From assembly GCF_004331485.1 (NCBI RefSeq), contig NZ_SJKD01000003.1, positions 496,001-560,000 of the forward strand: a DNA stretch of 64,000 bases, given 5' to 3'. The notes below the pieces were generated by a model, which had not been told where the DNA came from, ran no database searches, and worked only from the letters and a program-made list of their open reading frames with translations. A program made the translations under genes and the position numbers. Below, one piece after another: positions 1 through 64,000 of the stretch (within the stretch, counting starts at the first letter, position 1; the number at the start of each line of letters is the position of its first letter). The stretch is from Kribbella capetownensis. GTDB lineage: Bacteria; Actinomycetota; Actinomycetes; Propionibacteriales; Kribbellaceae.

Positions 1-392
<392 letters not shown>

Positions 393-533
393 CTACCAGG
401 CTCACTCGTCCTATCGGGCCGGCGCCGGCAGTCGTTACAGCTTCGACCAAAAAAGTCCGGAAAAAATTCTGCGAATACTCTCGGTGGTCACACCCTCGCT
501 CCGTGTTCATCGATTCATGGCTCCCCGACCCGA

Positions 534-545
534 TAGCCTCACGCC
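534..545 (+). promoter_or_regulatory. possible -10 box of a leaderless promoter
   Basis: TAGCCT at 534-539 lies 6 nt before the GTG at 546, so transcription would begin at or near the start codon. No good -35 is visible and no Shine-Dalgarno precedes the GTG. Confidence 0.3.
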
Positions 546-1040
546 GTGCCGACCGTGTCCCCCGCCCAGCGATCCCTGACTCTCGTGACCGGCGCGATGC
601 TCGCCGCGATCCCGGTCATCACCCTCGTCGTGTGGGTGACCCTGGCCGCCGACGGTGTCGGCGAGTTCCCGCCCACCTGGGCGCCACTGGTGGTGCTGGT
701 CGCCGCGGCGCTCGCCTATGCCTTCTGCGAGTTGGCCGGCTTCCGCGCGCCGGCCCTGGAGTACTCCGCCCGGCCGGCGGCCGAGATCGAGGCCGAGTCG
801 TGGCGGCGGTTCACCCAGTCCACCTTCACCCGCTTCGCGGTCTGTGAGGGCGTGTTCATGCTCTCGATCGCGCTCGCGTTCGTGGTCGACAGTTTCTGGG
901 TGGTGCTGGTCGGCGCGGTGCTCGCGCTGCCGCTGGTGGCGTGGGAGGTCTGGCCCGGTCCGCGCGACCAGCAGCGGTTCGCTGCGTCGCTCGAGGCCCG
1001 CGGGACCCCGTCGTACCTCACTGGACGGCTGCAGGACTGA
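546..1040 (+). CDS. small four-helix membrane protein, unknown function
   Basis: The 164-residue product has four hydrophobic segments in two pairs, at about residues 12-35, 47-65, 97-115 and 118-136, with a charged loop between the pairs and a soluble C-terminal tail. I do not recognise a named family. The GTG at 546 is the first start that keeps helix 1 whole. Its stop codon abuts the stop of the convergent hydrolase gene at 1041 with no spacing, so the two transcripts must terminate inside each other. It is divergent from dapA. Confidence 0.7.
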   Translation: MPTVSPAQRSLTLVTGAMLAAIPVITLVVWVTLAADGVGEFPPTWAPLVVLVAAALAYAFCELAGFRAPALEYSARPAAEIEAESWRRFTQSTFTRFAVCEGVFMLSIALAFVVDSFWVVLVGAVLALPLVAWEVWPGPRDQQRFAASLEARGTPSYLTGRLQD

Positions 1041-1835
1041 CTACCTGCCGGCCAGCCAGATCGAGGTGGCGTCGAAGAGTTGCTCCACTGCTTGCAACGC
1101 GCCAGGGAGTAGCAGTACGCCGCCCGCCAGAAGCAACGGCGCAATGAGGATGCGCTCGACCCAGCCGCCGGTGCGGAAGCGCAGTGGACGCGGGAGCCGG
1201 ATCTCGTACCAGGTCTCGCCGCGGATCGGCAGCGGCCACAACCACGGGCAACCGGAGCGGGTCAGGCTGTCACCAAGGCAATGCGTGAACATGCCGAGCG
1301 CCACCGCGACACCGATCCATCCGCCGATCCCGGTCAGACCGGCTTGTACGGCGTCCGCGGTCGACGTACCAGGGAGCGCCGTACCGATGACTGACCAGCC
1401 GACAGCGGCGAGGACCGCGAGGATCAGCCAGTCGCCGAGCACGTGGGCAGCCAGGAGGAGTCCGGTCGCGGCGATGGCGAGCACAGCCCACTTGCCTCGG
1501 TCGCCAAGGCTCGCCGCGAGTACGCCGAGCAGGATCGCGGCGGCCAGGGTGTGCGTGGCGTGGCGGTGCTTCCCAGTGCTGTCCTCATCCCGTGGTCCTT
1601 TGGTGAGGTCGTAGAGCAGACCCGAGAACGTGCGGATCATCGCGGACACCAGTCCGGTCACCGGACCGAGCAGCCGGGACGCACTCGCACCCGGGTGATC
1701 GAGGTCGGGGACGAGCGCGTAGCCGGCCGTAGCCGCCGCGAACGGGACCACCTCCGCCACCGACGTCAGCCCCACCAGCGGTGCGACCGCCAGTCCCAGG
1801 CACCACCCCGACAGGGCATGCGACCGACCCATCAC
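1041..1835 (-). CDS. membrane-bound metal-dependent hydrolase, YdjM/DUF457-like
   Basis: The 264-residue integral membrane protein has the features of the YdjM/DUF457 (LexA-binding, membrane-bound metal-dependent hydrolase) family: an N-terminal 'MGRSHALSG', 'LVPDLDHPGA' near residue 42, 'KHRHATHT' near 89, and 'FTHCLGDSLTRSGCPWLWP' near 183-201, which supply conserved His/Asp residues. Several hydrophobic helices lie between them. The substrate is unknown. Start is GTG 1835 or the adjacent ATG 1832; GAGG lies 5-8 nt upstream. It is tail-to-tail with the 546-1040 gene. Confidence 0.75.
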   Translation of the reverse strand: MMGRSHALSGWCLGLAVAPLVGLTSVAEVVPFAAATAGYALVPDLDHPGASASRLLGPVTGLVSAMIRTFSGLLYDLTKGPRDEDSTGKHRHATHTLAAAILLGVLAASLGDRGKWAVLAIAATGLLLAAHVLGDWLILAVLAAVGWSVIGTALPGTSTADAVQAGLTGIGGWIGVAVALGMFTHCLGDSLTRSGCPWLWPLPIRGETWYEIRLPRPLRFRTGGWVERILIAPLLLAGGVLLLPGALQAVEQLFDATSIWLAGR

Positions 1836-1934
1836 CTGCGCCTCACCACTCCCTCACCCTTGCCTCACCATGGCAACGGCCCATCCTTTCAATCCGGATC
1901 CCACGCCCCGGGGAGGCTCGCCCGAGGTCCCGTT

Positions 1935-3403
<1,469 letters not shown>

Positions 3404-3451
3404 CCCCGCCCCGAGCCGCCACCCCACCCGGCCCCCACCACCTCTCCCCGC

Positions 3452-3538
3452 ATTTGGCTGGTTAACCCCTGCGCTTGCGGGTTCTCCAGCCGAATTCCGG
3501 AGGGAGAACCCGCTACGCGGAGGGTTGACCGGCCAAAT
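3452..3538. repeat. long nested inverted repeat (hairpin/cruciform) between argG and paaE
   Basis: Outer arms 3452-3468 and 3522-3538 are 17 nt with two mismatches (ATTTGGCTGGTTAACCC against the complement of GGGTTGACCGGCCAAAT). Inner arms 3477-3487 and 3503-3513 match perfectly over 11 nt (GCGGGTTCTCC/GGAGAACCCGC). The 87-nt element lies between two convergent genes and could terminate both. Its size and nested symmetry also resemble a dispersed palindromic repeat. Confidence 0.7.
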
Positions 3539-3581
3539 CGTCGGGTGGGGAGGTGGGGGGTGATGGCTGCCGGGCGGGGGG

Positions 3582-4667
3582 TCAGGCGTCGTAGTCGAGG
3601 ATGACGATCGGGGTGGTGGGGTGGGATTGGCAGGTCAGGACGTAGCCGGCCTGGATTTCGTCGGGTTCCAGGGCCCAGTTGGTGTCCATGCGGACGGAGC
3701 CTTCGAGGAGCTTGGCGCGACAGGTGCCGCAGACACCGCCCTTGCAGGCGAAGGGGGCGTCGGAGCGTACGGCGAGAGTTGCGTCCAGGACTGCCTTCGA
3801 GTGCTCGGCCAGGGCGAACGTCGAGCGGCGGCCGTCGAGGATGACGGTCACTTGGGCCGCGTTCTCGTCGGTGGGAGCCTCCTCGACCGGAGTTGCCGGA
3901 GCCTCGTCGCCGACGTGGAAGAGCTCGGCGTGCACGTGCTCGCGCGCCACGCCCTCCCCCAGCAACAACTCCTGCGCGCCGACGACCATCGCGTACGGAC
4001 CGCACAGGAACCACTCGTCCACGGACCCCAGCGGCAGGATCGTCGCGAACATCCGGCCCAGCCGGTCCGCGTCGATCCGCCCGCTGAACAGCTCCACCTC
4101 GGTCGACTCCCGGGACAACACATGCACCAGGTGGAACCGCTCGGCGTACCGATCCTTGAGGTCGGCGAGCTCGTCCGCGAACATCACCGATCCCGCGGTC
4201 CGATTGCCGTAGAGCAGAGTCACGCGCGACGACGATTCGACCGACAAGATCGTCGCGACCAGCGACAGCACCGGCGTGATCCCGCTGCCCGCGGCGACGA
4301 AGGCGTAGTGCTTCGCGTTCGCCGCATCGAGCGTCGTACCGAACCGGCCGAGCGGCGTCATCACCTCGAGCTCGTCGCCGACCTTCAGCCCCTGTGCCGC
4401 GTACGCCGAGAACTCGCCGCCCGGGATCCGCTTCACACCGATCCGCAACACGCCCGAACCGGCCGGTGAGCAGATCGAGTAGCTACGCCGTACCTCCTCG
4501 CCGGCACGGCGGATGGTGAGATGCTGCCCGGCGCTGAACTCGTACTCCTCGGCCAACTCCGGTGGCACCTCGAACGTGATCGCGACCGAGTCGTCGGTGA
4601 TCGCCTCGATCGCGGCCACCTTCAGCGGATGGAAGACGGCCCGGCGACGGGCCACAGTCGTCGTCAT
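3582..4667 (-). CDS. paaE: phenylacetyl-CoA 1,2-epoxidase reductase subunit
   Basis: PaaE passes electrons from NADPH via FAD and a [2Fe-2S] cluster to the PaaABC(D) oxygenase. The 361-residue protein has a ferredoxin-reductase N half (flavin motif 'RRSYSICSPAGSG' near residue 80, NAD(P) motif 'FVAAGSGITPVLS' near 138) and a C-terminal plant-type ferredoxin domain with cysteines in 'FACKGGVCGTCRAKL' plus a final 'VLTCQSHP'. The ATG at 4667 shares one base with the paaD stop (TGATG), so translation is coupled. This is the last gene of the paa operon and faces argG across the inverted repeat. Confidence 0.93.
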   Translation of the reverse strand: MTTTVARRRAVFHPLKVAAIEAITDDSVAITFEVPPELAEEYEFSAGQHLTIRRAGEEVRRSYSICSPAGSGVLRIGVKRIPGGEFSAYAAQGLKVGDELEVMTPLGRFGTTLDAANAKHYAFVAAGSGITPVLSLVATILSVESSSRVTLLYGNRTAGSVMFADELADLKDRYAERFHLVHVLSRESTEVELFSGRIDADRLGRMFATILPLGSVDEWFLCGPYAMVVGAQELLLGEGVAREHVHAELFHVGDEAPATPVEEAPTDENAAQVTVILDGRRSTFALAEHSKAVLDATLAVRSDAPFACKGGVCGTCRAKLLEGSVRMDTNWALEPDEIQAGYVLTCQSHPTTPIVILDYDA

Positions 4668-5146
4668 CACAACGCCTTGAAGTGATCGAAGGGTTCGCGG
4701 CACGAGTTGCACCGCCACAGCGACTTGCACGAGGTCGACCCGAAGTGACTCAACTCGGTCGTGTCCGGGGAACCGCACAACGGACACCGCACAGTCAGAC
4801 TCAGCATCACCGGACCGCCGACGGCCCGACGCCCGGTCGGCGGCGCGATCCCGTACTCCGTCAGTTTCGCCTTCCCGGACTCGCTCATCCAGTCCGTGGT
4901 CCACGCCGGCGACAGCACCGTCTCGACCCGTCCGTCCACCTGCAGCGCCTGGAGCGTGAGCTCCACCTCGTGCCGGATCAGATCCATCGCCGGACAGCCG
5001 GAGTACGTCGGGGTGATCGTGACGACGACCTCATCGCCCTCGTGCCGCACACCCCGCAGCACGCCGAGGTCCGCGATCGTCAGCACCGGCACCTCCGGGT
5101 CCGCGACCTCACCAACGGCTTCGAGGATCGCGGTGTCGGTCACCAT
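4667..5146 (-). CDS. paaD: phenylacetate degradation protein PaaD (DUF59/MIP18 plus zinc ribbon)
   Basis: PaaD is a 159-residue accessory protein of the epoxidase system, probably for metal or Fe-S maturation. Residues 1-100 form a DUF59/MIP18 domain ('VADPEVPVLTIADLGVLRGV', 'TPTYSGCPAMD'). The C terminus has a zinc-ribbon-like pattern with 'CPLCGSPDTTELSHFG', 'TSCKSLWRCNSCREPF'. The ATG at 5146 overlaps the paaC stop by 7 bp and the gene ends in a 1-bp overlap with paaE, placing it in the paaABCDE operon. Confidence 0.92.
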   Translation of the reverse strand: MVTDTAILEAVGEVADPEVPVLTIADLGVLRGVRHEGDEVVVTITPTYSGCPAMDLIRHEVELTLQALQVDGRVETVLSPAWTTDWMSESGKAKLTEYGIAPPTGRRAVGGPVMLSLTVRCPLCGSPDTTELSHFGSTSCKSLWRCNSCREPFDHFKAL

Positions 5147-5892
5147 GTCGCCCCCGGATGCGAGCGGGCTACATGCTGCAGTTCCGCGAGCAGATACCCC
5201 AAGTGCTCGGTGTGCCGCCCCTGACGGCCACCACTGTGCTGGTACGACGCCGAGGGCCGGCTGCACGTCGATTCGTCGATCACCGCCATCACCCGACGCG
5301 TCCACTCGTCCTGCAGCGTCGACGGATCCACTGCGACCGCGAGACGACGTACGAGCTCGTCGGACTCGAACAGCTCGGCGGTGTAAGGCCAGAGCGCGTC
5401 CAGCGCCTGCTCCATCCGACGGTGGCTCTCCTCGGTCCCGTCGCCGAGGCGCAGCACCCACTGGGTGGCGTGGTCGACGTGGTACGCGACCTCCTTGACC
5501 GCCTTGCCGGCCACACCGGCCAGCTGCTCGTCGTCGCAGCTCCGGAGCTCGTCGTACAGCAGTTGCTGGTACGTCGCGAAGTACAGCAACCGTGCCATCG
5601 CGTGCGCGAAGTCGCCGTTCGGCAGCTCGCACAACTGAAGGTTGAGGAACTCACGCTCGTCCCGGAAATACGCGAGATGGTCCTCCGAGCGACCAGCACC
5701 CTCGACCACCCCGGCGTACTGCAGCAGCGACCGGGCCTGGCCGAGCTGGTCCAGCCCGATGTTGCCGAGGGCAACGTCCTCCTCGAGCTGCGGCGCTGCC
5801 GCGATCCACTCGGCGGTGCGCTGCGCGGAGATCAGCGCGTCGTCGCCGAGCCGGAGCGTGTAGAAGAACAAGTCGGACAGAGAGGCGCTCAT
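5140..5892 (-). CDS. paaC: phenylacetyl-CoA 1,2-epoxidase structural subunit
   Basis: PaaC is the ferritin-like partner that lacks a full diiron site and scaffolds PaaA. The 250-residue product starts 'MSASLSDLFFYTLRLGDDAL' and keeps family segments such as 'NIGLDQLGQARSLL', 'LCELPNGDFAHAMARLL' and 'KEVAYHVDHATQWVLRLGDGT'. The ATG at 5892 overlaps the paaB stop in an ATGA junction, and the gene overlaps paaD by 7 bp at its end. Length and order match other PaaABCDE loci. Confidence 0.92.
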   Translation of the reverse strand: MSASLSDLFFYTLRLGDDALISAQRTAEWIAAAPQLEEDVALGNIGLDQLGQARSLLQYAGVVEGAGRSEDHLAYFRDEREFLNLQLCELPNGDFAHAMARLLYFATYQQLLYDELRSCDDEQLAGVAGKAVKEVAYHVDHATQWVLRLGDGTEESHRRMEQALDALWPYTAELFESDELVRRLAVAVDPSTLQDEWTRRVMAVIDESTCSRPSASYQHSGGRQGRHTEHLGYLLAELQHVARSHPGATW

Positions 5893-6170
5893 AGGTGTTG
5901 AACGCCTTCCGGGACCTGGTAGAAGGTCGGGTGCCGGTAGACCTTGTCGCCGGCCGGGTCGAAGAACTCGTCCTTCTCGTCCGGGCTGGACGCGGTGATG
6001 TCGGCGGCGCGGACCACCCAGATCGACACGCCTTCCTGGCGGCGGGTGTAGACGTCGCGCGCGTTCCGCAGCGCCATCGTCGCGTCCGGCGCGTGCAGGC
6101 TGCCGACATGCGTGTGCGACAGTCCACGCCGGGACCGCACGAACACCTCCCACAGTGGCTCGATGCTCAT
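5889..6170 (-). CDS. paaB: phenylacetyl-CoA 1,2-epoxidase subunit B
   Basis: PaaB is a small (93-residue) subunit required for the epoxidase complex. The sequence 'WEVFVRSRRGLSHTHVGSLH' near residues 7-26 and 'DVYTRRQEGVSIWVV' near 40 is characteristic. I use the ATG at 6170 ('MSIEPLWEV'), which gives the usual length; the open frame extends 36 nt further upstream. It follows paaA after 76 nt and overlaps paaC by 4 bp. Confidence 0.9.
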   Translation of the reverse strand: MSIEPLWEVFVRSRRGLSHTHVGSLHAPDATMALRNARDVYTRRQEGVSIWVVRAADITASSPDEKDEFFDPAGDKVYRHPTFYQVPEGVQHL

Positions 6171-6246
6171 CCACGTCCTCGCTTCGCTGCGGGCGCGGCT
6201 GAGCATCGTAGGATGCTGTGCTCAATCATGAACTCGCTCCGCTCGT

Positions 6247-7164
6247 TCATGCTGCCCGCACCGCCTTCTTGGCCGCGTACGCCGCTGCCGCCTCGCGGAC
6301 CCACGCACCGTCCTCATGCGCCTTGACGCGGTGCGCGAGTCGCTGCTCGTTGCAGGGACCGTTGCCCTTCACCACGTCGTACAACTCGGTGTAGTCCGGC
6401 TCGGTGAAGCGGTAGTGCCCGGACTCCTCGTCGTACGACAGCCCGTCGTCAGGCACGCGAATCCCCAGTACGCCGGCCTGCGGGACGGTCATGTCGACGA
6501 AGCGCTGGCGCAGTTCGTCGTTGCTGTGCCGCTTGATCCCCCACGCCATCGACTGCTCCGAGTGCGTCGACGCCGAGTCCGGCGGACCGAACATCATCAG
6601 CGACGGCCACCACCACCGGTCCAGCGCATCCTGGGCCATCGCCTTCTGCCCCTCAGTGCCGTTGCACAGCGTGTGCAGGATCTCGAAACCCTGCCGCTGG
6701 TGGAACGACTCCTCCTTGCAGACCCGCACCATCGCGCGCGCGTACGGCCCGTAGGAGCAGCGGCACAGCGGCACCTGGTTGACGATCGCGGCACCGTCGA
6801 CGAGCCAGCCGATCGCGCCGATGTCGGCCCAGGTCAGGGTCGGGTAGTTGAAGATGCTGGAGTACTTCTGCTTCCCGCTGTGCAGCAGGTCGAGCAGGTC
6901 GGCCCGGTCCACGCCGAGGGTCTCGGCGGCGGCGTACAGGTAGAGACCGTGGCCGGCCTCGTCCTGCACCTTGGCCATCAGGATCGCCTTGCGGCGCAGC
7001 GACGGCGCGCGACTGATCCAGTTGCCCTCCGGCTGCATGCCGATGATCTCGGAGTGCGCATGCTGCGCGATCTGCCGGATCAGGGTCTTGCGGTACCCCT
7101 CCGGCATCGCGTCCCGCGGCTCGATCCGGCCGTCGGCGTCGATGGTCGCCTGGAAGCTGTCCAT
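6247..7164 (-). CDS. paaA: phenylacetyl-CoA 1,2-epoxidase catalytic subunit
   Basis: PaaA is the diiron oxygenase that epoxidises the aromatic ring of phenylacetyl-CoA. The 305-residue ferritin-like protein shows iron-ligand segments '[14 protein letters not shown]' near residue 70 and '[15 protein letters not shown]' near 160. ATG 7164 ('MDSFQATID') is preferred over ATG 7176 because the -10-like TATGCT (7177-7172) ends 7 nt before it, consistent with a leaderless start; neither ATG has a Shine-Dalgarno. It is first in the operon paaABCDE. No paaG/Z/J or paaK is in the window, so the later steps are encoded elsewhere. Confidence 0.93.
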
Positions 7165-7184
7165 GCCGGTCAGCATAGCCGAGA

Positions 7185-7222
7185 TGTGACACTTTCTGGC
7201 CAGATCAACGAGAAGTGTCACA
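7185..7222. promoter_or_regulatory. perfect 10-bp inverted repeat over the paaA promoter
   Basis: TGTGACACTT (7185-7194) and AAGTGTCACA (7213-7222) are exact inverse complements 18 bp apart. The proximal arm lies just upstream of the -10-like TATGCT of paaA. It is a strong operator candidate for a dimeric regulator of paa genes. It does not look like the ACCGACC-type site I associate with TetR-family PaaR. Confidence 0.55.
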
Positions 7223-7350
7223 AAGTCGGACAGGAGTGGTGGTAGGTCCACCCCAGGAAGTGGTGGCAACGCGCTGGGTGCGGCCGCCGTGGCAGGCGAG
7301 GATTTCGAGTAACAGCTCAAGCACTACACAGTTTCTCGAAAGGGTGTCCC

Positions 7351-8541
7351 GTGACTACGCAGACTCTCCCGGCCGTCGATCACCGCGGACCGGTCTCCGG
7401 CAAGGAGCGCGCCCTCGCGCCCGACCTGATCCGCGGCGCGATGCTGCTGCTGATCGGGCTCGCCAACGCCGCCAACTTCGCCTTCGCCGGCCAGCCCGGT
7501 GTGGAAAGCGCGCCGCACGGCCTCGAGCGGCTGCTGAACTTCGTCAAGCTCACCTTCGTGGACGCCCGTGCCTACCCGGTGTTCGCGGTGATGTTCGGCT
7601 ACGGCCTCGTCCAGCTCGCCCGGCGCCAGCGCTCGTCCGGCGCGACCACCGGCGCAGTCCGGCGGATCCTGCTGAAGCGAAACACGTGGCTGATCGCCTT
7701 CGGCCTGGTGCACGCGACACTGCTGTACTTCGGCGACTTCCTCGGCGCGTACGGCATCGTCGGGATCATCTGCACGCTGTTCCTGCTCAACCGCGGCGAC
7801 AAGTTCCACCGGATCGTCCTCGGCATCTGGGTCTTCGAGGCCCTCTATGTGTTGACCACGGCGGCCCAGGCAGTGATTGCCACACTGAACAGCTCCGGCC
7901 CGGCGCACGCCCTGACCAACGAGCCGAACCCGTCGCTGGCCGCGGCGTCGTACGGTGCCGGCCTGGTCGACCGGCTGCACGAGTACCCGCTGCACACCGC
8001 CAGCGTGGTCGGATTCATCATCGTCGTCTGGCTGGGCATCTGGGCGGCCCGCAAGCAGATTCTGGAGAACCCGGCCGCACACCGCACCCTGCTGACCCGT
8101 GTCGCCGCCGTCTGCATGGGCTTCACGATCCTCGGCGGCCTGCCGCTGGCTCTGGTCGGCGCCGACTGGCTGCACGTCGACGAGGCCACGGTCGACGCCA
8201 TGAGCAACCTCTCCCACGTCAGCGGCATGTTCGGCGGTCCCGGGTACGTCGCTCTGTTCGGTCTGCTGGTCTCCCGCATCACCACGCTGTCGCTGCCGGT
8301 CCGGGCGATCTCCTCGCTGGGTCAGCGCTCGCTCTCGGGCTACCTGTTCCAGTCGGTCTCGTGGATGGTGCTGCTGGCGCCCTTCACCCTGGACCTCGGT
8401 CACCGCTTCGGCAGCACGGCGTACACGGCCTTCGGATGCGCTGTCGCGGTGTGGATCGTGTCGGTGCTCGGCGCCTACGCGATGACGAAGCGGTCCTACC
8501 GCGGACCGGCGGAGACCTTGCTGCGGCGGCTCGTGTACTGA
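7351..8541 (+). CDS. DUF418 family integral membrane protein
   Basis: The 396-residue polytopic protein opens with a short soluble N terminus, then 'APDLIRGAMLLLIGLANAAN' (residues about 28-47). It continues with about eight to ten helices, including 'FVDARAYPVFAVMFGYGL' and the C-terminal 'GQRSLSGYLFQS', hallmarks of the DUF418/YeiB group. The function is unknown; acyltransferase-like or transport roles are only guesses. GTG 7351 has AAAGGG about 7 nt upstream. It is divergent from paaA and followed by a strong terminator. Confidence 0.8.
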   Translation: MTTQTLPAVDHRGPVSGKERALAPDLIRGAMLLLIGLANAANFAFAGQPGVESAPHGLERLLNFVKLTFVDARAYPVFAVMFGYGLVQLARRQRSSGATTGAVRRILLKRNTWLIAFGLVHATLLYFGDFLGAYGIVGIICTLFLLNRGDKFHRIVLGIWVFEALYVLTTAAQAVIATLNSSGPAHALTNEPNPSLAAASYGAGLVDRLHEYPLHTASVVGFIIVVWLGIWAARKQILENPAAHRTLLTRVAAVCMGFTILGGLPLALVGADWLHVDEATVDAMSNLSHVSGMFGGPGYVALFGLLVSRITTLSLPVRAISSLGQRSLSGYLFQSVSWMVLLAPFTLDLGHRFGSTAYTAFGCAVAVWIVSVLGAYAMTKRSYRGPAETLLRRLVY

Positions 8542-8551
8542 CCCCTCACCT

Positions 8552-8584
8552 GTTGCCGGCCGGACCTGGTGTCCGGCCGGCAAC
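8552..8584 (+). terminator. intrinsic-type terminator after the DUF418 gene
   Basis: A perfect 14-bp stem, GTTGCCGGCCGGAC / GTCCGGCCGGCAAC, with a 5-nt loop starts 10 nt after the stop at 8541. There is no T-tract, as is usual in high-GC actinobacteria. Confidence 0.75.
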
Positions 8585-8607
8585 ACTGTCTTGCGAGGAT
8601 TGTGGAT

Positions 8608-9213
8608 ATGAGTGACTTCGGCGTACCGGAACCCGCCAACCTGTCGGAGCTGTCCGGTGAGAGCCCGGTGGCGGAGACGAGCGTGCGGCTGGCCCTTCCG
8701 GCCGAGGCCAACGAGATCGGCGAGATCCAGGTCGCGGCGTGGCGTGCGTCGTACGCCGGTCTGCTGCCGGCCGAGGTGCTGGCCGACCTCAACCCCGCGC
8801 AGTTCGCCGCGCAGTGGCGGGGCGCGCTGCTCGCGCCGGGCGAGGCCCGCAACCGGGTCATGGTCGCGCTGGCCGGCCGGACGCTGGTCGGGTTCGCCGC
8901 GATCACTCCGTCGGACGACCCGGACGCGGACCCGCAGCGCGATGCGTTGATCGCCGAGCTCGCCGTCCAGCCGGACGCGACCCGCACCGGCCACGGCTCC
9001 CGGCTGCTGAACGCGGTCGTCGACACCATCCGCGCCGACGGCTTCAGCCGCGTCACGGTCTGGGTCAACTCCACCGATGACGTCCTGCGCGCCTTCTACA
9101 CCGAGGCCGGCTGGGCCCCCGACGGCGCCCACCGCGAACTCGACCTCTACGGCGACGAGTCGGTCCGCATCAAGCAGATCCGCCTCCACACCGACCCCGG
9201 CTCGACTGACTGA
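8608..9213 (+). CDS. GNAT family N-acetyltransferase
   Basis: The 201-residue product has a GNAT fold from about residue 27: 'VRLALPAEANEIGEIQVAAW' (beta1/alpha1), 'IAELAVQPDATRTGHGSRLL' with the acetyl-CoA loop (R/Q-x-x-G-x-G/A variant) near 115-134, and 'WVNSTDDVLRAFYTEAGW' (motif B). The substrate cannot be assigned. ATG 8608 has GAGGAT (8595-8600) 7 nt upstream, which fixes the start. The gene is 24 nt past the terminator and ends 3 nt from the convergent DinB-like gene. Confidence 0.82.
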   Translation: MSDFGVPEPANLSELSGESPVAETSVRLALPAEANEIGEIQVAAWRASYAGLLPAEVLADLNPAQFAAQWRGALLAPGEARNRVMVALAGRTLVGFAAITPSDDPDADPQRDALIAELAVQPDATRTGHGSRLLNAVVDTIRADGFSRVTVWVNSTDDVLRAFYTEAGWAPDGAHRELDLYGDESVRIKQIRLHTDPGSTD

Positions 9214-9216
9214 GCC

Positions 9217-9798
9217 TCAGGCAGGCCCAACGCGGGCAGGGTGGTTGCTCCCCACCTGGGCGCGGTAGAGGTCGCGGAGTAGGCAGATCTCGGCGCCGTG
9301 GTGCATGACCTCGCGGTTGATGTGGGTGATCAGGCCGAGCATCGGGTCGTCGGCGTAGTTCGCGCCCTTCGGGCCGAGCGGGCTCCACAACGCGTCCTTG
9401 TCGAGACCGCGGATCGAGTCGTGCCAGCGCTCGTACCAATGGCGCAGAAACTCCAGGCCGTCCGCGGCGGTCGCGGGGACCTCGGCCGGGATGTGCCGCG
9501 GGTCGAACATGTCGGCGTCGTCCGGACCGTCCTCGAAGAACGCGTTCACGCGGATCGCGAAGCACCCGACCCCGATGTGCACGATCCGCCAGGCGATCGT
9601 GGTCAGCGGCGGTGGATCCGGCACCGGATCCGCCAGCTCGTAGATCGTCTGCCCGTTCTCGTCCGGCCGCACGGACCACATCCCGTCCACCGGCTCCCAG
9701 CGGTACTCCTCGTCGGTCAACCCCTGCAGTCGCGGCCAGAAGTGGACGTCCCAGTAGAACTCCAGCTGTCCGATCAGTAGGTCACCACAACCGGCCAT
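9217..9798 (-). CDS. DinB-like four-helix protein
   Basis: The 193-residue protein resembles the DinB/YfiT superfamily (metal-binding four-helix bundles, some acting as thiol-dependent S-transferases). Metal-ligand histidines are plausible in 'IAWRIVHIGVGCF' (near residue 67) and the 'INREVMHHGAEI' region near 165. GGAG sits 5 nt before ATG 9798; an adjacent GTG at 9801 is also possible. The substrate is unknown. It stands alone and converges on the GNAT gene with a 3-nt gap. Confidence 0.72.
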   Translation of the reverse strand: MAGCGDLLIGQLEFYWDVHFWPRLQGLTDEEYRWEPVDGMWSVRPDENGQTIYELADPVPDPPPLTTIAWRIVHIGVGCFAIRVNAFFEDGPDDADMFDPRHIPAEVPATAADGLEFLRHWYERWHDSIRGLDKDALWSPLGPKGANYADDPMLGLITHINREVMHHGAEICLLRDLYRAQVGSNHPARVGPA

Positions 9799-9961
9799 CA
9801 CGACTCCTCGTCTCTCGTGGGCAGAAGCCTAGAAGCCCAGACCGACAGATCCCTTAGCACCTCGCGGATCCGCGACCGGCCGGGGGTGGTGCTCGACCGC
9901 GGACAGCAGGCATGACAGATTGCGACGGTCCGATTACGCAAGGCCATTCGCTGGAGTTTGC

Positions 9962-11698
9962 ATGAAGTACCTCGCCCTGGCCATCGGTCTGGGGATTTCC
10001 GCTGCCGCCGTTCTCATCGTCCCTGGATCGGGGGCGACCGCCTCGACCGAAGCGACGACCGCGGTCGACCGGCCGCATCCCGTGGCCGGCAAGTACCTGA
10101 AGCAGAGACCGGCCTGGAAGCAGTGCGGCGAGCCGTCGCTGCGGACGTACTGCGCGAAGATCACCGCGCCCCGCGACTGGGCGAACCAGTACTCGGGCAC
10201 CGACATCCAGCTCGCCGTCAGCAAGGTCGCGCCGGCCAAGGGCAAGCCGAGCCGGGTCGTGTTCGGCAACCCGGGCGGTCCGGGTGGCGCCGGTCTCGGC
10301 ATGGCGCCGTACCTGGCCGATCAGGCGCCGCTGCAGGAGGACTTCCTCGCCGTGGGCTTCGACCCGCGCGGCACCGGCGACAGCACCAATGTCACCTGCG
10401 AGGGCGCGCCCGGTTACACGATGGACGCGCGCGACCGGGACCCGTCCAACCTCGCTCTGGTCGCCTCGGCGTCGCAGCTCAGCCAGCCGTACTGCGACCG
10501 GCAGTCACGCGGCCTGCTGCCGTACGTGAACACCGCGCAGACCGTGCAGGACCTCGATCTGATCCGGCAACTGCTCGGCTTCGACAAGATCGACTTCGTC
10601 GGGTACTCCGGTGGGACCTGGATGGGCGCGTACTACCAGACCTACTTCCCCGAGCACGTCGGCCGGTTCGTGCTGGACTCGAACACCGACTTCACCCGGC
10701 CATGGCTGGACACCTTCGCCGCCCAGCCGCAGGCCTTCGAACGCCGGTTCCGCGAGGACTTCGCGACCTGGGCCGCGAAGTACGACTCCAAGTTGCACCT
10801 GGGCACCTCGGCCGGCGCGGTCCTGCGGACCTACGAACACCTCCGGCGGGACCTGAAAAAGCAACCGGCGGTCGAGGAGTTCCTGGACGGCTCGGTGAAG
10901 ATCAGTTACGACCAGAACACCCTGGACCAGATTGTCTCCGGGGACATGTATACAAAGATTGATTTCTATTCGTTGGCAATCGATCTGGCATTTCTGCGCG
11001 ACCTTTCCGTAGCTCAGTCAAAGGGCGGTCCGCGGGCCGCACAGAACCAGGTCGACGCTCTCTCGCTGACCCGCCAGCACGAGCTGGTACGGCGAGCCGC
11101 CCGGGGTGGCGTCGGCCTGCCACCGATGGGCCGCGTCGTCGGCGAGGACGACGCGGAGGACGCCACCTTCACAGCGGTCACGTGCAACGACACCGCCTGG
11201 CCGCAGGGTCGCGAGTACGGCGATCAACTGGCCGCGCGACTCGGTCCGCACTACCCGTTGGTCGGCTGGACGATGAACCAGAACCCGTGCTTCTTCTGGA
11301 ACCGCCCGAACCTCACCATGCCGCAACCAACCGGCAAAGGCTTGCCCACAACGCTGATGGTGCAGTCGATCCACGACCCGGCAACGAGTTACGAGCTCGC
11401 GGTCTCGGCCCACCAGCGGTACGCCGGCTCGCGTCTCGTCACCGTCACGCACGAAGGCGACCACGGCGTGTACGGCGGCGTGAACGCGTGCGCGGACAAG
11501 ATCGTCAACACCTTCCTCACCACCGGCAAGGCACCGGCCAAGGACGTCACCTGCGCCGGCCACGGCATCCCGGCACCGTCGATGCCGACCCCTGGCGACG
11601 AGACCGCCACCGGCGCCGGACAGCCGGAGTACGGCGACAACGCGCCGTTGCGCCGGATCGCGGGATTCACCAAAGCGGTCTCCGGATATCTGCACTGA
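9962..11698 (+). CDS. secreted alpha/beta-hydrolase peptidase (tripeptidyl aminopeptidase type)
   Basis: The 578-residue protein has an N-terminal signal peptide (about residues 1-30, hydrophobic 'LALAIGLGISAAAVLIV'). Its alpha/beta-hydrolase fold carries the oxyanion motif 'GNPGGPGGAGLG' near 100, nucleophile elbow 'GYSGGT' near 215, acid 'SIHDPATSYE' and a late His in 'THEGDHGVYGG', followed by a TAP-like C-terminal domain. Streptomyces SlpD/SlpE and tripeptidyl aminopeptidases share this layout, so it probably trims extracellular peptides. ATG 9962 has GGAG 7 nt upstream. Codons for about residues 328-355 (10943-11026) are strikingly AT-rich compared with the rest. Confidence 0.83.
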   Translation: MKYLALAIGLGISAAAVLIVPGSGATASTEATTAVDRPHPVAGKYLKQRPAWKQCGEPSLRTYCAKITAPRDWANQYSGTDIQLAVSKVAPAKGKPSRVVFGNPGGPGGAGLGMAPYLADQAPLQEDFLAVGFDPRGTGDSTNVTCEGAPGYTMDARDRDPSNLALVASASQLSQPYCDRQSRGLLPYVNTAQTVQDLDLIRQLLGFDKIDFVGYSGGTWMGAYYQTYFPEHVGRFVLDSNTDFTRPWLDTFAAQPQAFERRFREDFATWAAKYDSKLHLGTSAGAVLRTYEHLRRDLKKQPAVEEFLDGSVKISYDQNTLDQIVSGDMYTKIDFYSLAIDLAFLRDLSVAQSKGGPRAAQNQVDALSLTRQHELVRRAARGGVGLPPMGRVVGEDDAEDATFTAVTCNDTAWPQGREYGDQLAARLGPHYPLVGWTMNQNPCFFWNRPNLTMPQPTGKGLPTTLMVQSIHDPATSYELAVSAHQRYAGSRLVTVTHEGDHGVYGGVNACADKIVNTFLTTGKAPAKDVTCAGHGIPAPSMPTPGDETATGAGQPEYGDNAPLRRIAGFTKAVSGYLH

Positions 11699-12153
11699 CC
11701 GGGACGTGCCTTCGCGTGCTGCCCGATGGGACAAAGAAATGCGCGGAATTCCGCCGGATTTCCCTTACCCACGGGCAGTTCCCGGTCACCGTCGGCGAAA
11801 TCCGGCCAGGGCTTTCGTTGTCAGGACATATTTGTCAGGGCGATGTCAGGGTTCCGTCCCTGTGCGACACAGTGTGATTTCGACAACCTTGAGTCAGCGC
11901 GGAGGAACGGGGCGTCGACCGGGAGGGCTCGACGGCACGGACATTCGCCACACGGCTTCGGCCGGCTGTGAGGTGGGGGGACTGCCTGGGGGGTCAGACA
12001 GAGACACAGCCGGCTGAGCCGTTCATCCCGCGCTCCCAAGATCCCTCGCGGGGTACCGTCGATCCCCCAGGTCGTGGTGCTCCGCGAGGCAACCTTCCGA
12101 TCAGCAGACCTGGTGGACTGCTGATCGGTTTGTTATGCCAGGCCGACTCGGAC
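11699..12153 (+). other. 455-nt non-coding region with successive hairpins
   Basis: I see no convincing gene here: short frames lack Shine-Dalgarno sites and coding-like third positions. It holds three direct repeats TGTCAGG (11819-11825, 11833-11839, 11844-11850). Downstream is a run of perfect hairpins: CGTCGA/TCGACG (11913-11918/11929-11934), GCCGGCTGTG/CACAGCCGGC (11961-11970/12005-12014, G-rich loop) and CCCGCG/CGCGGG (12027-12032/12047-12052), then the terminator. It may be a long 3' UTR or a structured RNA. Confidence 0.5.
12097..12136 (+). terminator. intrinsic terminator with T-rich tail
   Basis: An 11-bp perfect stem CCGATCAGCAG/CTGCTGATCGG (12097-12107/12118-12128) with a 10-nt loop is followed by TTTGTTAT. 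It ends the plus-strand non-coding region and lies 18 nt before the stop of the convergent regulator. Confidence 0.8.
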
Positions 12154-14712
12154 TCAGAGCCGGCCGCTGTGATCCGGACTGGAGGCCGATCCCGGTGGTG
12201 GATAGCCGTCCGCCACGGCGGCGAGCGGCGCGGCGCGGCCGGCCGACCACGCGGTCCGGAAGGCCCGGCGCTCCAACGACTCTTCGATCGCTGCCCGGGT
12301 CGACTGGTAGTCGGGCTTCTCGATCTCCGGAATCGGTGCGCCGATCACTTCCCGCACCCCGTCCGCAGCACCGAGGAGGAAGGCGGCGTACTCGCTCCTC
12401 CCCCGCTGCTGGGCGACGGCAGCGAGCTCCTCGAGCACACTGGCCGACCGCCACCGATCACCAAGGTCGCGATGTTCGGCCAGACTCTCGTCCAGGAGGT
12501 GAACAGCTCGTTCGGTCAGACCGCGGCGCCGTTCGATGATGCCTAGCTGGTTCAGCGACCACGCAACCCCTTCGCGGTATCCGAGCCGCTGCGACAGCGC
12601 CAGACTCTCCTGCAGCAGGTCCTCGGCCCCGGTCAGGTCGCCGCGGTACTGCGCTATGGTCCCGAGGCTGATCAGTGACCACGCCTGCCCTTCGCCGTCG
12701 CCCAGCATCCGGAAGCTTTCCCGCGCCCGCTGGCACCGCCGAGCACCGATGTCCAGATCGCCGCGCAGCCACGCCACGAACCCGAGGTGGTTGTGCGCCC
12801 AGGCCATCCCCGACCGGTCGCCGAGACTCTCGTACAGGTCGTAGCTCTGGCAGTGCAGGTCCTCCGCGGCCTCGTAGTCACCGCGTTCCCGCGCGACTCC
12901 GCCGAGCCGCTGCATCACCAGCGCCGTACCGGCCGTGTCGTCGAGATCCTTGTACTGCGTCAGCGCGGTCTCCAGCCGGGTCGTCGCGGCGTCGTACTCG
13001 CACTGCAGGAACGCGAGCATGCCTGCGCCCAGATTCGCCTTGGCACAGTACGGTCCCATTCCGTCGAGCTCGGAGACCGGCACGTTGTCGGCAAGGGTGA
13101 GCGCACGCTCCAGCCATTGACTGCCCTCGGAGTAGTGGCCGCGCAGGTAGCAGAACATCCACAGCGCACCGGACAGCCGCAGCGCTTCGTGGATCGAACC
13201 GGTGCGCAGCGACCAGGCCATGGCGGCACGCAGATTGCCCAACTCGGCGTCGAGCCGCTCGAGCCACACTTCCTGGTTCGGACCGCGCAACTGCCCTTCC
13301 GACTCCTCGGCCAGGGCGACATAGAACTGCGCGTGCCGCTGCTTCGCTTCCTCGACCACGCCGTCGGCGGCGAGCCGATCGGCGGCGAACTCACGGATCA
13401 CCGCGAGCATGTAGTACCGCGCGACGTTGCGCCGCCGGATCACGCGGATCAGCGACTTGTCCACCAGGCGTCCGGTCAGGTCGAGTGCCTCGGCGCGCTC
13501 CAGCGGACCCGGCAAGGCCTGACCCGACATCACCGTCGCGGCGGCACTCAACGTCCAGCCGCCGACGAACACCGACAAGCGGGCGAACACCTCGCGCTCG
13601 GTCGGCGTGAGCAGATCGTGGCTCCACTCGATCGCGCCGCGCATCGACTGCTGCCGCGGCGATGCCGTTCGTGAGCCACCGGCAAGAATGCCGAACGAGG
13701 TCTCCAGCTCGGCGGCCAGTTCCTCGATGGTCATCACGTTCGTCCGGGCCGCGGCGAGTTCGATGGCCAGCGGCATCCCCTCCAGCCGGCGGACCACCCG
13801 GGCGACCTGGTCGAGCTCGCCGTCCGGGTCGTAGCCGCGCGCCACGGCCCGCTCGACGAACAACCGCACGGCCGCGGACGACTCGATGTGATCCTCGTCG
13901 TGCGGCAGCGCCAGCGCCGGTACGACGTACACGCTCTCGCCGGGGACTCGCAGGAGCTCACGGCTGGACGCGAGGATCGACAGATTCGGGCAGTTCTCGA
14001 GCAGCGCGGCACAGACCTGGCCGACCATCGCGACGACATGCGAGCAGTTGTCGAAGACCAGCAGCATGTGACTGCGACCGATCTGCTCGCCGATCTCCTC
14101 CACGGGTCTGCTGCCGTCCATCCGGTGCAGTCCGGCAGACGCGGCGATCGCCGGAATGACCGCCGCCGGATCGGTCAGTGTCGCCAACGGCACCCAGCAG
14201 ACGCCGTCCTGGAAGCTGTCCGTCAACTCGTTCGCCAGGGCTGCGGTGAGGCGAGTCTTGCCCACTCCACCCGGACCGGTCAGCGTCAGCAGGCGAGTGA
14301 GGCGCTGGTCCAGCAAACGTTTGGTTGCGGTCATTTCGGTGGTGCGGCCGATCAGGTTGTTCGGCGGCGCGGGCGGCTGGCGCATCGGCGCACGGGGCGA
14401 CTCGGTGTCGCGGCGCGCGGCCGCGGTGAGTTCCGCGCGCTCGGGATCCTCGAGGCGCAACGCATCCGCGAGCAACCGCAACGTGTGCGCTCGCGGCGCA
14501 CGCCGACGTCCCCGCTCCAAGGCCGCGATCGCATCAACACTCAGACCGGCGCGCTCGGCCAGTCCCTCCTGGGACAGCTCGGCCTCTCGCCGATGCCGTC
14601 GCAGCAAACCGCCGAACCCCGCGCTCTGCATGTCGTCCGAGCCGCGGCGAGACCCGTCTGATGGCACAGGACGGCTCCACCCAGTCTCCGACCTGTACGT
14701 GGCGGTTGCCAC
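12154..14712 (-). CDS. XRE-HTH / NB-ARC-type ATPase / TPR transcriptional regulator
   Basis: The 852-residue STAND-like regulator has an XRE helix-turn-helix (about residues 33-85, 'RREAELSQEGLAERAGLSVD'), a P-loop NTPase (Walker A 'TGPGGVGKTRL' near 144, Walker B 'HMLLVFDNC' near 215), a winged-helix/arm region, and a C-terminal run of TPR-like repeats (about 520-800; repeated 'G-x-A-W-x-x-x-x-L-G' units). Such proteins sense a ligand or partner and activate antibiotic or stress genes. GTG 14712 has AGGGGA 5 nt upstream. A candidate promoter CTGACA-16-GATACT (14754-14727) precedes it. The target is not evident; no partner gene is coupled. Confidence 0.85.
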   Translation of the reverse strand: MATATYRSETGWSRPVPSDGSRRGSDDMQSAGFGGLLRRHRREAELSQEGLAERAGLSVDAIAALERGRRRAPRAHTLRLLADALRLEDPERAELTAAARRDTESPRAPMRQPPAPPNNLIGRTTEMTATKRLLDQRLTRLLTLTGPGGVGKTRLTAALANELTDSFQDGVCWVPLATLTDPAAVIPAIAASAGLHRMDGSRPVEEIGEQIGRSHMLLVFDNCSHVVAMVGQVCAALLENCPNLSILASSRELLRVPGESVYVVPALALPHDEDHIESSAAVRLFVERAVARGYDPDGELDQVARVVRRLEGMPLAIELAAARTNVMTIEELAAELETSFGILAGGSRTASPRQQSMRGAIEWSHDLLTPTEREVFARLSVFVGGWTLSAAATVMSGQALPGPLERAEALDLTGRLVDKSLIRVIRRRNVARYYMLAVIREFAADRLAADGVVEEAKQRHAQFYVALAEESEGQLRGPNQEVWLERLDAELGNLRAAMAWSLRTGSIHEALRLSGALWMFCYLRGHYSEGSQWLERALTLADNVPVSELDGMGPYCAKANLGAGMLAFLQCEYDAATTRLETALTQYKDLDDTAGTALVMQRLGGVARERGDYEAAEDLHCQSYDLYESLGDRSGMAWAHNHLGFVAWLRGDLDIGARRCQRARESFRMLGDGEGQAWSLISLGTIAQYRGDLTGAEDLLQESLALSQRLGYREGVAWSLNQLGIIERRRGLTERAVHLLDESLAEHRDLGDRWRSASVLEELAAVAQQRGRSEYAAFLLGAADGVREVIGAPIPEIEKPDYQSTRAAIEESLERRAFRTAWSAGRAAPLAAVADGYPPPGSASSPDHSGRL

Positions 14713-14726
14713 GCACTTCCCCTGAA

Positions 14727-14754
14727 AGTATCCCGTTCCACACCGCGTTGTCAG
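14727..14754 (-). promoter_or_regulatory. candidate promoter of the XRE/NB-ARC regulator
   Basis: On the minus strand CTGACA (14754-14749) and GATACT (14732-14727) are separated by 16 bp. The predicted start gives a leader of only about 8 nt before GTG 14712. Confidence 0.4.
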
Positions 14755-14797
14755 TTACCGCGGCGTCCTTCACAGCCAACTCCCAGGTAACTCCCGG

Positions 14798-15253
14798 TCA
14801 GTTCACCGGCCGTTCCTGCCCTTCATGCTGTGCGATGGCGGTCCGCATGGTGGCGCGAGCGCGCTTGCGATCACCTGCCGCGTCGTACGCGGTCGCCAAC
14901 CGGAACCACACTCGCCAGTCCCCTGGCGCTGCCTCCGCCTCGGCCTTGTACTTCTCGAACGCCTGGTCCGCCGCCGCCCGGTCGATCCGCCCGGACGGCC
15001 GGCGTGGAAGGTCGTCGACCGGCAACCCACCGGCCGCCTCCAGCTCCCGCGCCAAGACCTCGGTACGACGTCCGAACTGCAACTCCCGCCAGACCAGGAA
15101 GGCACCGAGCACCGGGATCACCAGCACCGCGATGCCGAGCCCGACCGCGATCGGGTCGCCGGTGCCGATCAGCAACACCCCGCGCCAGCCGAGCAGAGCG
15201 GCGTACGCGACGAAGACCGCCGCGAGCAGGATCGCCGCACGCTTGGCATTCAC
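14798..15253 (-). CDS. small membrane protein with TPR-like C terminus
   Basis: The 151-residue protein has two transmembrane helices (about residues 6-25 and 33-54), then a soluble part with a single TPR-like helical pair ('AADQAFEKYKAEAEAAPGDW', 'WFRLATAYDAAGDRKRARAT'). Similar proteins sit beside dapB in many actinobacteria, but no function is established to my knowledge. It follows dapB by 71 nt on the same strand, across a 35-bp tandem duplication. Confidence 0.7.
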   Translation of the reverse strand: MNAKRAAILLAAVFVAYAALLGWRGVLLIGTGDPIAVGLGIAVLVIPVLGAFLVWRELQFGRRTEVLARELEAAGGLPVDDLPRRPSGRIDRAAADQAFEKYKAEAEAAPGDWRVWFRLATAYDAAGDRKRARATMRTAIAQHEGQERPVN

Positions 15254-15260
15254 GTCAGTA

Positions 15261-16101
<841 letters not shown>

Positions 16102-16133
16102 CTACAGGATCTCATCCGCCCCGAGCGAGCCGG

Positions 16134-17984
16134 TCAGGGTGTCTTGACCGCGCGCTCGCGGCGCGGGACGTAGACCTGCAGACCCATGGTGTCCTTGGCC
16201 GGCGCGAGCAGTTCGTAGTCGGCCCGGAAATCCAGCAGGCACGCGTGCAGCGCGGTGATCTCGACGTCGGAGATGCGGCGGTTGAGGATGATGATCGGCG
16301 GCCGGCCCGGGCTCCACGGCTGGCCCTTCTGGCAGACCTCCTCGATGCCGGCGGCCGTCCGCGGTCGTTCCTTCGGCGCGACCCACGCCTCGCCGACCGG
16401 CTTGCCGCCCAGCATCAGGACCAACCCGGCCATCTTGTCGAACGCCAGCATCGGTCGCCCGGCAGGCTTCAGGTACGGCTTCAGTTGAGCCTCGAGTGCG
16501 GTGTAGTTCTGCGCCGCCGTCTCGTCGAGGTAGAGGCCCTTCAGCGGCGGCATGGTCGCCGCCACGGTCAGCTCGTTGTGACCCTTCGACCGGTACGGGT
16601 ACTGGAACAGGCCGGTGTACGAGAGCGACGCGACGGCGACGAGCGACGCAATCGTGACGAGCCCGACGAGCAGCCGTGCCGTGATCGGCGCCACCCAGAT
16701 CCCGGTTACGACCGCGATCATCACCGCGGCCCACGCAGCGAACGCGCTGAACCCGATGACGTAGAGAGGGTTGTTCGTCCCGAACGCCTGCACCATCGGC
16801 AACACCGCGAGCAGCGCGAGCACAACCCATCCGCGGGCATTCTCACGGCTCAGCGCCGACCGGCCCGTCAGCCTCAGTCTCCCGGCGATCAAGGCCGCGA
16901 CGGCAACCACCAGCGCCACCAGTACGGCGGCCAGCAGGGTCACCGGGTAGTCGAACACATGCGCCGAGCCACCGATCGCGGCATCGTCGACGACAACCCG
17001 GCGTACCGAGAGGACCAAGGCGGCCACGGCGAGGACCGCGGCGACGACCTGGAGCCACCGGCTGCGAGCGAACACCGCGATCACGGCGGCGACCAGCAGG
17101 GGCCAGTGGTCGCGAAGAGTCTGGCCGAGCAGGTCGACGGCGGTGGACCAGTACATCTGCAACAGCTCGGCCGGCGAGTACGACGTTCCCGCGATGAACC
17201 TGTTCACGGTCATGATCCCGGGCACCGCGACGTTCAGCTTGATCACGAACAGTTGCACGACGAGCGCGGTGAGTGCGATCCCGGCGGCCGCGAAACCGAT
17301 GCCCCGGGCAACGGCTTTCACACCCTGCCCGGCCAGCACGACCAGCGCGGCGATCACGGCCAGGCCGATCACCACGGCCGACGTCCACTTCGCCAGCACC
17401 ATCGTGCCGATCACCACACCGGCGATCATCAGCACCCAGAACGGGACCGGCCTGCCGCGGTCGACAGCGGTCGCCATCCACAGCACGCACGAGACGAGCG
17501 CGAGCGCGCCGATCAGGATCACGTCGTTGTAGCCGGGCGACTGCGGCATCCAGGTGTAGGACACCCCACCCGCGGCGAGGATGACGGCCATCCCGGCCAG
17601 CTCCCACAGCTTCGTCGGCGCCGCATTCGGCCGGCGGCCGCGCAACCAGCGCATGAAGCTGTAGCCGAACAGCAGGTGGACCACGACGAGCGTCACCAGC
17701 CGGAACAGCCGCAGGCTGAGGATGTCGTACCCGAGCCACTGGAACACCGGCCCGTACAGGTACTGCACCCCGGTCAACGCCAGCGGATTGTGGGCCCACC
17801 ACCGATACGACAGCAGGTAGTAGCCCTCATCGGTGATGTCGAACCCCTCGTTGGCGGCCCGGACCGCGGTCAGGATCCACGAGGCTGCCAGCGCTCCCGC
17901 CACCACAACCACCCCGGCGAGCACCACGGACCGCCGAGGCAGCGCGTCCGTCGGGTCGCTCGTCCTTGCCTTCACGGCGGCCAC
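16134..17984 (-). CDS. polytopic membrane protein, GT-C glycosyltransferase-like
   Basis: The 616-residue protein has roughly 11-12 transmembrane segments and a C-terminal soluble domain of about 130 residues. The acidic 'GFDITDEGYYLLSYRWWA' in the first extracytoplasmic loop (about residues 52-69) resembles the D/E-rich catalytic motif of GT-C polyprenyl-phosphate-sugar transferases. I infer a membrane glycosyltransferase of unknown donor and acceptor. The start is GTG 17984; GTG 17975, with AGGG about 8 nt upstream, may be the true one. It sits 62 nt before dapB on the same strand. Confidence 0.65.
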   Translation of the reverse strand: MAAVKARTSDPTDALPRRSVVLAGVVVVAGALAASWILTAVRAANEGFDITDEGYYLLSYRWWAHNPLALTGVQYLYGPVFQWLGYDILSLRLFRLVTLVVVHLLFGYSFMRWLRGRRPNAAPTKLWELAGMAVILAAGGVSYTWMPQSPGYNDVILIGALALVSCVLWMATAVDRGRPVPFWVLMIAGVVIGTMVLAKWTSAVVIGLAVIAALVVLAGQGVKAVARGIGFAAAGIALTALVVQLFVIKLNVAVPGIMTVNRFIAGTSYSPAELLQMYWSTAVDLLGQTLRDHWPLLVAAVIAVFARSRWLQVVAAVLAVAALVLSVRRVVVDDAAIGGSAHVFDYPVTLLAAVLVALVVAVAALIAGRLRLTGRSALSRENARGWVVLALLAVLPMVQAFGTNNPLYVIGFSAFAAWAAVMIAVVTGIWVAPITARLLVGLVTIASLVAVASLSYTGLFQYPYRSKGHNELTVAATMPPLKGLYLDETAAQNYTALEAQLKPYLKPAGRPMLAFDKMAGLVLMLGGKPVGEAWVAPKERPRTAAGIEEVCQKGQPWSPGRPPIIILNRRISDVEITALHACLLDFRADYELLAPAKDTMGLQVYVPRRERAVKTP

Positions 17985-17999
17985 CCTAGGCCATCGCCG

Positions 18000-18437
18000 T
18001 CAGGTAAGGCGTTTCGCGTAGCACCGCGCCAGCGGATCGTGAACGTACTTGCCGTACGGCGAGATCGCCCGATAACCGAGCGACTCGTACAGGGCGACCG
18101 CCTCCGGCTGGCGAGTGCCAGTGGCGAGGCGGAGCGAGGTCGCACCTCGGTGCCTCGCCACCGCCTCGACCGACGCCACCAGTCGCCGGGCGATCCCTTG
18201 CCCGCGGTGGTTCTCGTGCACGAACATCCGCTTGATCTCGCCGACCCCGTCGTGCACCGGCATCAGTCCGATGCAGCCGAGCCCGTCACCGTCGTCCAGC
18301 GCGACGAGGAAGCTGGTGGCCGGATCGACCCAGTGGGTCGAGGGGCTGTCCGGGTAGCGGGTGAACAGTTCCTTCAAGGCGAGGTCCAGCAGCAAGGTGA
18401 GCGCGGGATCGTCCGATGGCCGGGGATCGATCAGCAT
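18000..18437 (-). CDS. GNAT family N-acetyltransferase coupled to the peptide transporter
   Basis: The 145-residue protein has the acetyl-CoA site 'VHENHRGQGIARRLVASVEA' (about residues 73-92) and C-terminal 'AVALYESLGYRAI', both typical of GNATs. Its ATG overlaps the stop of the oligopeptide ATPase gene (TGATG at 18435-18439), making it the last cistron of that operon. Acetylation of an imported peptide or amine is a reasonable guess from context only. Confidence 0.82.
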   Translation of the reverse strand: MLIDPRPSDDPALTLLLDLALKELFTRYPDSPSTHWVDPATSFLVALDDGDGLGCIGLMPVHDGVGEIKRMFVHENHRGQGIARRLVASVEAVARHRGATSLRLATGTRQPEAVALYESLGYRAISPYGKYVHDPLARCYAKRLT

Positions 18438-19441
18438 CAGACCGAGGCCGCGGAGGCGTAGGCGGTTTGGGCGTCCTCGGCGAAGTGGCAGGCGACCGTC
18501 TGGCCGGAGGTGAGTTTCCGCAGTTGTGGTTCCTCAGTGCTACAGCGCGACTCCGCACGGAGACAGCGGGTGTGGAAACGGCAGCCCGATGGAGGCAGGA
18601 CCGGAGACGGCGGATCGCCGGCCAGGACGATGCGCTGGCGGCCTTGCCGAGCCAGTCCGGGCTCTGCGGACAGCAGCGCCTGCGTGTACGGATGCGCGGG
18701 TACGTCGTACACCTGCTGGTGCTCGCCCAACTCGGCAACCCGGCCCAGGTACATGACCGCGACCCGGTCCGAGACGTGCCGGACCACGGACAGGTCGTGG
18801 GCGACGAAGATGATGCTGAGACCGAGCTCACGCTGCAGCCGCATCAACAGGTTCACCACCTGCGCCTGCACCGACAGGTCCAATGCGGACACCGGCTCGT
18901 CGCACAGCAGCACGTCCGGGTTGAGCGCGATCGCCCGCGCGATCCCGATCCGTTGCCGCTGCCCACCGGAGAACTGGTGCGGGAACTTCGACTCGTCCTC
19001 GGCCCGCAGGCCGACCAGGTCGAGCAACTCGCGTACCCGGGCCCGGATGTCGATGCCCTTCGAGACGTCCGGGTGAACCTCCAGCGGCTCCGCCACGATC
19101 TCGCCGACGCGCATGCGCGGGTTCAGGCTCGAGTACGGATCCTGGAACACCACCTGCACGTTCTGGCGCCAGCGGCGCAGTTCCCGGCCACGCAACCTGC
19201 TGACGTCGACACCGTTGTACTCGATCTGGCCCGAGGTCGGCTTCTCCAGGGCGGCGAGCAGCCGGACCAGCGTCGACTTGCCACAGCCGGACTCGCCGAC
19301 GATGCCGAGCGACTCGCCCTTGCGCAGCGTCAGATCCACACCGTCGACGGCCCGGACCAGTGTCTTGGCGCCGAAGGACAGCGCCGGGCTGATGTCGTAG
19401 TGCTTCACCAGATCCGTTGCCACCAGCAACTCTTCGGCCAT
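18437..19441 (-). CDS. oligopeptide/dipeptide ABC transporter ATP-binding protein (OppF/DppF type)
   Basis: The 334-residue ATPase energises peptide uptake. It shows Walker A 'GESGCGKST', the A-loop/Q-loop region 'VVFQDPYSSLNPRM', signature 'FSGGQRQR', Walker B 'LLCDEPVSALD' and the oligo_HPY C-terminal extension with Cys-containing 'GCRFHTRC'. The start ATG 19441 shares one base with the oppD-type stop (TGATG), and its own stop overlaps the GNAT start. An upstream in-frame extension of the reading frame overlaps oppD and is rejected. Confidence 0.9.
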   Translation of the reverse strand: MAEELLVATDLVKHYDISPALSFGAKTLVRAVDGVDLTLRKGESLGIVGESGCGKSTLVRLLAALEKPTSGQIEYNGVDVSRLRGRELRRWRQNVQVVFQDPYSSLNPRMRVGEIVAEPLEVHPDVSKGIDIRARVRELLDLVGLRAEDESKFPHQFSGGQRQRIGIARAIALNPDVLLCDEPVSALDLSVQAQVVNLLMRLQRELGLSIIFVAHDLSVVRHVSDRVAVMYLGRVAELGEHQQVYDVPAHPYTQALLSAEPGLARQGRQRIVLAGDPPSPVLPPSGCRFHTRCLRAESRCSTEEPQLRKLTSGQTVACHFAEDAQTAYASAASV

Positions 19442-20442
19442 CAGACCGCCTCCCGCTCGGAGATGGACGTGCGAAGGATGCACGCGGCGTCCCGTCCTGG
19501 CGCGACGGTGAGCAACGGCGGGACCTCCTTGGCACACTCGTCGATCGCCATCGGGCACCGGGTCCGGAACGCGCATCCGGACGGGATCGCCCGCAGCGAC
19601 GGCGGCGTACCGGGAATCGTCGGCAGCTCCTGACCCTTGAGGTCCGCCGACGGCATCGAGCCGAGCAGACCCTCGGTGTACGGATGCACGGGATGGTCCA
19701 GCGCCTCCGCAGTCGATGCGCGCTCGACGACGTGACCGGCGTACATCACCACCACGTTGTCCGCGACGTCCGACACCACGCCGAGGTCGTGGGTGATCAG
19801 CACGACGCCCATGTCCCGCTCGGCCTGCAGGTCCGCGATCAGCTCGAGGATCTGCGCCTGGACAGTCACGTCGAGCGCCGTGGTCGGTTCGTCCGCGATC
19901 AGTACGTCGGGATCCAGCGCGAGCGCCATCGCCAGCATCACCCGCTGTCGCATGCCGCCGGAGAACTCGTGCGGGTAGTCGCGCACCCGTCGCGCCGCGG
20001 CCGGGATCCGCACCTGGTCGAGCATCTCGGCCGCCCGCTTCAGTGCGTCCTTCTTCGACAAGCCCCGATGCACCCGGTAGCACTCGGCGATCTGCGTCCC
20101 GACCGACTGCACCGGGTTCAGCGCCGACAGCGAGTCCTGGAACACCATCGTGATCCGGTCGCCGACGATCTTGCGGCGTTCCTTCACGGTCATCGCGATC
20201 AGGTCGGCGCCGCGGTACTCCGCCGTACCCGACACGATCCGGCCCGGCGGCATCTCCAGGATGCCGGTCAGCGCCTGGGTCGAGACGCTCTTGCCCGACC
20301 CGGACTCGCCCAGGATCGCCAGTGTCTCCCCCGCCCTGACCTGCCAGGACACTCCGTCGACGGCCCGGACCGGGCCGTGCGGCGTGTCGAACTCCACGGT
20401 CAGGTCGTCGACCTTCAGCAGTACTTCACCAGGTGTCGTCAT
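19441..20442 (-). CDS. oligopeptide/dipeptide ABC transporter ATP-binding protein (OppD/DppD type)
   Basis: The 333-residue ATPase pairs with the OppF-type subunit. Motifs include Walker A 'GESGSGKSV', '[14 protein letters not shown]', signature '[16 protein letters not shown]', Walker B '[11 protein letters not shown]' and the C-terminal cysteine motif '[15 protein letters not shown]'. ATG 20442 overlaps the permease stop (ATGA). The operon order, minus strand, is SBP, permease B, permease C, ATPase D, ATPase F, GNAT. Confidence 0.9.
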
Positions 20443-21332
20443 CTCAGCAACTTCGGGTCCAGGGCGTCGCGGATCGAGTCGCCGATGATCATGAACGAGA
20501 TCGTCATCGTCGAGATGAACAACGCCGGCCAGAGGAACAGGTGCGGGGATTCCCGGTACGACGCAGCCACGCCGAACTGCGATCCCCAGGAGATCGACGG
20601 CGGTTGCAGGCCGACGCCGAGGAACGTCAGCACGGCCTCCAGCCCGATCAGACCGCCGATACCGAGCGTGGTCATCGCGAGCAGCGGCGCCATCGCGTTC
20701 GGGAACACGTGCTTGCGCAGGATCCGCAGCGGTGGCACCCCGACCGACCGGGCCGCCAAGACGTACTCGCGGTTGCGGACCGAGAACACCGTGGAGCGCA
20801 TCACCCGCATCCCCTGCGGCCACCCGGTCACGAGGATGATCGCGACGATGATCCAGATGCTGCGGTTCGGCACCGAGTTCAGGATCACGATCAGCGCGAT
20901 CAGGCCGGGCAGCGCGAACAGCACGTCCGCGACCCGCGAGATCGCCGTGTCGACCAGACCGGGGAAGTAGCCGGCCAGCAGGCCGAGGATGCCGGCCACC
21001 ACGAACCCGCCGATCCCGGCGACCAGGCTGACCAGCACCGACGGCCTGGCACCGTAGATCACGTTCGCGAAGTAGTCACAGCCCTGGATGTCGAAGCCGA
21101 AGGGGTGCCCCGGCTCGCGACTGTGAGCGGACTTGGCGAGCGCGCAGAAGTGCGGGTCGACCGAGGTGAACAACCGCGGCACCGCGGCCATCAGGAAGAA
21201 CGTCAGCACCAGCACCAGGCAGATGACGAACTGCGGTTTGCGCAGCAACGCCCGGAGCAGTTGGGTGTTCGACAGGGTCCGGCCTTCGAGGTCCTGTGTC
21301 TCGGCCCCGAAGACCTGCGAGGTCTCAGACAT
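20439..21332 (-). CDS. oligopeptide ABC transporter permease (OppC/DppC type)
   Basis: The 297-residue permease has an N-terminal helix (about 33-52), an extracytoplasmic loop with 'FGFDIQGCDYFANVIYGAR', and a BPD_transp_1 domain with the EAA-like loop 'EYVLAARSVGVPPLRILRKH' near residue 190. The start overlaps the OppB-type stop by 8 bp, and its stop overlaps the next ATPase by 4 bp. The substrate is likely a short peptide. Confidence 0.9.
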   Translation of the reverse strand: MSETSQVFGAETQDLEGRTLSNTQLLRALLRKPQFVICLVLVLTFFLMAAVPRLFTSVDPHFCALAKSAHSREPGHPFGFDIQGCDYFANVIYGARPSVLVSLVAGIGGFVVAGILGLLAGYFPGLVDTAISRVADVLFALPGLIALIVILNSVPNRSIWIIVAIILVTGWPQGMRVMRSTVFSVRNREYVLAARSVGVPPLRILRKHVFPNAMAPLLAMTTLGIGGLIGLEAVLTFLGVGLQPPSISWGSQFGVAASYRESPHLFLWPALFISTMTISFMIIGDSIRDALDPKLLR

Positions 21333-22251
21333 TGCGCACCCTCGGATCGATCGCGCCGTAGATGACGTCGACGGCCAGGTTGATCAGGATGAACATCAGG
21401 AACGCCAGGGTGGACAGCAGCACCACCACACCACCCTCCTTCAGCTTGATCGCCTGGAACATGAACTGGCCGAGCCCGGGCAGGTTGAAGATGCTCTCCG
21501 CCAGCACCGCACCGGCGAAGATGCCGGCGAAGTCGATGCCCATCAGCGTCACCACCGGCAGCAGTGCGTTCGGCAGCACGTGCCGCCACAGGATCCGCTG
21601 CTCGCCGAGCCCCTTCGCCCGGGCGGTCTTGACGAAGTCGGAGTTCGCCGTGTCGACGATCGACGTCCGGGTCAGCCGGGCCAGTCCGGCGAACCCGGTG
21701 ATGCCGATGCAGATCGCCGGCAGCAGGTACGACATCGGCCAGCCGTCGCGGGTACCGGAGACCGGCAGCCACTTCAGCTCGACACCGAACAGGTACTGCC
21801 CGGTGAAGTACAGCACCAGCCCCGGCACCGCGAGCACGACAAGTGTTGCCAGCAGCAGCAACCGGTCCATCACGCCGTTGCGCTTGAAGCCGGCGTACAG
21901 GCCGAACAGCAGGCCCGCGATCCACTGGAAGACCAGGCCCAAAGTAGCCAGCTTCAGCGTGACCGGGATCCGCAGCCGCAACTGGTCGGCGATGTCCGCA
22001 CCGGCGAACGTCGTACCGAAGTGGCCGGTGAACATGTCCTTCATGCTCAGCAGGTACTGGACGATGAAGGGATCGTCGAGGTGGTACTGCGCCCGCTTGG
22101 CTGCCAGCACGGCGGCCGGGATCGGCTTGTCGCCGGCCAGTTCCCGCAGGGGGTCCCCGGGCATCGCGAAGACGAGCGCGAAGACCCCCAGCGTGACGAT
22201 CAGGCCGATCGGTATCGCCGCCAGGATGCGGCGCAGGATGAACCGGATCAC
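21325..22251 (-). CDS. oligopeptide ABC transporter permease (OppB/DppB type)
   Basis: The 308-residue permease begins with helix 'IRFILRRILAAIPIGLIVT', then an extracytoplasmic domain with 'MPGDPLREL', and ends in the BPD_transp_1 fold with 'DFVKTARAKGLGEQRILWRH' (EAA loop, about 209-228). GTG 22251 overlaps the binding-protein stop (GTGA). Confidence 0.9.
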   Translation of the reverse strand: MIRFILRRILAAIPIGLIVTLGVFALVFAMPGDPLRELAGDKPIPAAVLAAKRAQYHLDDPFIVQYLLSMKDMFTGHFGTTFAGADIADQLRLRIPVTLKLATLGLVFQWIAGLLFGLYAGFKRNGVMDRLLLLATLVVLAVPGLVLYFTGQYLFGVELKWLPVSGTRDGWPMSYLLPAICIGITGFAGLARLTRTSIVDTANSDFVKTARAKGLGEQRILWRHVLPNALLPVVTLMGIDFAGIFAGAVLAESIFNLPGLGQFMFQAIKLKEGGVVVLLSTLAFLMFILINLAVDVIYGAIDPRVRNV

Positions 22252-23855
22252 TTGAACGTGGCGTAGAGCGCCGAGACACCGACGTACTTGGACACTCTCG
22301 GCTCGATCTTGGCCGAGTGCAGGTACGCGTTCGACTTGGTGTACAGCGGGATCAGCGGCATGTCCTCGAGCGCGATGTCCTCGGCCTGCTGGTAGATCTT
22401 GATCGCCTTCTCCTGGTCCGGCTCGGCGTCACCCTTGGCCAGTACGGCGTCCAGTGCCGGGTTGTTGTAGCCGGCGAAGTTCGCGTCACCGTTGGACTTG
22501 AACATCGGCGTCAGGTAGTCCTCGATCGACGGGTAGTCGTGACCCCAGCCGCTGAACCGCAGGCCGTCCAGCTTGCGGGTGTCGGCCAGCGTGGTGATGT
22601 CCGAGCCCGCCTTGCCGGAGTACTTGACGGTCAGGCCGAGGTTCTGCCGGAGCATGTTGCCGATCGCCTCGGCGAAGATCTGCCCGGTCGCCGACGTGGT
22701 GCTGTAGCTGATGATGACCGGGTCGGAGAACCCGCCGGCCTCCTGCAGCAGCTGCTTGGCCTTGGCCGGGTCGTAGTCGCAGTACTTGCAGGCGTTGTCG
22801 CGGTAGCCGTCGATGTCCGGCGCGATCAGGCCCTTGGCCGGGTCGGACAGCCCGACCAGGTCCGCGAACGCCTTCCGGTCGATCGCCATCGAGAACGCGT
22901 GCCGCAGCTTCGGGTTCTTGTACCGCGCGTCCCAGGCCGGCATGACCAGGTAGTTGGCGCCGGAGCTGACCGCCGTGACCCAGCCGTCGGGGGCGTCGGA
23001 CTTGAAGGTCTTCACCTTGGTCGGGGGTACGTCGACGAAGTCCACGTTGCCGGCCAGGAACTCGTTGTACGCCGTGTCCGCGTTCGGAATGAAGCGGTAG
23101 GTGATGGACTGCGCCTCGGGCGCGTTCGGGCCCTTGTAGCCGTCCCACTTGGCCAGCTTGATGTCGTCGCCGGCGTTCCAGTCGGCCGCCATCTTGTACG
23201 GGCCGTTGCCGATCGGCTTGCGCTTGTAGGCGTCCGGGTTCTTGCGGACCTCCTCCGGCAGCGGCGCCAGGCCGAAGTACTGCAGGGTCAGGCCGAACTG
23301 CGAGAACGGCACCTTGAGCTTGACCGTGAAGGTCAGGTCGTCGACCTGCTTGAGTCCGCTCAGCGTCTTCACCGAGGTCGGCTTCGGGGTGGCGCCGTCC
23401 GGGGTCGGCGGGTTCAGCGCGTCGTACCCCTCGACCTTGGAGAAGAAGCCGTTGTTCTTCCAGGCGTTCGAGCCCTGCGCGGTCATGTTCCAGCTGTCGA
23501 CGTAGTCCTTGGCGGTCAGCGCCTGGCCGTTCTGGAAGGTGTTGCCGGGCTTCAGCTTGACCGTCCAGGTCTGGCTGGTCTTGTCCGGCGTGATCGAGTC
23601 CGCCATCACGTTCTGCAGCTTGCCGGTGTTCGGGTCCGTGGTCACCAGCGGCGCGAACACCGCCATCGCGACCTGGATCCCCGGGCTGCCGTTCTCGTTC
23701 AGCGGGTTGATGTACTCCAGCGGGTCGGCGGCGATCGCGATGATCTCGCTCTTGTCCCCGGAACCGGAGCCACTGCTGCTCTTGCCGTCACCACAGGACG
23801 ACAGCAACAGCGCAAGGCCGACTGTCACCCCCAGAACCCCAGTCAGACGTCGCAC
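22248..23855 (-). CDS. oligopeptide-binding lipoprotein (SBP family 5)
   Basis: The 535-residue extracytoplasmic lipoprotein delivers peptides to the permeases. The signal peptide ends in lipobox 'LLSSC' with the lipidated Cys at residue 21. The SBP_bac_5 fold includes 'DPLEYINPLNENGSPG', 'TWTVKLKPGNTFQNGQALTA' and 'RHAFSMAIDRKAFADLVG'. GTG 23855 has GAGGAAG upstream at wide spacing. It is the first gene of the operon. Confidence 0.9.
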   Translation of the reverse strand: MRRLTGVLGVTVGLALLLSSCGDGKSSSGSGSGDKSEIIAIAADPLEYINPLNENGSPGIQVAMAVFAPLVTTDPNTGKLQNVMADSITPDKTSQTWTVKLKPGNTFQNGQALTAKDYVDSWNMTAQGSNAWKNNGFFSKVEGYDALNPPTPDGATPKPTSVKTLSGLKQVDDLTFTVKLKVPFSQFGLTLQYFGLAPLPEEVRKNPDAYKRKPIGNGPYKMAADWNAGDDIKLAKWDGYKGPNAPEAQSITYRFIPNADTAYNEFLAGNVDFVDVPPTKVKTFKSDAPDGWVTAVSSGANYLVMPAWDARYKNPKLRHAFSMAIDRKAFADLVGLSDPAKGLIAPDIDGYRDNACKYCDYDPAKAKQLLQEAGGFSDPVIISYSTTSATGQIFAEAIGNMLRQNLGLTVKYSGKAGSDITTLADTRKLDGLRFSGWGHDYPSIEDYLTPMFKSNGDANFAGYNNPALDAVLAKGDAEPDQEKAIKIYQQAEDIALEDMPLIPLYTKSNAYLHSAKIEPRVSKYVGVSALYATFK

Positions 23856-23907
23856 GGTCGAACCAACTTCCTCGGCAAAGCGCCGCTAGGCGGGCGGATC
23901 AAGCGTC

Positions 23908-23979
23908 ATGCTCCCTGGTCGAAACTGCGCATGTCAACGTTGTCAGGCGCAAAGCGGCGGCGCGTAACGCAGGCGTTAC
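23908..23979 (-). promoter_or_regulatory. opp-type operon promoter and 16-bp palindrome
   Basis: A consensus -35 TTGACA (23937-23932, minus strand) is followed after 18 bp by a weak -10 GAGCAT (23913-23908). Upstream, GTAACGC-AG-GCGTTAC (23964-23979) is a perfect palindrome about 27 nt before the -35, in an activator-like position. Confidence 0.5.
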
Positions 23980-24093
23980 TTTCCCAAGACCTCAGACGAC
24001 CAGTGATCCGATGGGCAGGCCCGGGCTACCTTAATCCGATAAGCGCGCCGAGTCATCAGACGTCACGTCAGATCTCGGCCAAAACCCAGATGC

Positions 24094-25434
24094 TCACAAA
24101 TGCGCACTCGCCAGGCCGTCGACGAGTGCGGTGAGTGTTCGACCCCATGCATGCTGTGCCGGCGCGCCGTACCCGACCACCAGAGCCGGCGGCAGACCCG
24201 CACCGAAGTGGGACATGCCGAAGGTGACCACCTCGTGCTCGGCGAGGGTGCGCAGGACCGCGTCCTCGTCGCGGCCGGTGAGGTCGACGACGACCTGAAG
24301 ACCGGCGGCGATGCCGCTGGTCCGGTAGTTGCCGAGGGCCCGTATCAGCTCGTCGCGGCGGCGCCGGTACCGCAGCCGGGACGCCCGGACGTGGCGGTCG
24401 TAGGCACCGGACTCGATCAGGGCGGCGAGCGTCATCTGGGTCAGCGTGTCGCTGTGCCGGTCGTCCCAGGTCTTCTCCTCGACAACCGGCTCGACCAGCC
24501 GCGGCGGCAGGACGAGCCAGCCCAGGCGGAGGCCGGGTGCGAGGGTCTTGCTCGCCGACCCCGCGTAGGCGACGACATCGGGAGCGAGTCCTTGCAGGGC
24601 GCCGATCGGCTGCCGGTCGTACCGGAACTCGCCGTCGTAGTCGTCCTCCAGCACGATCGCCCCAGCCTCCCGAGCCCACTCGAGCACTTCGGTACGCCGC
24701 TTGGGCGCGAGCGACACGCCCGTGGGGAACTGATGCGCCGGCGTGAGTACGACGCCGCCCGCGTCACCCAACTGGCCGACGACGGCTCCGTGGTGATCGA
24801 CCTCGACCGGCCTGAGCTCGAGTCCGGCGCGTTCGAGCTGAGCCGGGACCGCGGGTTGGCCGGGACGTTCGTACGCGAACGATTTCGTACCCTGTGCGGC
24901 GGCCGCGCGGGCGAGGAGCGAGACAGCCTGGCGTGCGCCGTTGCACAGCACGATCTGGTCAGGTTCGGCCCGGACACCCCGGGCCCTGCTCAGGTAGCCG
25001 GCCAGGACCTCGCGCGCGTAGGCGGGCCCGCGGGCGTCGTCGTACTGGAGGGCCTCGCGGGGGCGGGTGTTGAGGACGCGACGGGTGGCCGAGTTCCAGG
25101 CGGCGACGGGAAAGTTGGAGACGTCGGGTCTGCCTGGGCGCAGGTCGTGGACGACGGCCGGCTCGGTCGTCGTCGCGGGCCGCTCGGCCGGCCTCTGCGG
25201 ACTCGTCGCGGTGCGGGTACCGGCCCCACGGTCACCGGTGAGATAGCCCTCTTGGACGAGTTGGCTGTAGGCCTCGGCGACCGTGTTGCGGGCCACGCCG
25301 AGGTCGATCGCCAGCGCCCGTGAGGACGGCAGCCGGGTGCCGGGTGGCAGGGTGCGGATCGCCTCCCTCAGGGCGTTCTCGACCCCGGCGCGGACGCCAA
25401 GCGAACGGTCGACGATCAGATGCAGATCCCGCAT
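24094..25434 (-). CDS. MocR/PdxR-type regulator (GntR-HTH plus aminotransferase domain)
   Basis: The 446-residue MocR-family regulator has an N-terminal GntR winged helix ('LPSSRALAIDLGVARNTVAE', about residues 34-53) fused to a fold-type I aminotransferase domain. The PLP lysine is expected in 'AGSASKTLAPGLRLGW' near 300, with 'VLEDDYDGEFRYD' upstream. These proteins sense PLP, GABA or related compounds. ATG 25434 lies 8 nt after TAGAAT (25448-25443), so the mRNA may be leaderless. It is divergent from an MFS gene across 66 bp, a likely control target. Confidence 0.88.
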   Translation of the reverse strand: MRDLHLIVDRSLGVRAGVENALREAIRTLPPGTRLPSSRALAIDLGVARNTVAEAYSQLVQEGYLTGDRGAGTRTATSPQRPAERPATTTEPAVVHDLRPGRPDVSNFPVAAWNSATRRVLNTRPREALQYDDARGPAYAREVLAGYLSRARGVRAEPDQIVLCNGARQAVSLLARAAAAQGTKSFAYERPGQPAVPAQLERAGLELRPVEVDHHGAVVGQLGDAGGVVLTPAHQFPTGVSLAPKRRTEVLEWAREAGAIVLEDDYDGEFRYDRQPIGALQGLAPDVVAYAGSASKTLAPGLRLGWLVLPPRLVEPVVEEKTWDDRHSDTLTQMTLAALIESGAYDRHVRASRLRYRRRRDELIRALGNYRTSGIAAGLQVVVDLTGRDEDAVLRTLAEHEVVTFGMSHFGAGLPPALVVGYGAPAQHAWGRTLTALVDGLASAHL

Positions 25435-25500
25435 GGCCCAGGATTCTAGACCCGGCTTGGACCAGGATCATGGGACAAAATCGACCTAGCGTCGTACCCC
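25435..25500. promoter_or_regulatory. divergent promoter region, MocR regulator / MFS gene
   Basis: This 66-bp spacer carries TAGAAT for the regulator (minus, 25448-25443) and TAGCGT (25487-25492) 8 nt before the MFS GTG. Between them TTGGACCA (25458-25465) and ATGGGACAA (25470-25478) form an imperfect direct repeat, the arrangement MocR proteins often bind. Confidence 0.4.
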
Positions 25501-26727
25501 GTGACTCATCCGATGTTGTTGCTGATCTCGGTGGTGGGGCGGTCCGGGTCGGGGATCGCCGCGACCCTCTCGGCGCTGTTCGTGACCCAGGTGGTCGGGT
25601 TGAGTCTGCGGTCGGTCGGACTCACCCTGACGGCCACGACTGCCGTGGCGGTGAGCGCGAGCATCTGGCTCGGGCACCTCGCGGACCGGCTCGGGGCGCG
25701 GGAGATGTACGCGGCGATGTTCGGTCTGCAGGCTCTGGCGACAGCCGGGCTGGTCGTCGTCGGGGACGTACCCGGCTATGCCGTGGTGGCCTTGGCATTG
25801 GCGGTCGCGGACCTCGGCTACCGGAGCTCACAGGGCGCGGTGATCCACGCGGTGGTGCCACCCGAATCTCGGCTTCCGGTCCGCGCCCAGGTGCGGGTGG
25901 CGGCCAACATCGGCTTCGCCTGCGGCGCCGGACTCGGCGGGATCGCGCTGGCGGTGGGGTCGCCTGCCGCGTATCGCATCGGTTTGCTGACGACCGCTGT
26001 ACTGGTTCTCGCCACCGGTCTTCTGGTCTTCCGGTTGCCCCGGGTGCCGGCGATGAAGGCTCACGAGCTGTCGTCGTGGCAGGTACTGCGTGATGGACCG
26101 TTCGTGCGGTTCATGGGGCTGAACGGCGTACTCAACATCCACAACACGATGCTGAACGTCGCCCTGCCGGTGTGGGTCGCGACGCGGACGGACGCGCCGC
26201 ATTGGGTCATCTCGGTCCTGCTGATCGTCAACGCCGGCGCCGTGATCCTGTTCCAGATCCGTCTCACCCGGGGCACCGACTCCTTGACCGGCGCCGGCCG
26301 GGCAGGCCGTCGCGCCGGTCTGCTGCTCGCCGCGTCCTGTGCCGTACTGTCCCTGACCACCATCACGTCGAGCGGACTGACGATCGCCCTGCTCCTGCTC
26401 GCTGCCTTGGCCCACGTCGCCGGCGAGATCCTCGAAGCTGCCTCCGGCTGGGGCGCGAGCTACGCCTTGGCCCCACCTGGCCTGGTGGGCCAGTATCAAG
26501 GCGCCCACGCCACCGGCAGGGGCATGGGCGACCTCGCCGGCCCGATCGTCCTGACTACCCTGGCCATCCCGCTGGGTCTCACCGGCTGGCTCCTGGTGGC
26601 TCTGCTCTTCGCGGCCGCCGGTCTGCTCACTCCGGTGGTGTTGCGAACAGCCGCGCGAACCGACCGTCGGGCTGAGCCATCAGCTCCGGATACGTCCCCT
26701 GCTGAACCACGGAGCCGGCGTCGATGA
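25501..26727 (+). CDS. MFS transporter
   Basis: The 408-residue protein has about 12 hydrophobic helices and the MFS motif A-like 'GHLADRLGAREMYAAM' near residues 58-73. A long central loop follows helix 6. It is most like drug or metabolite exporters; the substrate is unknown. Divergence from the MocR regulator suggests amine, amino-acid or vitamin B6 linked control. Its 3' end overlaps the convergent ABC gene by 101 bp (26627-26727), so the last 34 codons (a basic tail) are antisense to the ABC C terminus. Confidence 0.8.
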   Translation: MTHPMLLLISVVGRSGSGIAATLSALFVTQVVGLSLRSVGLTLTATTAVAVSASIWLGHLADRLGAREMYAAMFGLQALATAGLVVVGDVPGYAVVALALAVADLGYRSSQGAVIHAVVPPESRLPVRAQVRVAANIGFACGAGLGGIALAVGSPAAYRIGLLTTAVLVLATGLLVFRLPRVPAMKAHELSSWQVLRDGPFVRFMGLNGVLNIHNTMLNVALPVWVATRTDAPHWVISVLLIVNAGAVILFQIRLTRGTDSLTGAGRAGRRAGLLLAASCAVLSLTTITSSGLTIALLLLAALAHVAGEILEAASGWGASYALAPPGLVGQYQGAHATGRGMGDLAGPIVLTTLAIPLGLTGWLLVALLFAAAGLLTPVVLRTAARTDRRAEPSAPDTSPAEPRSRRR

Positions 26728-28348
26728 CGTAGATGCGGTCCATCTCGCGAAGCGTCCAGGCGCGGTGCGAGACCACGATCGTGATCCGGGTGTCCCTGGT
26801 ACGCCGCAGTTCGGCGAAGATCTCGCGCTCGGCCTCGGCGTCGATGGCGGACGTGGGTTCGTCCAGGATCCAGACACCGGCGTTCCGCAGCCGGATCCGT
26901 GCCAGCGCGAGCCGCTGCCACTGCCCGCCCGAGATTCCGGTGCCGCCCCACTGCTGGCCCAACTGCGTGCCGAGCGGAACGTCCGCCGCGAAGGTACCCG
27001 CCAGCGCAGCCCGGATCTCGTCGTCGGACACCGGCCCCGGGGAGCCGAGGGCGATGGCGTCGCGGAGCGTGAACTCGAACCGCCCGAACTCCTGCACGAG
27101 CAGCCCGAAGTGTCCCAGCCGCTCGCTCTCGCTCAGCTCCACAGCGTCCCGACGGTCGATCAGCACCCGCCCGGTATCCGGCGCCAGGCTGCCGACGAGG
27201 AGGTTGACCGCGGTCGACTTGCCCGCCCCGTTCACGCCGACCAATGCGACGAGCTCACCACGCCGTGCCTCGATACACACGTCCAGCAAGGCCGGCTCCG
27301 GCGCGCCCGGATAGCGGAAGGTGACGTTGTCCAGGGCAACAGACTCGACCCGCGGTACGACGAGCTGCGGCTCCCGCTCGGGAGCGCTCCGGACGAACCG
27401 GCGATAGATCCGGGCCTGCGGCGCGGTCGTGACGATCGTGCCGAACGCGTAGCCGCACAACCGGATCGCGTTCAGTCCGGAGATGGTTCCGGCAACGGCC
27501 GCGGCAGCTGCTCCCCCGGTCGCCCCGCCGAGCACCAGGGCGACCAGCGCACCGCCGAACAGCAGGACGGTCGCGACGGCAGCCGCGAGCTCCGCCGTCA
27601 TGGCCATCCCGATCATCCCGTCCTGGATCCGGGTCGCGCCGGCCCGGCGCTCGGCGACCAGCCGCGCGACCTTGACGCCGGAGCCGAGGGCCGCCAGCTC
27701 GGTTGCAGGACGCTGCTGGATGAGCTGTTCGGTGGCATACCCGGCGACGCGGTCCTTCTCCGCAACCTTCGGCCACTTCGCGGACTCCATCCGCGCGATG
27801 GCAGTGAACGCGACCACCGTCGGTACGAGCGCGGCGAGGACGAGTCCTCCGGACCACGGATTGATCGACCAGATCGCCGCGCACAGCACGACCGAGGTCA
27901 CGCCCGCGCCGAGCACCTGGACCGGCCGTCCGGGCACGTCCGCCATCGGCCACGTCGCCGACTGGGCGGCTTCCAGATCCGTCGTCACGTCGGGGCGGGA
28001 CAGGCGGCTCGGGCTCAGCCGGGCGGCAACCTGCGCGAGCTCGGCGCGGTAGTGCAACCTCAGCCGCAGCATCATCCGCTGGCCACAGCCGGTCGCCACC
28101 TGCGCGAGCGGATACATCAGGCCCACCACCACCGTGAGCCCGATCAGCGGCACCCAGGCGTGGCCTCGGTCCAGGCCGTCGATCAGACGGCGCAGCAGGA
28201 CGACCTGAGCGCCCGGAAGGACAGCTTGGCCGAGGACAAGGGTCGAGTAGAAGAGCAACCAGCCCGGAGCGACCCGGACGGCGTCGGACAGGGATTCGCG
28301 GGCGGTACGAAACGCATCCCACAGCGGAGTCAGCACGGTGATCCTCAT
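26627..28348 (-). CDS. ABC exporter, fused permease-ATPase
   Basis: The 573-residue half-transporter has a type I exporter membrane domain (about residues 30-320) and an ATPase domain with Walker A 'GVNGAGKST', signature 'GISGGQWQRLALARI', Walker B 'VWILDEPTSAID' and H-loop 'VVSHR'. The substrate is unknown. I use ATG 28348 ('MRITVLTPLWDAF'); the frame runs 51 nt further but across a hairpin. That hairpin (28368-28391) ends 43 nt upstream, so the gene is either attenuated or has its own very short leader. It converges on and overlaps the MFS gene. Confidence 0.82.
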   Translation of the reverse strand: MRITVLTPLWDAFRTARESLSDAVRVAPGWLLFYSTLVLGQAVLPGAQVVLLRRLIDGLDRGHAWVPLIGLTVVVGLMYPLAQVATGCGQRMMLRLRLHYRAELAQVAARLSPSRLSRPDVTTDLEAAQSATWPMADVPGRPVQVLGAGVTSVVLCAAIWSINPWSGGLVLAALVPTVVAFTAIARMESAKWPKVAEKDRVAGYATEQLIQQRPATELAALGSGVKVARLVAERRAGATRIQDGMIGMAMTAELAAAVATVLLFGGALVALVLGGATGGAAAAAVAGTISGLNAIRLCGYAFGTIVTTAPQARIYRRFVRSAPEREPQLVVPRVESVALDNVTFRYPGAPEPALLDVCIEARRGELVALVGVNGAGKSTAVNLLVGSLAPDTGRVLIDRRDAVELSESERLGHFGLLVQEFGRFEFTLRDAIALGSPGPVSDDEIRAALAGTFAADVPLGTQLGQQWGGTGISGGQWQRLALARIRLRNAGVWILDEPTSAIDAEAEREIFAELRRTRDTRITIVVSHRAWTLREMDRIYVIDAGSVVQQGTYPELMAQPDGRFARLFATPPE

Positions 28349-28367
28349 TCGCAGACGGCAGGCCAAA

Positions 28368-28391
28368 CCGCGCTGGGTCGATCCAGCGCGG
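28368..28391 (-). terminator. hairpin after the FAD oxidase gene, upstream of the ABC exporter
   Basis: On the minus strand CCGCGCTGG-6 nt-CCAGCGCGG is a perfect 9-bp stem followed by TTT. It could terminate the oxidase transcript or attenuate the ABC gene. Confidence 0.6.
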
Positions 28392-28407
28392 TGCGGCACG
28401 TCGGGCC

Positions 28408-28421
28408 GTCAAGTGCTTGAC
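28408..28421. promoter_or_regulatory. palindrome GTCAAG-TG-CTTGAC
   Basis: A perfect 6+6 inverted repeat lies between the FAD oxidase stop and the ABC exporter start. It could be an operator for the exporter; no clear -10 is visible. Confidence 0.35.
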
Positions 28422-28509
28422 ACCCTTGCCGTGGGACACAGCCCGTTCAGCGAGGGATCCAGAGGCAGATCACGTGGTGACGCGACACAACAGCTCGAAG
28501 ACTATCGCG

Positions 28510-29895
28510 TCAATGCGGCCGGATGTTCTGGTTCAGGTGGAACAGGTTGCCCGGGTCGTACTTCTGCTTGAGGTCCTTCAGCCGGTCGTACGTCGTGGCG
28601 CCGTACGCGGACCGGATCCGGTCGGTGCCCTCGTCGCTCAGGAAGTTGACGTACACGCCGGACTGGTGCGGCTCGAGTGCCTGCCACGAGTCGCGCACCC
28701 ACTGCCGCTGCTCCTCGAACCCGTCCGGACCGAGCGTCACACCGACGAAGTTGAACGTGTGCCCGCTCGATCGCGCGCCGAACGCCGTACTGTCCGGACT
28801 CACCCTGGAGATGGCGCCGCCAAGCTGGAAGATCGGGTACGACGTGTACGGCGAGGTGATCGCCATCCCACGCGCGGCGGCGATGTCGATCACCTCGTCC
28901 GACAGCGTGCTGACGTCCGAGGACCGCGTGTAGTACCACCGGCCGTGCGGGAAGCTCGGGTCGAACATCGCCTGCAGGTCGACGTACGGCTTCGGCGTGC
29001 ACATGTCCAGCACCGGTGGCGCGAACGCCTTGAGCGGCGCCACGACCAGCTCGCCGTCCTCGACCGAACCGGCGTAGCAGGCCAGCACGACCACCACCGG
29101 ACGGCCGTGCAGTTCGGCCGGAATCGACGGCAGCGGCGGGATCCACCGATGCATCACCGCGGTGGTGAGGTCGTCGGGTACGCCGGTGATCCAGTCGCGG
29201 TAGAACCGCATCAGGTCCGGCGACTTCTCCATCGGCCACATGATCGGGCCGCCGTAGATGACCGGCCCGACCGGATGCAGCCGGAACTCGAACTCGGTGA
29301 CGATGCCGAAGTTCCCGCCGCCACCCCGGATCCCCCAGAACAGATCGCCGTTCGCGTCTTCACTCGCGGTCACCAGCTCGCCTTCGGCGGTGATCACGTC
29401 GGCCGAGATCAGGTTGTCGATGCTCAGCCCGTACTTCCGCATCAGCCAGCCGATCCCACCGCCGAGCGTGAGTCCGGCGACCCCGGTGTGCGTGACGATG
29501 CCGGACGGCGTGGCCAGACCGAAGGCCTGCGTCTCGCGGTCCAGCTCACCGAGCAGGACCCCTGCCTGCGCACGCGCCGTACGGCGAACCGGATCGACCC
29601 GGATCCCCTTCATCCGGGCGAGATCGATGAGAATGCCACCGTCGCAGGTCGAGTGACCCGGGAAGCTGTGGCCGCCGCCGCGGACCGCCACCTGCAGGCC
29701 GGTCCGGCGGGCGAACGCCAGCGCGGCGCGGATGTCGGCGGCTCCGGTGCAGCAGGCGATGAGTGCGGGCCGTCGGTCGATCGATCCGTTCCAGACTTTC
29801 CGCTGCTCGTCGTACGACGGATCGCCCGGAGAAACCAGGTCACCGCGGAAGTCGTCGGCCAATGCTTGTGTTGCCGATGTAGTTGTCGTGGTCAT
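28510..29895 (-). CDS. FAD-linked oxidase, berberine-bridge-enzyme (BBE) type
   Basis: The 461-residue flavoprotein has the FAD_binding_4 core 'VRGGGHSFPGHS' (about residues 71-82), whose first His normally carries 8alpha-linked FAD, then 'GLTLGGGIGWL' and 'IRGGGGNFGIVTEFEF'. It ends with the BBE tail 'YDRLKDLKQKYDPGNLFHLN'. The cysteine used for a second flavin bond in bicovalent enzymes is not evident. The substrate could be a sugar, alkaloid or polyketide. No signal peptide is seen. GGGAGGGGG precedes ATG 29895. Confidence 0.87.
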   Translation of the reverse strand: MTTTTTSATQALADDFRGDLVSPGDPSYDEQRKVWNGSIDRRPALIACCTGAADIRAALAFARRTGLQVAVRGGGHSFPGHSTCDGGILIDLARMKGIRVDPVRRTARAQAGVLLGELDRETQAFGLATPSGIVTHTGVAGLTLGGGIGWLMRKYGLSIDNLISADVITAEGELVTASEDANGDLFWGIRGGGGNFGIVTEFEFRLHPVGPVIYGGPIMWPMEKSPDLMRFYRDWITGVPDDLTTAVMHRWIPPLPSIPAELHGRPVVVVLACYAGSVEDGELVVAPLKAFAPPVLDMCTPKPYVDLQAMFDPSFPHGRWYYTRSSDVSTLSDEVIDIAAARGMAITSPYTSYPIFQLGGAISRVSPDSTAFGARSSGHTFNFVGVTLGPDGFEEQRQWVRDSWQALEPHQSGVYVNFLSDEGTDRIRSAYGATTYDRLKDLKQKYDPGNLFHLNQNIRPH

Positions 29896-29957
29896 GCTGG
29901 GACCCCCTCCCAGCTCGATAGTCTGCCCCTGCGCCGCGGGGCTGTCGAGGGTGAACC

Positions 29958-31271
29958 TCAGACCGCGAAGGCGGTGCTGTCCTCGTCGAACGGGCCCATC
30001 ACGGTGAGGGCGGGGGTGCCGGCGTACAGCTCGGCGGCGAGTGCGGAAACCTCGTCGAGGGTGACGGAGTCGATCCGGTGCAGGATCTCGTCGACGGTGG
30101 GCAGTTCGCCGTACACGAGCTCGGCCTTGGCGATCCGGGTCATCTTCGCGCCGGTGTCCTCCAGGCCCATCACGACCGAGCCGCGCATCTGGCCCTTGCC
30201 GCGGAGCAGCTCGTCCGGCGTAATGTTGCCGCTGGCAATCGACTGCAGCTCGGACCGGACCACGTCGAGCACCTCGGTGGCCTTCTTCGGCAGGCAGCCG
30301 GCATACACGCCGACCATGCCGGAGTCCGCATACGCCGAGCCGAACGTGAAGACCGAATAGGCCAGGCCGCGCTTCTCCCGGACCTCCTGGAACAGCCGCG
30401 ACGACATGCCGCCACCGACGATCCCGTGCAGTACGCCGGCGACGTACCGGCGTGTGTCGCTGCGGACCAGGCCCGGCATCCCGAGCACCAGGTGCGCCTG
30501 CTCGACATCACGGTGGTGCACGCGCACCCCGCCGTACGTCGGCGCCTGCGTGGCGACGGCACGGCGTACCGGAGCCGGCTCGGCCTCGGTGGTCACCCAG
30601 TGGCGCTCGAACGCCTTGCGGACAAGGCGAACGACGTCGGCGTGGTCGACGTTGCCGGCGACCGAGACGACGATGTTGGCCGGCTTGTAGCGGCGGCGGT
30701 ACCAGCCCACCACCTGCTGGCGGGACAGTCCGGCGACGGACTCCGGCGTCCCGGTGATCGAGCGGCCGAGTGGCGACCTGCCCCACAGCTGCTCGGCGAA
30801 GAGGTCGTGGATGTGGTCCGACGTCTCGTCGGCGTGCATCGCGATCTCTTCGTCGATGACGTCGCGCTCACTCTCCACGTCCGCATTCGTCAGGGTGGCG
30901 GAGGTGATCATGTCGCAGATGACGTCGACGGCGAGCGGGAGATCGGAGTCGAGCACCCGCGCGTAGTAGCAGGTGTACTCCTTGCCTGTGAACGCGTTCA
31001 TCTCGCCGCCGACCGCATCGATCGCGGCGGAGATCTCCAGCGCGTCACGGCGCTCGGTGCCCTTGAACAGCAGGTGTTCGAGGAAGTGCGTCGCGCCGGC
31101 CAGCTGCTCCGGTTCGTCCCGGGAGCCGACGCCGACCCAGACGCCGAAGGTGACCGAGCGGAAGCCCGGCACGGACTGGGACAGCACACGAAGCCCGGAG
31201 GGCAGGACGGTCCGTTTGACCGGACCGCCCGCCTCCGGGCTCAGCAGTGTGCTGGTGATCGCTCGGGTCAC
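29958..31271 (-). CDS. M16 family zinc metalloprotease (processing-peptidase-like)
   Basis: The 437-residue pitrilysin-family protein has the inverted zinc motif 'HFLEH' at residues 62-66 and the distal Glu expected in '[14 protein letters not shown]' near 138, plus the C-terminal inactive-half motif '[12 protein letters not shown]'. Actinobacteria regularly encode this gene immediately after pnp. GTG 31271 overlaps the pnp stop (GTGA), so it is translated from the pnp mRNA. It has no signal peptide, so it is probably cytoplasmic. Confidence 0.92.
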
Positions 31272-33511
31272 TCGGCGGACTCGGCCGCCTTGTCGTCACC
31301 CTTCTTCTCGTCCTCCTCGAGGACGGGGATCAGGGAGAGCTTGCCGCGGTCGTCGATCTCCGCGATCTCGACCTGCAGCTTCTGGCCGACCGAGAGCACG
31401 TCCTCGACCGCCTCGACCCGCTTGCCACCGGCCAGGCCACGCAGCTTGCTGATGTGCAGCAGGCCGTCCTTGCCCGGCAGCAGGCTGATGAACGCACCGA
31501 AGTTGGTCGTCTTGACGACCGTGCCCAGGTAGCGCTCACCCTTCTCCGGCATGGTCGGGTTCGCGATCGCATTGATAGCGGCTCTCGCGGCCTCCGCACT
31601 CGGACCGTCGGTCGCGCCGATGTAGACGGTGCCGTCGTCCTCGATCGAGATGTCGGCGCCGGTGTCCTCGGTGATCTGGTTGATCATCTTGCCCTTCGGG
31701 CCGATGACCTCTCCGATCTTGTCGACCGGGACCTTCACCGAGATGACCCGCGGCGCGAACTCGCTCATCTCACCCGGCGCGTCGATGGCCTTGGCCATCA
31801 CGTCCAGGATCGTCAGCCGCGCGTCCTTGGCCTGCGTCAGCGCACCCGCGAGCACGCTGGCCGGGATGCCGTCCAGCTTGGTGTCCAGCTGCAGGGCGGT
31901 GACGAAGTCCTTGGTGCCGGCGACCTTGAAGTCCATGTCTCCGAACGCGTCCTCGGCACCGAGGATGTCGGTCAGCGCGACGTACTGCGTCTCGCCGTCG
32001 ACCTCACCGGAGATCAGGCCCATCGCGATACCGGCGACCGGGGCCTTCAGCGGCACACCGGCGGACAGCAGCGACAGCGTGGAGGCGCAGACCGAACCCA
32101 TCGAGGTGGACCCGTTCGAGCCGAGCGCCTCGGAGACCTGGCGCAGCGCGTACGGGAAGTCCTCGCGGGACGGCAGCACCGGCACCAGGGCCCGCTCGGC
32201 CAGCGCGCCGTGACCGATCTCGCGGCGCTTCGGCGAACCCACCCGGCCGGTCTCACCGGTCGAGTACGGCGGGAAGTTGTAGTTGTGCATGTAGCGCTTG
32301 CGGGTCTCCGGGGACAGCGTGTCCAGCTGCTGCTCCATCCGAAGCATGTTCAGCGTGGTGACACCCATGATCTGGGTCTCGCCGCGCTCGAACAGCGCCG
32401 AACCGTGCACCCGCGGGAGCACCCGCACCTGCGCCTTGAGCGGCCGGATGTCGGCCAGCCCGCGGCCGTCGATGCGGACCTTGTCCTTCAGCACCCGCTG
32501 CCGGACCAGCTTCTTGGTCAGCGACCGGAACGCCGCGGACAGCTCCTTCTCGCGGCCCTCGAAGTCGGCGGCCAGCTTGTCCACCGTGGCGGCCTTGACC
32601 GCGTCGGTGGCGTCCTCGCGCTCGTGCTTGCCGGCGATGGTCAGCGCCTGCGCCAGCTCCTCGGACGCGGCGGCCTCGACCGCGGCGAACGCGTCGTCGG
32701 CGTAGTCCGGGAAGATCGGGAACTCACCGGTGGGCTTCGCGGACCGCGCGGCCAGGTCGGCCTGCGCCTCGACCAGGGTCTTGATGAAGCCCTTGGAGGC
32801 TTCCAGGCCCGCGGCGACGATCTCCTCGGTCGGCGCCTGGACTCCGGCGGCGACCTTCTCGAAGGTGCCCGGGGTCGACTCGGCCTCGACCATCATGATC
32901 GCGACGTCGCCGGTCTCGGTGACCCGGCCCGCGACCACCATGTCGAAGACCGCGTCCTCGAGCTCGGTGTGGGTCGGGAAAGCCACCCACTGGCCGTCGA
33001 TCAGCGCGACGCGGACGCCGCCGATCGGGCCGGAGAACGGCAGGCCCGCGATCTGGGTCGACATCGACGCGGCGTTGATCGCGAGAACGTCGTACAGCGT
33101 GTCCGGGTTGAGCGCCAGGACCGTGATGACGACCTGGATCTCGTTCCGCAGGCCGGACACGAACGACGGCCGCAGCGGGCGGTCGATCAGCCGGCAGGTC
33201 AGGATGGCCTCCTCGGACGGACGGCCCTCCCGGCGGAAGAACGAGCCGGGGATCCGGCCCACGGCGTACATCCGCTCCTCGCAGTCGACCGTCAGCGGGA
33301 AGAAGTCGAACTGGTCCTTGGGCTTCTTGCTGGCCGTGGTGGCCGACAGCACCATCGTGTCGCCGTCGAGGTAGGCGGCGGCGGAGCCGGCGGCCTGCTG
33401 GGCCAGACGGCCCGTCTCGAAGCGGATGGTGCGGGTGCCGAAGCTGCCGTTGTCCAGCACGGCCTCGGCGAATTCGGTGCCCTCCATGGGCGTACCGGTG
33501 GATCCCGTCAC
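31268..33511 (-). CDS. pnp: polynucleotide phosphorylase
   Basis: PNPase is a phosphorolytic 3'-5' exoribonuclease and, in actinobacteria, also a 3'-tail polymerase. The 747-residue protein has two RNase PH cores (first at '[17 protein letters not shown]', second containing 'GERDKR'-type region '[13 protein letters not shown]'), a KH domain ('[18 protein letters not shown]', about 620) and an S1 domain ('[21 protein letters not shown]'). GTG 33511 has GAGAGGGG 6 nt upstream; ATG 33487, eight codons later, has none. It follows rpsO and a long structured leader. Confidence 0.95.
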
Positions 33512-33519
33512 GGGATACC

Positions 33520-33660
33520 CCTCTCTCACTGTGGACGACAGCGAGGCGCGAGCTACCGGGGTGCCGGTCTTCGATCGAGGCCCGCGGGTGAACTGTGAGT
33601 TCTCCCGAAAGCCACTACCGAGGACCGGTCGTCCTCCCGCCACGCGCTTCGCGTCGCCTC
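33520..33660 (-). ncRNA. pnp 5' leader, probably the Actino-pnp RNA element
   Basis: The 247-nt gap between rpsO and pnp is highly structured on the minus strand, including GAGGAC-n5-GTCCTC and ACCGG-n4-CCGGT hairpins. A cis-regulatory 'Actino-pnp' RNA is known in this position in actinomycetes. I assign it by position and structure; I could not align the sequence. It may be a processing or autoregulation site for PNPase/RNase III. Confidence 0.5.
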
Positions 33661-33718
33661 GTTCGTCTTTCTTGCTGTTATTCAGTTGTTGAGCTCGTGC
33701 CTGGGCACGAATACGCCA

Positions 33719-33750
33719 GGAGCGGCCACCCGGGACTCGGGGGCCGCTCC
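33719..33750 (-). terminator. hairpin after rpsO
   Basis: GGAGCGGCC (33719-33727) pairs perfectly with GGCCGCTCC (33742-33750), immediately after the rpsO stop. There is no T-run on the minus strand, so partial read-through into pnp is likely. Confidence 0.6.
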
Positions 33751-33758
33751 TCGCGACG

Positions 33759-34031
33759 TCATCGGCGAAGGCCGAGCCGCTCGATCAGGGACCGGTAGCG
33801 GTTGATGTCCTTCTTCGCCAGGTAGTTCAGGAGCCGGCGGCGCTGGCCGACGAGCAGCAGCAGGCCACGACGGCTGTGGTGGTCGTGCTTGTGCTCCTTC
33901 AGGTGCTCGGTCAGGTCGGCGATGCGGTGCGTCAGCAGCGCGACCTGGACCTCAGGAGACCCGGTGTCACCCTCGGTCAGGGCGTACTCACCGATGATCT
34001 TCTTCTTCGTTGCAGCATCAACAGATGACAC
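33759..34031 (-). CDS. rpsO: 30S ribosomal protein S15
   Basis: S15 is an early 16S rRNA-binding protein of the small subunit. The 90-residue product contains '[20 protein letters not shown]', '[20 protein letters not shown]' and '[12 protein letters not shown]'. GTG 34031 is chosen because GAGAGGA lies about 6 nt upstream and it gives the canonical length; the longer frame is not supported. It is followed by a hairpin and then pnp, the conserved rpsO-pnp order. Confidence 0.96.
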
Positions 34032-34157
34032 AGAGTTCCTCTCGATTTCCGTTGCGCGGCGCACCGGGGCATTCTTCACCCGAGCACTCTCTGTCCGCGG
34101 CCGTTCAGACGGCAGCAGCCAGCGTATCAGTCCGTGGACGCGTCACCCTAATTCAGA

Positions 34158-34171
34158 ACTCCCTAGGGAGT
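34158..34171 (-). terminator. palindrome overlapping the ribF stop codon
   Basis: ACTCCCTAGGGAGT is a perfect 14-nt palindrome containing the ribF TAG. On the minus strand it is followed by TTCTGAATT. It is a weak terminator candidate. Confidence 0.35.
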
Positions 34172-35128
34172 CCCGGTAAGGATCCGGCGTGCGCCGTCGA
34201 CATCGGCCTTCATCTGCACCAGCAGCTCGTCGATCGAGTCGAACCGGATCTGGCTGCCGCGCAGCCGGGCCACGAAATCCACCGCGATCCGGGTGCCGTA
34301 CAGCTCCAGGTCGTCGCGGTCGAGGACGTACGACTCCACTCGCCGGTCCACACCGTCGAACGTCGGGTTGCTGCCGACGCTGATCGCCGCCGGCAGCGGT
34401 TCGTCGTACGCCGGAGCTCCGGGAGCGGGCTCGAGGACGGTCAGCCAGCCGGCGTACACACCGTCCAGCGGCACCGCGGCCCGTGGGTCGGCGGGGATGT
34501 TCGCCGTCGGGTAGCCCAGCTCCCGGCCGCGCTTGTCGCCCTCGACGACCACGCCGGTGACGCGCAGCGGGCGCCCGAGCGCCTCGGCCGCCGCCTCCAC
34601 ATCACCCTCGGCGATCCGCTCCCGCGTGTACGTCGACGACCACGGCTGCTCGCCACCGGCCAGGCTCAGACCCTCGACCTGGAAACCGGCCTCGGCACCG
34701 GCCGCGACGAGCGTGTCCACGTGCCCGGCCGCCTTGTGACCGAACCGGAAGTTCTCCCCGACCACGACCGCCTTGGCGTGCAGCGTCCGTACCAGGACCC
34801 GGTCGATGAACTCCTCCGGCGGCCAGCTGGACACCTCCTTGTTGAACGGGAGGATCAGCACGGCGTCGGCGCCGTGCCGGCCCAGCAGCTTGGCCCGCTC
34901 CTCGGGCTCGCTGAGCATCAGCGGCGCCCGATCCGGCCGCAGCACCATCATCGGGTGCGGGTCGAAGGTGAGCGCGACGACCGGCAGTCCACCCAGCTCG
35001 GCCGCCCGCGCCTTGGCGTGCGCGAGCACCTCCTGGTGACCCCGGTGCACGCCGTCGAAGTTGCCGATGGTGACGACCGACGGGCCGAAATCCGCACCCA
35101 CCTCGTCCAAACCGTGCCAGACACGCAT
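34163..35128 (-). CDS. ribF: bifunctional riboflavin kinase / FAD synthetase
   Basis: RibF converts riboflavin to FMN and FMN to FAD. The 321-residue protein has an N-terminal adenylyltransferase domain ('TIGNFDGVHRGHQEVL' near residue 20, 'GENFRFGHKAAG' near 118, 'SSTYTRERIAEG') and a C-terminal kinase domain ('LGYPTANIP', 'GVYAGWL', 'SVGSNPTFDG'). ATG 35128 begins 'MRVWHGLDEVG'. It is part of the translation locus (truB...ribF-rpsO-pnp), but separated from truB here by three unrelated genes. Confidence 0.95.
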   Translation of the reverse strand: MRVWHGLDEVGADFGPSVVTIGNFDGVHRGHQEVLAHAKARAAELGGLPVVALTFDPHPMMVLRPDRAPLMLSEPEERAKLLGRHGADAVLILPFNKEVSSWPPEEFIDRVLVRTLHAKAVVVGENFRFGHKAAGHVDTLVAAGAEAGFQVEGLSLAGGEQPWSSTYTRERIAEGDVEAAAEALGRPLRVTGVVVEGDKRGRELGYPTANIPADPRAAVPLDGVYAGWLTVLEPAPGAPAYDEPLPAAISVGSNPTFDGVDRRVESYVLDRDDLELYGTRIAVDFVARLRGSQIRFDSIDELLVQMKADVDGARRILTGTP

Positions 35129-35184
35129 GAGAGCAGGATTCCATGTCCCGAGGGCGTTCCGTGCGGCAGGTCCGCGATCACCCC

Positions 35185-35214
35185 TTGTGATCAGGCGGTG
35201 ACTCAACTTAGGGT
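35185..35214 (+). promoter_or_regulatory. candidate promoter of the SGNH esterase gene
   Basis: TTGTGA (35185-35190) and TAGGGT (35209-35214) are 18 bp apart. This would give a leader of about 26 nt that includes the GGGGAGGG ribosome-binding site. Confidence 0.35.
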
Positions 35215-35246
35215 GGGGCCGCACTGCCGAGCCTGGGGAGGGTCCT

Positions 35247-36251
35247 GTGAAGCTACGCCGCCTGGTCGCCGCCTGCGCGTCGCTGGTTCTGGTCGCCGCG
35301 CTGCCCGTGTCCAACGCCAACGCCGAGCCCGCCTTCCACAAGTACGTCGCGCTCGGGGACTCGTACACCTCTGCGCCGCTGGTGCCGCTGCCGGATCTGC
35401 TGTCGCTCGGGTGCGCACGCTCGTACAGCAACTACCCGAAGATGCTGGCCACGATGCTGCGGGTGCGCCAGTTCACCGACGTGAGCTGCGGTGGTGCCGA
35501 CACGACCAACATGACGCAGCCGCAGAGCACGATCCTCGGGACGGCCGCTCCGCAGTTCGACGCGCTGACGCCGGACACGGATCTGGTCACGCTGGGGATC
35601 GGCGGCAACGACTTCGGCGTGTTCGGCGACATCGTCGGCACCTGCCCCGGGCTGCGGGCCTCCGATCCGACGGGGGCGCCGTGCAAGGCGCACTTCACGG
35701 TCGACGGCGTGGACACGCTGCGGGCGAAGATCGCCCAGACCCAGACGCGGATCGCGATCGTTGTCCAGGGCATCAAAGCACGGTCGCCGCAGGCAACGGT
35801 CCTGCTGGTCGGCTACCCGAAGATCGCGCCGGAGCAGGGCACCTGCCCGTCGATCCTGCCGTTCGCCGACGGCGACTACTCGTACCTGTACTCGATCGAG
35901 CAGGCGCTGAACACCGCGATCTCCGCGGCCGCGGCCGCCGGCGGAGCGACGTACGTGGACACGTTCGGGCCGTCGACCGGGCATGACGCTTGCGCACCGG
36001 ACGGACAGGCGTGGATCCAGGGCAAGGACATCAACGTCCTCCGGGCGCTGAACTACCACCCGCGCTTCGAAGGCCAGGCGGGTGTCGCGTCGCTGACCTT
36101 CAAGACATTGACCGGTGCCCCGGCTAGAGTGACCGCCGCGGAGCAGTCGGAGTGGGCCGCACACGCTCGGGTGCTGACCCGGCAAGCCGCCGCCTCCCCA
36201 CAGGCCGTCAAGGCCTCCCTGAACCGCCTACGGACCAGCGCGCAACGCTGA
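35247..36251 (+). CDS. secreted SGNH-family lipase/esterase
   Basis: The 334-residue protein has a Sec signal peptide (about residues 1-26, cleavage after 'ANA'). Its SGNH hydrolase domain has block I 'ALGDSYTS' with the nucleophile at Ser39, the block III Asn in 'LGIGGNDFG', and a block V His probably in 'LNYHPRFEGQAG'. Paired cysteines fit an extracellular enzyme like Streptomyces SGNH lipases. GTG 35247 has GGGGAGGG upstream. It is inserted, on the opposite strand, into the ribF-truB interval, and closed by a 12-bp terminator. Confidence 0.88.
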   Translation: MKLRRLVAACASLVLVAALPVSNANAEPAFHKYVALGDSYTSAPLVPLPDLLSLGCARSYSNYPKMLATMLRVRQFTDVSCGGADTTNMTQPQSTILGTAAPQFDALTPDTDLVTLGIGGNDFGVFGDIVGTCPGLRASDPTGAPCKAHFTVDGVDTLRAKIAQTQTRIAIVVQGIKARSPQATVLLVGYPKIAPEQGTCPSILPFADGDYSYLYSIEQALNTAISAAAAAGGATYVDTFGPSTGHDACAPDGQAWIQGKDINVLRALNYHPRFEGQAGVASLTFKTLTGAPARVTAAEQSEWAAHARVLTRQAAASPQAVKASLNRLRTSAQR

Positions 36252-36276
36252 CCCTTTCCAATCCGTAGAGCGGCCC

Positions 36277-36311
36277 CCGGGCCGGACCACATCACGCGCG
36301 GTCCGGCCCGG
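36277..36311. terminator. bidirectional terminator between SGNH esterase and sirtuin genes
   Basis: CCGGGCCGGACC (36277-36288) and GGTCCGGCCCGG (36300-36311) form a perfect 12-bp stem with an 11-nt loop between two convergent genes. GTTTCT follows on the plus side. Confidence 0.8.
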
Positions 36312-36319
36312 AGGTGTTT

Positions 36320-37213
36320 CTACAGCTCGGTTCTTTGGAGCTGCTCCATGAGCTCGGTCAGGGCCTGGCCGAGGGGGAGGTTGACGCGGTACTCGGCGTA
36401 CGGGTCGCCGCGGGTGATGCCCTGGTTGATGATCAGCACCGACTTGCCGGCCTTCGCGGCGTGCCGGACGAACCGGAAGCCGGACATGACGGTCAGGCTC
36501 GAGCCGAGGACGAGTACGGCGTTCGCGTCGTCGATCAGGCGATAGCACCGTTCGACGCGGGACTTCGGGACGTTCTCGCCGAAGAAGACGACATCGGGTT
36601 TGAGTACGCCGCCGCAGACGGTGCACGGGACCACGGTGAACGTGCGGACGATGTCGTCGGGCAGTTCCACATCGCCGTCGGGGTTGATGCGGGTCGCCTC
36701 GCCCTCGAACGTCGTGTTGGCGGCTCTCAGCCGACGGTCGAGGACTTCCCGCTGGGACGTCGTACCGCAGTCGAGGCAGATGACGCGGTCGAGGTTCCCG
36801 TGCAACTCGATCACGTCGCGGGCGCCGGCCGCTTGGTGGAGACCGTCGACGTTCTGGGTGATCACGCCGTCGAGGTAGCCGCGGGCTTGCATTGTTGCGA
36901 CCGCACGGTGGCCGGTGTTGGGGTTTGCTCGGGCGATCGTCCGCCAGCCGAGGTGGCTGCGTGCCCAGTAGCGTTGGCGGCCGGACTCGCTCGCAGTGAA
37001 ATCGCCGTACGTCATGGGGGTGTGGGTGCGAAGGCTGCCTGTCTCGCCGCGGTAGTCCGGGATGCCCGATTCGGTGGAGATCCCGGCGCCACTCAGTACG
37101 ACGACTCCCCCAGTGGCGACCACGTCCGCGATCGGCGTGACGTCCGCCGTACCAGGCTCAAGCGCCAACACCTCAGGCCCAGGAGCCCACTGCAAAGTCG
37201 GACGAGAACGCAC
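36320..37213 (-). CDS. NAD-dependent protein deacylase (sirtuin)
   Basis: The Sir2-family enzyme of about 297 residues removes acyl groups from lysines using NAD+. Motifs: 'VVLSGAGISTESGIPDYRG' (about 38-56), 'GVITQNVDGLH' (about 116), catalytic His in 'IELHGN', and zinc cysteines in 'CLDC' and 'CTVCGG'. The start is uncertain. GTG 37213 ('MRSRPTLQW') lies 6 nt after TACGCT and could be leaderless; GTG 37240 is an alternative. It is in the block separating ribF from truB. Confidence 0.9.
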   Translation of the reverse strand: MRSRPTLQWAPGPEVLALEPGTADVTPIADVVATGGVVVLSGAGISTESGIPDYRGETGSLRTHTPMTYGDFTASESGRQRYWARSHLGWRTIARANPNTGHRAVATMQARGYLDGVITQNVDGLHQAAGARDVIELHGNLDRVICLDCGTTSQREVLDRRLRAANTTFEGEATRINPDGDVELPDDIVRTFTVVPCTVCGGVLKPDVVFFGENVPKSRVERCYRLIDDANAVLVLGSSLTVMSGFRFVRHAAKAGKSVLIINQGITRGDPYAEYRVNLPLGQALTELMEQLQRTEL

Positions 37214-37333
37214 CCCTCCAGCGTAACCAGCACATCCCACCCACGCGCTGTAATCCGACAGACGGCGGCGGCAGTCGACGTGACCGGTTAGCGGGATGGC
37301 CGGGGTGACCTGGTTGGTGGGTGACGTGGGGTC

Positions 37334-38191
37334 TCAGTTCACTCGGGGTGGGCCTGCTTTTAGGCGGCGTTCGGCTGTGGAGCGGACGGTTGTTGGGTCT
37401 AGGGAGGTCCAGTCGGCGTCTATCCACCAGGTGGCGCCGGCTTCTGACCAGGGGCGGACTGTGGTGGCGGGGTTGGGGTCGTCGGCGGTGGTGCTGCCTT
37501 CGGCGACTATGTCGTAGTTGTCCATGGTCAGGCCGTGGGCGGCTCGCTCGTTGCGGATCCAGGTGACGCCTTCGGCCAGGAGGTCTGGTGTCCACTCGCC
37601 TGGCTTCTCGCCGGGCGGTACGACGTAGTTCGGGAGCCAGCCGTCCTGCAGAGCCGCGCGGCGCATGGACTTGGGTCGGGGCCAGGCGCCGACTACCCAG
37701 GTCTGGATCCTCGGCTGTTGGACCGGTGGTGGCGGCGCGGGTGGGACGAGGTCTCCGACCTTCCTGGAGCGGTAGTGCTTGCCGGCGTACTCGAACGATT
37801 CGTCGCGCCACAGGTACTGCAGCATCTCCAGCGACTCGTCCATCAACTCCGCGCGCACCTTGCGGCCCGGATCGTCCTCGAACAGCCAGAATCGATCCTC
37901 GCCCGAGACCCCGAGCCCGACCGCCAGCGTCACCCGGCCGTTGCTCAGGTTGTCGACCGTCGACGTCTGCCCGGCGACGTCCCACGGCTTCCGGCGCGGT
38001 AACGGCGTCAGCATCGTCCCCAGCCGGATCCGCTCAGTCGTCATTGCCGCGGCGCCGAGCATCACCCAGGCGTCGATCCCCCAGACGGCTTCCCACACGA
38101 AGAAACCGTCCCACCCACTCTCCTCCGCGAGCGCCGCCAACTCCGCCGCATCCCGAGCATCCCCCATCGGCAACACGAACCCATATCTCAT
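37334..38191 (-). CDS. luciferase-like (LLM class) flavin/F420-dependent oxidoreductase
   Basis: The 285-residue TIM-barrel protein begins 'MRYGFVLPMGDARDAAELA' and has 'EESGWDGFFVWEAV', 'MTTERIRLGTMLTPLPRRKPW' and 'NLSNGRVTLAVGLG', typical of bacterial luciferase-like monooxygenases/F420 enzymes. Cofactor and substrate cannot be told. GGAGG abuts ATG 38191, an unusually short spacing, so the gene may be translated without a leader. It lies between sir2 and truB on the same strand. Confidence 0.85.
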   Translation of the reverse strand: MRYGFVLPMGDARDAAELAALAEESGWDGFFVWEAVWGIDAWVMLGAAAMTTERIRLGTMLTPLPRRKPWDVAGQTSTVDNLSNGRVTLAVGLGVSGEDRFWLFEDDPGRKVRAELMDESLEMLQYLWRDESFEYAGKHYRSRKVGDLVPPAPPPPVQQPRIQTWVVGAWPRPKSMRRAALQDGWLPNYVVPPGEKPGEWTPDLLAEGVTWIRNERAAHGLTMDNYDIVAEGSTTADDPNPATTVRPWSEAGATWWIDADWTSLDPTTVRSTAERRLKAGPPRVN

Positions 38192-38353
38192 CCTCCGACG
38201 GTAAGACCGCCCACCGACAGAAACCGCCGTCGTCCAGACCCCCCGCTCTTCGGAAACTTCTCGTCGCCTGGCGGCACTTTGTTTCCGCAAACCCGCCACC
38301 GCCGTCCACCAACCCGCCGCACCGCACCGGCGCGCCGGACCGGCTGGCCCAGG

Positions 38354-39247
38354 TCAGCTGACGAAGACGGCGGTGGGTTTGGCGACGGGGCCGTGGGGTT
38401 CGTAGAGGGCGAGGAACGTGCCGGTGGGGTCGAACATGGCGGTTTGGCCGAGGGCCAGTTTGAGGCCGGACAGCGGTCGGCCGGTGCGGATGGCGGCGGC
38501 CTGTTCGGGGCTGGCGTCGTACCGCGGGAAGGTTTCCGCGGCGACCTCGGAGATCGGGCGCCAGACGAAGTCCTCGGCCAGGGACTCCAGCGTGTATGCC
38601 GTCGACAGGTCGAAGGCGCCGACCCGGGTACGACGGAGTGCGGTGAGGTGACCGCCGACGCCGAGCTCGGCCCCGAGGTCACGTGCCAGCGCACGGATGT
38701 ACGTCCCGCTGGAGCAGTCGACCGACACATCCACGTCGATCCAGTCCGCGCCGGGGCGTACGTCGAGAATGTCGTACCGCGACACCGTGACGGCGCGGGC
38801 CTTGAGGGCGACCTCTTCGCCGGCGCGAACGCGTTCGTACGCGCGGCGGCCGTCGACCTTGATCGCGGAGACCTTCGACGGCACCTGCGAGATCTCGCCG
38901 CGGAAACCACCCACCGCCGCCTCGATCGCCTCCGCGGTGAAGCCGTCGACCGGGGCCGTGGTCACGATCTCGCCCTCGGCGTCGTCGGTCGTCGTCGTCG
39001 CGCCGAGCCGGATCGTCGCGTCGTACGACTTGTCCGACAGCTGTAGGTGACCCAGCAGCCGGGTGGCGCGGTTGAGACCGACCACGAGGACGCCGGTCGC
39101 CATCGGGTCCAGGGTGCCGGCGTGGCCGACCTTGCGAGTGCCGGCGAGACGCCGGATCCGGGCCACGACGGTGTGCGAAGTCAACCCCATCGGCTTGTCC
39201 ACGACGACGACGCCGTCGGACGACGGGGTGAAGACGGGACCGCTCAC
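38354..39247 (-). CDS. truB: tRNA pseudouridine-55 synthase
   Basis: TruB makes the conserved pseudouridine 55 of the tRNA T-loop. The 297-residue protein has the catalytic motif '[12 protein letters not shown]' with Asp47, then '[10 protein letters not shown]', '[20 protein letters not shown]' and '[15 protein letters not shown]', and a C-terminal PUA-like region. GTG 39247 overlaps the rbfA stop (GTGA), coupling the two. Confidence 0.95.
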
Positions 39248-39684
39248 TCGGCCGGCTCGTCCTCGTCGTCCTCGCGGTGCTTGTACGGATCGGCGTCGCC
39301 GGCCGGCTTGGCGCCTGCGGCGGCCTTGGCCACCTCGGCGTCGGCCTCCCGGGCCTTGGCCAGCAGGTCCTCGATGTGACCGGCGCTCTCCGGCACCGCG
39401 TCGAGGAAGAACGCCACGCTCGGCGTGTGCCGCAGCCCGAGCGCCTTGCCGACCTCGCTGCGGATCAGCCCGCGGGCCGACTCGAGGGCGGCCGCGGTCG
39501 CGGTCCGCGCCTGCTCGTCGCCGTACACGGTGTAGAAGACGCTCGCCTCGCGCAGGTCGCCGGTCAGCCGGGCGTCCGTCACGGTGACGAACCCCAGCCG
39601 GGGGTCCTTGACCCGGCGCTCGAGCAGCTCGGCGACGAGCACCTGGATCCGGTCGGCCAGCTGCTTCGCCCTTGCTTCACCCAT
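39244..39684 (-). CDS. rbfA: ribosome-binding factor A
   Basis: RbfA is a 30S maturation and cold-shock factor with a KH-like fold. The 146-residue protein contains '[20 protein letters not shown]', '[21 protein letters not shown]' and '[17 protein letters not shown]', and has an acidic, Lys/Glu-rich tail. It overlaps truB by 4 bp and is separated from infB by two strong hairpins. Confidence 0.95.
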
Positions 39685-39710
39685 CAGGGCTCACTCCCTC
39701 ATTCATGAAC

Positions 39711-39777
39711 AACGTCCGGAGAGAACACCGCCTCTCCGGACGTTACTCCGGTGGCCCGGCACAGTGCCGGGCCACCG
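39711..39777 (-). terminator. tandem hairpins between infB and rbfA
   Basis: Two perfect 13-bp stems are found: AACGTCCGGAGAG/CTCTCCGGACGTT (39711-39723/39732-39744) and CGGTGGCCCGGCA/TGCCGGGCCACCG (39749-39761/39765-39777). Together they should strongly reduce transcription from infB into rbfA. Confidence 0.8.
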
Positions 39778-39784
39778 TCGCGGA

Positions 39785-42700
39785 TCAGTTGCGCGGCTTC
39801 TCGCGAAGCTCGAAGGCCTCGACGACGTCACCGATCTTGATGTCGTTGTAGCCGTTGATGGTCAGACCACACTCGAAGCCCTCGCGGACCTCGGACGCGT
39901 CGTCCTTGAACCTCTTCAGCGACGACAGCTCGGTGTTGTCGACCACCACCGCGCCGTCCCGGATCAACCGGACCTTGGCGTTGCGGCGGATCAGGCCACT
40001 GGTCACCCAGCAACCGGCGATGTTGCCCACCTTCGAGGAGCGGAAGATCTCGCGGATCTCCGCCTGGCCGAGGACGGCCTCCTCGTAGATCGGCTTCAGC
40101 ATGCCCTTCAGGGCCGCCTCGATGTCGTCGATCGCCGCGTAGATGACCGAGTAGTACCGGACATCGACGCCCTCGCGCTCGGCCAGGTCACCGGCCTTGC
40201 CCGCCGGCCGCACGTTGAAGCCGATGATGACGGCGTTCGACGCGATGGCCAGGTTGACGTCGTTCTCGTTGATCGCACCGACACCGCGGTCGATGACGCG
40301 CAGGTTGACCTCGTCGCCGACCTCGATCCGGACCAGGGCGTCTTCCAGCGCCTCGACCGAACCGGACACGTCGCCCTTGAGGATCAGCAGCAGTTCCTGC
40401 GCCTCGCCCTTCTCCATCGAGGCCATGAAGTCCTCGAGGGTCCGGCGCGCACGACGCTTGGCGTTGGCGGCCGCACGAGCCCGGGCTTCCCGCTTCTCAG
40501 CGATCTGCCGGGCCATCCGGTCGTCGTCCACCACCAGGAACTTGTCACCCGCACCTGGTACAGCGGTCAGACCGAGCACCAGGACCGGACGCGACGGGGT
40601 CGCCTCCTCGACGGGGTCGCCGTGCTCGTCGAGCATGGCCCGGACCCGGCCGTACGCCGGTCCCGCCACCATCGAGTCGCCGACCCGCAGCGTGCCGCGC
40701 TGAACCAGCACGGTCGCCACCGGACCACGGCCCTTGTCCAGGTTCGCCTCGATCGCGATGCCCTGGGCCGGCATGTTCGGGTTGGCCCGCAGGTCGAGGG
40801 CCGCGTCCGCGGTCAGTACGACGCCTTCGAGCAGACCCTCGATGTTGATCCGGGACTTGGCCGACACGTCGACGAACATCGTGTCGCCGCCGTACTCCTC
40901 GGGCACCAGGCCGTACTCGGTCAGCTGACCGCGCACCTTGGCCGGGTCCGCACTCGGAACGTCGATCTTGTTCACCGCGACCACGATCGGGACGTTCGCC
41001 GCCCGGGCGTGGTTCAGTGCCTCGATCGTCTGCGGCATCACGCCGTCGTCGGCCGCGACCACCAGGATGACGATGTCGGTGGCCTGCGCACCACGGGCAC
41101 GCATGGCGGTGAACGCCTCGTGACCCGGGGTGTCGACGAAGGTGATGGCCCGCTGCTCGCCGTCGACCTCGGTCGTCACCTGGTACGCACCGATGTGCTG
41201 GGTGATGCCACCGGCTTCCTTGGCGACCACGTTGGCCATCCGGATCGCGTCCAGCAGCTTGGTCTTACCGTGGTCGACGTGACCCATCACGGTCACCACC
41301 GGCGGCCGCTTGACCAGGTCGCCCTCGTCGCCTTCGTCGGAGCCGAAGTCGATGTCGAACGACTGCAGCAGCTCGCGGTCCTCGTCCTCCGGGGACACGA
41401 TCTGGACGTCGTAGTTCAGCTCGGTGCCGAGCAGTTGCAGCGTCTCCTCGTTGACCGACTGGGTCGCGGTCACCATCTCGCCGAGGTGGAACAGCACCTG
41501 CACCAGCGACGCCGGATCGACGCCGACCTTCTCGGCGAAGTCCGTCAGCGACGCACCGCGGGCAAGGCGCACGACCTCGCCGTCACCGTGCTTGACGCGA
41601 ACGCCGCCGACTGCCGGCGCCTGCATGTTGTCGAACTCCTGGCGCTTCGCCCGCTTCGACTTGCGGCCACGGCGCGCCGGACCACCCGGACGCCCGAAGG
41701 CACCCTGTGTCCCGCCACGGCCACGGTTGCCCGGACCCGGACGGCCACCGCCGCCACCGGGCGGGCCGCTGGGGCCGCCGCCACCCGGACGGAAGCCACC
41801 GCCGCCACCGCCACCACCGGTACGAGCGCCGGGTCCACCACCCGGACCGCCGCCACCGGGGCGACCACGGCCACCGCCGCCGCCACCGCCACCGCTGCCG
41901 CCGCCAGGGCCGGACGGGCGACCGGTGAAGGTGCCCGCCGAGGACTTCGGCATCATCGCCGGGTTGGGGCGCGGAGCACCCGGTACGCCGCTCGGACGCG
42001 GCCGGTCGTTGCCGCCACCACTGCGGGCCTGCGGCGGACGCGGCGCCATCCCGGCCGGGCTCGCACCCTGGCCGGAGCCGCCGCCCTGTCCACCACCCGG
42101 ACCCGGGCGAGCGCCACCGCGCTGCATGCCCTGGGTGGAGCTGAACGGGTTGTTCCCCGGACGCGGTGCGCCCGGACGGGGACCGCCACCTTGACCGCCC
42201 TGACGCGGAGCGCCGGGACGCGGAGCACCCGGACGGGGGCCACCCTGACCACCCGGACGCGGACCGCCGGGACGCGGCGAGGCCGGACGAGCCGGGCTGT
42301 CGGCGGCCGGACGCTGCTGCGCCGGACCAGGGGTCGGCCGGCTCGGAGCCGGCGTACGGCTCGGGGCAGGCGCGGCCGGCGCCTCGGAGGTGGCCGCCTT
42401 GGCAGCCGGAGCCTCGAACGAGGGCGCGGGCGTGGTCTCAGCCGGGGCCTCGACCTTGGCCGCCGGAGCGGACTCGACCGGAGCTGCCGGAGCCTCCTGC
42501 CGGGGAGCCGGCTTCGGACCTGGACGCGGACCCGGCTTGATGCCCGGTGCGGGCGCCGCCTTGACCGGAGCCGGAGCGGCCTCGGCCTTCTCGCTCACGG
42601 TGGACTCGGCCACCGGAGCAGGGGTCGACTTCGGGGCCGGCGCCGGGCGCTCGGCCGGAGCTGCCGGGGCAGCCTTCTTGGCCGGCTCGGCAGGCGCGAC

Positions 42701-42928
42701 CGGAGCTGTCGCCTGCGGCGCGGCAGATGTACTGGCGGCGGCCTTCTTGGCCGCGCGCTTCTTCGGCGGGTTCTTCTCGAACTCCTCCGCCAACCGCCGG
42801 ACGACAGGTGCCTCGATCGTCGAGGATGCCGACCGGACGAACTCGCCCATGTCGTTCAGTCTGGTCAGAACGACCTTGCTGGTAACTCCGAGCTCCTTCG
42901 CGAGCTCGTAGACCCGGACCTTTGCCAC
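39785..42928 (-). CDS. infB: translation initiation factor IF-2
   Basis: IF-2 is the GTPase that places initiator fMet-tRNA on the 30S subunit. The 1047-residue protein has an IF2-N domain ('[18 protein letters not shown]'). A roughly 400-residue low-complexity linker follows, first Ala/Pro/Lys-rich and then Gly/Pro/Arg-rich with poly-Gly runs. The G domain has 'GHVDHGKT', 'DTPGH', 'NKID' and 'SAK', and domains II-IV follow. GTG 42928 ('[10 protein letters not shown]') has AGGGAG about 5 nt upstream. Confidence 0.96.
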
Positions 42929-43017
42929 TACTCTCCCTCTGGTCCGAGCCTGGGCGCGGACCGTTAGTTGACGTACGTGCTCATCGCATTGCACTCATCG
43001 GTAGACACTCATCGAGT

Positions 43018-43035
43018 GGTCATGAGTCGATGACC
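43018..43035. repeat. inverted repeat in the ylxR-infB gap
   Basis: GGTCAT-6 nt-ATGACC is perfect. Direct copies of ACTCATCG at 42993-43000 and 43007-43014 lie beside it. This 112-nt gap may carry an internal promoter or processing site for infB. Confidence 0.4.
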
Positions 43036-43040
43036 CGCCT

Positions 43041-43394
43041 TCATGTCGTCACAGCGGTCTGGACCGCTGCGGGCGGCCGGGTGGCCGCCGTTTGCACTGC
43101 ACTTACCTCTTGCTTATCACGCTGCGCGACGTACTCCTGCAGCCCGGTCACGTCGAGCGGCCCCGGGACCCGGAAGGCCCGTGGGAACGCCTTGCGCCGG
43201 ACGGCGAGGTCGAGACACTCGGCCACCGGGTGCAGATGCGCCCCACGGCCAGGTGCCCGACGATCGGGATCCGGAAGGACAAGCCCTCCAGAAACCGTCA
43301 TCCGCAACAGATCAGCCGGACCGGACCGCTTCCGGCACCCGATACAGGTGCGCTCCCGGGGCTTGCCAGGGCGCGCGTCTGTAGTCACTGTCAC
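43041..43394 (-). CDS. ylxR: YlxR (DUF448) RNA-binding protein
   Basis: The 117-residue YlxR/DUF448 protein has the signature 'RERTCIGCRKRSGPADLLRM' (about residues 13-32) and 'GRGAHLHPVAECLDLAVRRKAF' (about 50-71). The family is encoded between nusA and infB and has been linked to RNase P/RNA binding. GTG 43394 has GAGG 6 nt upstream. It follows nusA by 45 nt. Confidence 0.9.
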   Translation of the reverse strand: MTVTTDARPGKPRERTCIGCRKRSGPADLLRMTVSGGLVLPDPDRRAPGRGAHLHPVAECLDLAVRRKAFPRAFRVPGPLDVTGLQEYVAQRDKQEVSAVQTAATRPPAAVQTAVTT

Positions 43395-43439
43395 GTGAAC
43401 CTCAGGGTGTGGTTGCGACTCAGTCGACCGACCGAGAGA

Positions 43440-44432
43440 TCAGTCTACCTTCTCGCTCTCACGAGTCACATCGGTATCCGGCCTGATGTCGATCCGCCAG
43501 CCCGTGAGCCGGGCGGCCAGGCGGGCGTTCTGCCCTTCCTTGCCGATCGCGAGCGAGAGCTGGTAGTCGGGTACGACGACCCGTGCCGCGCGTGCCGCGG
43601 CGTCGACCACCTCGACGGACGTAACCTGCGCCGGGGACAGCGCATTCCCGACGAAGGTGGCCGGGTCGTCGCTGTGGTCGATGATGTCGATCTTCTCGCC
43701 GTGCAACTCGTGCATGATGTTGCGCACCCGCTGCCCCATCGGCCCGATGCAGGCGCCCTTGCCGTTCACCGACGGGTTCAGCGTCCGTACGGCGATCTTG
43801 GTCCGATGACCGGCCTCGCGGGCGATCGCGGTGATCTCGACGGTGCCGTCGGCGATCTCCGGGACCTCGAGCGCGAACAGCTTCTTGACCAGGTTCGGGT
43901 GAGTTCGGCTGACCGTGATCTGCGGTCCCTTGAAGCCCTTGCGGACCCCGACGACGTACACCCGCAGCCGGTTGCCGTGCTCGTACTTCTCCCCCGGCAC
44001 CTGCTCCGGGGCCGGCAGCACCGCCTCGATCTTGCCGAGGTCGACCATCACCGAGCGCGGGTCGCGGCCCTGCTGGATGACCCCGGAGACGATGTCGCCC
44101 TCCTTGCCGGAGAACTCGCCGTACCGGACCTCGTCCTCGGCGTCGCGCAGCCGCTGCAGGATGATCTGCTTGGCCGTGGTGGCCGCGATCCGGCCGAAGT
44201 CGGCCGGGGTGTCGTCGTACTCGCGGGCCAGCGTGCCGTCCTCGGCGAGCTCGCGGGCGTACACGGTGACGTGCCCGGTCTTGCGGTCCAGCTCGGCGCG
44301 GGCGTGCTGCTGGGCGCCCTCGGTGCGGTGGTAGGCCACCAGCAGCGCCTGCTCGATCGCCTCGACGACCACGTCCAGGGAGATGTCCTTCTCCCGCTCC
44401 AGCGACCGCAGCACGGCCATGTCGATGTCCAT
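43440..44432 (-). CDS. nusA: transcription termination/antitermination factor NusA
   Basis: NusA modulates RNA polymerase pausing and termination. The 330-residue protein has the N-terminal polymerase-binding domain ('[20 protein letters not shown]'), an S1 domain ('[19 protein letters not shown]', about 110-170) and two KH domains ('[16 protein letters not shown]', '[20 protein letters not shown]'). It lacks the E. coli acidic repeats, as is normal for actinobacteria. It starts 1 nt after the rimP stop. Confidence 0.95.
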
Positions 44433-44433
44433 G

Positions 44434-44955
44434 TCAGTTCTCCTCCACCGTGCCGTCGGCAGGTGTTTCTGTTTCGTCGTTGCCGGCAGCCCGGTTGAAT
44501 TCGATCTGGACCTTGGCCTTGGCCACGTCGGCGTACGCGACGGTCTGGGCCTTGCCGTCCACGTCCAGCTCGGCCGCCTCGTCGGAGGCGGACTTGATCC
44601 GGCCGGTCACCTTGCCGCCCGCGGTCAGCGTGACCGCGACCAGGCGCTTGACGTTGCGGCGCCAGTGCCGGGGCAGAGTGAGTGGCCGGTCGACGCCGGG
44701 GCTGGAGACCTCCAGCGTGTAGGCGCCGTCGCCCATGATGTCGTCGGCATCGAGCGCCTTGGAGATGGCTCGGGTCACCTCGGCGATGTCGTCGAGGCTG
44801 ATCCCGCCGTCGCGGTCGACCAGCACGCGCAGCAACCGGCGGCGGCCGGCCGGCGCGAGGTCGGCGGCCTCCAGGTCGCAGCCGAACTGCTCGACGATCG
44901 GCCGCAGGAAGTTCTCGAGGCTCGTGGTGTCCGTGTGGTCAGTCCTTCGGCTCAC
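44434..44955 (-). CDS. rimP: ribosome maturation factor RimP
   Basis: RimP assists 30S assembly. The 173-residue product contains '[20 protein letters not shown]', '[20 protein letters not shown]' and '[14 protein letters not shown]', the family signature near residue 79. GTG 44955 is chosen because the RimP domain begins a few residues later; an AGG lies about 8 nt upstream. It is the first gene of the rimP-nusA-ylxR-infB transcript. Confidence 0.94.
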
Positions 44956-45097
44956 AGGTTGACCTGCCTCTCTCTCCAGTTGTGCACCCGTTCCGCCACC
45001 CGGCGATCCGACCGAGGGCAGTAGCCCACCATATCCGGCCCGCGGCATTGTCCACGTCACCGGCTCGTCCCAGGCCGGTCACCGGCGCGTCACCGGG

Positions 45098-45109
45098 TAT
45101 CGTTCCGGC
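45098..45109 (+). promoter_or_regulatory. possible -10 box of a leaderless promoter
   Basis: TATCGT (45098-45103) lies 6 nt before the GTG at 45110, and no Shine-Dalgarno is present. Confidence 0.35.
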
Positions 45110-45658
45110 GTGCCGACCGAACCTCGCCTGTCCCGCCGCGCCGTCATCGCGACTGCCGTGGTGCTGCCCGGTGCCGTCGCGCTGGGCGGCTGCAAGGACG
45201 ACGAGGCGGGCTCCGGTACGCCGGGCGCCGTCGACCCGAAGACCGGTCAGGCGGTCGAGGAGACGCCGACCGTCGATCCGGCCGTGGTCGCGTCACTCAG
45301 TGCGGCCGCGGCCCAGGTGACTCTATTGTCCCTCGGCTACACCAGTACCAGCCGGAAGTTCCCGGCCCTGCGCACGCAGCTGGCCGCCGGGGCGAAGTAC
45401 CACGCGAGCCACCTGGCCAAGCTGAAGGAGACAGCCGGCGTGCAGGCCACCACTCCGAAGGCCCCGGCAGCCGCGAGTACGTCGTCTGCCGCACTCGCCG
45501 CCCTGGCCAAGCAGGAGAAGGCCGCGGCGGCCGCCCACGCTGCTGCGGCGGTCAAGCTGTCGGGTGCTCCCGCCCGGTTGCTGGCCATGATCGCGGCGTC
45601 CGAGTTGCAGCTCGGGACGAAGCTGACCCCGGCGAAGAAGAAAGCGGACGCATCGTGA
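45110..45658 (+). CDS. Tat-type lipoprotein, ferritin-like DUF4439 partner
   Basis: The 182-residue protein has a twin-arginine signal ('LSRRAVIATAVVLPGAVALG') ending in lipobox 'LGGC' with Cys28, so it is likely exported folded and lipid-anchored. The mature part is Ala/Lys-rich and helical ('AALAKQEKAAAAAHAAAAVK'). It overlaps the next gene by 4 bp (GTGA), and the pair resembles the lipoprotein/DUF4439 pairs conserved next to rimP in actinobacteria. The function is unknown. Confidence 0.72.
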   Translation: MPTEPRLSRRAVIATAVVLPGAVALGGCKDDEAGSGTPGAVDPKTGQAVEETPTVDPAVVASLSAAAAQVTLLSLGYTSTSRKFPALRTQLAAGAKYHASHLAKLKETAGVQATTPKAPAAASTSSAALAALAKQEKAAAAAHAAAAVKLSGAPARLLAMIAASELQLGTKLTPAKKKADAS

Positions 45659-46065
45659 CCGAGGTGGAGGCCCTGCAGGCGGCGCTGGCCGGCGAGCACG
45701 CCGCGCTGTACGGCATCGGCGTTGCCGGCGGCAAGCTCAGCGGCGCCCGGTTCCGGTCTGCGACCGATTCCTACGAGCAGCACCGGCTGAACCGCGACCG
45801 CCTCAGCCAGCTCGTCGTCGCCGCGGGCGAGACCCCGGCCGCGGCCGAGCCGGCGTACGACCTGCCGCAGGCCGTGACCAACGCGGCGACCGCGGCCGCG
45901 CTGATCCTGCTGATCGAGCGGCGGCTGGCGGCGGTGTACGGCGATCTGGTCGAGTCGGCGGAGAAGCCGGCGGTGCGGACTTTCGCCGTCAACGGGCTGC
46001 TCGCGAACGCCGGCGCCCAGCTCAGCTGGGGCGGTACGCCGGTCGCCTTCCCCGGCGCCGTCTGA
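45655..46065 (+). CDS. ferritin-like DUF4439 protein
   Basis: The 136-residue protein is all-helical: 'EVEALQAALAGEHAALYGIG', 'RFRSATDSYEQHRLNRDRLS', 'AALILLIERRLAAVYGDLVE'. Glu/His pairs fit the ferritin-like DUF4439 family, although metal binding is unproven. GTG 45655 overlaps the lipoprotein gene stop. It is the last gene before the biosynthetic operon. Confidence 0.75.
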   Translation: MTEVEALQAALAGEHAALYGIGVAGGKLSGARFRSATDSYEQHRLNRDRLSQLVVAAGETPAAAEPAYDLPQAVTNAATAAALILLIERRLAAVYGDLVESAEKPAVRTFAVNGLLANAGAQLSWGGTPVAFPGAV

Positions 46066-46095
46066 TTCCCGGCGAAATTTCTCTGCGTATTCCTC

Positions 46096-46131
46096 TTTAC
46101 TCGCAGCGCGACCTTCCTTATATTTTCGGCC
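46096..46131 (+). promoter_or_regulatory. promoter of the hydrazine-type biosynthetic operon
   Basis: -35 TTTACT (46096-46101), 17-bp spacer, -10 TATATT (46119-46124). The surrounding 46070-46130 is clearly AT-richer than its neighbours. The predicted start near 46131 leaves a leader of about 160 nt before the cupin ATG, so post-transcriptional control is possible. Confidence 0.6.
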
Positions 46132-46292
46132 ACGGAGACTGGGGGGTCGCCGAGCTTTTCACGTAGCCGACGTTGGTGGCGTCGCGCGTGCTCGTTCCAG
46201 GGCTGATCGCAGCGTCTTGTTCCGTACCAACATTCCGCTGTCATTCAACTTCTTCAGCCGCGCCTGGCGCCGGCTACGGAGGGTGGCGAAGC

Positions 46293-46646
46293 ATGCGCAC
46301 ATTCGATCTGAGCACCGGTGACGACCAGTACGTGAAGGACCTGCGGGTGGTCCGTTGGGAGCAGTACGGACTCGAGCGGGACCTGCCCTTCCAGGCGATG
46401 TGGTACTCCGTTCCGCCGGGTTCGGAAAGCCCGGTCGACCAGCACCCCGAACTCGAACTGTCCGTCGTCGTCGCGGGAACGGCGTACGTCGTCGTCGGCG
46501 GCCGCGAACACGTGGTCCCCCAAGGCAACGCCTTCCTGCTCAGCAGTACCGAGGCGCACGTCGTACAGAACCGGTCGGCCGACACCGAACTGACCGTCTT
46601 CAGCGCCTATTGGATGCCGATCACCGCCGAGCCCGGCCATGGCTGA
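46293..46646 (+). CDS. stand-alone cupin, probable N-N-bond-forming component
   Basis: The 117-residue single-domain cupin has metal-ligand candidates in 'VDQHPELELSVVVAGTAYVV' (about residues 48-67) and 'SSTEAHVVQN' (about 87-96). In hydrazine synthetases of the s56-p1 and triacsin pathways, a cupin is fused to the N terminus of a MetRS-like domain and performs the rearrangement that makes the N-N bond. Here the cupin is separate but lies directly before, and overlaps by 8 bp, the MetRS-like gene. ATG 46293 has GGAGGG 9 nt upstream. An in-frame GTG at 46173 is rejected because the extension has no cupin homology or ribosome site. Confidence 0.75.
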   Translation: MRTFDLSTGDDQYVKDLRVVRWEQYGLERDLPFQAMWYSVPPGSESPVDQHPELELSVVVAGTAYVVVGGREHVVPQGNAFLLSSTEAHVVQNRSADTELTVFSAYWMPITAEPGHG

Positions 46647-47899
46647 TCCGGTCACGGTCTTCACTTCCCCACAGCCGACCGTCAACGGCCCGTTGCACGT
46701 CGGCCATCTGGCCGGTCCGTACCTCGGGGCCGACCTAGCCGCCCGGGCCGCGCGCGCCCGCGGCGAGCGCGTCGTGGTCACCACCGGCCTCGACGTGCAC
46801 CTGAACTACGTGCTGACCCGCGCCGAGGGCGAAGGCGTCGAGGTCGGCGTGATGACGGCGGAGTTCCGCGACGACATCAAGGCCACCTCCGCTGCGACGC
46901 CGTTGCGCGAGATCACCCTGCACGCCTGCGCGGATTGCGGCCGGACCCTGCACGAGTCCTACCTGCGTGGCCTGTGCGGCGAGTGCAAGGCACCCGCAGC
47001 AGGCGGCGCGTGTGAACAGTGCGGCAGCCTCACTCAGGTCGACACCATGGTCGATCCGGTCTGCGGCCACTGTGGTGGCGAGCCGCGTCCCTTCGCCGCG
47101 ACGGTGCCGGTACTGCGGATGGAGGACCACCGCGAAGCCCTGATCGCGATGTGGTTGCGCGCCGATCTGCCACCCGCCGTCCGCGACCTGATCGACCGGA
47201 CCCTGCAGGCCAGACTCCCGGAGCTCGCACTCGCCTACCCCACCAACTGGGGACTTGAAGGCGACGGTCCGCTCACCGGCCTGCGGATCGGCCCGTACAC
47301 CGAGATCGCGCTCTCCGACCTGTACGCCGTTGCCCGCGGCATCGATCCGGAGGCCGCGGATGTACCGGAGTACCTGACGGCGCTGACCCAGGTCGGATCG
47401 CTGTGGCACTTCCTCGGCCTGGACAACGCGTTCTGGTACGCGTTGTACTGGCCGGCCGTCCGGGCCGCGGCCGGCGTCGCCCGGCTGCCCCTTTCCGGCC
47501 TGGTGGTGAACGAGTTCTACACGTTCGCCGGAGAGAAATTCTCGACCAGCCGGAAACACGGGACCGGCGCGACGGAATTGCTGCGGACCGAAGACCCGTC
47601 AATCGTTCGCTTGTTTCTGGCCTGGGACCGGCCAGACCGCTTCCGTAGTGATTTCAGCTTCAATTCCTTCCGCGCCTTCGCCGAGCGGGTCGAACCCATT
47701 GCTCGCCGGCGGCGAGAGCGTTTCCGAGCCACTCGATCCAGACCTTTCCTCGATCGAACTCGCCCGCGGCGAAAGCGCCTTGCGGCCGGACGGATTCGAT
47801 CCACCGCTGGCGGTCCGCAGTCTGCTCACGCTGCTCGCCGGCGGCATCCAGGAGACCGGGTCACTGCGCGCCGCGCTGACCGGGTCTGAGCAGGAGTAG
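46639..47899 (+). CDS. MetRS-like amino-acid-activating enzyme with apparent +1 frameshift
   Basis: This class I aminoacyl-tRNA-synthetase core has 'PLHVGHLAGPYLG' (HIGH motif, residues 20-23), a zinc insertion with four CXXC pairs (CADC, CGEC, CEQC, CGHC, about 97-145) and KMSKS-like 'KFSTS' (300-304). It lacks the tRNA anticodon domain, so it probably adenylates an amino acid, glycine by analogy with hydrazine synthetases. The ATG frame stays open to 47889, but after about 47690 it becomes Arg-rich nonsense. The +1 frame instead reads 'LLAGGESVSEPLDPDLSSIE' and ends at TAG 47899, inside the next ribosome site. A shift at GAA-CCC-A-TTG (47692-47701) restores a 419-residue protein. It may be a mutation, sequencing error or recoding. 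Confidence 0.78.
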
Positions 47900-47903
47900 G
47901 GCG

Positions 47904-50252
47904 ATGCGAGTCTGCGTCATCGGAGCCGGCATCGCCGGTGCCCTGCTGGCCTGGCGCCTCAGCGAGAGCGTCGAGGTCGACCTGGTGACCGGTGAGGCTG
48001 GGACGGATGCGACCGCGGCGTCGGGCGGCGGCGTACGTGGGTTCGAGACCCATCCGGTCCAGCGTCGGCTGGCCATCGAGAGCCTGACCGAGTTGTTCGA
48101 GGGTCTGCAGGAGCAGGCCGGCTACATCGAGACCGGCTGCACCTACCTGTTGCCGTCGTACGCCGGGCTCGAGGCGGCGGTAGCCGAGGTCGAACACGCC
48201 CACCCGGGCTCGACCGAGATCGTCGACGGCGCCGACCTTCGCCGCCGGGGCTGGCACGGCCTGCCCGACGACACGGTCGGCGTACTCGAGAAGCGGGCCG
48301 GCTTCATCCGGCCGGACCAACTCCGCTCGGCCGTGATCCGCCGGCTCGCGAACGGCCCGCGCAGCCGAGTGCTCAACGGTCCGGTACTCCGGCTCGTGCC
48401 GCACCCGGACGGATCGGTGAGCTGTCGCCTCCCCGCGTCCAGCCACCGGTACGACGCTGTCGTCGTCGCGGCCGGACCGTGGACACCCGGACTGCTCACC
48501 GGCAGCGCGCTCCCGGCCCAGCCGTATCGCACGAAGGCAATCCAGGTCGCCACCTACCGCGTCACCGGCGCCCTGCCGACCATGTTCGTCGACGAGACCA
48601 GTGACCTGTACGGGCGGCCCACCGCCGACGGCCGGCTGCTGCTCGGTGTCGACACCCACCACTGGTCCGTCACTCCCGGCAGCAGCCGGCCGATCCCGGA
48701 CCTGGCCGAGCAGGCCGTCCGGATCGCCGCCGAACGGCTGCCACACCTCAAGCTGTCGGCGCCCGACCTGATGGTCAGCAACGCCGATTGTTACGCCGAT
48801 CCGCCGGTACTGACCCTCTGGTCGGTCCTCGGCAGCTCACATCGGCTCTACACCTTCACCGGTGGGTCCGGGGGCAGCGTGAAAACCGCGCTGGCCGCAA
48901 GCCGGACGGCCGCGAGCGACCTGATCGGCACATCGCGCACCACCACTTCGCGGACGGAGAACAAGCGCATGACCATCACGGAACCAGGCCCGCAGCGAGG
49001 AACGCCCCGCTACCACACCATCGGTATCGGGGCCGGTCCCTCCAACCTCTCGCTGGCGGCGCTGTACCAGAACGTCACCACCGAACCGCTCGCCCTGTTC
49101 GACGCCCGCCCGGGCACCGGCTGGCACACGCCCCTGCTCTACCCCGGGGTCCGGATGCAGACCGGCTGGATGAAGGACCTGGTGTCGCTGGTCGACCCGC
49201 GGCACGAGCTGACGTTCCTGAACTACCTGGTCACCTCCGGGCGGCTCTATGCGCTGATCAACTCCCAGTTCGACTCGCTCCCCCGGATCGAGTACGAGCG
49301 CTATCTGGCCTGGGCGACCGAGCGCCTCGGCGTCGTGCACTTCACCTCCCGGGTGGACTCGATCTCGATCACCGACGACGGCTTCGAGGTCAGCGTCGAC
49401 GGTGTCCCGGCCGGCGTCTCCGAACACCTGGTCCTCGGTCTGGGCACGCGCCCGGTCCGGCCGGCGTACATCACCGAACTGCCCGCCGAGCGTGCCTTCA
49501 TCGCCGACGACCTCGGCGTACGGATGGCTGGGCTGGACACGGCCGCTCCGACAGCGGTTGTCGGCGGCGGCCAGACGGGACTGGAGTGTGTCCTGCGGCT
49601 GCTTGGCTCCGGCTTCACCGACATCCACTGGCTCGGCCGGAACCAGTGGTTCCGCAGCATCGATGACTCGCCGATGGCCAACGAGCTGTACCGGCCGTCC
49701 CACATCGAGTACCTGCAGGGCCTGAACCGCGGCAAGCGCCGTGAGATGATCGACGACTCCCGCTACAGCGGGGACGCCATCACCCCCGGCGGCCTGCGAG
49801 CGCTGTACCAGGCCAACTACGACGGCATGCTGACGCTCGGCCGGTTCCCGGTCACCCTGCTGCCCGGCCGCGACGTCAGGACGTCCGAACTGCTGGCCGA
49901 CGGCAACATCCGCCTGTGCTGTACGACGACCTCAACGCCGGAGGAGCACGTCGTACGGCAGGTGGTGGTCGCGGCCGGGCGCGAGCACGTGACGGCACCG
50001 TTCGACGACGATCTGCGGGAGCGGATCGAGGTCGACGACGACGGTGAACTGCTGGTCGAGCCGGACTACTCGGTGCGCTGGAAAGGCATGAACGGGCACC
50101 GGATCTACACGTTCAACGCGAGCCGGTACAGCCACGGGCTGACGAACGCCGGGCTGACGCAACTGCCGGTCCGGGCCGCGATCGTGCTGAACTCCATGTT
50201 CGAGCGGGAGATCTACCCGATCTCCGACGAGTTGTGCGCGGTGCAGTGGTGA
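47904..50252 (+). CDS. fusion: DAO-type FAD oxidoreductase + L-lysine/L-ornithine N-monooxygenase
   Basis: This is one open frame of 782 residues. Residues 1-350 are a glycine-oxidase/DAO flavoprotein (dinucleotide motif 'VIGAGIAGALLAWRL', 'VVVAAGPWTPGLL', C-terminal 'TFTGGSGGSVKTAL'). Residues 356-782 are an N-hydroxylating monooxygenase of the IucD/PvdA type ('IGIGAGPSNLSLAALYQN' FAD site, 'MQTGWMKDLVSLVDPRHELT', NADPH site 'AVVGGGQTGLECVL'). In hydrazinoacetate pathways these are separate: the monooxygenase makes N6-hydroxylysine, and the oxidase cleaves the lysine-glycine hydrazine. An internal ATG 48969 with GGAGA 8 nt upstream could also yield the monooxygenase alone. Confidence 0.85.
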   Translation: MRVCVIGAGIAGALLAWRLSESVEVDLVTGEAGTDATAASGGGVRGFETHPVQRRLAIESLTELFEGLQEQAGYIETGCTYLLPSYAGLEAAVAEVEHAHPGSTEIVDGADLRRRGWHGLPDDTVGVLEKRAGFIRPDQLRSAVIRRLANGPRSRVLNGPVLRLVPHPDGSVSCRLPASSHRYDAVVVAAGPWTPGLLTGSALPAQPYRTKAIQVATYRVTGALPTMFVDETSDLYGRPTADGRLLLGVDTHHWSVTPGSSRPIPDLAEQAVRIAAERLPHLKLSAPDLMVSNADCYADPPVLTLWSVLGSSHRLYTFTGGSGGSVKTALAASRTAASDLIGTSRTTTSRTENKRMTITEPGPQRGTPRYHTIGIGAGPSNLSLAALYQNVTTEPLALFDARPGTGWHTPLLYPGVRMQTGWMKDLVSLVDPRHELTFLNYLVTSGRLYALINSQFDSLPRIEYERYLAWATERLGVVHFTSRVDSISITDDGFEVSVDGVPAGVSEHLVLGLGTRPVRPAYITELPAERAFIADDLGVRMAGLDTAAPTAVVGGGQTGLECVLRLLGSGFTDIHWLGRNQWFRSIDDSPMANELYRPSHIEYLQGLNRGKRREMIDDSRYSGDAITPGGLRALYQANYDGMLTLGRFPVTLLPGRDVRTSELLADGNIRLCCTTTSTPEEHVVRQVVVAAGREHVTAPFDDDLRERIEVDDDGELLVEPDYSVRWKGMNGHRIYTFNASRYSHGLTNAGLTQLPVRAAIVLNSMFEREIYPISDELCAVQW

Positions 50253-50395
50253 CCGCGACAGTCCCGGAACCGCTGGTCCCCGACGTCGACGGGGTGTGTT
50301 TCCGGCTCGAGGTCGACGATCCGGCCGGCTCGTTCGATGCGGCGTACTGCCCTGGTCACCGCGACAGGCGACCTGGTCAGGGAGGCCTGAGATGA
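50249..50395 (+). CDS. 48-residue coupled small protein, unknown
   Basis: GTG 50249 overlaps the fusion gene stop (GTGA) and its TGA (50393-50395) overlaps the ATG of the ATP-grasp gene (ATGA). Such overlaps at both ends suggest a real coupled cistron. The product starts 'MTATVPEPLVPDVDGVCFRL' and has two cysteines (17 and 34). The first 35 or so codons have typical GC-rich third positions; the last dozen do not, so it may be a truncated remnant. A precursor peptide for the ATP-grasp enzymes is an unproven alternative. Confidence 0.45.
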   Translation: MTATVPEPLVPDVDGVCFRLEVDDPAGSFDAAYCPGHRDRRPGQGGLR

Positions 50396-51639
50396 ACGAA
50401 CGACCTCACCTGCTGGTGGTGGCCACCGGCATGCGGCTGTTCCGGGAGTACATCCTGCGGTCGATCGCACCGCAGTACCGGATCCACATGTTCCTGCACG
50501 CCGAGCCCACCTGGGAGACGGAGTACATCGAGAACTGGACCGTGCTGGACAGCACGCTCGACGCCGACGCTCTGGTCGCCGCGGCGAACGAACTCAACGA
50601 CAAGGAGGCGATCGACGGCGTGCTGTGCTGGGACGAGGCACGCATCCTGCAGACCGCCCGCATCGCCGAAGCGCTCGGGCTGCCGGGCGGTGATGTCGCG
50701 ATGGTGAACCGTTGCCGCGACAAGCACCTGACGCGTACGGCGCTCGCCGAGCACGGCATCCCGCAGCCGAAGTCGATCCTGGTGGCCACCGTCGACGAGG
50801 CACTGGCAGTCGCCGGCGACCTCGGCTACCCGGTGATCCTCAAGCCTCGCGCCCTGGCCGCCAGTCTCGGCGTGGTCAAGGTGAACTCGCCGGAGGAACT
50901 CGGGGCGAACTGGGCCTTCGCTCACGACACGACCGTGCCGGAGGCGCCGCACTACGACGTCAACGTGCTGGTCGAGGAGTTCGCCGACGGCTACGAGATC
51001 AGTATCGACGCGGCGATCTACCAGGGCCAGGTGACGCCGTTCTGCCTGGCCCGCAAGGAGATCGGCTACCCGCCGTACGCCGAAGAGATCGGGCACGTGG
51101 TGGATGCGGCGGATCCGTTGCTCGCCGATGACCAACTCCTGCAGGTGCTCGTCGATGCGCACAAGGCGATCGCGTTCACCGATGGCGTGACGCACACCGA
51201 GCTCATGATCACCGCCGACGGACCGAAGCTGATCGAGATCAACGCCCGGATCGGCGGCGACCTGATCCCGTACCTCGGTCTGCAGGCGACCGGTGTGGAT
51301 CCGGGGCTGGCGGCGGCCGCGGTCGCGTGCGGGCGTCAGCCCCTGCTGCTGCCGGACCGCACCATGGTCGGCGGCGTCCGCTTCTTCTACGTGGACGAGG
51401 ACGACACGGTGCTCGACTCCGTCGGCTTCGACTCCGACGGTCTGCCGGGCACGATCGACCAACTGGTGCCACTGATGGAGGTCGGCGCCACGACCAGCCC
51501 TCCGCCGGCGGGCACGCTGTGGGGCCGGATCGCCTACGCCACGACCGTCGCCACCACGGTGGACGACTGCCGCGCCGGACTCGACGCGGCGGAGAAGGCG
51601 CTGCGCTGGTCAGGCCATCCCAAGGAGCCGACGCCATGA
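50392..51639 (+). CDS. ATP-grasp ligase 1 (carboxylate-amine ligase)
   Basis: The 415-residue protein has the biotin-carboxylase/D-Ala-D-Ala-ligase type ATP-grasp fold: 'DKHLTRTALAEHGIPQPKSI' (about 112), ATP lysine in 'YPVILKPRALAASLGVVKV', 'VLVEEFADGYEISIDAAIY' and metal-binding 'KLIEINARIGGDLIPYL' (about 281-297). It should activate a carboxylate as acyl phosphate and join it to an amine, plausibly hydrazinoacetate to an amino acid. ATG 50392 has GGGAGG 8 nt upstream. The stop overlaps the MFS start (ATGA). Confidence 0.85.
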   Translation: MNERPHLLVVATGMRLFREYILRSIAPQYRIHMFLHAEPTWETEYIENWTVLDSTLDADALVAAANELNDKEAIDGVLCWDEARILQTARIAEALGLPGGDVAMVNRCRDKHLTRTALAEHGIPQPKSILVATVDEALAVAGDLGYPVILKPRALAASLGVVKVNSPEELGANWAFAHDTTVPEAPHYDVNVLVEEFADGYEISIDAAIYQGQVTPFCLARKEIGYPPYAEEIGHVVDAADPLLADDQLLQVLVDAHKAIAFTDGVTHTELMITADGPKLIEINARIGGDLIPYLGLQATGVDPGLAAAAVACGRQPLLLPDRTMVGGVRFFYVDEDDTVLDSVGFDSDGLPGTIDQLVPLMEVGATTSPPPAGTLWGRIAYATTVATTVDDCRAGLDAAEKALRWSGHPKEPTP

Positions 51640-52901
51640 CGTCGACCGACGAGAGCACCGGCATCTGGGAGACCATCCGGGATGCTCCGGTGCCGGTGAA
51701 GGCGCTGCTGGTCGGCGTGTTCGTGAACAAGCTCGGCTGGTTCCTGCAGGTCTTCCTGGTGTTGTTCCTGACCACGTCGAAGGGGTTCACGCCGGTCCAG
51801 GCCGGCACCGCGCTCGGCGTGTACGGCGGTGGCTCGGTGATCGGCCTGATCATCGGCGGATCGCTGTCGGACCGGGTCGGGCCACGGGCCGCGGTGATGA
51901 TCAGCATGTTCGGGATGGCGGGATTCGTCCTCGCGATCGCCTACGTACCGAGCTACACGGCCGTGGTGGTCGTGGTGGCGCTGGCCGGTGCGGTCGGCCA
52001 GTTCTACCGCCCGGCCTCGGCCGCCCTGCTGACCGAGCTGACACCGAAGAACCGGCAGGTGATGATCTTCGCGGTCTACCGGCTGGCCATGAACCTCGGT
52101 ACGACGGCAGCGCCGCTGATCGGCGCCGCCCTCGTCGCGGTGTCCTGGAACCTGCTGTTCATCGGCGAAGCGGTCGCCGCACTGGCCTACGCGGCAGTGG
52201 CGATCGTCGCGCTGCCGAAGCGATCCGCAACCGCCGTTGAGCAAACCCCGGACGACCAGCCGTCGGCCGGCGGCTACGTCGCCGTACTGCGGGACTACAA
52301 GTACGTGCTGTTCCTGCTGTGCATGTTCATCAACGCGGCGATCTACATGCAGTACTTGGCCGTGCTGCCGCTGCACATGAAAGCGGACGGGCTGTCGACC
52401 TGGTGGTACAGCGCGATCGTCGCGCTCAACGGCTTCGTCGTGATCACCTGTGAGTTGCTCGTGACGAAGGTGGTGCAGAACCGACCGGCGAGAGTGGTCG
52501 CGATGACCGGTTTCGTACTGCTGGGCGGCGGCCTCGCGTTCTACGCCCTGCCCGGCGGGTTGGCGATCTTCGTGATCGGCACCCTGCTCTGGACACTGGC
52601 CGAGATCATCGGCGGCCCGACCATGTTCGCGTATCCAGGTATGGCCGCACCGAAGCCATTACTCGGCCGGTACGTCGGATCCGCGCACGCCATGTTCGGC
52701 CTCGGGTCCGCCCTTGGCCCGTTCCTCGGAGTGTGGGTGTGGAACACGTCCGGCAGCCAGGTCTGGGTGTGGTGCGGGCTGGCCGGCGCGATCGGCGTCG
52801 TCCTCGCGTACTTCGGCATGACGCCCACGACCGCCGAGGACACCAGCATCGACGCCACTCCGGCCGCGGAGCCGGAGCTTGTAGGAGGACAAGATGAGTA
52901 G
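51636..52901 (+). CDS. MFS transporter of the biosynthetic operon
   Basis: The 421-residue protein has about 12 helices with MFS motif A 'GGSLSDRVGPRAAVMI' (about residues 74-89) and a basic central loop ('ALPKRSATAVEQTPDD'). It is embedded by 4-bp and 8-bp overlaps between the two ATP-grasp genes and most likely exports the product, giving self-protection. ATG 51636 is fixed by the ATGA junction. Confidence 0.85.
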   Translation: MTSTDESTGIWETIRDAPVPVKALLVGVFVNKLGWFLQVFLVLFLTTSKGFTPVQAGTALGVYGGGSVIGLIIGGSLSDRVGPRAAVMISMFGMAGFVLAIAYVPSYTAVVVVVALAGAVGQFYRPASAALLTELTPKNRQVMIFAVYRLAMNLGTTAAPLIGAALVAVSWNLLFIGEAVAALAYAAVAIVALPKRSATAVEQTPDDQPSAGGYVAVLRDYKYVLFLLCMFINAAIYMQYLAVLPLHMKADGLSTWWYSAIVALNGFVVITCELLVTKVVQNRPARVVAMTGFVLLGGGLAFYALPGGLAIFVIGTLLWTLAEIIGGPTMFAYPGMAAPKPLLGRYVGSAHAMFGLGSALGPFLGVWVWNTSGSQVWVWCGLAGAIGVVLAYFGMTPTTAEDTSIDATPAAEPELVGGQDE

Positions 52902-54132
52902 CTACACGATCATCGTGGACCCGCTGTCCACGGGACAGGAATATCCGGCCGCGTTCCGCGAGGCCGGCCGGCTGCCGGTCGCCGTACTCAGTGCTTCCGA
53001 GCCCCCACCGGCCTACACGACGAGCTGGCATCCGGAGGACTTCGAGCACGTGCACTACTTCACCGGCGACGTACAGGCGCTCGTCGAGGAGCTGCGGCAG
53101 TACGAGCCGGAGTACCTGGTGCCTGGTGCGGAGAGCGGGGTCGAGCTGTGCGACCGGCTGATCGGGCTCCTGGCTCCCGGCACCGGCAACGTCCCGGAGC
53201 TGGCGCCGGCACGGCGGGACAAGTGGGAGATGGCGCAGGCGCTCGCGGCCGCGGGTGTACCGCGGTTGCGCCAGTTCCTGACCGCGGATCCGGTCGAGGC
53301 GGAGCGGTGGCTGAAGGAGAACGACCTGCTCGGCAAGCGGCTGGTGATCAAGCCGTCGAAGAGCGCCGCCGGCGACGAGGTGTACGTCGTCTTCGAGGAC
53401 GGTGACTGGCGGGAGCGGTTCGACCGGGTCCTTGGCCGGACCAACAAGATGGGGCTGACCAACGACGCCGTCCTGATCCAGGAGTACGCCGAAGGAACGG
53501 AGTACCTGGTCGACACCTACAGCGTGGACGGGAAGCACGCACTGGTCGACGTGTGCCGCTACACGAAGGTCGGCCGGGGCGACAAGATCGGCATCTACCG
53601 GCGGATCGACTTCCTGGCCGAGGCCGACGCGGAGGTGCAGGCGCTGTGGCCGTACACCAGGGACGTGCTCGACGCGGTCGGCATCCGGGTCGGCTGCGGT
53701 CATGTCGAGGTGATGATGACGCCGGCCGGACCGCGGCTGATCGAGGTCGCGGCGCGGCCCGCCGGCGGTGGTCACCAGATGGTCAGCGACCTCGCCACCG
53801 GTGACAACCACATCAAGCGCACGGTGGCGCACCGGGTGCGCGGCGAGGTGCGGGACGGCTTCGACCTGGTCCAGCACCTACGCGGCATCTTCGTCATCGC
53901 ACCGCGGGAGGGGTACTTCCGCAACCGCGAGATCTTCGACGACATCGAGTCGCTGAAGTCGTTCCACTGGATGAAGATCCTGTACGACGAGGACGCCGTC
54001 GTCCCCGAGACCGTGGATCTGTTCACCTGCCTGGCCTGGGTCATCCTGATCCACAGCGACCCGGCCACCCTCGACGCCGACTACCACCGGGTCCTGGAGA
54101 TGGAGTCCGGCATCGTCATCACCACCGCCTGA
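52894..54132 (+). CDS. ATP-grasp ligase 2
   Basis: The 412-residue ATP-grasp protein belongs to a different branch from ligase 1. Its N domain ends 'PEYLVPGAESGVELCDRL'; next come 'DKWEMAQALAAAGVPRLRQF', ATP lysine 'RLVIKPSKSAAGDEVYVV', 'VLIQEYAEGTEYLVDTYSVD' and a variant metal motif 'RLIEVAARPAGGG' (Ala-Ala where N-x is usual). It may make a second amide bond or act on a different carboxylate. GGAGG 5 nt before ATG 52894 is strong. It is the last gene, followed by a 17-bp terminator. Confidence 0.83.
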   Translation: MSSYTIIVDPLSTGQEYPAAFREAGRLPVAVLSASEPPPAYTTSWHPEDFEHVHYFTGDVQALVEELRQYEPEYLVPGAESGVELCDRLIGLLAPGTGNVPELAPARRDKWEMAQALAAAGVPRLRQFLTADPVEAERWLKENDLLGKRLVIKPSKSAAGDEVYVVFEDGDWRERFDRVLGRTNKMGLTNDAVLIQEYAEGTEYLVDTYSVDGKHALVDVCRYTKVGRGDKIGIYRRIDFLAEADAEVQALWPYTRDVLDAVGIRVGCGHVEVMMTPAGPRLIEVAARPAGGGHQMVSDLATGDNHIKRTVAHRVRGEVRDGFDLVQHLRGIFVIAPREGYFRNREIFDDIESLKSFHWMKILYDEDAVVPETVDLFTCLAWVILIHSDPATLDADYHRVLEMESGIVITTA

Positions 54133-54135
54133 AGC

Positions 54136-54173
54136 CGGCGGGGTATCCCTTGAAAACAAGGGATACCCCGCCG
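54136..54173. terminator. strong bidirectional terminator closing the biosynthetic operon
   Basis: A perfect 17-bp stem CGGCGGGGTATCCCTTG / CAAGGGATACCCCGCCG with an AAAA loop lies between the ATP-grasp stop and the convergent phoX stop. Confidence 0.9.
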
Positions 54174-54177
54174 TTGC

Positions 54178-55578
54178 TCAGCGGCGACGGCGCCAGGGCC
54201 CGGTGACGGCGTAGGTGATGCCGGGGTTGTAGACGTTGAAGAACATCGTCCGGCCGTCGGCGGAGAAGCCGACGCCGGACAGTTCGCCGTACGCCGGCTC
54301 CTCCGGCGTGCCGAGGTTGACCCGGTTGCGGGCGAACTTGAACACCTGGCCGTCCTCGGTGGTACCGAGGATGTGCTGCTCACCGAGCCCGTCCTCGCAC
54401 ATCATCAGACCGCCGTACGGCGACATCGTGATGTTGTCGGGGGCATCGAACTCGGGGTCGTCCGAGCCGGGCTTCGGCCGGGTGAAGATCACCTCGAGGC
54501 GCAGCGTCCCCTTCCGCGGGTCGTACCGCCACACCTGCCCGTCGTGGTCCACCTTGGGACCCAGCTCCGTCCGGGCGAACGACGAGACGAAGTACACACA
54601 GCGGTCCCGGTCGCCCCACCAGCAGCCCTCGAGCTTGTAGCCGCCGGTGATCGGCTTCGCGTAGTCCTGCGCCCGGACCGACTCGGTCGTCGCCAGCGGG
54701 TCCGGAACCTTGACCCACTGCACGCCGTGGAACAACGTGCCGGCCTCCTGGACCACGGACAGGTCGGGCAGATCCGGGATGTGCATGGCCTGCAGTTCCC
54801 CGCCCGCCCGCAGCGTTCCCCAGCCGCCGCGTGGACGGTTCGGCAGGAAGCGGTAGAAGCCGCCGAGCGGCGCGACGAACGCGTCCTCGGTCTCGTACAC
54901 GATCCCGGTGGACGGATCGATGGCCACCGCCTCGTGCTGGAACCGCCCCATCTCCTTCAGCGGGGTCGGGTTCACGTTGCGGCGGTCGTCGTACGGGTCG
55001 ACCTCGAAGATGTAGCCGTGGTCCTTGGTGTAGCCGCTCTCGCCGGCCTTGAGCTCGGTCTCCTCGCAGGTCAGCCAGGTGCGCCACGGCGTGTGGCCGC
55101 CGGAGCAGTTGATCGCGGTGCCGCCGAGGCTGACGAACTCCTTGGTGGTGCCGTTGTGCCGGTCCACCGCCAGCGTGCTGGTGCCGCCGGCGCCGGCGGC
55201 GTCGTACGTCCGCTCGGCCGGGGCGACCACCTTGATCACCGATGTCGGACTGCACTCGTGGTTGCGGACGAGCCGGGTCCCGCCGTTGCGGTCCGGGAAC
55301 ACTCCCATGCCGTCGAACCGGCTCGGGATCTCCAGCCCGTCCGGCCGGACGGTGCCCTCGCGGGACAGGATCTTGTAGTCGAACCCGCGCGGCAGGTCGA
55401 GCATGCCGTCCGGGTCCTCGATCAGCGGGCCGTAGCCGATCTTCGGGCCGGAGGTGCCGAGCGCGGGTTGCGCGGTGTACAGCGCCTCGACCGAGCCGGC
55501 CAGGCTGACCGCCACGCCGGCCGCGGCGGCACGGCTGACGAACTGGCGTCGGGACAGGGGATTCGGATCAACGGACAC
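54178..55578 (-). CDS. phoX: Tat-exported PhoX-type phosphatase (DUF839)
   Basis: The 466-residue beta-propeller phosphatase releases phosphate from organic esters outside the cell and needs Ca/Fe. It has a twin-arginine signal 'SRRQFVSRAAAAGVAVSLAG' (residues 9-28) and PhoX/DUF839 segments 'INCSGGHTPWRTWLTCEE' (about 160), 'GRFQHEAVAIDP' and 'MMCEDGLGEQHILG'. Residues of the metal centre cannot be assigned with certainty. GTG 55578 has GAGGAGG 7 nt upstream. A PHO box lies 42 nt upstream. Confidence 0.87.
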   Translation of the reverse strand: MSVDPNPLSRRQFVSRAAAAGVAVSLAGSVEALYTAQPALGTSGPKIGYGPLIEDPDGMLDLPRGFDYKILSREGTVRPDGLEIPSRFDGMGVFPDRNGGTRLVRNHECSPTSVIKVVAPAERTYDAAGAGGTSTLAVDRHNGTTKEFVSLGGTAINCSGGHTPWRTWLTCEETELKAGESGYTKDHGYIFEVDPYDDRRNVNPTPLKEMGRFQHEAVAIDPSTGIVYETEDAFVAPLGGFYRFLPNRPRGGWGTLRAGGELQAMHIPDLPDLSVVQEAGTLFHGVQWVKVPDPLATTESVRAQDYAKPITGGYKLEGCWWGDRDRCVYFVSSFARTELGPKVDHDGQVWRYDPRKGTLRLEVIFTRPKPGSDDPEFDAPDNITMSPYGGLMMCEDGLGEQHILGTTEDGQVFKFARNRVNLGTPEEPAYGELSGVGFSADGRTMFFNVYNPGITYAVTGPWRRRR

Positions 55579-55619
55579 GGTACGGCCTCCTCGGGGGCGG
55601 AAAAGATCTGCCGGTCATC

Positions 55620-55647
55620 GATGAACGTATGGTGAACGGCAGTCAAC
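55620..55647 (-). promoter_or_regulatory. PHO box (PhoP operator) upstream of phoX
   Basis: On the minus strand GTTGACT (55647-55641), GTTCACC (55637-55631) and GTTCATC (55626-55620) recur at 10- and 11-nt spacing. This is the direct-repeat form of actinobacterial PhoP sites, so phosphate starvation control is likely. Confidence 0.7.
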
Positions 55648-55670
55648 GACAAGGCGAACCGCGCGCCGAG

Positions 55671-55699
55671 GTACCCGCGGGTGTCAGACCCGCGGGTAC
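55671..55699 (-). terminator. terminator of the liv-fadD operon
   Basis: GTACCCGCGGG/CCCGCGGGTAC is a perfect 11-bp stem with a 7-nt loop, just after the binding-protein stop at 55716. Confidence 0.75.
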
Positions 55700-55715
55700 G
55701 TCGACATTCAACGAC

Positions 55716-57017
55716 CTACTGGTAACAGGGCTTGGTGAACTGGTACTTCTCGGCCGTCTTGCCGGTGAAGAAGTCCTTCTCCACCTTCACGCCGGTCGGC
55801 GCCGACGGGTCCACCTTGGAGATGATGCTGCTCCGGAACACCCGCTCGTCCGGCGTACCGCCGAACTTGCCGGCCTCCGCGGGCAGCATCCCCTCGTAGT
55901 CCACGGTCTCCAGCGACTTCACCGCGGCCAGCAACCCGGCGCGGGTGAGGTCCTTGGAGTCGACGGCCTTCTGCAGGGCCGCCTTCATCGGGTACGACCA
56001 GACCCAGCCGGCCGTGTAGCCGTCGTTCGGCGCGGCCTTGAACATCGCCTGGTCCAGCGCCCCGGCCAGCGCCTTGTGCCCCGGGGTGTCGGTGCCGTAC
56101 GGCGCCCATGGTCCGGACTGCCGGTAGAGCGCGGTCAACGCGGGAGCGGCCGGGCTCTTCAGCAACGCCGCGTTCCAGGTGGGGCTGGTGCCGATGAACT
56201 GCCCCTTGAACCCGTTCTGGGCCGCTCCGCCGACGATCGTCGCCGCCTCGGTCGGGCCGGTCGACACGATGACCAGATCGGGCTTGGCCGCGAGCAGCTT
56301 CTGCACCGCCGCCCCCTGGTTCTCCTGGCCCGGCGCGGTCGGGATGTCGGTGAACGTCATCCCGTTGGCCTCGGCCGCGAGCTTGGTCCCGGCGGCGGCG
56401 TCGTCACCGTAGTCGCCCGGGAAGTGCACCGCGGCGACGGTCTTGGCCTTCAACGTCTCCGCCCCGAAGTCGACCGAGTTCATCGACTCGAAGCAGTAGT
56501 TCGTGCCCGACTCGAGGATGACGTCCTCGAACGCCCAGGCCGACGTCCACGACGCCGGTACGCTGACCACGTTGCTGGACTTCAGGTCGCCGAGGATGGC
56601 GGCCGTGGTCGGTGAACCGAGCGTCTGGGCCAGTCCCAGGACGTCGGGCTTGATCTCGGCGTACACCTCGTTGTGGGTCTGCGGGTTGTACTTGTTGTCC
56701 TTGACGAACTTCGTCACGTCGACCTCGAAGTCGCCGATCCCACCGGCCTTGTTGACCCGCTTCCAGAAGGCCTTCTGGGCCTCGGTGATCGGTACGCCGA
56801 GCGCCTTGAACGGCCCCTCGGTCAGGTCCGAGATCGACCCGAGGTAGATGCAGCCCTTGGCCGCGTCGACCGCGCCCGGGCACGGCTCGCTGGTGACCCC
56901 GACGTCGAACTTGACGCCCGAACCACCCTCCTGGGTCTCCGGGGCGTCGTTGCGGCACCCCACCAGCGCGGCCATCGCCGTTACCAGCGCGATGGCGATT
57001 CCCTTCCGAACGCTCAT
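55716..57017 (-). CDS. branched-chain-amino-acid-type ABC substrate-binding lipoprotein
   Basis: The 433-residue Leu/Ile/Val-type periplasmic-binding-fold lipoprotein has lipobox 'LVGC' with Cys21. The fold is seen in 'IYLGSISDLTEGPFKALGVP', 'GDLKSSNVVSVPASWTSAWA' and 'FPGDYGDDAAAGTKLAAEAN'. The ligand may be an amino acid, amide, or aromatic/fatty acid given the embedded acyl-CoA synthetase. ATG 57017 has AAGGAG 6 nt upstream. It is the last gene of the operon, 45 nt after livM. Confidence 0.87.
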   Translation of the reverse strand: MSVRKGIAIALVTAMAALVGCRNDAPETQEGGSGVKFDVGVTSEPCPGAVDAAKGCIYLGSISDLTEGPFKALGVPITEAQKAFWKRVNKAGGIGDFEVDVTKFVKDNKYNPQTHNEVYAEIKPDVLGLAQTLGSPTTAAILGDLKSSNVVSVPASWTSAWAFEDVILESGTNYCFESMNSVDFGAETLKAKTVAAVHFPGDYGDDAAAGTKLAAEANGMTFTDIPTAPGQENQGAAVQKLLAAKPDLVIVSTGPTEAATIVGGAAQNGFKGQFIGTSPTWNAALLKSPAAPALTALYRQSGPWAPYGTDTPGHKALAGALDQAMFKAAPNDGYTAGWVWSYPMKAALQKAVDSKDLTRAGLLAAVKSLETVDYEGMLPAEAGKFGGTPDERVFRSSIISKVDPSAPTGVKVEKDFFTGKTAEKYQFTKPCYQ

Positions 57018-57062
57018 CGATACTCCTTCTCCGGCCGATCGGTGGCCCCAGGGCACGCGGGG

Positions 57063-58178
57063 TCAGTGCGAGAACGGCCACGACTTCCAGTAGGTGCGCA
57101 GCCGGTTCCAGATCCCGAACAGCCCACGCGGTTCGAAGATCAGGAAGCCGATGATCAACAGGCCGTACAGAATCGTCTCGACCTGGAAGACCGTGATGCC
57201 CCCGGAGCCGGAGCTGCTGCTGATGAACGGCAGCACGGCCGGAAGCTCGCGGGTGACCCGCGGTAGCAGCGTGATGAACAACGCGCCGAGCACCGATCCG
57301 GAGATGGTGGCGACGCCGCCGATCAGGATCATCGCGATGTACTGCACCGACAACGCGAGGTTGAAGGACCCGGGCTCGACGAACCCGATCATCACGTACA
57401 GCAGCGCGCCCGCGACGCCGGCGTAGAACGACGACACCGCGAACGCGATCAGCTTGTACCGGGTCACGTCGACGCCGATCACCTCGGCAGCCAGATCCCG
57501 GTCCCGGACCGCGGCCAGCGCCCGGCCGACCCTGGACCGGACGAGATTGCGGGCCAGTACGCCGAAGATCACCAGCAGCACGAGCATCAGCAGATAGAGC
57601 TTCTGTGCCTTCGTGAACACCTCCCCGTCGACCGCGAACTGGATCCCGAACAACTCCGGTACGGCGGCCGGACGGCCGACCCCGACTCCCCCGGTGAGGT
57701 GCTTCCAGTGCTTGAAGATGTGTTCCCCGATGAACACCAGGCCGAGCGTCACCACCGCCAGGTACAACCCGCGCAACCGGGCCGCCAACGGCGAGACGAT
57801 CAGCCCGGCCAGACCGGCGACCAGACCGGCGCCGAGCAACCAGATCGGCACCGAGGTGATCCCGAAGCCGATCAGCCGGGTGCTGTCCGGATCACCCGAG
57901 ATCGCCGCCGCGGTGTAGGCGCCGATCCCCAGGAAGAACGCGTGCCCGAGCGATACCTGCCCGCCGTACCCGGTGACGATGTTCAGGCCGATGGCACCGA
58001 TCGAGGCGACACACGCAGTGGCCAGTACGACGAGCAGGTCGTCGGTGAGCAGGAACGGCAGGGCCACCGCGCCGATCGCCAGCACCAAGGTCCAGCCGCG
58101 CTTCGCCGAGGTGTTGAGCAACGCCATGTCCTGCCCGTAGGACAGGTAGAGCAGAGGCCGTCCGGTGCGCGCGGTCAT
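57063..58178 (-). CDS. livM: LivM-type ABC permease
   Basis: The 371-residue permease has about 9-10 helices. Conserved segments are 'IGLNIVTGYGGQVSLGHAFF' (about 64-83), 'GLYLAVVTLGLVFIGEHI' and 'SRVGRALAAVRDRDLAAEVI', plus 'GGVATISGSVLGALFI'. ATG 58178 overlaps the livH stop by 4 bp. Substrate specificity is not evident. Confidence 0.88.
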   Translation of the reverse strand: MTARTGRPLLYLSYGQDMALLNTSAKRGWTLVLAIGAVALPFLLTDDLLVVLATACVASIGAIGLNIVTGYGGQVSLGHAFFLGIGAYTAAAISGDPDSTRLIGFGITSVPIWLLGAGLVAGLAGLIVSPLAARLRGLYLAVVTLGLVFIGEHIFKHWKHLTGGVGVGRPAAVPELFGIQFAVDGEVFTKAQKLYLLMLVLLVIFGVLARNLVRSRVGRALAAVRDRDLAAEVIGVDVTRYKLIAFAVSSFYAGVAGALLYVMIGFVEPGSFNLALSVQYIAMILIGGVATISGSVLGALFITLLPRVTRELPAVLPFISSSSGSGGITVFQVETILYGLLIIGFLIFEPRGLFGIWNRLRTYWKSWPFSH

Positions 58179-59062
58179 ATCCGCTCCACTTCCTTGGTCC
58201 CGAACAGGCCGTACGGTCTGACCAGCAGGACGAGCAGCATCAGCAGGTACGGCACAACCAGGAAGAAGTCGCCGCCGAAGATCGGGTGCAGGTCGCCGCC
58301 GTAGCTGCCGACGAGCGCCTCGACCACGCCGATCGAGAGTCCGGCGACCACCGCTCCACCGAGCGAGTCGAGACCACCGAGAATGATCACCGGCAGAGCC
58401 TTGAGGGCGGTCAGCCAAAGGTTCTGCTCGAGTCCGATGCCGGTCGACAGGAACACACCGGCCAGTCCGGCGAGGGCCGCCGCGAGCGCCCATGACAGCG
58501 AGAACACCCGCCCGACCGAGACGCCCTGCGCGAGCGCGACCTCCTGGTCCGACGACGCGGCCCGCATCGCCAGCCCGGTCCGCGACCAGCGGTAGAAGGC
58601 GAACAGCGCGGCGACCACGATCAGCGTCGTCACCAACGTCGCCAGGTGCCGCTGATCGACCTTCACCCCCAGTACGTCGACCTGCTGCAGACCCCACGGG
58701 TCGCCCATCTGACGGATGTCCAGACCGATGAACGCGTTCACCACCGTGCGGACCACGATGTCGACGCCCAGGGTGATGATCGCGATCACGAACACCGGTT
58801 TGCCGATCATCGGCCGCAGCGCCAGCCGCTCCACGCCGGCCCCGAGCAGCGCGGTCAGCAGCAGCGCGACCACGACGGCGAGGAAGAAGTTCATCGACAG
58901 CACGAAGTAGCTGACCAGTAGGGCGCCGGCCATCATGAAGGCCGGCTGGGCGAAGCTGATCACTCGCATCGACTTGTAGACGATGACGAATCCCAGTGCC
59001 AGCAGGGCATAGATCGACCCGTTGCCGAGTCCACGGACCACTGTGGCGACGAATTCGTTCAC
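58175..59062 (-). CDS. livH: LivH-type ABC permease
   Basis: The 295-residue permease begins 'MNEFVATVVRGLGNGSIYAL', typical of LivH, with 'RTGLAMRAASSDQEVALAQG' and 'PVIILGGLDSLGGAVVAG' later. GTG 59062 overlaps the acyl-CoA synthetase stop (GTGA), so both are translated together. Confidence 0.88.
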   Translation of the reverse strand: MNEFVATVVRGLGNGSIYALLALGFVIVYKSMRVISFAQPAFMMAGALLVSYFVLSMNFFLAVVVALLLTALLGAGVERLALRPMIGKPVFVIAIITLGVDIVVRTVVNAFIGLDIRQMGDPWGLQQVDVLGVKVDQRHLATLVTTLIVVAALFAFYRWSRTGLAMRAASSDQEVALAQGVSVGRVFSLSWALAAALAGLAGVFLSTGIGLEQNLWLTALKALPVIILGGLDSLGGAVVAGLSIGVVEALVGSYGGDLHPIFGGDFFLVVPYLLMLLVLLVRPYGLFGTKEVERI

Positions 59063-60915
59063 CGGGCATCACCCGCGTACATGGACTCGACCAGGTCGGC
59101 GAACGAGTTCGTGACGGCGCTGCGCTTGAGTTTCTGGGTCGCGGTCAGCTCGCCGTCCTCGTGATCCAGCAACTTCGGCAGCAGCCGGAACGACCGGACC
59201 TGCTCGACGGTGGCGAACCGGACGTTCACCTCGTCCACGACGGTCTGCACCAACGCGATCACCTCAGGCTTCGCGGACAGATCGCCGTACGTCGAATAGG
59301 GCAACCGGTGCAGTTGGGCCCAGTGGCCGACCGTGTCCGGTTCGATGCCGATCAGCGCGGCGAGGAACCTGCGGCGATCGCCGACCACGAGCGCCTCCTT
59401 GATGTACGGCGAGGCCTTCAGTGCGTTCTCGATCTCCGACGGCGCGACGTTCTTGCCGCCCGCGGTGATGATGATGTCCTTCATCCGGTCGGTGATGCGC
59501 AGGTGCGTGCCGTCGACCCACTCCCCCACGTCGCCGGTGTGCAGCCAGCCGTCCGGCTCGATCACGCCGGCGGTCGCGTCCGGGTCGTGCCAGTAGCCGG
59601 CGAACGTGCCCGGGTGCCGAGTCAGGATCTCGCCGGTGCTCTCGTCGATCCGCACCTCGACGCCATCGTGCGGCTCGCCGACCGTCCCGACCTTGACCCG
59701 GCCTGGCCGGTTCGCGGTCGCCACCGCGGTGTTCTCGGTCATGCCGTACACCTCGTGCATCGGCAGGCCGAGGCCCATGAAGAACCGCAGTACCTCGGGT
59801 GCGATCGGCGCGGCACCGGAGGCGGCGTACCGGACCTTGCGCAGGCCGAGCCGGTCCTTCAGTGCCCGGTAGCAGAACAGCCATCCGACGGCGTAGACCG
59901 CTCGGGACGCAGCAGTATGACGACCTCCGTTGGCCGCCAGTACGTCGCCGATCCAGTCGGCGCGGCGTAACCAGAAGCCACCGATCGCGCGTTTCACCGG
60001 ATCGGCGGACTCGACCCGGATCTGCACCCCGGCCGCGATCTTCTCCCAGATCCGGGGTACGCCGAACAGGACGGTCGGCTGGACCTCGTGCAGGTTGGTA
60101 GCGACGGTCTCGATGGACTCGGCGAAGTGCACGCAGACACCGGCGCCGGCGCCGAACCAACCGCTGAAGATCCGTTCGGCGACATGGCACAACGGCAAGT
60201 AGGACAACACGCTGTCGCGGGGCGACGGTGGTGGTGCGGTGAAGCCGCCGCGCTCGATCAGTTCCTGGATGGCGAAGTCGACGTTCGCCGCTGTGAGCAT
60301 CACGCCCTTCGGCGGGCCGGTGGTGCCGGAGGTGTAGATCAGCGTGACCACGTCATCCGCTCGCGACTCGTCCATGCGCTGGGTCACTGCCTGCGGGTGC
60401 GCCTGTCGATGCTTCTCGCCGAGGGCCAGGAAGTCGGGCCAGGCGAGCAGCCGCGGGTCGTCGTACCGGTTCCGGATCCCGCGGGGTTCGACGTACACGA
60501 TGTGCGTCAGGTCGGGCAGGTCGTCGACGGCCACGGCTTTGTCGACCTGTTCCTGGTCCTCGGCGATCAAGACCTTCGCGCCCGAGTGGCGGAGCAGGTG
60601 GCCCACCTCGGCGACCGGGTTCGTCGGATAGAGACCGACCGTGGCGGCGCGGACGGCGACCGTACCGACGTCGGTGTAGAGCCACTCGCGCCGGTTCTCT
60701 GAATGGATCGCGACCCGGTCGCCCGGTTCGATGCCGAGGGCAAGCAAGCCGTGACCGACCAGCTCCGCGGTGTCCCAGTACCCCTGCCAGCTGACCTGCT
60801 GCCAGATGCCCAGATCCTTTTCCCGCAAGGCGATCAGGTCCGGCGACGCGACGGCACGATCCCGTACCCGGGTGGCGATCGTCGCCATCGTGACCGGAGC
60901 CGCGACCGTGGTCAT
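59059..60915 (-). CDS. AMP-binding long-chain fatty acid-CoA ligase-like enzyme
   Basis: The 618-residue ANL-superfamily ligase has the P-loop 'LIYTSGTTGPPKGVML' (about 192), 'EVYGMTENTAVATANRPG', 'GWLHTGDVGEWVDGTHLRIT' and C-terminal 'DIIITAGGKNVAPSEIE'. It resembles FadD15-type long-chain acyl-CoA synthetases. It sits between livG and livH with 4-bp overlaps on both sides, implying that the imported carboxylate is activated to its CoA ester. Confidence 0.88.
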   Translation of the reverse strand: MTTVAAPVTMATIATRVRDRAVASPDLIALREKDLGIWQQVSWQGYWDTAELVGHGLLALGIEPGDRVAIHSENRREWLYTDVGTVAVRAATVGLYPTNPVAEVGHLLRHSGAKVLIAEDQEQVDKAVAVDDLPDLTHIVYVEPRGIRNRYDDPRLLAWPDFLALGEKHRQAHPQAVTQRMDESRADDVVTLIYTSGTTGPPKGVMLTAANVDFAIQELIERGGFTAPPPSPRDSVLSYLPLCHVAERIFSGWFGAGAGVCVHFAESIETVATNLHEVQPTVLFGVPRIWEKIAAGVQIRVESADPVKRAIGGFWLRRADWIGDVLAANGGRHTAASRAVYAVGWLFCYRALKDRLGLRKVRYAASGAAPIAPEVLRFFMGLGLPMHEVYGMTENTAVATANRPGRVKVGTVGEPHDGVEVRIDESTGEILTRHPGTFAGYWHDPDATAGVIEPDGWLHTGDVGEWVDGTHLRITDRMKDIIITAGGKNVAPSEIENALKASPYIKEALVVGDRRRFLAALIGIEPDTVGHWAQLHRLPYSTYGDLSAKPEVIALVQTVVDEVNVRFATVEQVRSFRLLPKLLDHEDGELTATQKLKRSAVTNSFADLVESMYAGDAR

Positions 60916-61736
60916 GACCGCTCCACCACCCGGTGTTCCTCACCCAGGTAGGCCCGGACCACATCGGGGTCGGTGGCCACCTCCTTCGGCGTACCGGTGC
61001 GGATCGGCCGGCCGAAGTCGATCACCATGATCCGGTCGGCCAGATCCATCACCAGGCCCATGTCGTGCTCGACCATCACCATCGGCAGCCCGAGTTCGTC
61101 GCGGATGTCGAGGATGAACCGGGCCATGTCCTCGGTCTCCTCCAGGTTCATCCCGGCGACCGGCTCGTCCAGCAGCAACAGCTTCGGTTGCGAGGCCAGC
61201 GCCCGGCCGAGCTCGACCCGCTTCTGTACGCCGTACGGCAGCAGGCCGACCGGGAGTCGCCGCCACTGCGCCAGCTCGAGGAAGTCGACGATCTCCTCGA
61301 CCGCCTCCCGGTTGGCCAGTTCGTTGCGACGGGCCTTGCCGATCCACCCGAGGGCCGCGAGGACGCCGTACGGGTGATGGAGGTGCCGGCCGAGCATCAG
61401 GTTGTCCAGCACGGTCAGGTTCGAGAACAGTTCGATGTTCTGGAAGGTCCGGGCGATGCCGAGCCGCGCGATCGTGTGCGGCCGGCGCCCGATCAGGTCC
61501 TCGTCACCGAACCGGACGGTGCCACGCTGCGGCCGGTAGACGCCGGACAGGACGTTGAAGATCGAGGTCTTGCCGGCGCCGTTGGGTCCGATCACCGCGA
61601 ACAGTTCGCCCGGATCCACCTGGAAGGTCACACCGTTGAGAGCGGTCACCCCGTCGAACCCGAGCACGACGTCCTCGAAGTTGAGCACCGGTGCCGCGCG
61701 CGTGGTTTCTCCCGGCCTGGCCTCCGTCGCGGTCAT
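60912..61736 (-). CDS. livG: LivG-type ABC ATPase
   Basis: The 274-residue ATPase has Walker A 'GPNGAGKTS', 'GIARTFQNIELFSNLTVLDN', a divergent signature 'LLPYGVQKRVELGRALA', Walker B 'LLLLDEPVAGMN', and LivG-specific 'MVMVEHDMGLVMDLADRIMV'. ATG 61736 overlaps the livF stop (ATGA). Confidence 0.88.
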   Translation of the reverse strand: MTATEARPGETTRAAPVLNFEDVVLGFDGVTALNGVTFQVDPGELFAVIGPNGAGKTSIFNVLSGVYRPQRGTVRFGDEDLIGRRPHTIARLGIARTFQNIELFSNLTVLDNLMLGRHLHHPYGVLAALGWIGKARRNELANREAVEEIVDFLELAQWRRLPVGLLPYGVQKRVELGRALASQPKLLLLDEPVAGMNLEETEDMARFILDIRDELGLPMVMVEHDMGLVMDLADRIMVIDFGRPIRTGTPKEVATDPDVVRAYLGEEHRVVERS

Positions 61737-62518
61737 GACAACCACCGCTTCCGGCGGCGGTAGTGCTTCACGTCGCGGAAGGACTTCGCCGAGCCTTCCG
61801 CGCCGAGGCCCAGATAGAACTCGCGGACGTCGCCGTCGGCGAGCAGATCGGCCGCGGGCTTGTCCATCACCATCGCGCCGTTCTCCAGCACGTAGCCGTG
61901 CTCGGCGATCGACAGCGCCATCGCCGCGTTCTGCTCGACCAGGAGCACGGTGGTGCCGTCCTGGTTGATCTGCACGATCACGTCCCGGATCTGATGCACG
62001 ATCATCGGCGCCAGGCCGAGGCTCGGCTCGTCCAGCAGCAGGTACTTCGGATCGGACATCAGCGCCCGGCCGATCGCCAGCATCTGCTGCTCGCCACCGG
62101 ACAGGTAGCCGGCCAGCGAGCGACGCCGATCGGCCAGCACCGGGAATAGTTGGTAGGTCCGGTCCAGATTGCTCCGGATCGAGCGCGGGCTGACGTGTCC
62201 CCCGATCCGCAGGTTGTCCTCGACGGTCAGGTCGGACAGGATCCGCCGCCCCTCCATCACCTGTTTGATGCCCAGGGCAGCGATCCGGCTGGCGCCGTAG
62301 GAATGGATCGGCTCACCGTCGAGAGTGATCGAGCCGCGCCGGACCTCGCCGTCATGGACGTCGAGCAGGCCGGACAGCGCGCGCAGCAGGGTCGACTTGC
62401 CGGCGCCGTTCGCCCCCAGCAGGGCGACGATCCGTCCCTGCGGGACCTCGAGGCCGACGCCCCGCAGCACCAGCATCACGTCGTCGTAGACGACCTCGAG
62501 GTTCTTCGCCGCCAGCAC
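61733..62518 (-). CDS. livF: LivF-type ABC ATPase
   Basis: The 261-residue ATPase has Walker A 'GANGAGKST', signature 'LSGGEQQMLAIGRALM', Walker B 'LLLDEPSLGLAP' and 'TVLLVEQNAAMALSIAEHGY', with a longer C-terminal tail than usual ('FRDVKHYRRRKRW'). I choose GTG 62518 (GGGAGG about 4-5 nt upstream) over TTG 62548. It is first in the operon livF-livG-ligase-livH-livM-SBP. Confidence 0.87.
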   Translation of the reverse strand: MLAAKNLEVVYDDVMLVLRGVGLEVPQGRIVALLGANGAGKSTLLRALSGLLDVHDGEVRRGSITLDGEPIHSYGASRIAALGIKQVMEGRRILSDLTVEDNLRIGGHVSPRSIRSNLDRTYQLFPVLADRRRSLAGYLSGGEQQMLAIGRALMSDPKYLLLDEPSLGLAPMIVHQIRDVIVQINQDGTTVLLVEQNAAMALSIAEHGYVLENGAMVMDKPAADLLADGDVREFYLGLGAEGSAKSFRDVKHYRRRKRWLS

Positions 62519-62707
62519 CCGGCCTCCCGGATCCCCGATGGTTCGCAACCGCTCTGGCGAGTGAGTGTGACACCACCGCTGACATCCGTGAAGGCCTGGC
62601 AGCCCGGAAATCGGACACTGTGACCCAAACCGTGATCCCCGGTCAGGAGTAAAACCAGCTATGCAACTGGTATTGCGCCGCCGATCCGCTGCGGGTGCGC
62701 TTCCTCG
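62519..62707 (-). promoter_or_regulatory. promoter region of the liv-fadD operon
   Basis: This 189-nt gap follows gadB on the same strand. It contains TGTGACACC (62566-62574), close to the TGTGACACTT arm at paaA, and a second TGTGAC at 62619-62624. I find no clear -35/-10 pair and no strong terminator for gadB. Confidence 0.3.
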
Positions 62708-64000
62708 TCAGTGATGGAAGCCGGCGGGCGCCCGCTCCGGTGGCATCGGAGCCACCAGCCCGTCGAGCCAGTCGACCGCGACCCGCAGGTCGCGCAGGAA
62801 CAACTCGGCCATGTCGTGACTGAACCCGTTCCGCACGACCACGCGCAGGACGACCAGATCCTCCCGGTTCGGGGGCATCGTGTACGCCGGCACCAGCCAG
62901 CCCCGCTCGCGCAGCTTCCGGGACACGTCGTACGCGGTGTACTTCGTGACACCGTCGGCCATCCGGAACGCGAACACCGGCAGGTCCCGACCGTCCGAGA
63001 CCAGCTCGAACTCGGGCATCTTGTTGATCGCGTCGCTGAGGTGTACGGCGACGTCCTGGCAGGTCTGCTGGATCCGCCGGTAGCCGTCCCGGCCGAGCCG
63101 GAGGAACTGGAAGTACTGCAGCAGCACCTGCGCACCGGGCCGGGAGAAGTTCAGCGCGAACGTCGGCATGTCCCCGCCCAGGTAGTTCACCTTGAAGACC
63201 AGTTCCTCGGGCAGGTTCGCGCTGTGCCGCCACAGCACCCAGCCGACGCCCGGATAGACCAGCCCGTACTTATGACCGGACGCCTGGATCGAGGCGACCC
63301 GGGGCAGCCGGAAGTCCCAGGCCAGATCGGGCTGGATGAACGGAGCCACGAAACCACCGGAGGCCGCGTCGACGTGCACCGGCACGGACAAGCCGGTCCG
63401 CTCCTCCAGGTCGTCCAGTGCGGCGCAGATCTCCGCGACCGGCTCGTAGCTGCCTTCCATCGTCGAGCCGAGCACCGCGACGACGCCGATGGTGTTCTCG
63501 TCCACGGCGCGAACGGCCCGGTCGGCGGTCAGGTAGAGGTTGTCGCCCTCGAGCGGCACGTACCGCGGCTCGACGTCCCAGTACTCGGCGAACTTCTCCC
63601 ACACGACCTGCACGTTCTGGCCCATCACGAGGTTGGGCCGGTCGGTGGGCAGACCCGCGGCGCGGCGGGCATGCTGCCAGCGCCGTTTGAGGGCGAGTCC
63701 GCCCAGCATGCAGCCCTCCGAGCTACCCGTCGTCGACGTCCCGATCGCGTCGGCCGTGTCGGGCGCGTTCCACAGGTCGGCCAGCATCAGCACGCAGCGG
63801 CTCTCGATCTCCGCCGTCTGCGGGTACTCGTCCTTGTCGACCATGTTCTTGTCGACCGTCTCGGCGTACAGCCGGTCCGCCTCGTCGTCCATCCACGTGG
63901 TCACGAACGTGGCCAGGTTGAACCGGGCGTTGCCGTCCAGCATGACCTCGTCCCGGACGATCTGGTACGCCGACTGCGGCAGCATCTCGTCGCCCGGCAT
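62708..64000 (-). CDS. gadB: glutamate decarboxylase, 5' end beyond the window
   Basis: PLP-dependent GAD converts glutamate to GABA and consumes a proton. The visible 430 residues include 'LDGNARFNLATFVTTWMDDE', 'DKNMVDKDEYPQTAEIESRC', 'GSSEGCMLGG', 'VHVDAASGGFVAPF' (about 208-221) and the Schiff-base lysine in 'ASGHKYGLVYPG' (Lys244 of the visible part). About 30-40 N-terminal residues are expected beyond 64000. It ends 'APAGFHH'. No gadC antiporter is next to it. Confidence 0.93.
   Translation of the reverse strand: MPGDEMLPQSAYQIVRDEVMLDGNARFNLATFVTTWMDDEADRLYAETVDKNMVDKDEYPQTAEIESRCVLMLADLWNAPDTADAIGTSTTGSSEGCMLGGLALKRRWQHARRAAGLPTDRPNLVMGQNVQVVWEKFAEYWDVEPRYVPLEGDNLYLTADRAVRAVDENTIGVVAVLGSTMEGSYEPVAEICAALDDLEERTGLSVPVHVDAASGGFVAPFIQPDLAWDFRLPRVASIQASGHKYGLVYPGVGWVLWRHSANLPEELVFKVNYLGGDMPTFALNFSRPGAQVLLQYFQFLRLGRDGYRRIQQTCQDVAVHLSDAINKMPEFELVSDGRDLPVFAFRMADGVTKYTAYDVSRKLRERGWLVPAYTMPPNREDLVVLRVVVRNGFSHDMAELFLRDLRVAVDWLDGLVAPMPPERAPAGFHH

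Follow-up and report, generated by a model that had tools for sequence, protein, structure and literature searches.

A putative albofungin-type hydrazine operon with ATP-grasp ligases and two broken genes in Kribbella capetownensis

Bonds between two nitrogen atoms are rare in biology, and a compact operon of Kribbella capetownensis raises the question of whether its enzymes form such a bond, from what, and whether they can still do so in this genome. The operon lies in a window of 64,000 nucleotides, this being the whole stretch of DNA that was analysed (contig NZ_SJKD01000003.1, positions 496,001 to 560,000), and all coordinates below are positions in that window. Among the open papers searched, none joining Kribbella, hydrazine and gene clusters was found.

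Organisation and distribution of the operon

Genes for a cupin, a MetRS-like protein, a fused DAO-type oxidase and N-hydroxylase, two ATP-grasp ligases and an MFS transporter follow one another on the + strand with overlapping or abutting ends, and their products matched the Pfam families Cupin_2, tRNA-synt_1g, DAO plus Lys_Orn_oxgnase, ATP-grasp_4 (twice) and MFS_1. This agrees with the genes named in an earlier, sequence-only reading of the locus and with the near-continuous overlap described there, although that reading had overlooked the fusion, a further gene (gene X) and the damage to the MetRS-like gene.

A promoter-like pair, TTTACT-17-TATATT (46096..46124, + strand, 9 of 12 matches), was found upstream of the operon as claimed, and the 18 Kribbella relatives keep it upstream of theirs. 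Between the operon and a convergent PhoX-like gene, a perfect 17-bp hairpin (54136..54173, + strand, -39 kcal/mol) folds far better than shuffled sequences (z -8). The hairpin of the proposed terminator is present, but it is without a T tract and absent from the terminator scan listing. No Rfam match was obtained within the operon, and a small RNA or riboswitch there was rejected on this ground.

The operon occupies the same site in 18 other Kribbella genomes, and most of the sampled non-carriers have a clean empty site. The same genes are found together again in Catelliglobosispora, Labedaea, Dactylosporangium and Catenulispora. The idea of ATP-grasp ligases working here without NRPS or PKS, put forward earlier, is judged sound, and the arrangement returns in other genera.

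Ligase 1 (50392..51639, + strand, dN/dS 0.10), the MFS transporter (51636..52901, + strand, dN/dS 0.09) and ligase 2 (52894..54132, + strand, dN/dS 0.13) are all intact. Both ligases belong to the ATP-grasp superfamily by their PF13535 scores (56.9 and 43.9 bits, cut-off 27). Ligase 1 is BacD-like, matching PRK02186 in part and the bacilysin enzyme BacD, but far below the BacD equivalog cut-off, whereas ligase 2 falls in the PRK07206 subfamily (498.6 bits, cut-off 302) and is related to the dapdiamide synthase DdaF, but far below the DdaF equivalog cut-off. Because the scores are so far below these cut-offs, the substrates of DdaF and BacD are not transferable to ligases 2 and 1. The MFS protein is a probable exporter.

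Two damaged genes and their paralogues

The MetRS-like gene (46639..47899, + strand), corresponding to the adenylating half of a hydrazine synthetase, is decayed. The HVGH and KFSTS motifs are present. A deletion has removed 96 bp after 46881, and near 47695 a single inserted base shifts the frame by +1; the apparent ORF ends at 47889 and the ancestral frame at a TAG stop (47897-47899). The apparent protein of 416 aa, compared to 447-451 aa in 17 of the 18 relatives and 493 aa in the other, is not the native form, as 32 catalytic-domain residues are deleted and the C-terminus is frameshifted, leaving the domain no longer intact. Mapped on a model of an intact relative, the 96-bp deletion takes the end of a helix, strand 93-95 and most of helix 102-115.

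Gene X, between the hydroxylase and the first ATP-grasp gene, is reduced to a remnant of 48 aa (50249..50395, + strand), recognised by comparison with the Kribbella relatives, where its product has 118-131 aa in 17 of 18 cases and 78 aa in the remaining one. The product is predicted to be an avidin-like barrel, on the basis of a model of the complete protein from K. pittospori; searches for protein-family matches and for PDB sequence matches gave none, and the assignment is by fold prediction only. As the 48-aa ORF is a remnant of gene X, its identity as a precursor peptide was ruled out.

Two operon genes are thus broken in this genome, with lesions that rest on one assembly. With both of these decayed, the operon alone is not expected to make an N-N bond. 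The remaining genes look to be under purifying selection, with dN/dS values of 0.02-0.13 and, taken together, 20 changes on the window branch versus 18 on the sister branch, that is, no excess.

At a second locus elsewhere in the chromosome (C7), the MetRS-like gene and gene X, the very two that are broken, have intact paralogues, adjoined by a third, ATP-grasp-like gene. The top Pfam matches of this third gene are to the circularly permuted ATP-grasp families CP_ATPgrasp_1 (15.6 bits, cut-off 23.1) and CP_ATPgrasp_2 (14.7 bits, cut-off 32), both under the threshold. At an identity of at least about 60%, this ligase-like gene was detected in 14 of 19 operon carriers and in none of 19 other genomes. 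The second-locus MetRS is about 54% identical to that of the operon and may use a different substrate. We infer that these paralogues may stand in for the two broken genes.

The rival to which we give most weight, though clearly less than to our preferred reading, is that the pathway is simply dead here, the MetRS-like gene and gene X having been lost and the rest being yet to decay. Several separate lesions in two genes agree with this, as does the excess of substitutions in the MetRS-like protein (14 of 353 aa on the window branch versus 20 of 2147 elsewhere, p 9e-5), which is not seen on the sister branch and which altered residues invariant among the relatives (Q55L, W307R). The low dN/dS and the balanced changes of the other genes speak against it, although a recent loss stays compatible with the low dN/dS because divergence from the sister is small; the conserved promoter and the intact paralogues of just the two broken genes also argue against a dead pathway. 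Sequencing or assembly errors in an otherwise intact operon are a far poorer explanation and quite improbable: a single assembly of the strain was available and its DNA is GC-rich, but the lesions comprise net losses of 96 bp and ~234 bp plus frameshifts confined to two genes, one of which, the MetRS-like gene, has its substitution excess on the same branch.

Relationship to known hydrazine systems

The cupin (46293..46646, + strand, 117 aa) carries the D/H-x-H-xxx-E-...-H zinc-ligand pattern, invariant Glu included, as D49, H51, E55 and H89, all four kept in the window copy. Their 2-4-34 spacing is identical to that of RHS1 (D63/H65/E69/H103) and PyrN (H50/H52/E56/H90), both proven enzymes (PMC8664883). 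PyrN, Spb40, Tri28 and RHS1 share with the Kribbella proteins the cupin ligands and spacing (published for PyrN and RHS1), the HVGH and KFSTS motifs and a paired lysine-type N-hydroxylase. PyrN and Spb40 are, however, fused didomain enzymes, whereas the Kribbella cupin and MetRS-like protein are separate and belong to another clade than those of RHA1.

The DAO-type FAD oxidase (~aa 1-340) and the lysine/ornithine-type N-hydroxylase (~aa 368-780) form a single intact ORF of 782 aa (47904..50252, + strand), so that both enzyme types expected from the first reading are present, but as one protein instead of two. All 18 Kribbella relatives have this fusion, so it is not an assembly artefact; among 15 loci checked from other genera, none has it. 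Against K. pittospori, its dN/dS is 0.08.

In a tree that, like that of the MetRS-like proteins, contains long branches of unsure placement, the hydroxylase grouped with hydrazine-cluster hydroxylases, including that of RHA1 (97/96), apart from FbsI, DfoA, 6xbb and the other hydroxylase of the genome. A blastn search with the hydroxylase against E. coli genomes gave no match. Given the zinc ligands that the cupin shares with RHS1 and PyrN, and the placing of the hydroxylase among hydrazine-cluster enzymes, N-N bond formation by the operon enzymes is well supported by sequence comparison.

For Spb38-40 and Tri26-28, three loci were used as stand-ins: L129 (albofungin, S. monomycini), L087 (Streptomyces lavendulae pSA3239, hydrazinoacetate-type by gene content) and L086 (RHA1). 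With the same reservation on long branches, the Kribbella MetRS-like proteins formed one clade with that of L129 (SH-aLRT 99), separate from ordinary MetRS (including that of the genus itself), RHA1 and Microcystis. The two sequence outcomes that the earlier reading had named as refuting it, a hydroxylase clustering with siderophore enzymes and a MetRS-like protein clustering with ordinary MetRS, were not observed. Albofungin genes (afn8/afn9/afn18; orfDEF plus abf6; Streptomyces monomycini, S. tumemacerans) likewise encode a stand-alone MetRS-like protein, a separate cupin and a DAO, in the shared order cupin-MetRS-DAO. In L129 the cupin, MetRS and DAO genes stand in the Kribbella order and are followed by a gene X homologue; Asn-synthase, halogenase and POT transporter genes are also present, and this content agrees with the published albofungin cluster (orfDEF, orfA, orfL; PMC9469721). 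The L129 MetRS-like protein is 43% identical to that of Kribbella, and its DAO 45% over its length (213 bits). By these comparisons, the albofungin cassette is the closest characterised relative, and not the hydrazinoacetate (Spb/Tri) type; the Kribbella set shares its cupin, stand-alone MetRS-like protein, type of DAO and gene X, the last whole only in the relatives. The two differ in that the albofungin genes belong to a polyketide cluster that includes an Asn-synthase-like hydrazine transferase, in place of which the Kribbella operon has ATP-grasp ligases, with no PKS and with the fused DAO-hydroxylase. Moreover, in L129 an FAD-linked oxidase-like gene separates DAO from X, and no hydroxylase match was obtained in the stretch examined.

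The route first proposed, from lysine and glycine to hydrazinoacetate as for s56-p1 and triacsin, with ATP-grasp ligases building it into a peptide, is accordingly unlikely. Its enzyme classes are shared with Spb38/39/40 (PMC11705231), the pocket comparison leaves glycine possible as the partner amino acid, and L087 has in common with Kribbella a hydroxylase, a DAO-family oxidase, a MetRS-like protein, an ATP-grasp enzyme and an MFS protein (~50% identical). Nevertheless, the Kribbella DAO gave no meaningful alignment with that of L087 (18.5 bits), the MetRS-like protein falls with that of albofungin in the tree, and the residues of its pocket are unlike those of both the hydrazinoacetate type (L087/L073) and the glutamate-using RHA1 protein. 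L087 also has an NRPS, and its GNAT, C45 peptidase, carrier protein and adenylase genes are absent from the Kribbella operon (compare PMC13061610).

A further set on Deinococcus ficus pDFI1 (L084) has a hydroxylase, a cupin, a MetRS-like protein, FAD oxidoreductases, three ATP-grasps and an MFS protein, with no NRPS in the stretch shown; it differs in the clade of its MetRS-like protein, in a best ATP-grasp match of 39% identity and in that gene X was not found. A siderophore or other hydroxamate pathway with an ordinary lysine/ornithine hydroxylase is very improbable, as, despite the IucD/PvdA superfamily membership of the hydroxylase and its best PDB matches to a putrescine hydroxylase and desferrioxamine-pathway hydroxylases, its tree placement is apart from the siderophore enzymes tested, the cupin and MetRS-like partners match hydrazine synthetases and the operon holds no acyltransferase or siderophore synthetase.

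Proposed pathway and its meaning

Our preferred reading, which we consider probable, is that an albofungin-type hydrazine-forming cassette is combined with ATP-grasp ligases and an exporter to yield an exported, NRPS-independent hydrazide or hydrazine peptide. In the intact relatives, the N-hydroxylase domain would act on lysine, at its side-chain amine, or on a similar amine, the MetRS-like enzyme would adenylate an amino acid and join it as an O-acyl hydroxylamine ester, and the zinc cupin would rearrange this ester to the N-N bond. The fused DAO domain would then cleave a C-N bond oxidatively and so release a hydrazino compound. This might be free hydrazine itself, the donor put forward as a hypothesis for albofungin (PMC11705231). 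Gene X, with its predicted small-molecule-binding barrel, probably helps to handle an intermediate. The ATP-grasp enzymes, two in the operon and the third, ATP-grasp-like one elsewhere, would couple this compound to carboxylic or amino acids, forming a small hydrazide or hydrazine peptide, to be exported by the MFS protein. Of the sequence-only interpretation, an N-N bond made from an N-hydroxylated amine and an amino acid is thus retained, and the hydrazinoacetate pathway is not.

More tentatively, a portable five-gene cassette (cupin, MetRS-like, DAO, N-hydroxylase and avidin-fold X) might supply free hydrazine or a common hydrazino nucleophile, for which unrelated ligases (Asn-synthase-like, GH3, ATP-grasp) would have been recruited to make different hydrazides. 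Sister cassettes adjoin Asn-synthase genes (L129, L121) or GH3 genes (L117). The Kribbella ATP-grasp version, spread over two co-inherited loci, might then give an undescribed NRPS-independent hydrazide or hydrazine peptide, and X would be a new kind of hydrazine-handling protein.

If the preferred reading is true, PDB 5j7m, a cupin entry with a generic title that matches the Kribbella cupin at 1e-64, would gain a likely role, and gene X would be named as a conserved, unstudied partner. With paralogues of its broken genes elsewhere in the genome, the decayed copy also provides a natural experiment on which components are replaceable, and the short operon would be suited to heterologous expression. 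A widespread actinobacterial cassette would then be linked to the making of hydrazides by ATP-grasp ligases, free of PKS and NRPS.

Layout and chromosomal site of the operon

The operon occupies positions 46293-54132 on the + strand of the window and encodes, in order, a cupin, a MetRS-like protein, a DAO-hydroxylase, a short remnant ORF, ATP-grasp ligase 1, an MFS transporter and ATP-grasp ligase 2. All the gene classes named in the sequence-only reading (cupin, MetRS-like, hydroxylase/DAO, two ATP-grasps and MFS) were present. That reading had described a DAO plus an N-hydroxylase; the domains for both activities were found, but as a single fused ORF of 782 aa (47904-50252) and not as two proteins. 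The fusion was seen only in Kribbella, two separate genes being present in 15/15 loci checked from other genera. Of the proposed bounding elements, the promoter-like pair (46096-46124) was found and is kept in 18/18 relatives, whereas the hairpin between the operon and the convergent PhoX-like gene, proposed as a terminator, is strong but has no T tract.

When 148 relatives were searched with ligase 2 as the query (E 1e-40), the operon was detected in 18 further Kribbella genomes, including that of K. pittospori, the nearest relative of the window's genome, and was not found outside Kribbella. DUF4439-like genes and rimP-nusA adjoined the operon in each of these 18 relatives (the names DUF4439-like and PhoX-like are our own reading of the sequence). 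Six genomes without the operon were inspected at the same site. The DUF4439-like and PhoX-like genes were immediate neighbours in four of them, separated by 17-74 bp, other genes occupied the site in the fifth (L226), and in the sixth (L228) the PhoX-like gene was absent from the stretch examined.

Predicted N-N chemistry and probable affiliation with the albofungin locus

The metal ligands of the operon cupin equal those of RHS1 and PyrN, two proven cupin/MetRS-like hydrazine synthetases, in identity (first position D or H) and in exact spacing, the positions being those of PMC8664883. In a profile search the cupin aligned with the RHS1 structure 5uqp (E 0.025), and in the hydroxylase tree (79 rows) the operon's hydroxylase was placed with those of hydrazine clusters. 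The operon is real and conserved, and strong homology predicts that it is N-N-forming. The closest structure to the cupin was PDB 5j7m (match 1e-64), which is itself that of a cupin and bears a generic name in its deposition; when compared by eye, the stretch printed for it was identical to the cupin at locus L033.

The sequence-only reading had assigned the pathway to the hydrazinoacetate type known from s56-p1 and triacsin. This assignment was not sustained by the tree of MetRS-like proteins (124 rows, quick method), where Kribbella fell instead within a 66-row clade together with the albofungin locus; the operon is probably albofungin-type rather than hydrazinoacetate-type. The albofungin locus of Streptomyces monomycini NRRL B-24309 (L129) contained the genes for Asn-synthase, halogenase and POT-transporter with which the cluster was published (PMC9469721). 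Like the operon, it has a cupin, a MetRS-like protein, a DAO and gene X, the small gene that lies between hydroxylase and ATP-grasp 1 in Kribbella, and it also has an FAD-linked oxidase-like gene, named by eye. In the albofungin pathway, Afn8, Afn9 and Afn18 have been hypothesised to yield free hydrazine, and Afn14 to transfer it (review, PMC11705231).

The solved relatives of the MetRS-like protein carry the deposition name of Met-tRNA ligases. Two structures, PDB 9l8v and 9vq4 (filed as Methionine-tRNA ligase), matched the MetRS-like family better than the other MetRS entries did, and may be relatives under a generic name.

Gene decay in the window copy and a second locus

Compared with K. 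pittospori, the MetRS-like gene of the window lacks 96 bp and contains one inserted base pair; its gene X shows a frameshift and a net loss of about 234 bp. The 96-bp deletion removes residues 82-113. When these were located on an AlphaFold model (pLDDT 95) of the intact MetRS-like protein from K. pittospori, they took in the final part of helix 69-86, the whole of strand 93-95 and the greater part of helix 102-115. When changes were assigned to branches by parsimony with three outgroups, the MetRS-like protein had 14 changes over 353 aa on the window branch, compared with 20 over the 2147 aa encoded by the other genes (Fisher p 9e-5); the corresponding counts on the K. pittospori branch were 5 and 18 (p 0.36). 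The other operon genes gave pairwise dN/dS values of 0.02-0.13 between the two genomes. Judging from its sequence, the window's copy of the operon is decayed in two genes. A shortened gene X (78 aa; L042 8941-9174) was also seen in a second carrier (G027), which likewise has the second-locus MetRS-like paralogue described below.

Gene X had no match among families or in PDB sequences. The intact K. pittospori protein was predicted to be an eight-stranded barrel (pLDDT 92) with avidins as its best structural matches. For these, VIA gave Z scores of about 11-12 and the rmsd was mostly 2.1-3.2 A, and no Foldseek E value fell below 1e-3; such a common fold shows no function.

On contig C7 of the window's genome, a second locus (C7 15231-18440; L067 7232-10441) holds an ATP-grasp-like gene, a MetRS-like paralogue and a gene X paralogue, all three open. 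The MetRS-like paralogue is 54% identical to the operon's protein, and it was found in 10 genomes, every one an operon carrier. Matches to the ATP-grasp-like gene at or above about 60% identity were present in 14/19 carriers versus 0/19 other genomes, a contrast whose p value of 2e-6 ignores kinship although the genomes share ancestry. Within the genus, close copies of the second-locus genes were found solely in operon carriers; in Dactylosporangium and Catenulispora, a homologue of the ATP-grasp-like gene adjoins the main gene set.

In eight non-carriers, another MetRS-like/cupin cluster was present, which includes an ATP-grasp-like gene and a gene X homologue of its own. In the two that were read through (L191 1256-13196, and L192), this cluster is of the hydrazine-synthetase type and encodes a cupin, MetRS-like and DAO-like proteins, an ATP-grasp, a solute-binding protein, a P450-like protein, an MFS transporter, the ATP-grasp-like protein and the gene X homologue. 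No genome was found with both this cluster and the operon. A plasmid-borne hydrazine-type cluster with three ATP-grasp genes was observed outside Actinomycetota, on pDFI1 of Deinococcus ficus (L084).

A proposed portable cassette with different ligases

The sister loci of the operon join the cassette to Asn-synthase (L129, L121), GH3 (L117) or ATP-grasp genes, and from these gene contents we infer that a common nucleophile would serve different ligases across them.

What the first reader, a model, noticed from the sequence alone, without database searches (positions are those of the whole stretch)
47680..47899. Apparent +1 frameshift near the end of the MetRS-like gene
The ATG frame degenerates into Arg-rich sequence after about 47690. 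The +1 frame gives a normal-looking acidic/hydrophobic tail with GC-rich third positions, ending at TAG 47899 exactly in the next gene's ribosome site. The switch point GAA-CCC-A-TTG is a proline codon followed by A, a shift-prone context. It could be a disabling mutation, a sequencing error or true recoding.
Basis: seen in the sequence. Interest (0 to 1): 0.7.

Follow-up and report, generated by a model that had tools for sequence, protein, structure and literature searches.

The report
Broken hydrazine-enzyme gene in one Kribbella
The frameshift is really in the sequence, and it is one of two separate lesions in a gene that is intact in all 18 relatives carrying it, so this is an ordinary, recently broken gene in a nitrogen-nitrogen-bond-making cluster and not a case of programmed recoding.

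Summary
The ATG frame of the MetRS-like gene (46639-47889) runs into an Arg-rich tail after GAA 47692-47694. The +1 frame to TAG 47899 is the conserved C-terminus of its orthologs. The window has one extra C in CCC 47695-47697 (GAACCCATTG, against GAA-CCATTG in the nearest relatives). It removes 32 residues that are present in all 18 other Kribbella orthologs, and its junction lies at a CACCT microhomology. The gene has also changed at 6 sites invariant in 16 orthologs; its closest relative, K. pittospori, has changed at none. Neighbouring genes are intact and constrained. In 317 kb of coding sequence aligned to K. pittospori I found only one other clear internal frame break, in a gene that also carries a large deletion, so a stray base-call error is unlikely. 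The gene sits between a zinc-site cupin (46293-46646) and a fused FAD oxidase/lysine N-hydroxylase (47904-50252). That is the gene set of known hydrazine synthetase clusters (PyrN, Spb40, Tri28, RHS1), in which the MetRS-like part activates an amino acid without tRNA. Best reading: a recent loss-of-function pseudogene that probably silences the cluster. Recoding is unsupported. Interest is low.

The parts
46293..46646 (+). Intact cupin (117 aa) with the motif D-x-H-x3-E-x33-H, the same spacing as the zinc ligands D63/H65/E69/H103 of the N-N-forming cupin RHS1
   Evidence: Pfam Cupin_2 4e-11; ligand spacing read from the sequence against PMC8664883; 98.5% identical to K. pittospori; single copy in the genome
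46639..47889 (+). MetRS-like gene, now a pseudogene: the ATG frame as it stands (416 aa), with an Arg-rich out-of-frame tail from 47695
46881..46882 (+). Junction of a 96-bp in-frame deletion (32 aa, residues 82-113 of the K. pittospori ortholog); CACCT microhomology at 46884-46888
   Evidence: DNA alignment with 17 homologs; 32 gap positions in every ortholog; junction absent from the other genomes searched
47695..47697 (+). CCC run holding the one inserted C (+1 frameshift)
   Evidence: GAACCCATTG in the window, GAA-CCATTG in L009 and L012; GAACCCATTG found only in the window's own genome among 82 loci
47696..47899 (+). Orphaned C-terminal coding sequence in the +1 frame, ending at the ancestral stop TAG 47897-47899 inside the next gene's ribosome-binding region
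47904..50252 (+). Intact fused gene (782 aa): FAD-dependent oxidoreductase (DAO) plus lysine/ornithine N-hydroxylase
   Evidence: Pfam DAO 8e-31 and Lys_Orn_oxgnase 9e-64; 97.8% identical to K. pittospori, also fused there
50389..51639 (+). Intact ATP-grasp ligase of the same putative cluster
51639..52901 (+). Intact MFS transporter of the same putative cluster
52894..54132 (+). Second intact ATP-grasp ligase of the same putative cluster

Best explanation
This is a recently inactivated copy of the stand-alone MetRS-like (amino-acid-activating) component of a split hydrazine synthetase, in one Kribbella lineage. Two separate lesions lie in the gene. One is a 96-bp in-frame deletion across a short CACCT repeat that removes 32 residues of the N-terminal catalytic region. 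The other is a one-base C insertion in a CC run (CC to CCC) that replaces the C-terminal helical tail by an Arg-rich stretch. Shown: the lesions, the intact orthologs, the intact and constrained neighbours. Inferred: that the product is inactive, that the intact cupin therefore gets no O-aminoacyl-hydroxylysine ester to rearrange, and that the N-N-bond pathway is off or depends on another supplier. The order of the two lesions is unknown.
For: The 18 other Kribbella genomes with the gene have one uninterrupted frame of normal length; all carry the 32 residues missing here, and those aligned encode the tail in frame 0. The single inserted C and the 96-bp gap are directly visible in the alignment. 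Six sites invariant in 16 orthologs are changed in the window, including Q55L and W307R; the closest relative L007 has none (6/179 vs 0/179, Fisher p = 0.03). On the window branch the gene has 17 synonymous and 17 nonsynonymous changes; cluster neighbours sum to 57 and 24 (p = 0.054). Neighbours remain constrained (Ka/Ks to L007: cupin 0.02, DAO-NMO 0.08; MetRS-like 0.18). Among about 317 kb of coding sequence aligned to K. pittospori, inspection left one other clear internal frame break, itself beside a large deletion.
Against: Relaxation of selection is only borderline significant, and the tail still reads as normal coding sequence, so the loss is recent or the gene could retain some use. 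No reads or second assembly were available. No expression or activity data exist. The AlphaFold model made to place the deletion was of low confidence (mean pLDDT 40.5), so the structural effect rests on sequence alignment to solved MetRS-like proteins.
Confidence: 0.9

Rival explanations
1. The one-base insertion is a sequencing or assembly error; only the 96-bp deletion is real, and the gene encodes an internally shortened protein with its normal tail.
For: It is a single extra base in a short C run, the tail still has coding character, and no reads could be checked.
Against: The error background is low: in 317 kb of aligned coding sequence the only other clear internal break also sits beside a large deletion. 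A three-base run is a poor homopolymer artefact candidate. The gene independently carries the deletion and invariant-site changes.
Confidence: 0.07
2. Programmed +1 ribosomal frameshifting at CCC-A restores the tail.
For: CCC followed by A is a plausible +1 slip context (general knowledge), and the +1 tail is conserved coding sequence.
Against: The aligned orthologs encode the tail in frame 0 with no extra base at the site. The site is private to this genome. The product would still lack 32 conserved residues.
Confidence: 0.01
3. The truncated, altered protein is still functional or has taken a new role, and the cluster stays on; or the MetRS-like paralog elsewhere in the genome (G000 contig C7) supplies the ester in trans to the intact cupin.
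For: Neighbours are intact and constrained. MetRS and cupin parts can act in trans (PMC8664883). An intact paralog of 53% identity exists.
Against: 32 residues with nine invariant positions are gone and the C-terminal domain is replaced. The paralog has no recognised cupin or N-hydroxylase beside it and occurs in several relatives alongside the intact gene, so it probably has its own job.
Confidence: 0.04

Closest known systems
Split and fused cupin/MetRS-like hydrazine synthetases: PyrN, Spb40, Tri28, RHS1 with its stand-alone MetRS-like partner, Dpn5-Dpn6, Afn8-Afn9 (PMC8664883, PMC11705231)
   Same: Same three-gene set (N-hydroxylase, cupin, MetRS-like), stand-alone MetRS-like protein beside a small cupin, and the same spacing of the four zinc ligands in the cupin as in RHS1.
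   Different: The MetRS-like gene is broken in this genome. The N-hydroxylase is fused behind a DAO-type oxidase. The product and the amino acid substrate are unknown.
Intact ortholog in Kribbella pittospori NRRL B-24813 (L007)
   Same: Same cluster order; cupin 98.5%, oxidase/hydroxylase 97.8% identical; the tail of the MetRS-like protein is 88% identical to the window's +1 frame.
   Different: Has the 96 bp and lacks the extra C; open frame throughout.
Methionyl-tRNA synthetase (tRNA-synt_1g)
   Same: Class I catalytic fold by sequence, Zn/CP region, KFSTS motif; Pfam 3e-35, solved MetRS-like proteins 3e-43 for the ortholog.
   Different: Scores far below every NCBIfam MetRS cut-off (124 against 551 bits). 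A separate longer MetRS-type gene lies elsewhere in the genome (L004, L082:16677-18572).

Membership tests
Pseudogene (recent loss of function) | Frame-disrupting or domain-removing lesions absent from orthologs | tested here: met
   +1 base at 47695-47697 and a 96-bp deletion at 46881/46882, against 18 intact orthologs
Pseudogene (recent loss of function) | Relaxed selection relative to neighbours | tested here: inconclusive
   17 syn:17 nonsyn vs 57:24, p = 0.054; 6 changes at invariant sites vs 0 in the closest relative, p = 0.03
Pseudogene (recent loss of function) | No functional product | not testable with these tools
   needs expression and assay
Cupin/MetRS-like hydrazine synthetase cluster | Neighbouring lysine/ornithine N-hydroxylase | tested here: met
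   PF13434 9e-64 in 47904-50252
Cupin/MetRS-like hydrazine synthetase cluster | Cupin with the D-x-H-x3-E-x33-H zinc site of RHS1 and the critical Glu | tested here: met
   DQHPELE...AH in 46293-46646 has offsets +2, +6, +40, as RHS1 63/65/69/103 (sequence; ligands). The full alignment to RHS1 (5uqp) is weak, E = 0.035
Cupin/MetRS-like hydrazine synthetase cluster | Intact MetRS-like domain able to activate an amino acid | tested here: not met
   Two lesions in this genome; the orthologs are intact
Cupin/MetRS-like hydrazine synthetase cluster | Forms an N-N bond in vitro | not testable with these tools
   no assay
Programmed ribosomal frameshifting | Shift site and overlapping frames conserved among orthologs | tested here: not met

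The most novel reading that the evidence does not exclude
The strain keeps the N-N-bond pathway running with an intact cupin while its dedicated MetRS-like partner is broken, for example because the C7 paralog feeds the cupin in trans and changes which amino acid is joined.
Probability: 0.03. Interest if true: 0.4.

Novelty: new member of a known kind. Interest (0 to 1): 0.15.

Why it matters
It warns that this strain's hydrazine-type cluster should not be expected to make its product, although an automatic annotation would show an open 416-aa MetRS-like gene. It also removes a tempting false example of recoding. The 18 intact Kribbella clusters are the better targets for finding the metabolite.

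Tried and rejected
Programmed recoding was rejected because the site and the frame overlap are private to this genome. The idea that the DAO/N-hydroxylase gene was also a fusion caused by a lesion was rejected: it is fused in the relatives examined. Several apparent frame breaks in the K. pittospori comparison proved to be upstream over-extensions of ORFs or antisense frames. An AlphaFold model of the intact ortholog from six sequences had mean pLDDT 40.5 and was not used. Two family scans failed on a wrong coordinate and were repeated. A literature search for Kribbella plus hydrazine gave nothing relevant.

Full report
What was checked. The window lies at G000:C25:496001-560000, an actinobacterial genome whose closest named relatives are all Kribbella. 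The MetRS-like ORF runs from ATG 46639 to TGA 47889, 416 aa. Up to codon 352 (GAA 47692-47694) it has normal high-GC coding character (0.70/0.51/0.86 G+C at positions 1/2/3). Beyond that the same frame has 0.80/0.74/0.55 and 22 Arg in 65 residues, while the frame ending at TAG 47899 has 0.74/0.52/0.80.

Homologs. A protein search of 38 genomes of the genus found 19 with a close match (E below 1e-120), this genome included, and a scan of genome contigs gave six named Kribbella loci. Stop-to-stop frames in all 18 other genomes are single and uninterrupted. The DNA alignment shows two differences of length that are private to the window. First, GAACCCATTGCT stands where the nearest relatives have GAA-CCATTGCT: one extra C. 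From there to the stop the window's +1 frame is the ordinary C-terminus (88% identical to K. pittospori). Second, 96 bp (32 codons) present in every ortholog and in the paralog are missing after 46881. In K. pittospori the two ends of the missing stretch share CACCT (GGACACCTACG ... CGTCACCTCCG), and the window's junction reads GGCCACCTCCG. That fits a deletion between short direct repeats (inference). The exact sequence GAACCCATTG occurs in no relative's locus, and no relative aligns continuously across the deletion junction.

State of the gene. The missing residues (82-113 of the ortholog) include nine that are invariant in 16 orthologs, and align without gaps to a solved MetRS-like protein. 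Six further invariant residues are substituted (A30G, Q55L, G117A, R176H, W307R, A402S), against none in the closest relative (p = 0.03). On the window's branch the gene shows 17 synonymous and 17 nonsynonymous changes; five cluster neighbours together show 57 and 24 (p = 0.054). The neighbours are intact. Their Ka/Ks to K. pittospori is 0.02 (cupin), 0.08 (oxidase/hydroxylase) and 0.10 (ATP-grasp), against 0.18 for this gene. The relaxation is modest, so the loss is recent.

Sequencing error. About 400 kb around the window was compared with the matching region of K. pittospori. Mechanical frame breaks were listed and inspected; most fall in over-extended ORF starts, antisense frames or mutually compensating gaps. 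This sorting was by eye from the alignments, so the count is approximate. The only other clear internal break, in a hydrolase-like gene near G000:C25:627000, sits beside a deletion of about 800 bp. Isolated base errors are therefore rare in this assembly. This makes an error at exactly a gene with another lesion unlikely, but only reads can settle it.

What the gene is. The gene is flanked by a cupin (46293-46646) and a fused DAO oxidase/lysine N-hydroxylase (47904-50252), then ATP-grasp, MFS and ATP-grasp genes. N-hydroxylase, cupin and MetRS-like protein are the known gene set of hydrazine synthetases. There the MetRS-like part makes an O-aminoacyl ester of N6-hydroxylysine without tRNA, and the zinc cupin rearranges it to an N-N bond; both parts are needed and they work when separate (PMC8664883; PMC11705231). 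The window's cupin has D-x-H-x3-E-x33-H, the spacing of the zinc ligands of RHS1 (63, 65, 69, 103). The cupin and the MetRS-like gene occur in exactly the same 19 of 38 Kribbella genomes, which supports a shared function. Membership of the cluster in the hydrazine synthetase family is therefore likely but not assayed.

Conclusion. Most likely the gene is a recent pseudogene, and the pathway in this strain is off at the amino-acid activation step (the last part is inference). The frame ends at 47889, close to the next start at 47904, so the insertion need not shut off the downstream genes, which may be why they still look healthy (inference). Recoding has no comparative support.

Noticed in passing
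window 47904-50252: A DAO-type FAD oxidase and a lysine/ornithine N-hydroxylase are fused in one 782-aa frame; corresponding frames of 790-809 aa in the Kribbella relatives printed are fused too. It would couple the first step and a possible hydrazine-cleaving step of the pathway in one protein.
   Followed up: partly
L082:8664-10070 (G000 contig C7): An intact MetRS-like paralog (53% identical) without a recognised cupin or N-hydroxylase beside it, followed by a small ORF; also present in about nine other Kribbella genomes. Its role is unknown.
   Followed up: partly
L076:7010-7642 (about G000:C25:627000): A secreted-hydrolase-like gene that has an internal deletion of about 800 bp and a 1-bp insertion relative to K. 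pittospori: another apparent pseudogene in this genome.
   Followed up: partly
window 47702-47716: Five substitutions relative to K. pittospori fall within 14 bp just after the inserted C, and turn the stretch into a perfect short inverted repeat CTCGCC-GGC-GGCGAG. This could be a templated mutation event, but the region is variable among relatives.
   Followed up: no
window 46293-46646: The cupin has a close solved relative, PDB 5j7m (E 4e-54), listed only as a conserved barrel domain protein; the neighbourhood here suggests an N-N-forming cupin.
   Followed up: no
L007:6001-7353: The best solved relatives of the MetRS-like ortholog, 9l8v and 9vq4, are labelled methionine-tRNA ligase but outscore the E. 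coli enzyme and may themselves be biosynthetic MetRS-like proteins.
   Followed up: no

What the first reader, a model, noticed from the sequence alone, without database searches (positions are those of the whole stretch)
47904..50252. Fusion of a DAO-type oxidase with an amino-acid N-hydroxylase
The enzymes acting before and after the N-N bond-forming step are one 782-residue polypeptide with a very short linker and no stop. A well-placed internal Shine-Dalgarno and ATG (48956-48971) sits at the domain border, suggesting recent fusion by stop loss and possibly two products (full-length and monooxygenase alone). Such a fusion might channel intermediates.
Basis: partly seen in the sequence, partly recalled or inferred. 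Interest (0 to 1): 0.75.

Follow-up and report, generated by a model that had tools for sequence, protein, structure and literature searches.

The report
Kribbella hydrazine-pathway fusion with internal start
In half of the sequenced Kribbella species, the two flavin enzymes thought to act just before and just after nitrogen–nitrogen bond formation are one protein, and a strongly conserved ribosome-binding site buried in the join suggests that the gene also makes the second enzyme on its own.

Summary
Window 47904-50252 (+) is one open 782-codon frame joining a DAO-family flavin oxidase (residues 1-343) to a lysine/ornithine-type N-hydroxylase (about 367-775). The same stop-free fusion occurs in 19 of 38 Kribbella genomes, some in single-contig assemblies, at one syntenic locus. 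It was found nowhere else searched, and the nearest operons elsewhere keep two genes. So it is neither a sequencing error nor a recent stop loss. "Recent" is wrong; "possibly two products" is well supported. The internal ATG (48969) is kept in 19/19, has the best Shine-Dalgarno match of any conserved start codon in the gene, lies in one of the least structured stretches, and the codons just upstream show the lowest synonymous divergence in the gene. Linker length upstream of that ATG takes six values, all in frame, so the full-length form also appears to be selected. Neighbouring genes (separate cupin and MetRS-like, i.e. a split hydrazine synthetase; two ATP-grasp ligases; an exporter) place it in a hydrazine-type natural-product pathway. 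Channelling is unproven. In the window's own strain the MetRS-like gene and a small accessory gene are damaged; homologues of both lie elsewhere in its genome.

The parts
47904..48932 (+). DAO-family FAD-dependent oxidase domain, residues 1-343 (Spb39/Tri27/Apy10-like role inferred)
   Evidence: Pfam DAO; AF2 model pLDDT mostly 80-97; closest solved sequences are sarcosine oxidase, N-methyltryptophan oxidase, NikD
48933..48995 (+). disordered linker, residues 344-364; variable length in relatives, carries the internal ribosome-binding site
   Evidence: pLDDT below 50; length variation
48939..48968 (+). nucleotide-level conserved block (codons 346-355), core TCGCGGACGGAGAA at 48948-48961 invariant in 19/19
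48956..48959 (+). internal Shine-Dalgarno GGAG; anti-SD duplex -8.2 kcal/mol in all 19 genomes
48969..50252 (+). internal ATG start to TGA stop: amino-acid N-hydroxylase (NMO), 427 aa, 47.3 kDa as a separate product; NMO domain residues 367-775 of the fusion
   Evidence: Pfam Lys_Orn_oxgnase; GxGPxN, GGGQTG and carboxylate-binding-type Lys K424; start-site evidence
47904..50252 (+). full-length DAO-NMO fusion gene
46293..46646 (+). stand-alone cupin subunit of a split hydrazine synthetase (117 aa)
   Evidence: Pfam Cupin_2 on the ortholog in L033
46639..47899 (+). MetRS-like subunit of the hydrazine synthetase; in this strain a 96-bp in-frame deletion (46881/46882) and a 1-nt insertion near 47695 shift the C-terminal frame into 47648-47899
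   Evidence: Pfam tRNA-synt_1g on the intact ortholog
50249..50395 (+). truncated remnant of a ~125-aa small gene that is intact in nearly all relatives
50392..51639 (+). ATP-grasp ligase 1
51636..52901 (+). MFS exporter
52894..54132 (+). ATP-grasp ligase 2

Best explanation
This is a genus-specific, long-established gene fusion in a hydrazine-type biosynthetic operon that most likely makes two proteins. Shown by sequence: one open frame encodes a DAO oxidase, a disordered linker and an amino-acid N-hydroxylase, and a conserved ribosome-binding site plus ATG sit inside the linker. Inferred: the N-hydroxylase makes an N-hydroxy amino acid (Lys, Orn or Dab); the separately encoded MetRS-like and cupin proteins join it to a second amino acid through an ester and rearrange it to a hydrazine; the DAO half then oxidatively cleaves the hydrazine adduct to release a free hydrazino acid, which the two ATP-grasp ligases build into a small peptide that the MFS protein exports. 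Ribosomes starting at 47904 make the 85-kDa fusion; ribosomes starting at 48969 make a 47-kDa N-hydroxylase. The likely purpose is to tether the release enzyme to the N-hydroxylase while supplying extra free N-hydroxylase, for example so that mixed N-hydroxylase oligomers carry fewer oxidase domains than N-hydroxylase domains. The linker peptide probably derives from the former 5' leader of the N-hydroxylase gene.
For: Domain assignments. Fusion in 19 of 38 Kribbella genomes, all stop-free, with the same flanking genes. Unfused ordered operon cupin-MetRS-DAO-NMO in two Streptomyces-type genomes (L076, L079), with DAO stop, gap and SD before NMO. Internal start: ATG in 19/19, SD -8.2 kcal/mol in all, better than the annotated start at -6.9; local MFE among the 2% least structured positions on average; GC3 after it 0.68 against 0.90; synonymous conservation peak. 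Full-length form retained: six linker lengths upstream of the ATG, all multiples of three, roughly (1/3)^5 = 0.004 if frame were free. Amino-acid rather than diamine NMO: K424 as in KtzI and MbtG, where the diamine enzymes DesB, DfoA and FbsI have A or S; the equivalent SidA Lys107 binds the substrate carboxylate (PMC7347517). Pathway logic from PMC11705231 and PMC8664883.
Against: No protein, ribosome-profiling or metabolite data exist here. The conserved nucleotides extend about 17 nt upstream of the GGAG, further than a Shine-Dalgarno alone needs, so another nucleotide signal cannot be excluded. Substrates and the bond that the DAO half cuts are not resolved. In the window's own strain the MetRS-like gene is damaged, so the pathway may be inactive or may rely on a second copy there.
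Confidence: 0.75

Rival explanations
1. Plain bifunctional fusion: only the 85-kDa protein is made, and the conserved SD-ATG is an evolutionary leftover of the former NMO start.
For: There is no stop between the halves in any genome, so DAO translation must run into NMO; fusion is in frame despite linker indels.
Against: A leftover should decay at synonymous sites like the rest of the gene (13% of invariant 4/6-fold codons are nucleotide-invariant); instead this is the most conserved spot, with the strongest SD and low structure in all 19 genomes.
Confidence: 0.14
2. Mostly separate products: NMO from the internal start is the working enzyme, and DAO with an NMO tail is tolerated without benefit from the tethering.
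For: Strong internal start signals; in 18 of 19 genomes a +1 shift would meet a TGA directly on the ATG (sequences).
Against: Six linker lengths all kept in frame and no stop in any of 19 genomes although several codons are one step from stop; splitting would be mutationally easy but was never seen in the genus.
Confidence: 0.13
3. Artefact: a sequencing or assembly error joins two ordinary genes.
For: Nearby genes in this assembly do carry indels.
Against: The same join is in 18 other assemblies, several of them one contig.
Confidence: 0.01
4. The conserved nucleotides are a DNA or RNA regulatory site (operator, internal promoter) rather than a translation start.
For: Conservation extends upstream of the GGAG.
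Against: No sigma-70-like promoter there (a weak test for this organism); the position, spacing, ATG, low structure and A/T-richer codons after the ATG all fit a start site.
Confidence: 0.06

Closest known systems
Spb38/Spb39/Spb40 (s56-p1), Tri26/Tri27/Tri28 (triacsin) and Apy11/Apy10/Apy9 (actinopyridazinone) hydrazine-forming sets
   Same: same three activities by homology: flavin N-hydroxylase, MetRS-plus-cupin hydrazine synthetase, DAO-family oxidase that cleaves the adduct (PMC11705231)
   Different: there the N-hydroxylase and the oxidase are separate proteins; here they are fused, while the MetRS-like and cupin parts, often fused elsewhere, are separate
Split cupin and MetRS-like hydrazine synthetases (e.g. 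RHS1 system of Rhodococcus jostii; PMC8664883, PMC2922099)
   Same: stand-alone cupin and MetRS-like genes next to a lysine N-hydroxylase
   Different: no DAO-NMO fusion is mentioned in the passages read
YscQ/SctQ-type genes with an internal start giving a C-terminal short form (PMC4295842)
   Same: one gene, in-frame internal start, full-length plus C-terminal product
   Different: structural secretion protein, experimentally shown; here two catalytic domains and only sequence evidence
KtzI, MbtG, DesB, DfoA, FbsI N-hydroxylases
   Same: same fold and motifs as the C-terminal half
   Different: these are single-domain enzymes of the one activity

Membership tests
Hydrazine-synthetase-dependent (Spb/Tri/Apy-type) hydrazine pathway | MetRS-like adenylating protein or domain | tested here: met
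   MetRS-like gene adjacent; intact in the 18 other Kribbella loci, Pfam tRNA-synt_1g; damaged in the window strain
Hydrazine-synthetase-dependent (Spb/Tri/Apy-type) hydrazine pathway | cupin protein or domain | tested here: met
   cupin gene in all 19 loci; Cupin_2 in Pfam
Hydrazine-synthetase-dependent (Spb/Tri/Apy-type) hydrazine pathway | flavin N-hydroxylase acting on an omega-amino group of an amino acid | tested here: inconclusive
   family and amino-acid-type K424 met; substrate not assayed
Hydrazine-synthetase-dependent (Spb/Tri/Apy-type) hydrazine pathway | DAO-family oxidase cleaving the hydrazine adduct | tested here: inconclusive
   DAO family met and relatives sit in cupin-MetRS loci; reaction not assayed
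Hydrazine-synthetase-dependent (Spb/Tri/Apy-type) hydrazine pathway | N-N bonded product | not testable with these tools
   no metabolite data
Class B flavin N-hydroxylases (SidA/IucD/PvdA/KtzI) | Lys_Orn_oxgnase fold with FAD GxGPxN and NADPH GGGQ motifs | tested here: met
Genes with an internal in-frame start making a short C-terminal product | conserved SD and start codon inside the frame | tested here: met
   19/19 genomes
Genes with an internal in-frame start making a short C-terminal product | short product detected and dependent on the internal start codon | not testable with these tools
   needs proteomics, ribosome profiling or start-codon mutants

The most novel reading that the evidence does not exclude
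A bifunctional flavoenzyme that tethers the first and third steps around N-N bond formation and, through an internal ribosome-binding site kept by selection, is mixed with free N-hydroxylase in a set ratio, forming a scaffold onto which the MetRS-like and cupin proteins dock so that unstable N-hydroxy and hydrazine intermediates are handed on.
Probability: 0.2. Interest if true: 0.75.

Novelty: new variant of a known kind. Interest (0 to 1): 0.52.

Why it matters
Hydrazine-forming pathways are a recent discovery, and how the unstable intermediates move between enzymes is open. A natural tether of the enzymes before and after the N-N step, with a built-in second product, gives a direct way to test channelling and enzyme ratio, and a possible biocatalyst. 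It is also a clear case of a gene fusion that appears to have kept the ribosome-binding site of its second half working inside the coding sequence. The Kribbella clusters look like an uncharacterised family that may make hydrazine-containing peptides.

Tried and rejected
A sequencing-error fusion was rejected by 18 other genomes. Chance open frame in high-GC DNA was rejected by homology of both halves in one frame. Frameshift-based separation was considered: a +1 TGA sits on the ATG in 18/19 genomes, but L049 lacks it and no slippery site was identified, so it was set aside. An internal promoter scan found nothing (the method does not cover this organism well). The first AF2 model, from 16 closely related sequences, was poor (pLDDT 57); a diverse alignment gave pLDDT 83. 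Plasmids held no fusion. The core start-site sequence occurs once in the genome at up to 3 mismatches, so it is not a common repeat. A literature search for Kribbella with hydrazine clusters gave nothing, and a carboxysome CcmM search for an analogue gave nothing. The genome-contig scan used only two short peptide patterns, so its absence result outside Kribbella is weak; the class and order samples are the better evidence but are samples.

Full report
Observation. The ORF at 47904-50252 on the + strand is open for 782 codons. Pfam finds DAO at residues 2-337 and Lys_Orn_oxgnase at 370-692. An AlphaFold2 model on a diverse alignment has mean pLDDT 83, with two well-formed domains and an unstructured linker at residues 344-364. 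Foldseek's best solved matches to the C-terminal half are N-hydroxylases: FbsI (putrescine N-hydroxylase), DfoA, DesB, KtzI, SidA, PvdA. The N-terminal half resembles sarcosine and N-methyltryptophan oxidases and NikD by sequence.

Distribution. The window lies in a genome of the genus that names as Kribbella (its near-identical relative is K. pittospori, 98%). The full-length, stop-free fusion is in 19 of the 38 Kribbella genomes searched, including the window's own, at 74-98% protein identity. In the other 19 only distant N-hydroxylases (about 31-35%) were found and no close DAO. Flanking genes match on the upstream side in all 19 loci and on the downstream side in most of those where the fetched stretch reaches, so the locus is syntenic. 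None was found in a class sample of 394 genomes, in 293 genomes of the order apart from Kribbella, or in plasmids. These are samples, not proof of absence.

Unfused relatives. Two Streptomyces-type genomes (genus g30, L076 and L079) carry cupin, MetRS-like, DAO and NMO in the same order, with a TGA after DAO, a gap of about 80 nt, a Shine-Dalgarno and the NMO ATG. All ten unfused DAO homologues examined end in their own stop at or soon after the region where the Kribbella linker begins. The Kribbella linker therefore probably corresponds to former intergenic sequence (inference).

Internal start. The ATG at 48969 is present in 19/19. Immediately upstream, TCG CGG ACG GAG is identical in all 19 genomes, while the linker on both sides varies in length and sequence. 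Codons 346-353 have no synonymous difference against 3.75 expected, the lowest of 744 windows. Only 37 of 286 amino-acid-invariant 4/6-fold columns in the gene are nucleotide-invariant, and no other run in four genes has three. The anti-SD duplex energy is -8.2 kcal/mol in every genome, better than the gene's own start (-6.9 mean) and all other conserved start codons. Local folding energy is among the weakest 2% of positions on average, and GC3 in the nine codons after the ATG is 0.68 against 0.90 for the gene. These lines together make a used start site likely; none of them is a measurement of protein.

Both products appear selected. Between the DAO core and the conserved block the linker takes six lengths (14, 15, 17, 18, 21, 30 residues), hence at least five length changes, all multiples of three and with no stop. 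If frame did not matter the chance would be about 0.004; this is a rough figure that assumes independent events and one-in-three odds.

Pathway. Upstream are a cupin gene (46293-46646) and a MetRS-like gene (from 46639); downstream an ATP-grasp ligase, an MFS protein and a second ATP-grasp ligase. Literature describes MetRS-like plus cupin proteins as hydrazine synthetases that join an N-hydroxy amino acid to a second amino acid, and DAO-family oxidases (Spb39, Tri27, Apy10) that cleave the adduct (PMC11705231; PMC7347517); stand-alone pairs of MetRS-like and cupin are known (PMC8664883; PMC2922099). The NMO half has Lys at 424 where KtzI and MbtG have Lys and the diamine enzymes have Ala or Ser; the corresponding SidA Lys107 contacts the substrate carboxylate (PMC7347517; the SidA correspondence is from knowledge of the family). 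This favours an amino-acid substrate. Which amino acid, and which C-N bond the DAO half oxidises, is not known.

Condition of the window's own cluster. Against the K. pittospori relative, the MetRS-like gene has a 96-bp in-frame deletion and a 1-nt insertion that shifts the last 70 or so codons; all other 18 loci have a MetRS-like frame of about 445-491 codons. The small gene after NMO is shortened, the gap to the ATP-grasp gene being 139 nt against about 352-423. On the window branch the MetRS-like gene has 10 replacement changes against 3 on the sister branch, while DAO (2) and NMO (3) stay low. Either these lesions are real and recent, or they are assembly faults. A second MetRS-like gene, 54% identical, followed by a small gene resembling the truncated one, lies on contig 7 of the same genome and might supply the function; that locus is present in 10 of the 19 fusion carriers.

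Interpretation. The best account is an old, Kribbella-specific fusion that keeps a working ribosome-binding site inside the reading frame and so makes an 85-kDa DAO-NMO protein and a 47-kDa NMO. Genes of this type are known elsewhere, for example yscQ, whose short form is needed for assembly of the long one (PMC4295842). N-hydroxylases of this class such as SidA are tetramers (PMC7347517), so mixed oligomers that carry fewer DAO domains are a plausible reason (inference). Channelling remains a hypothesis.

Novelty. The passages read in the reviews and papers named above mention cupin-MetRS fusions but no DAO-NMO fusion. The library holds only open-licence papers, so absence there is weak evidence. 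I class it as a new variant of a known kind.

Noticed in passing
window 46639-47899: The MetRS-like hydrazine-synthetase gene of this strain has a 96-bp in-frame deletion at 46881/46882 and a 1-nt insertion near 47695 relative to its closest relative; the other Kribbella loci have intact frames. Recent decay or assembly error.
   Followed up: partly
window 50249-50395: A ~125-aa small gene between NMO and the first ATP-grasp ligase, intact in nearly all relatives (shortened in L039), is reduced to a remnant here; no Pfam family matched its ortholog.
   Followed up: partly
L086 10664-12440 (G000 contig 7): Second stand-alone MetRS-like gene (54% identical to the cluster copy) followed by a homologue of the small gene, with no recognised cupin or N-hydroxylase beside it; present in 10 of 19 fusion carriers and in no searched Kribbella genome without the fusion.
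   Followed up: partly
L062 6279-10266: Related cluster in another family (f11): MetRS-like, unfused DAO, small gene, ATP-grasp (61% identical) with no N-hydroxylase next to the DAO.
   Followed up: partly
window 45110-46065: A DUF4439 gene and a lipoprotein-like neighbour directly upstream of the cupin are syntenic in all 19 loci.
   Followed up: partly
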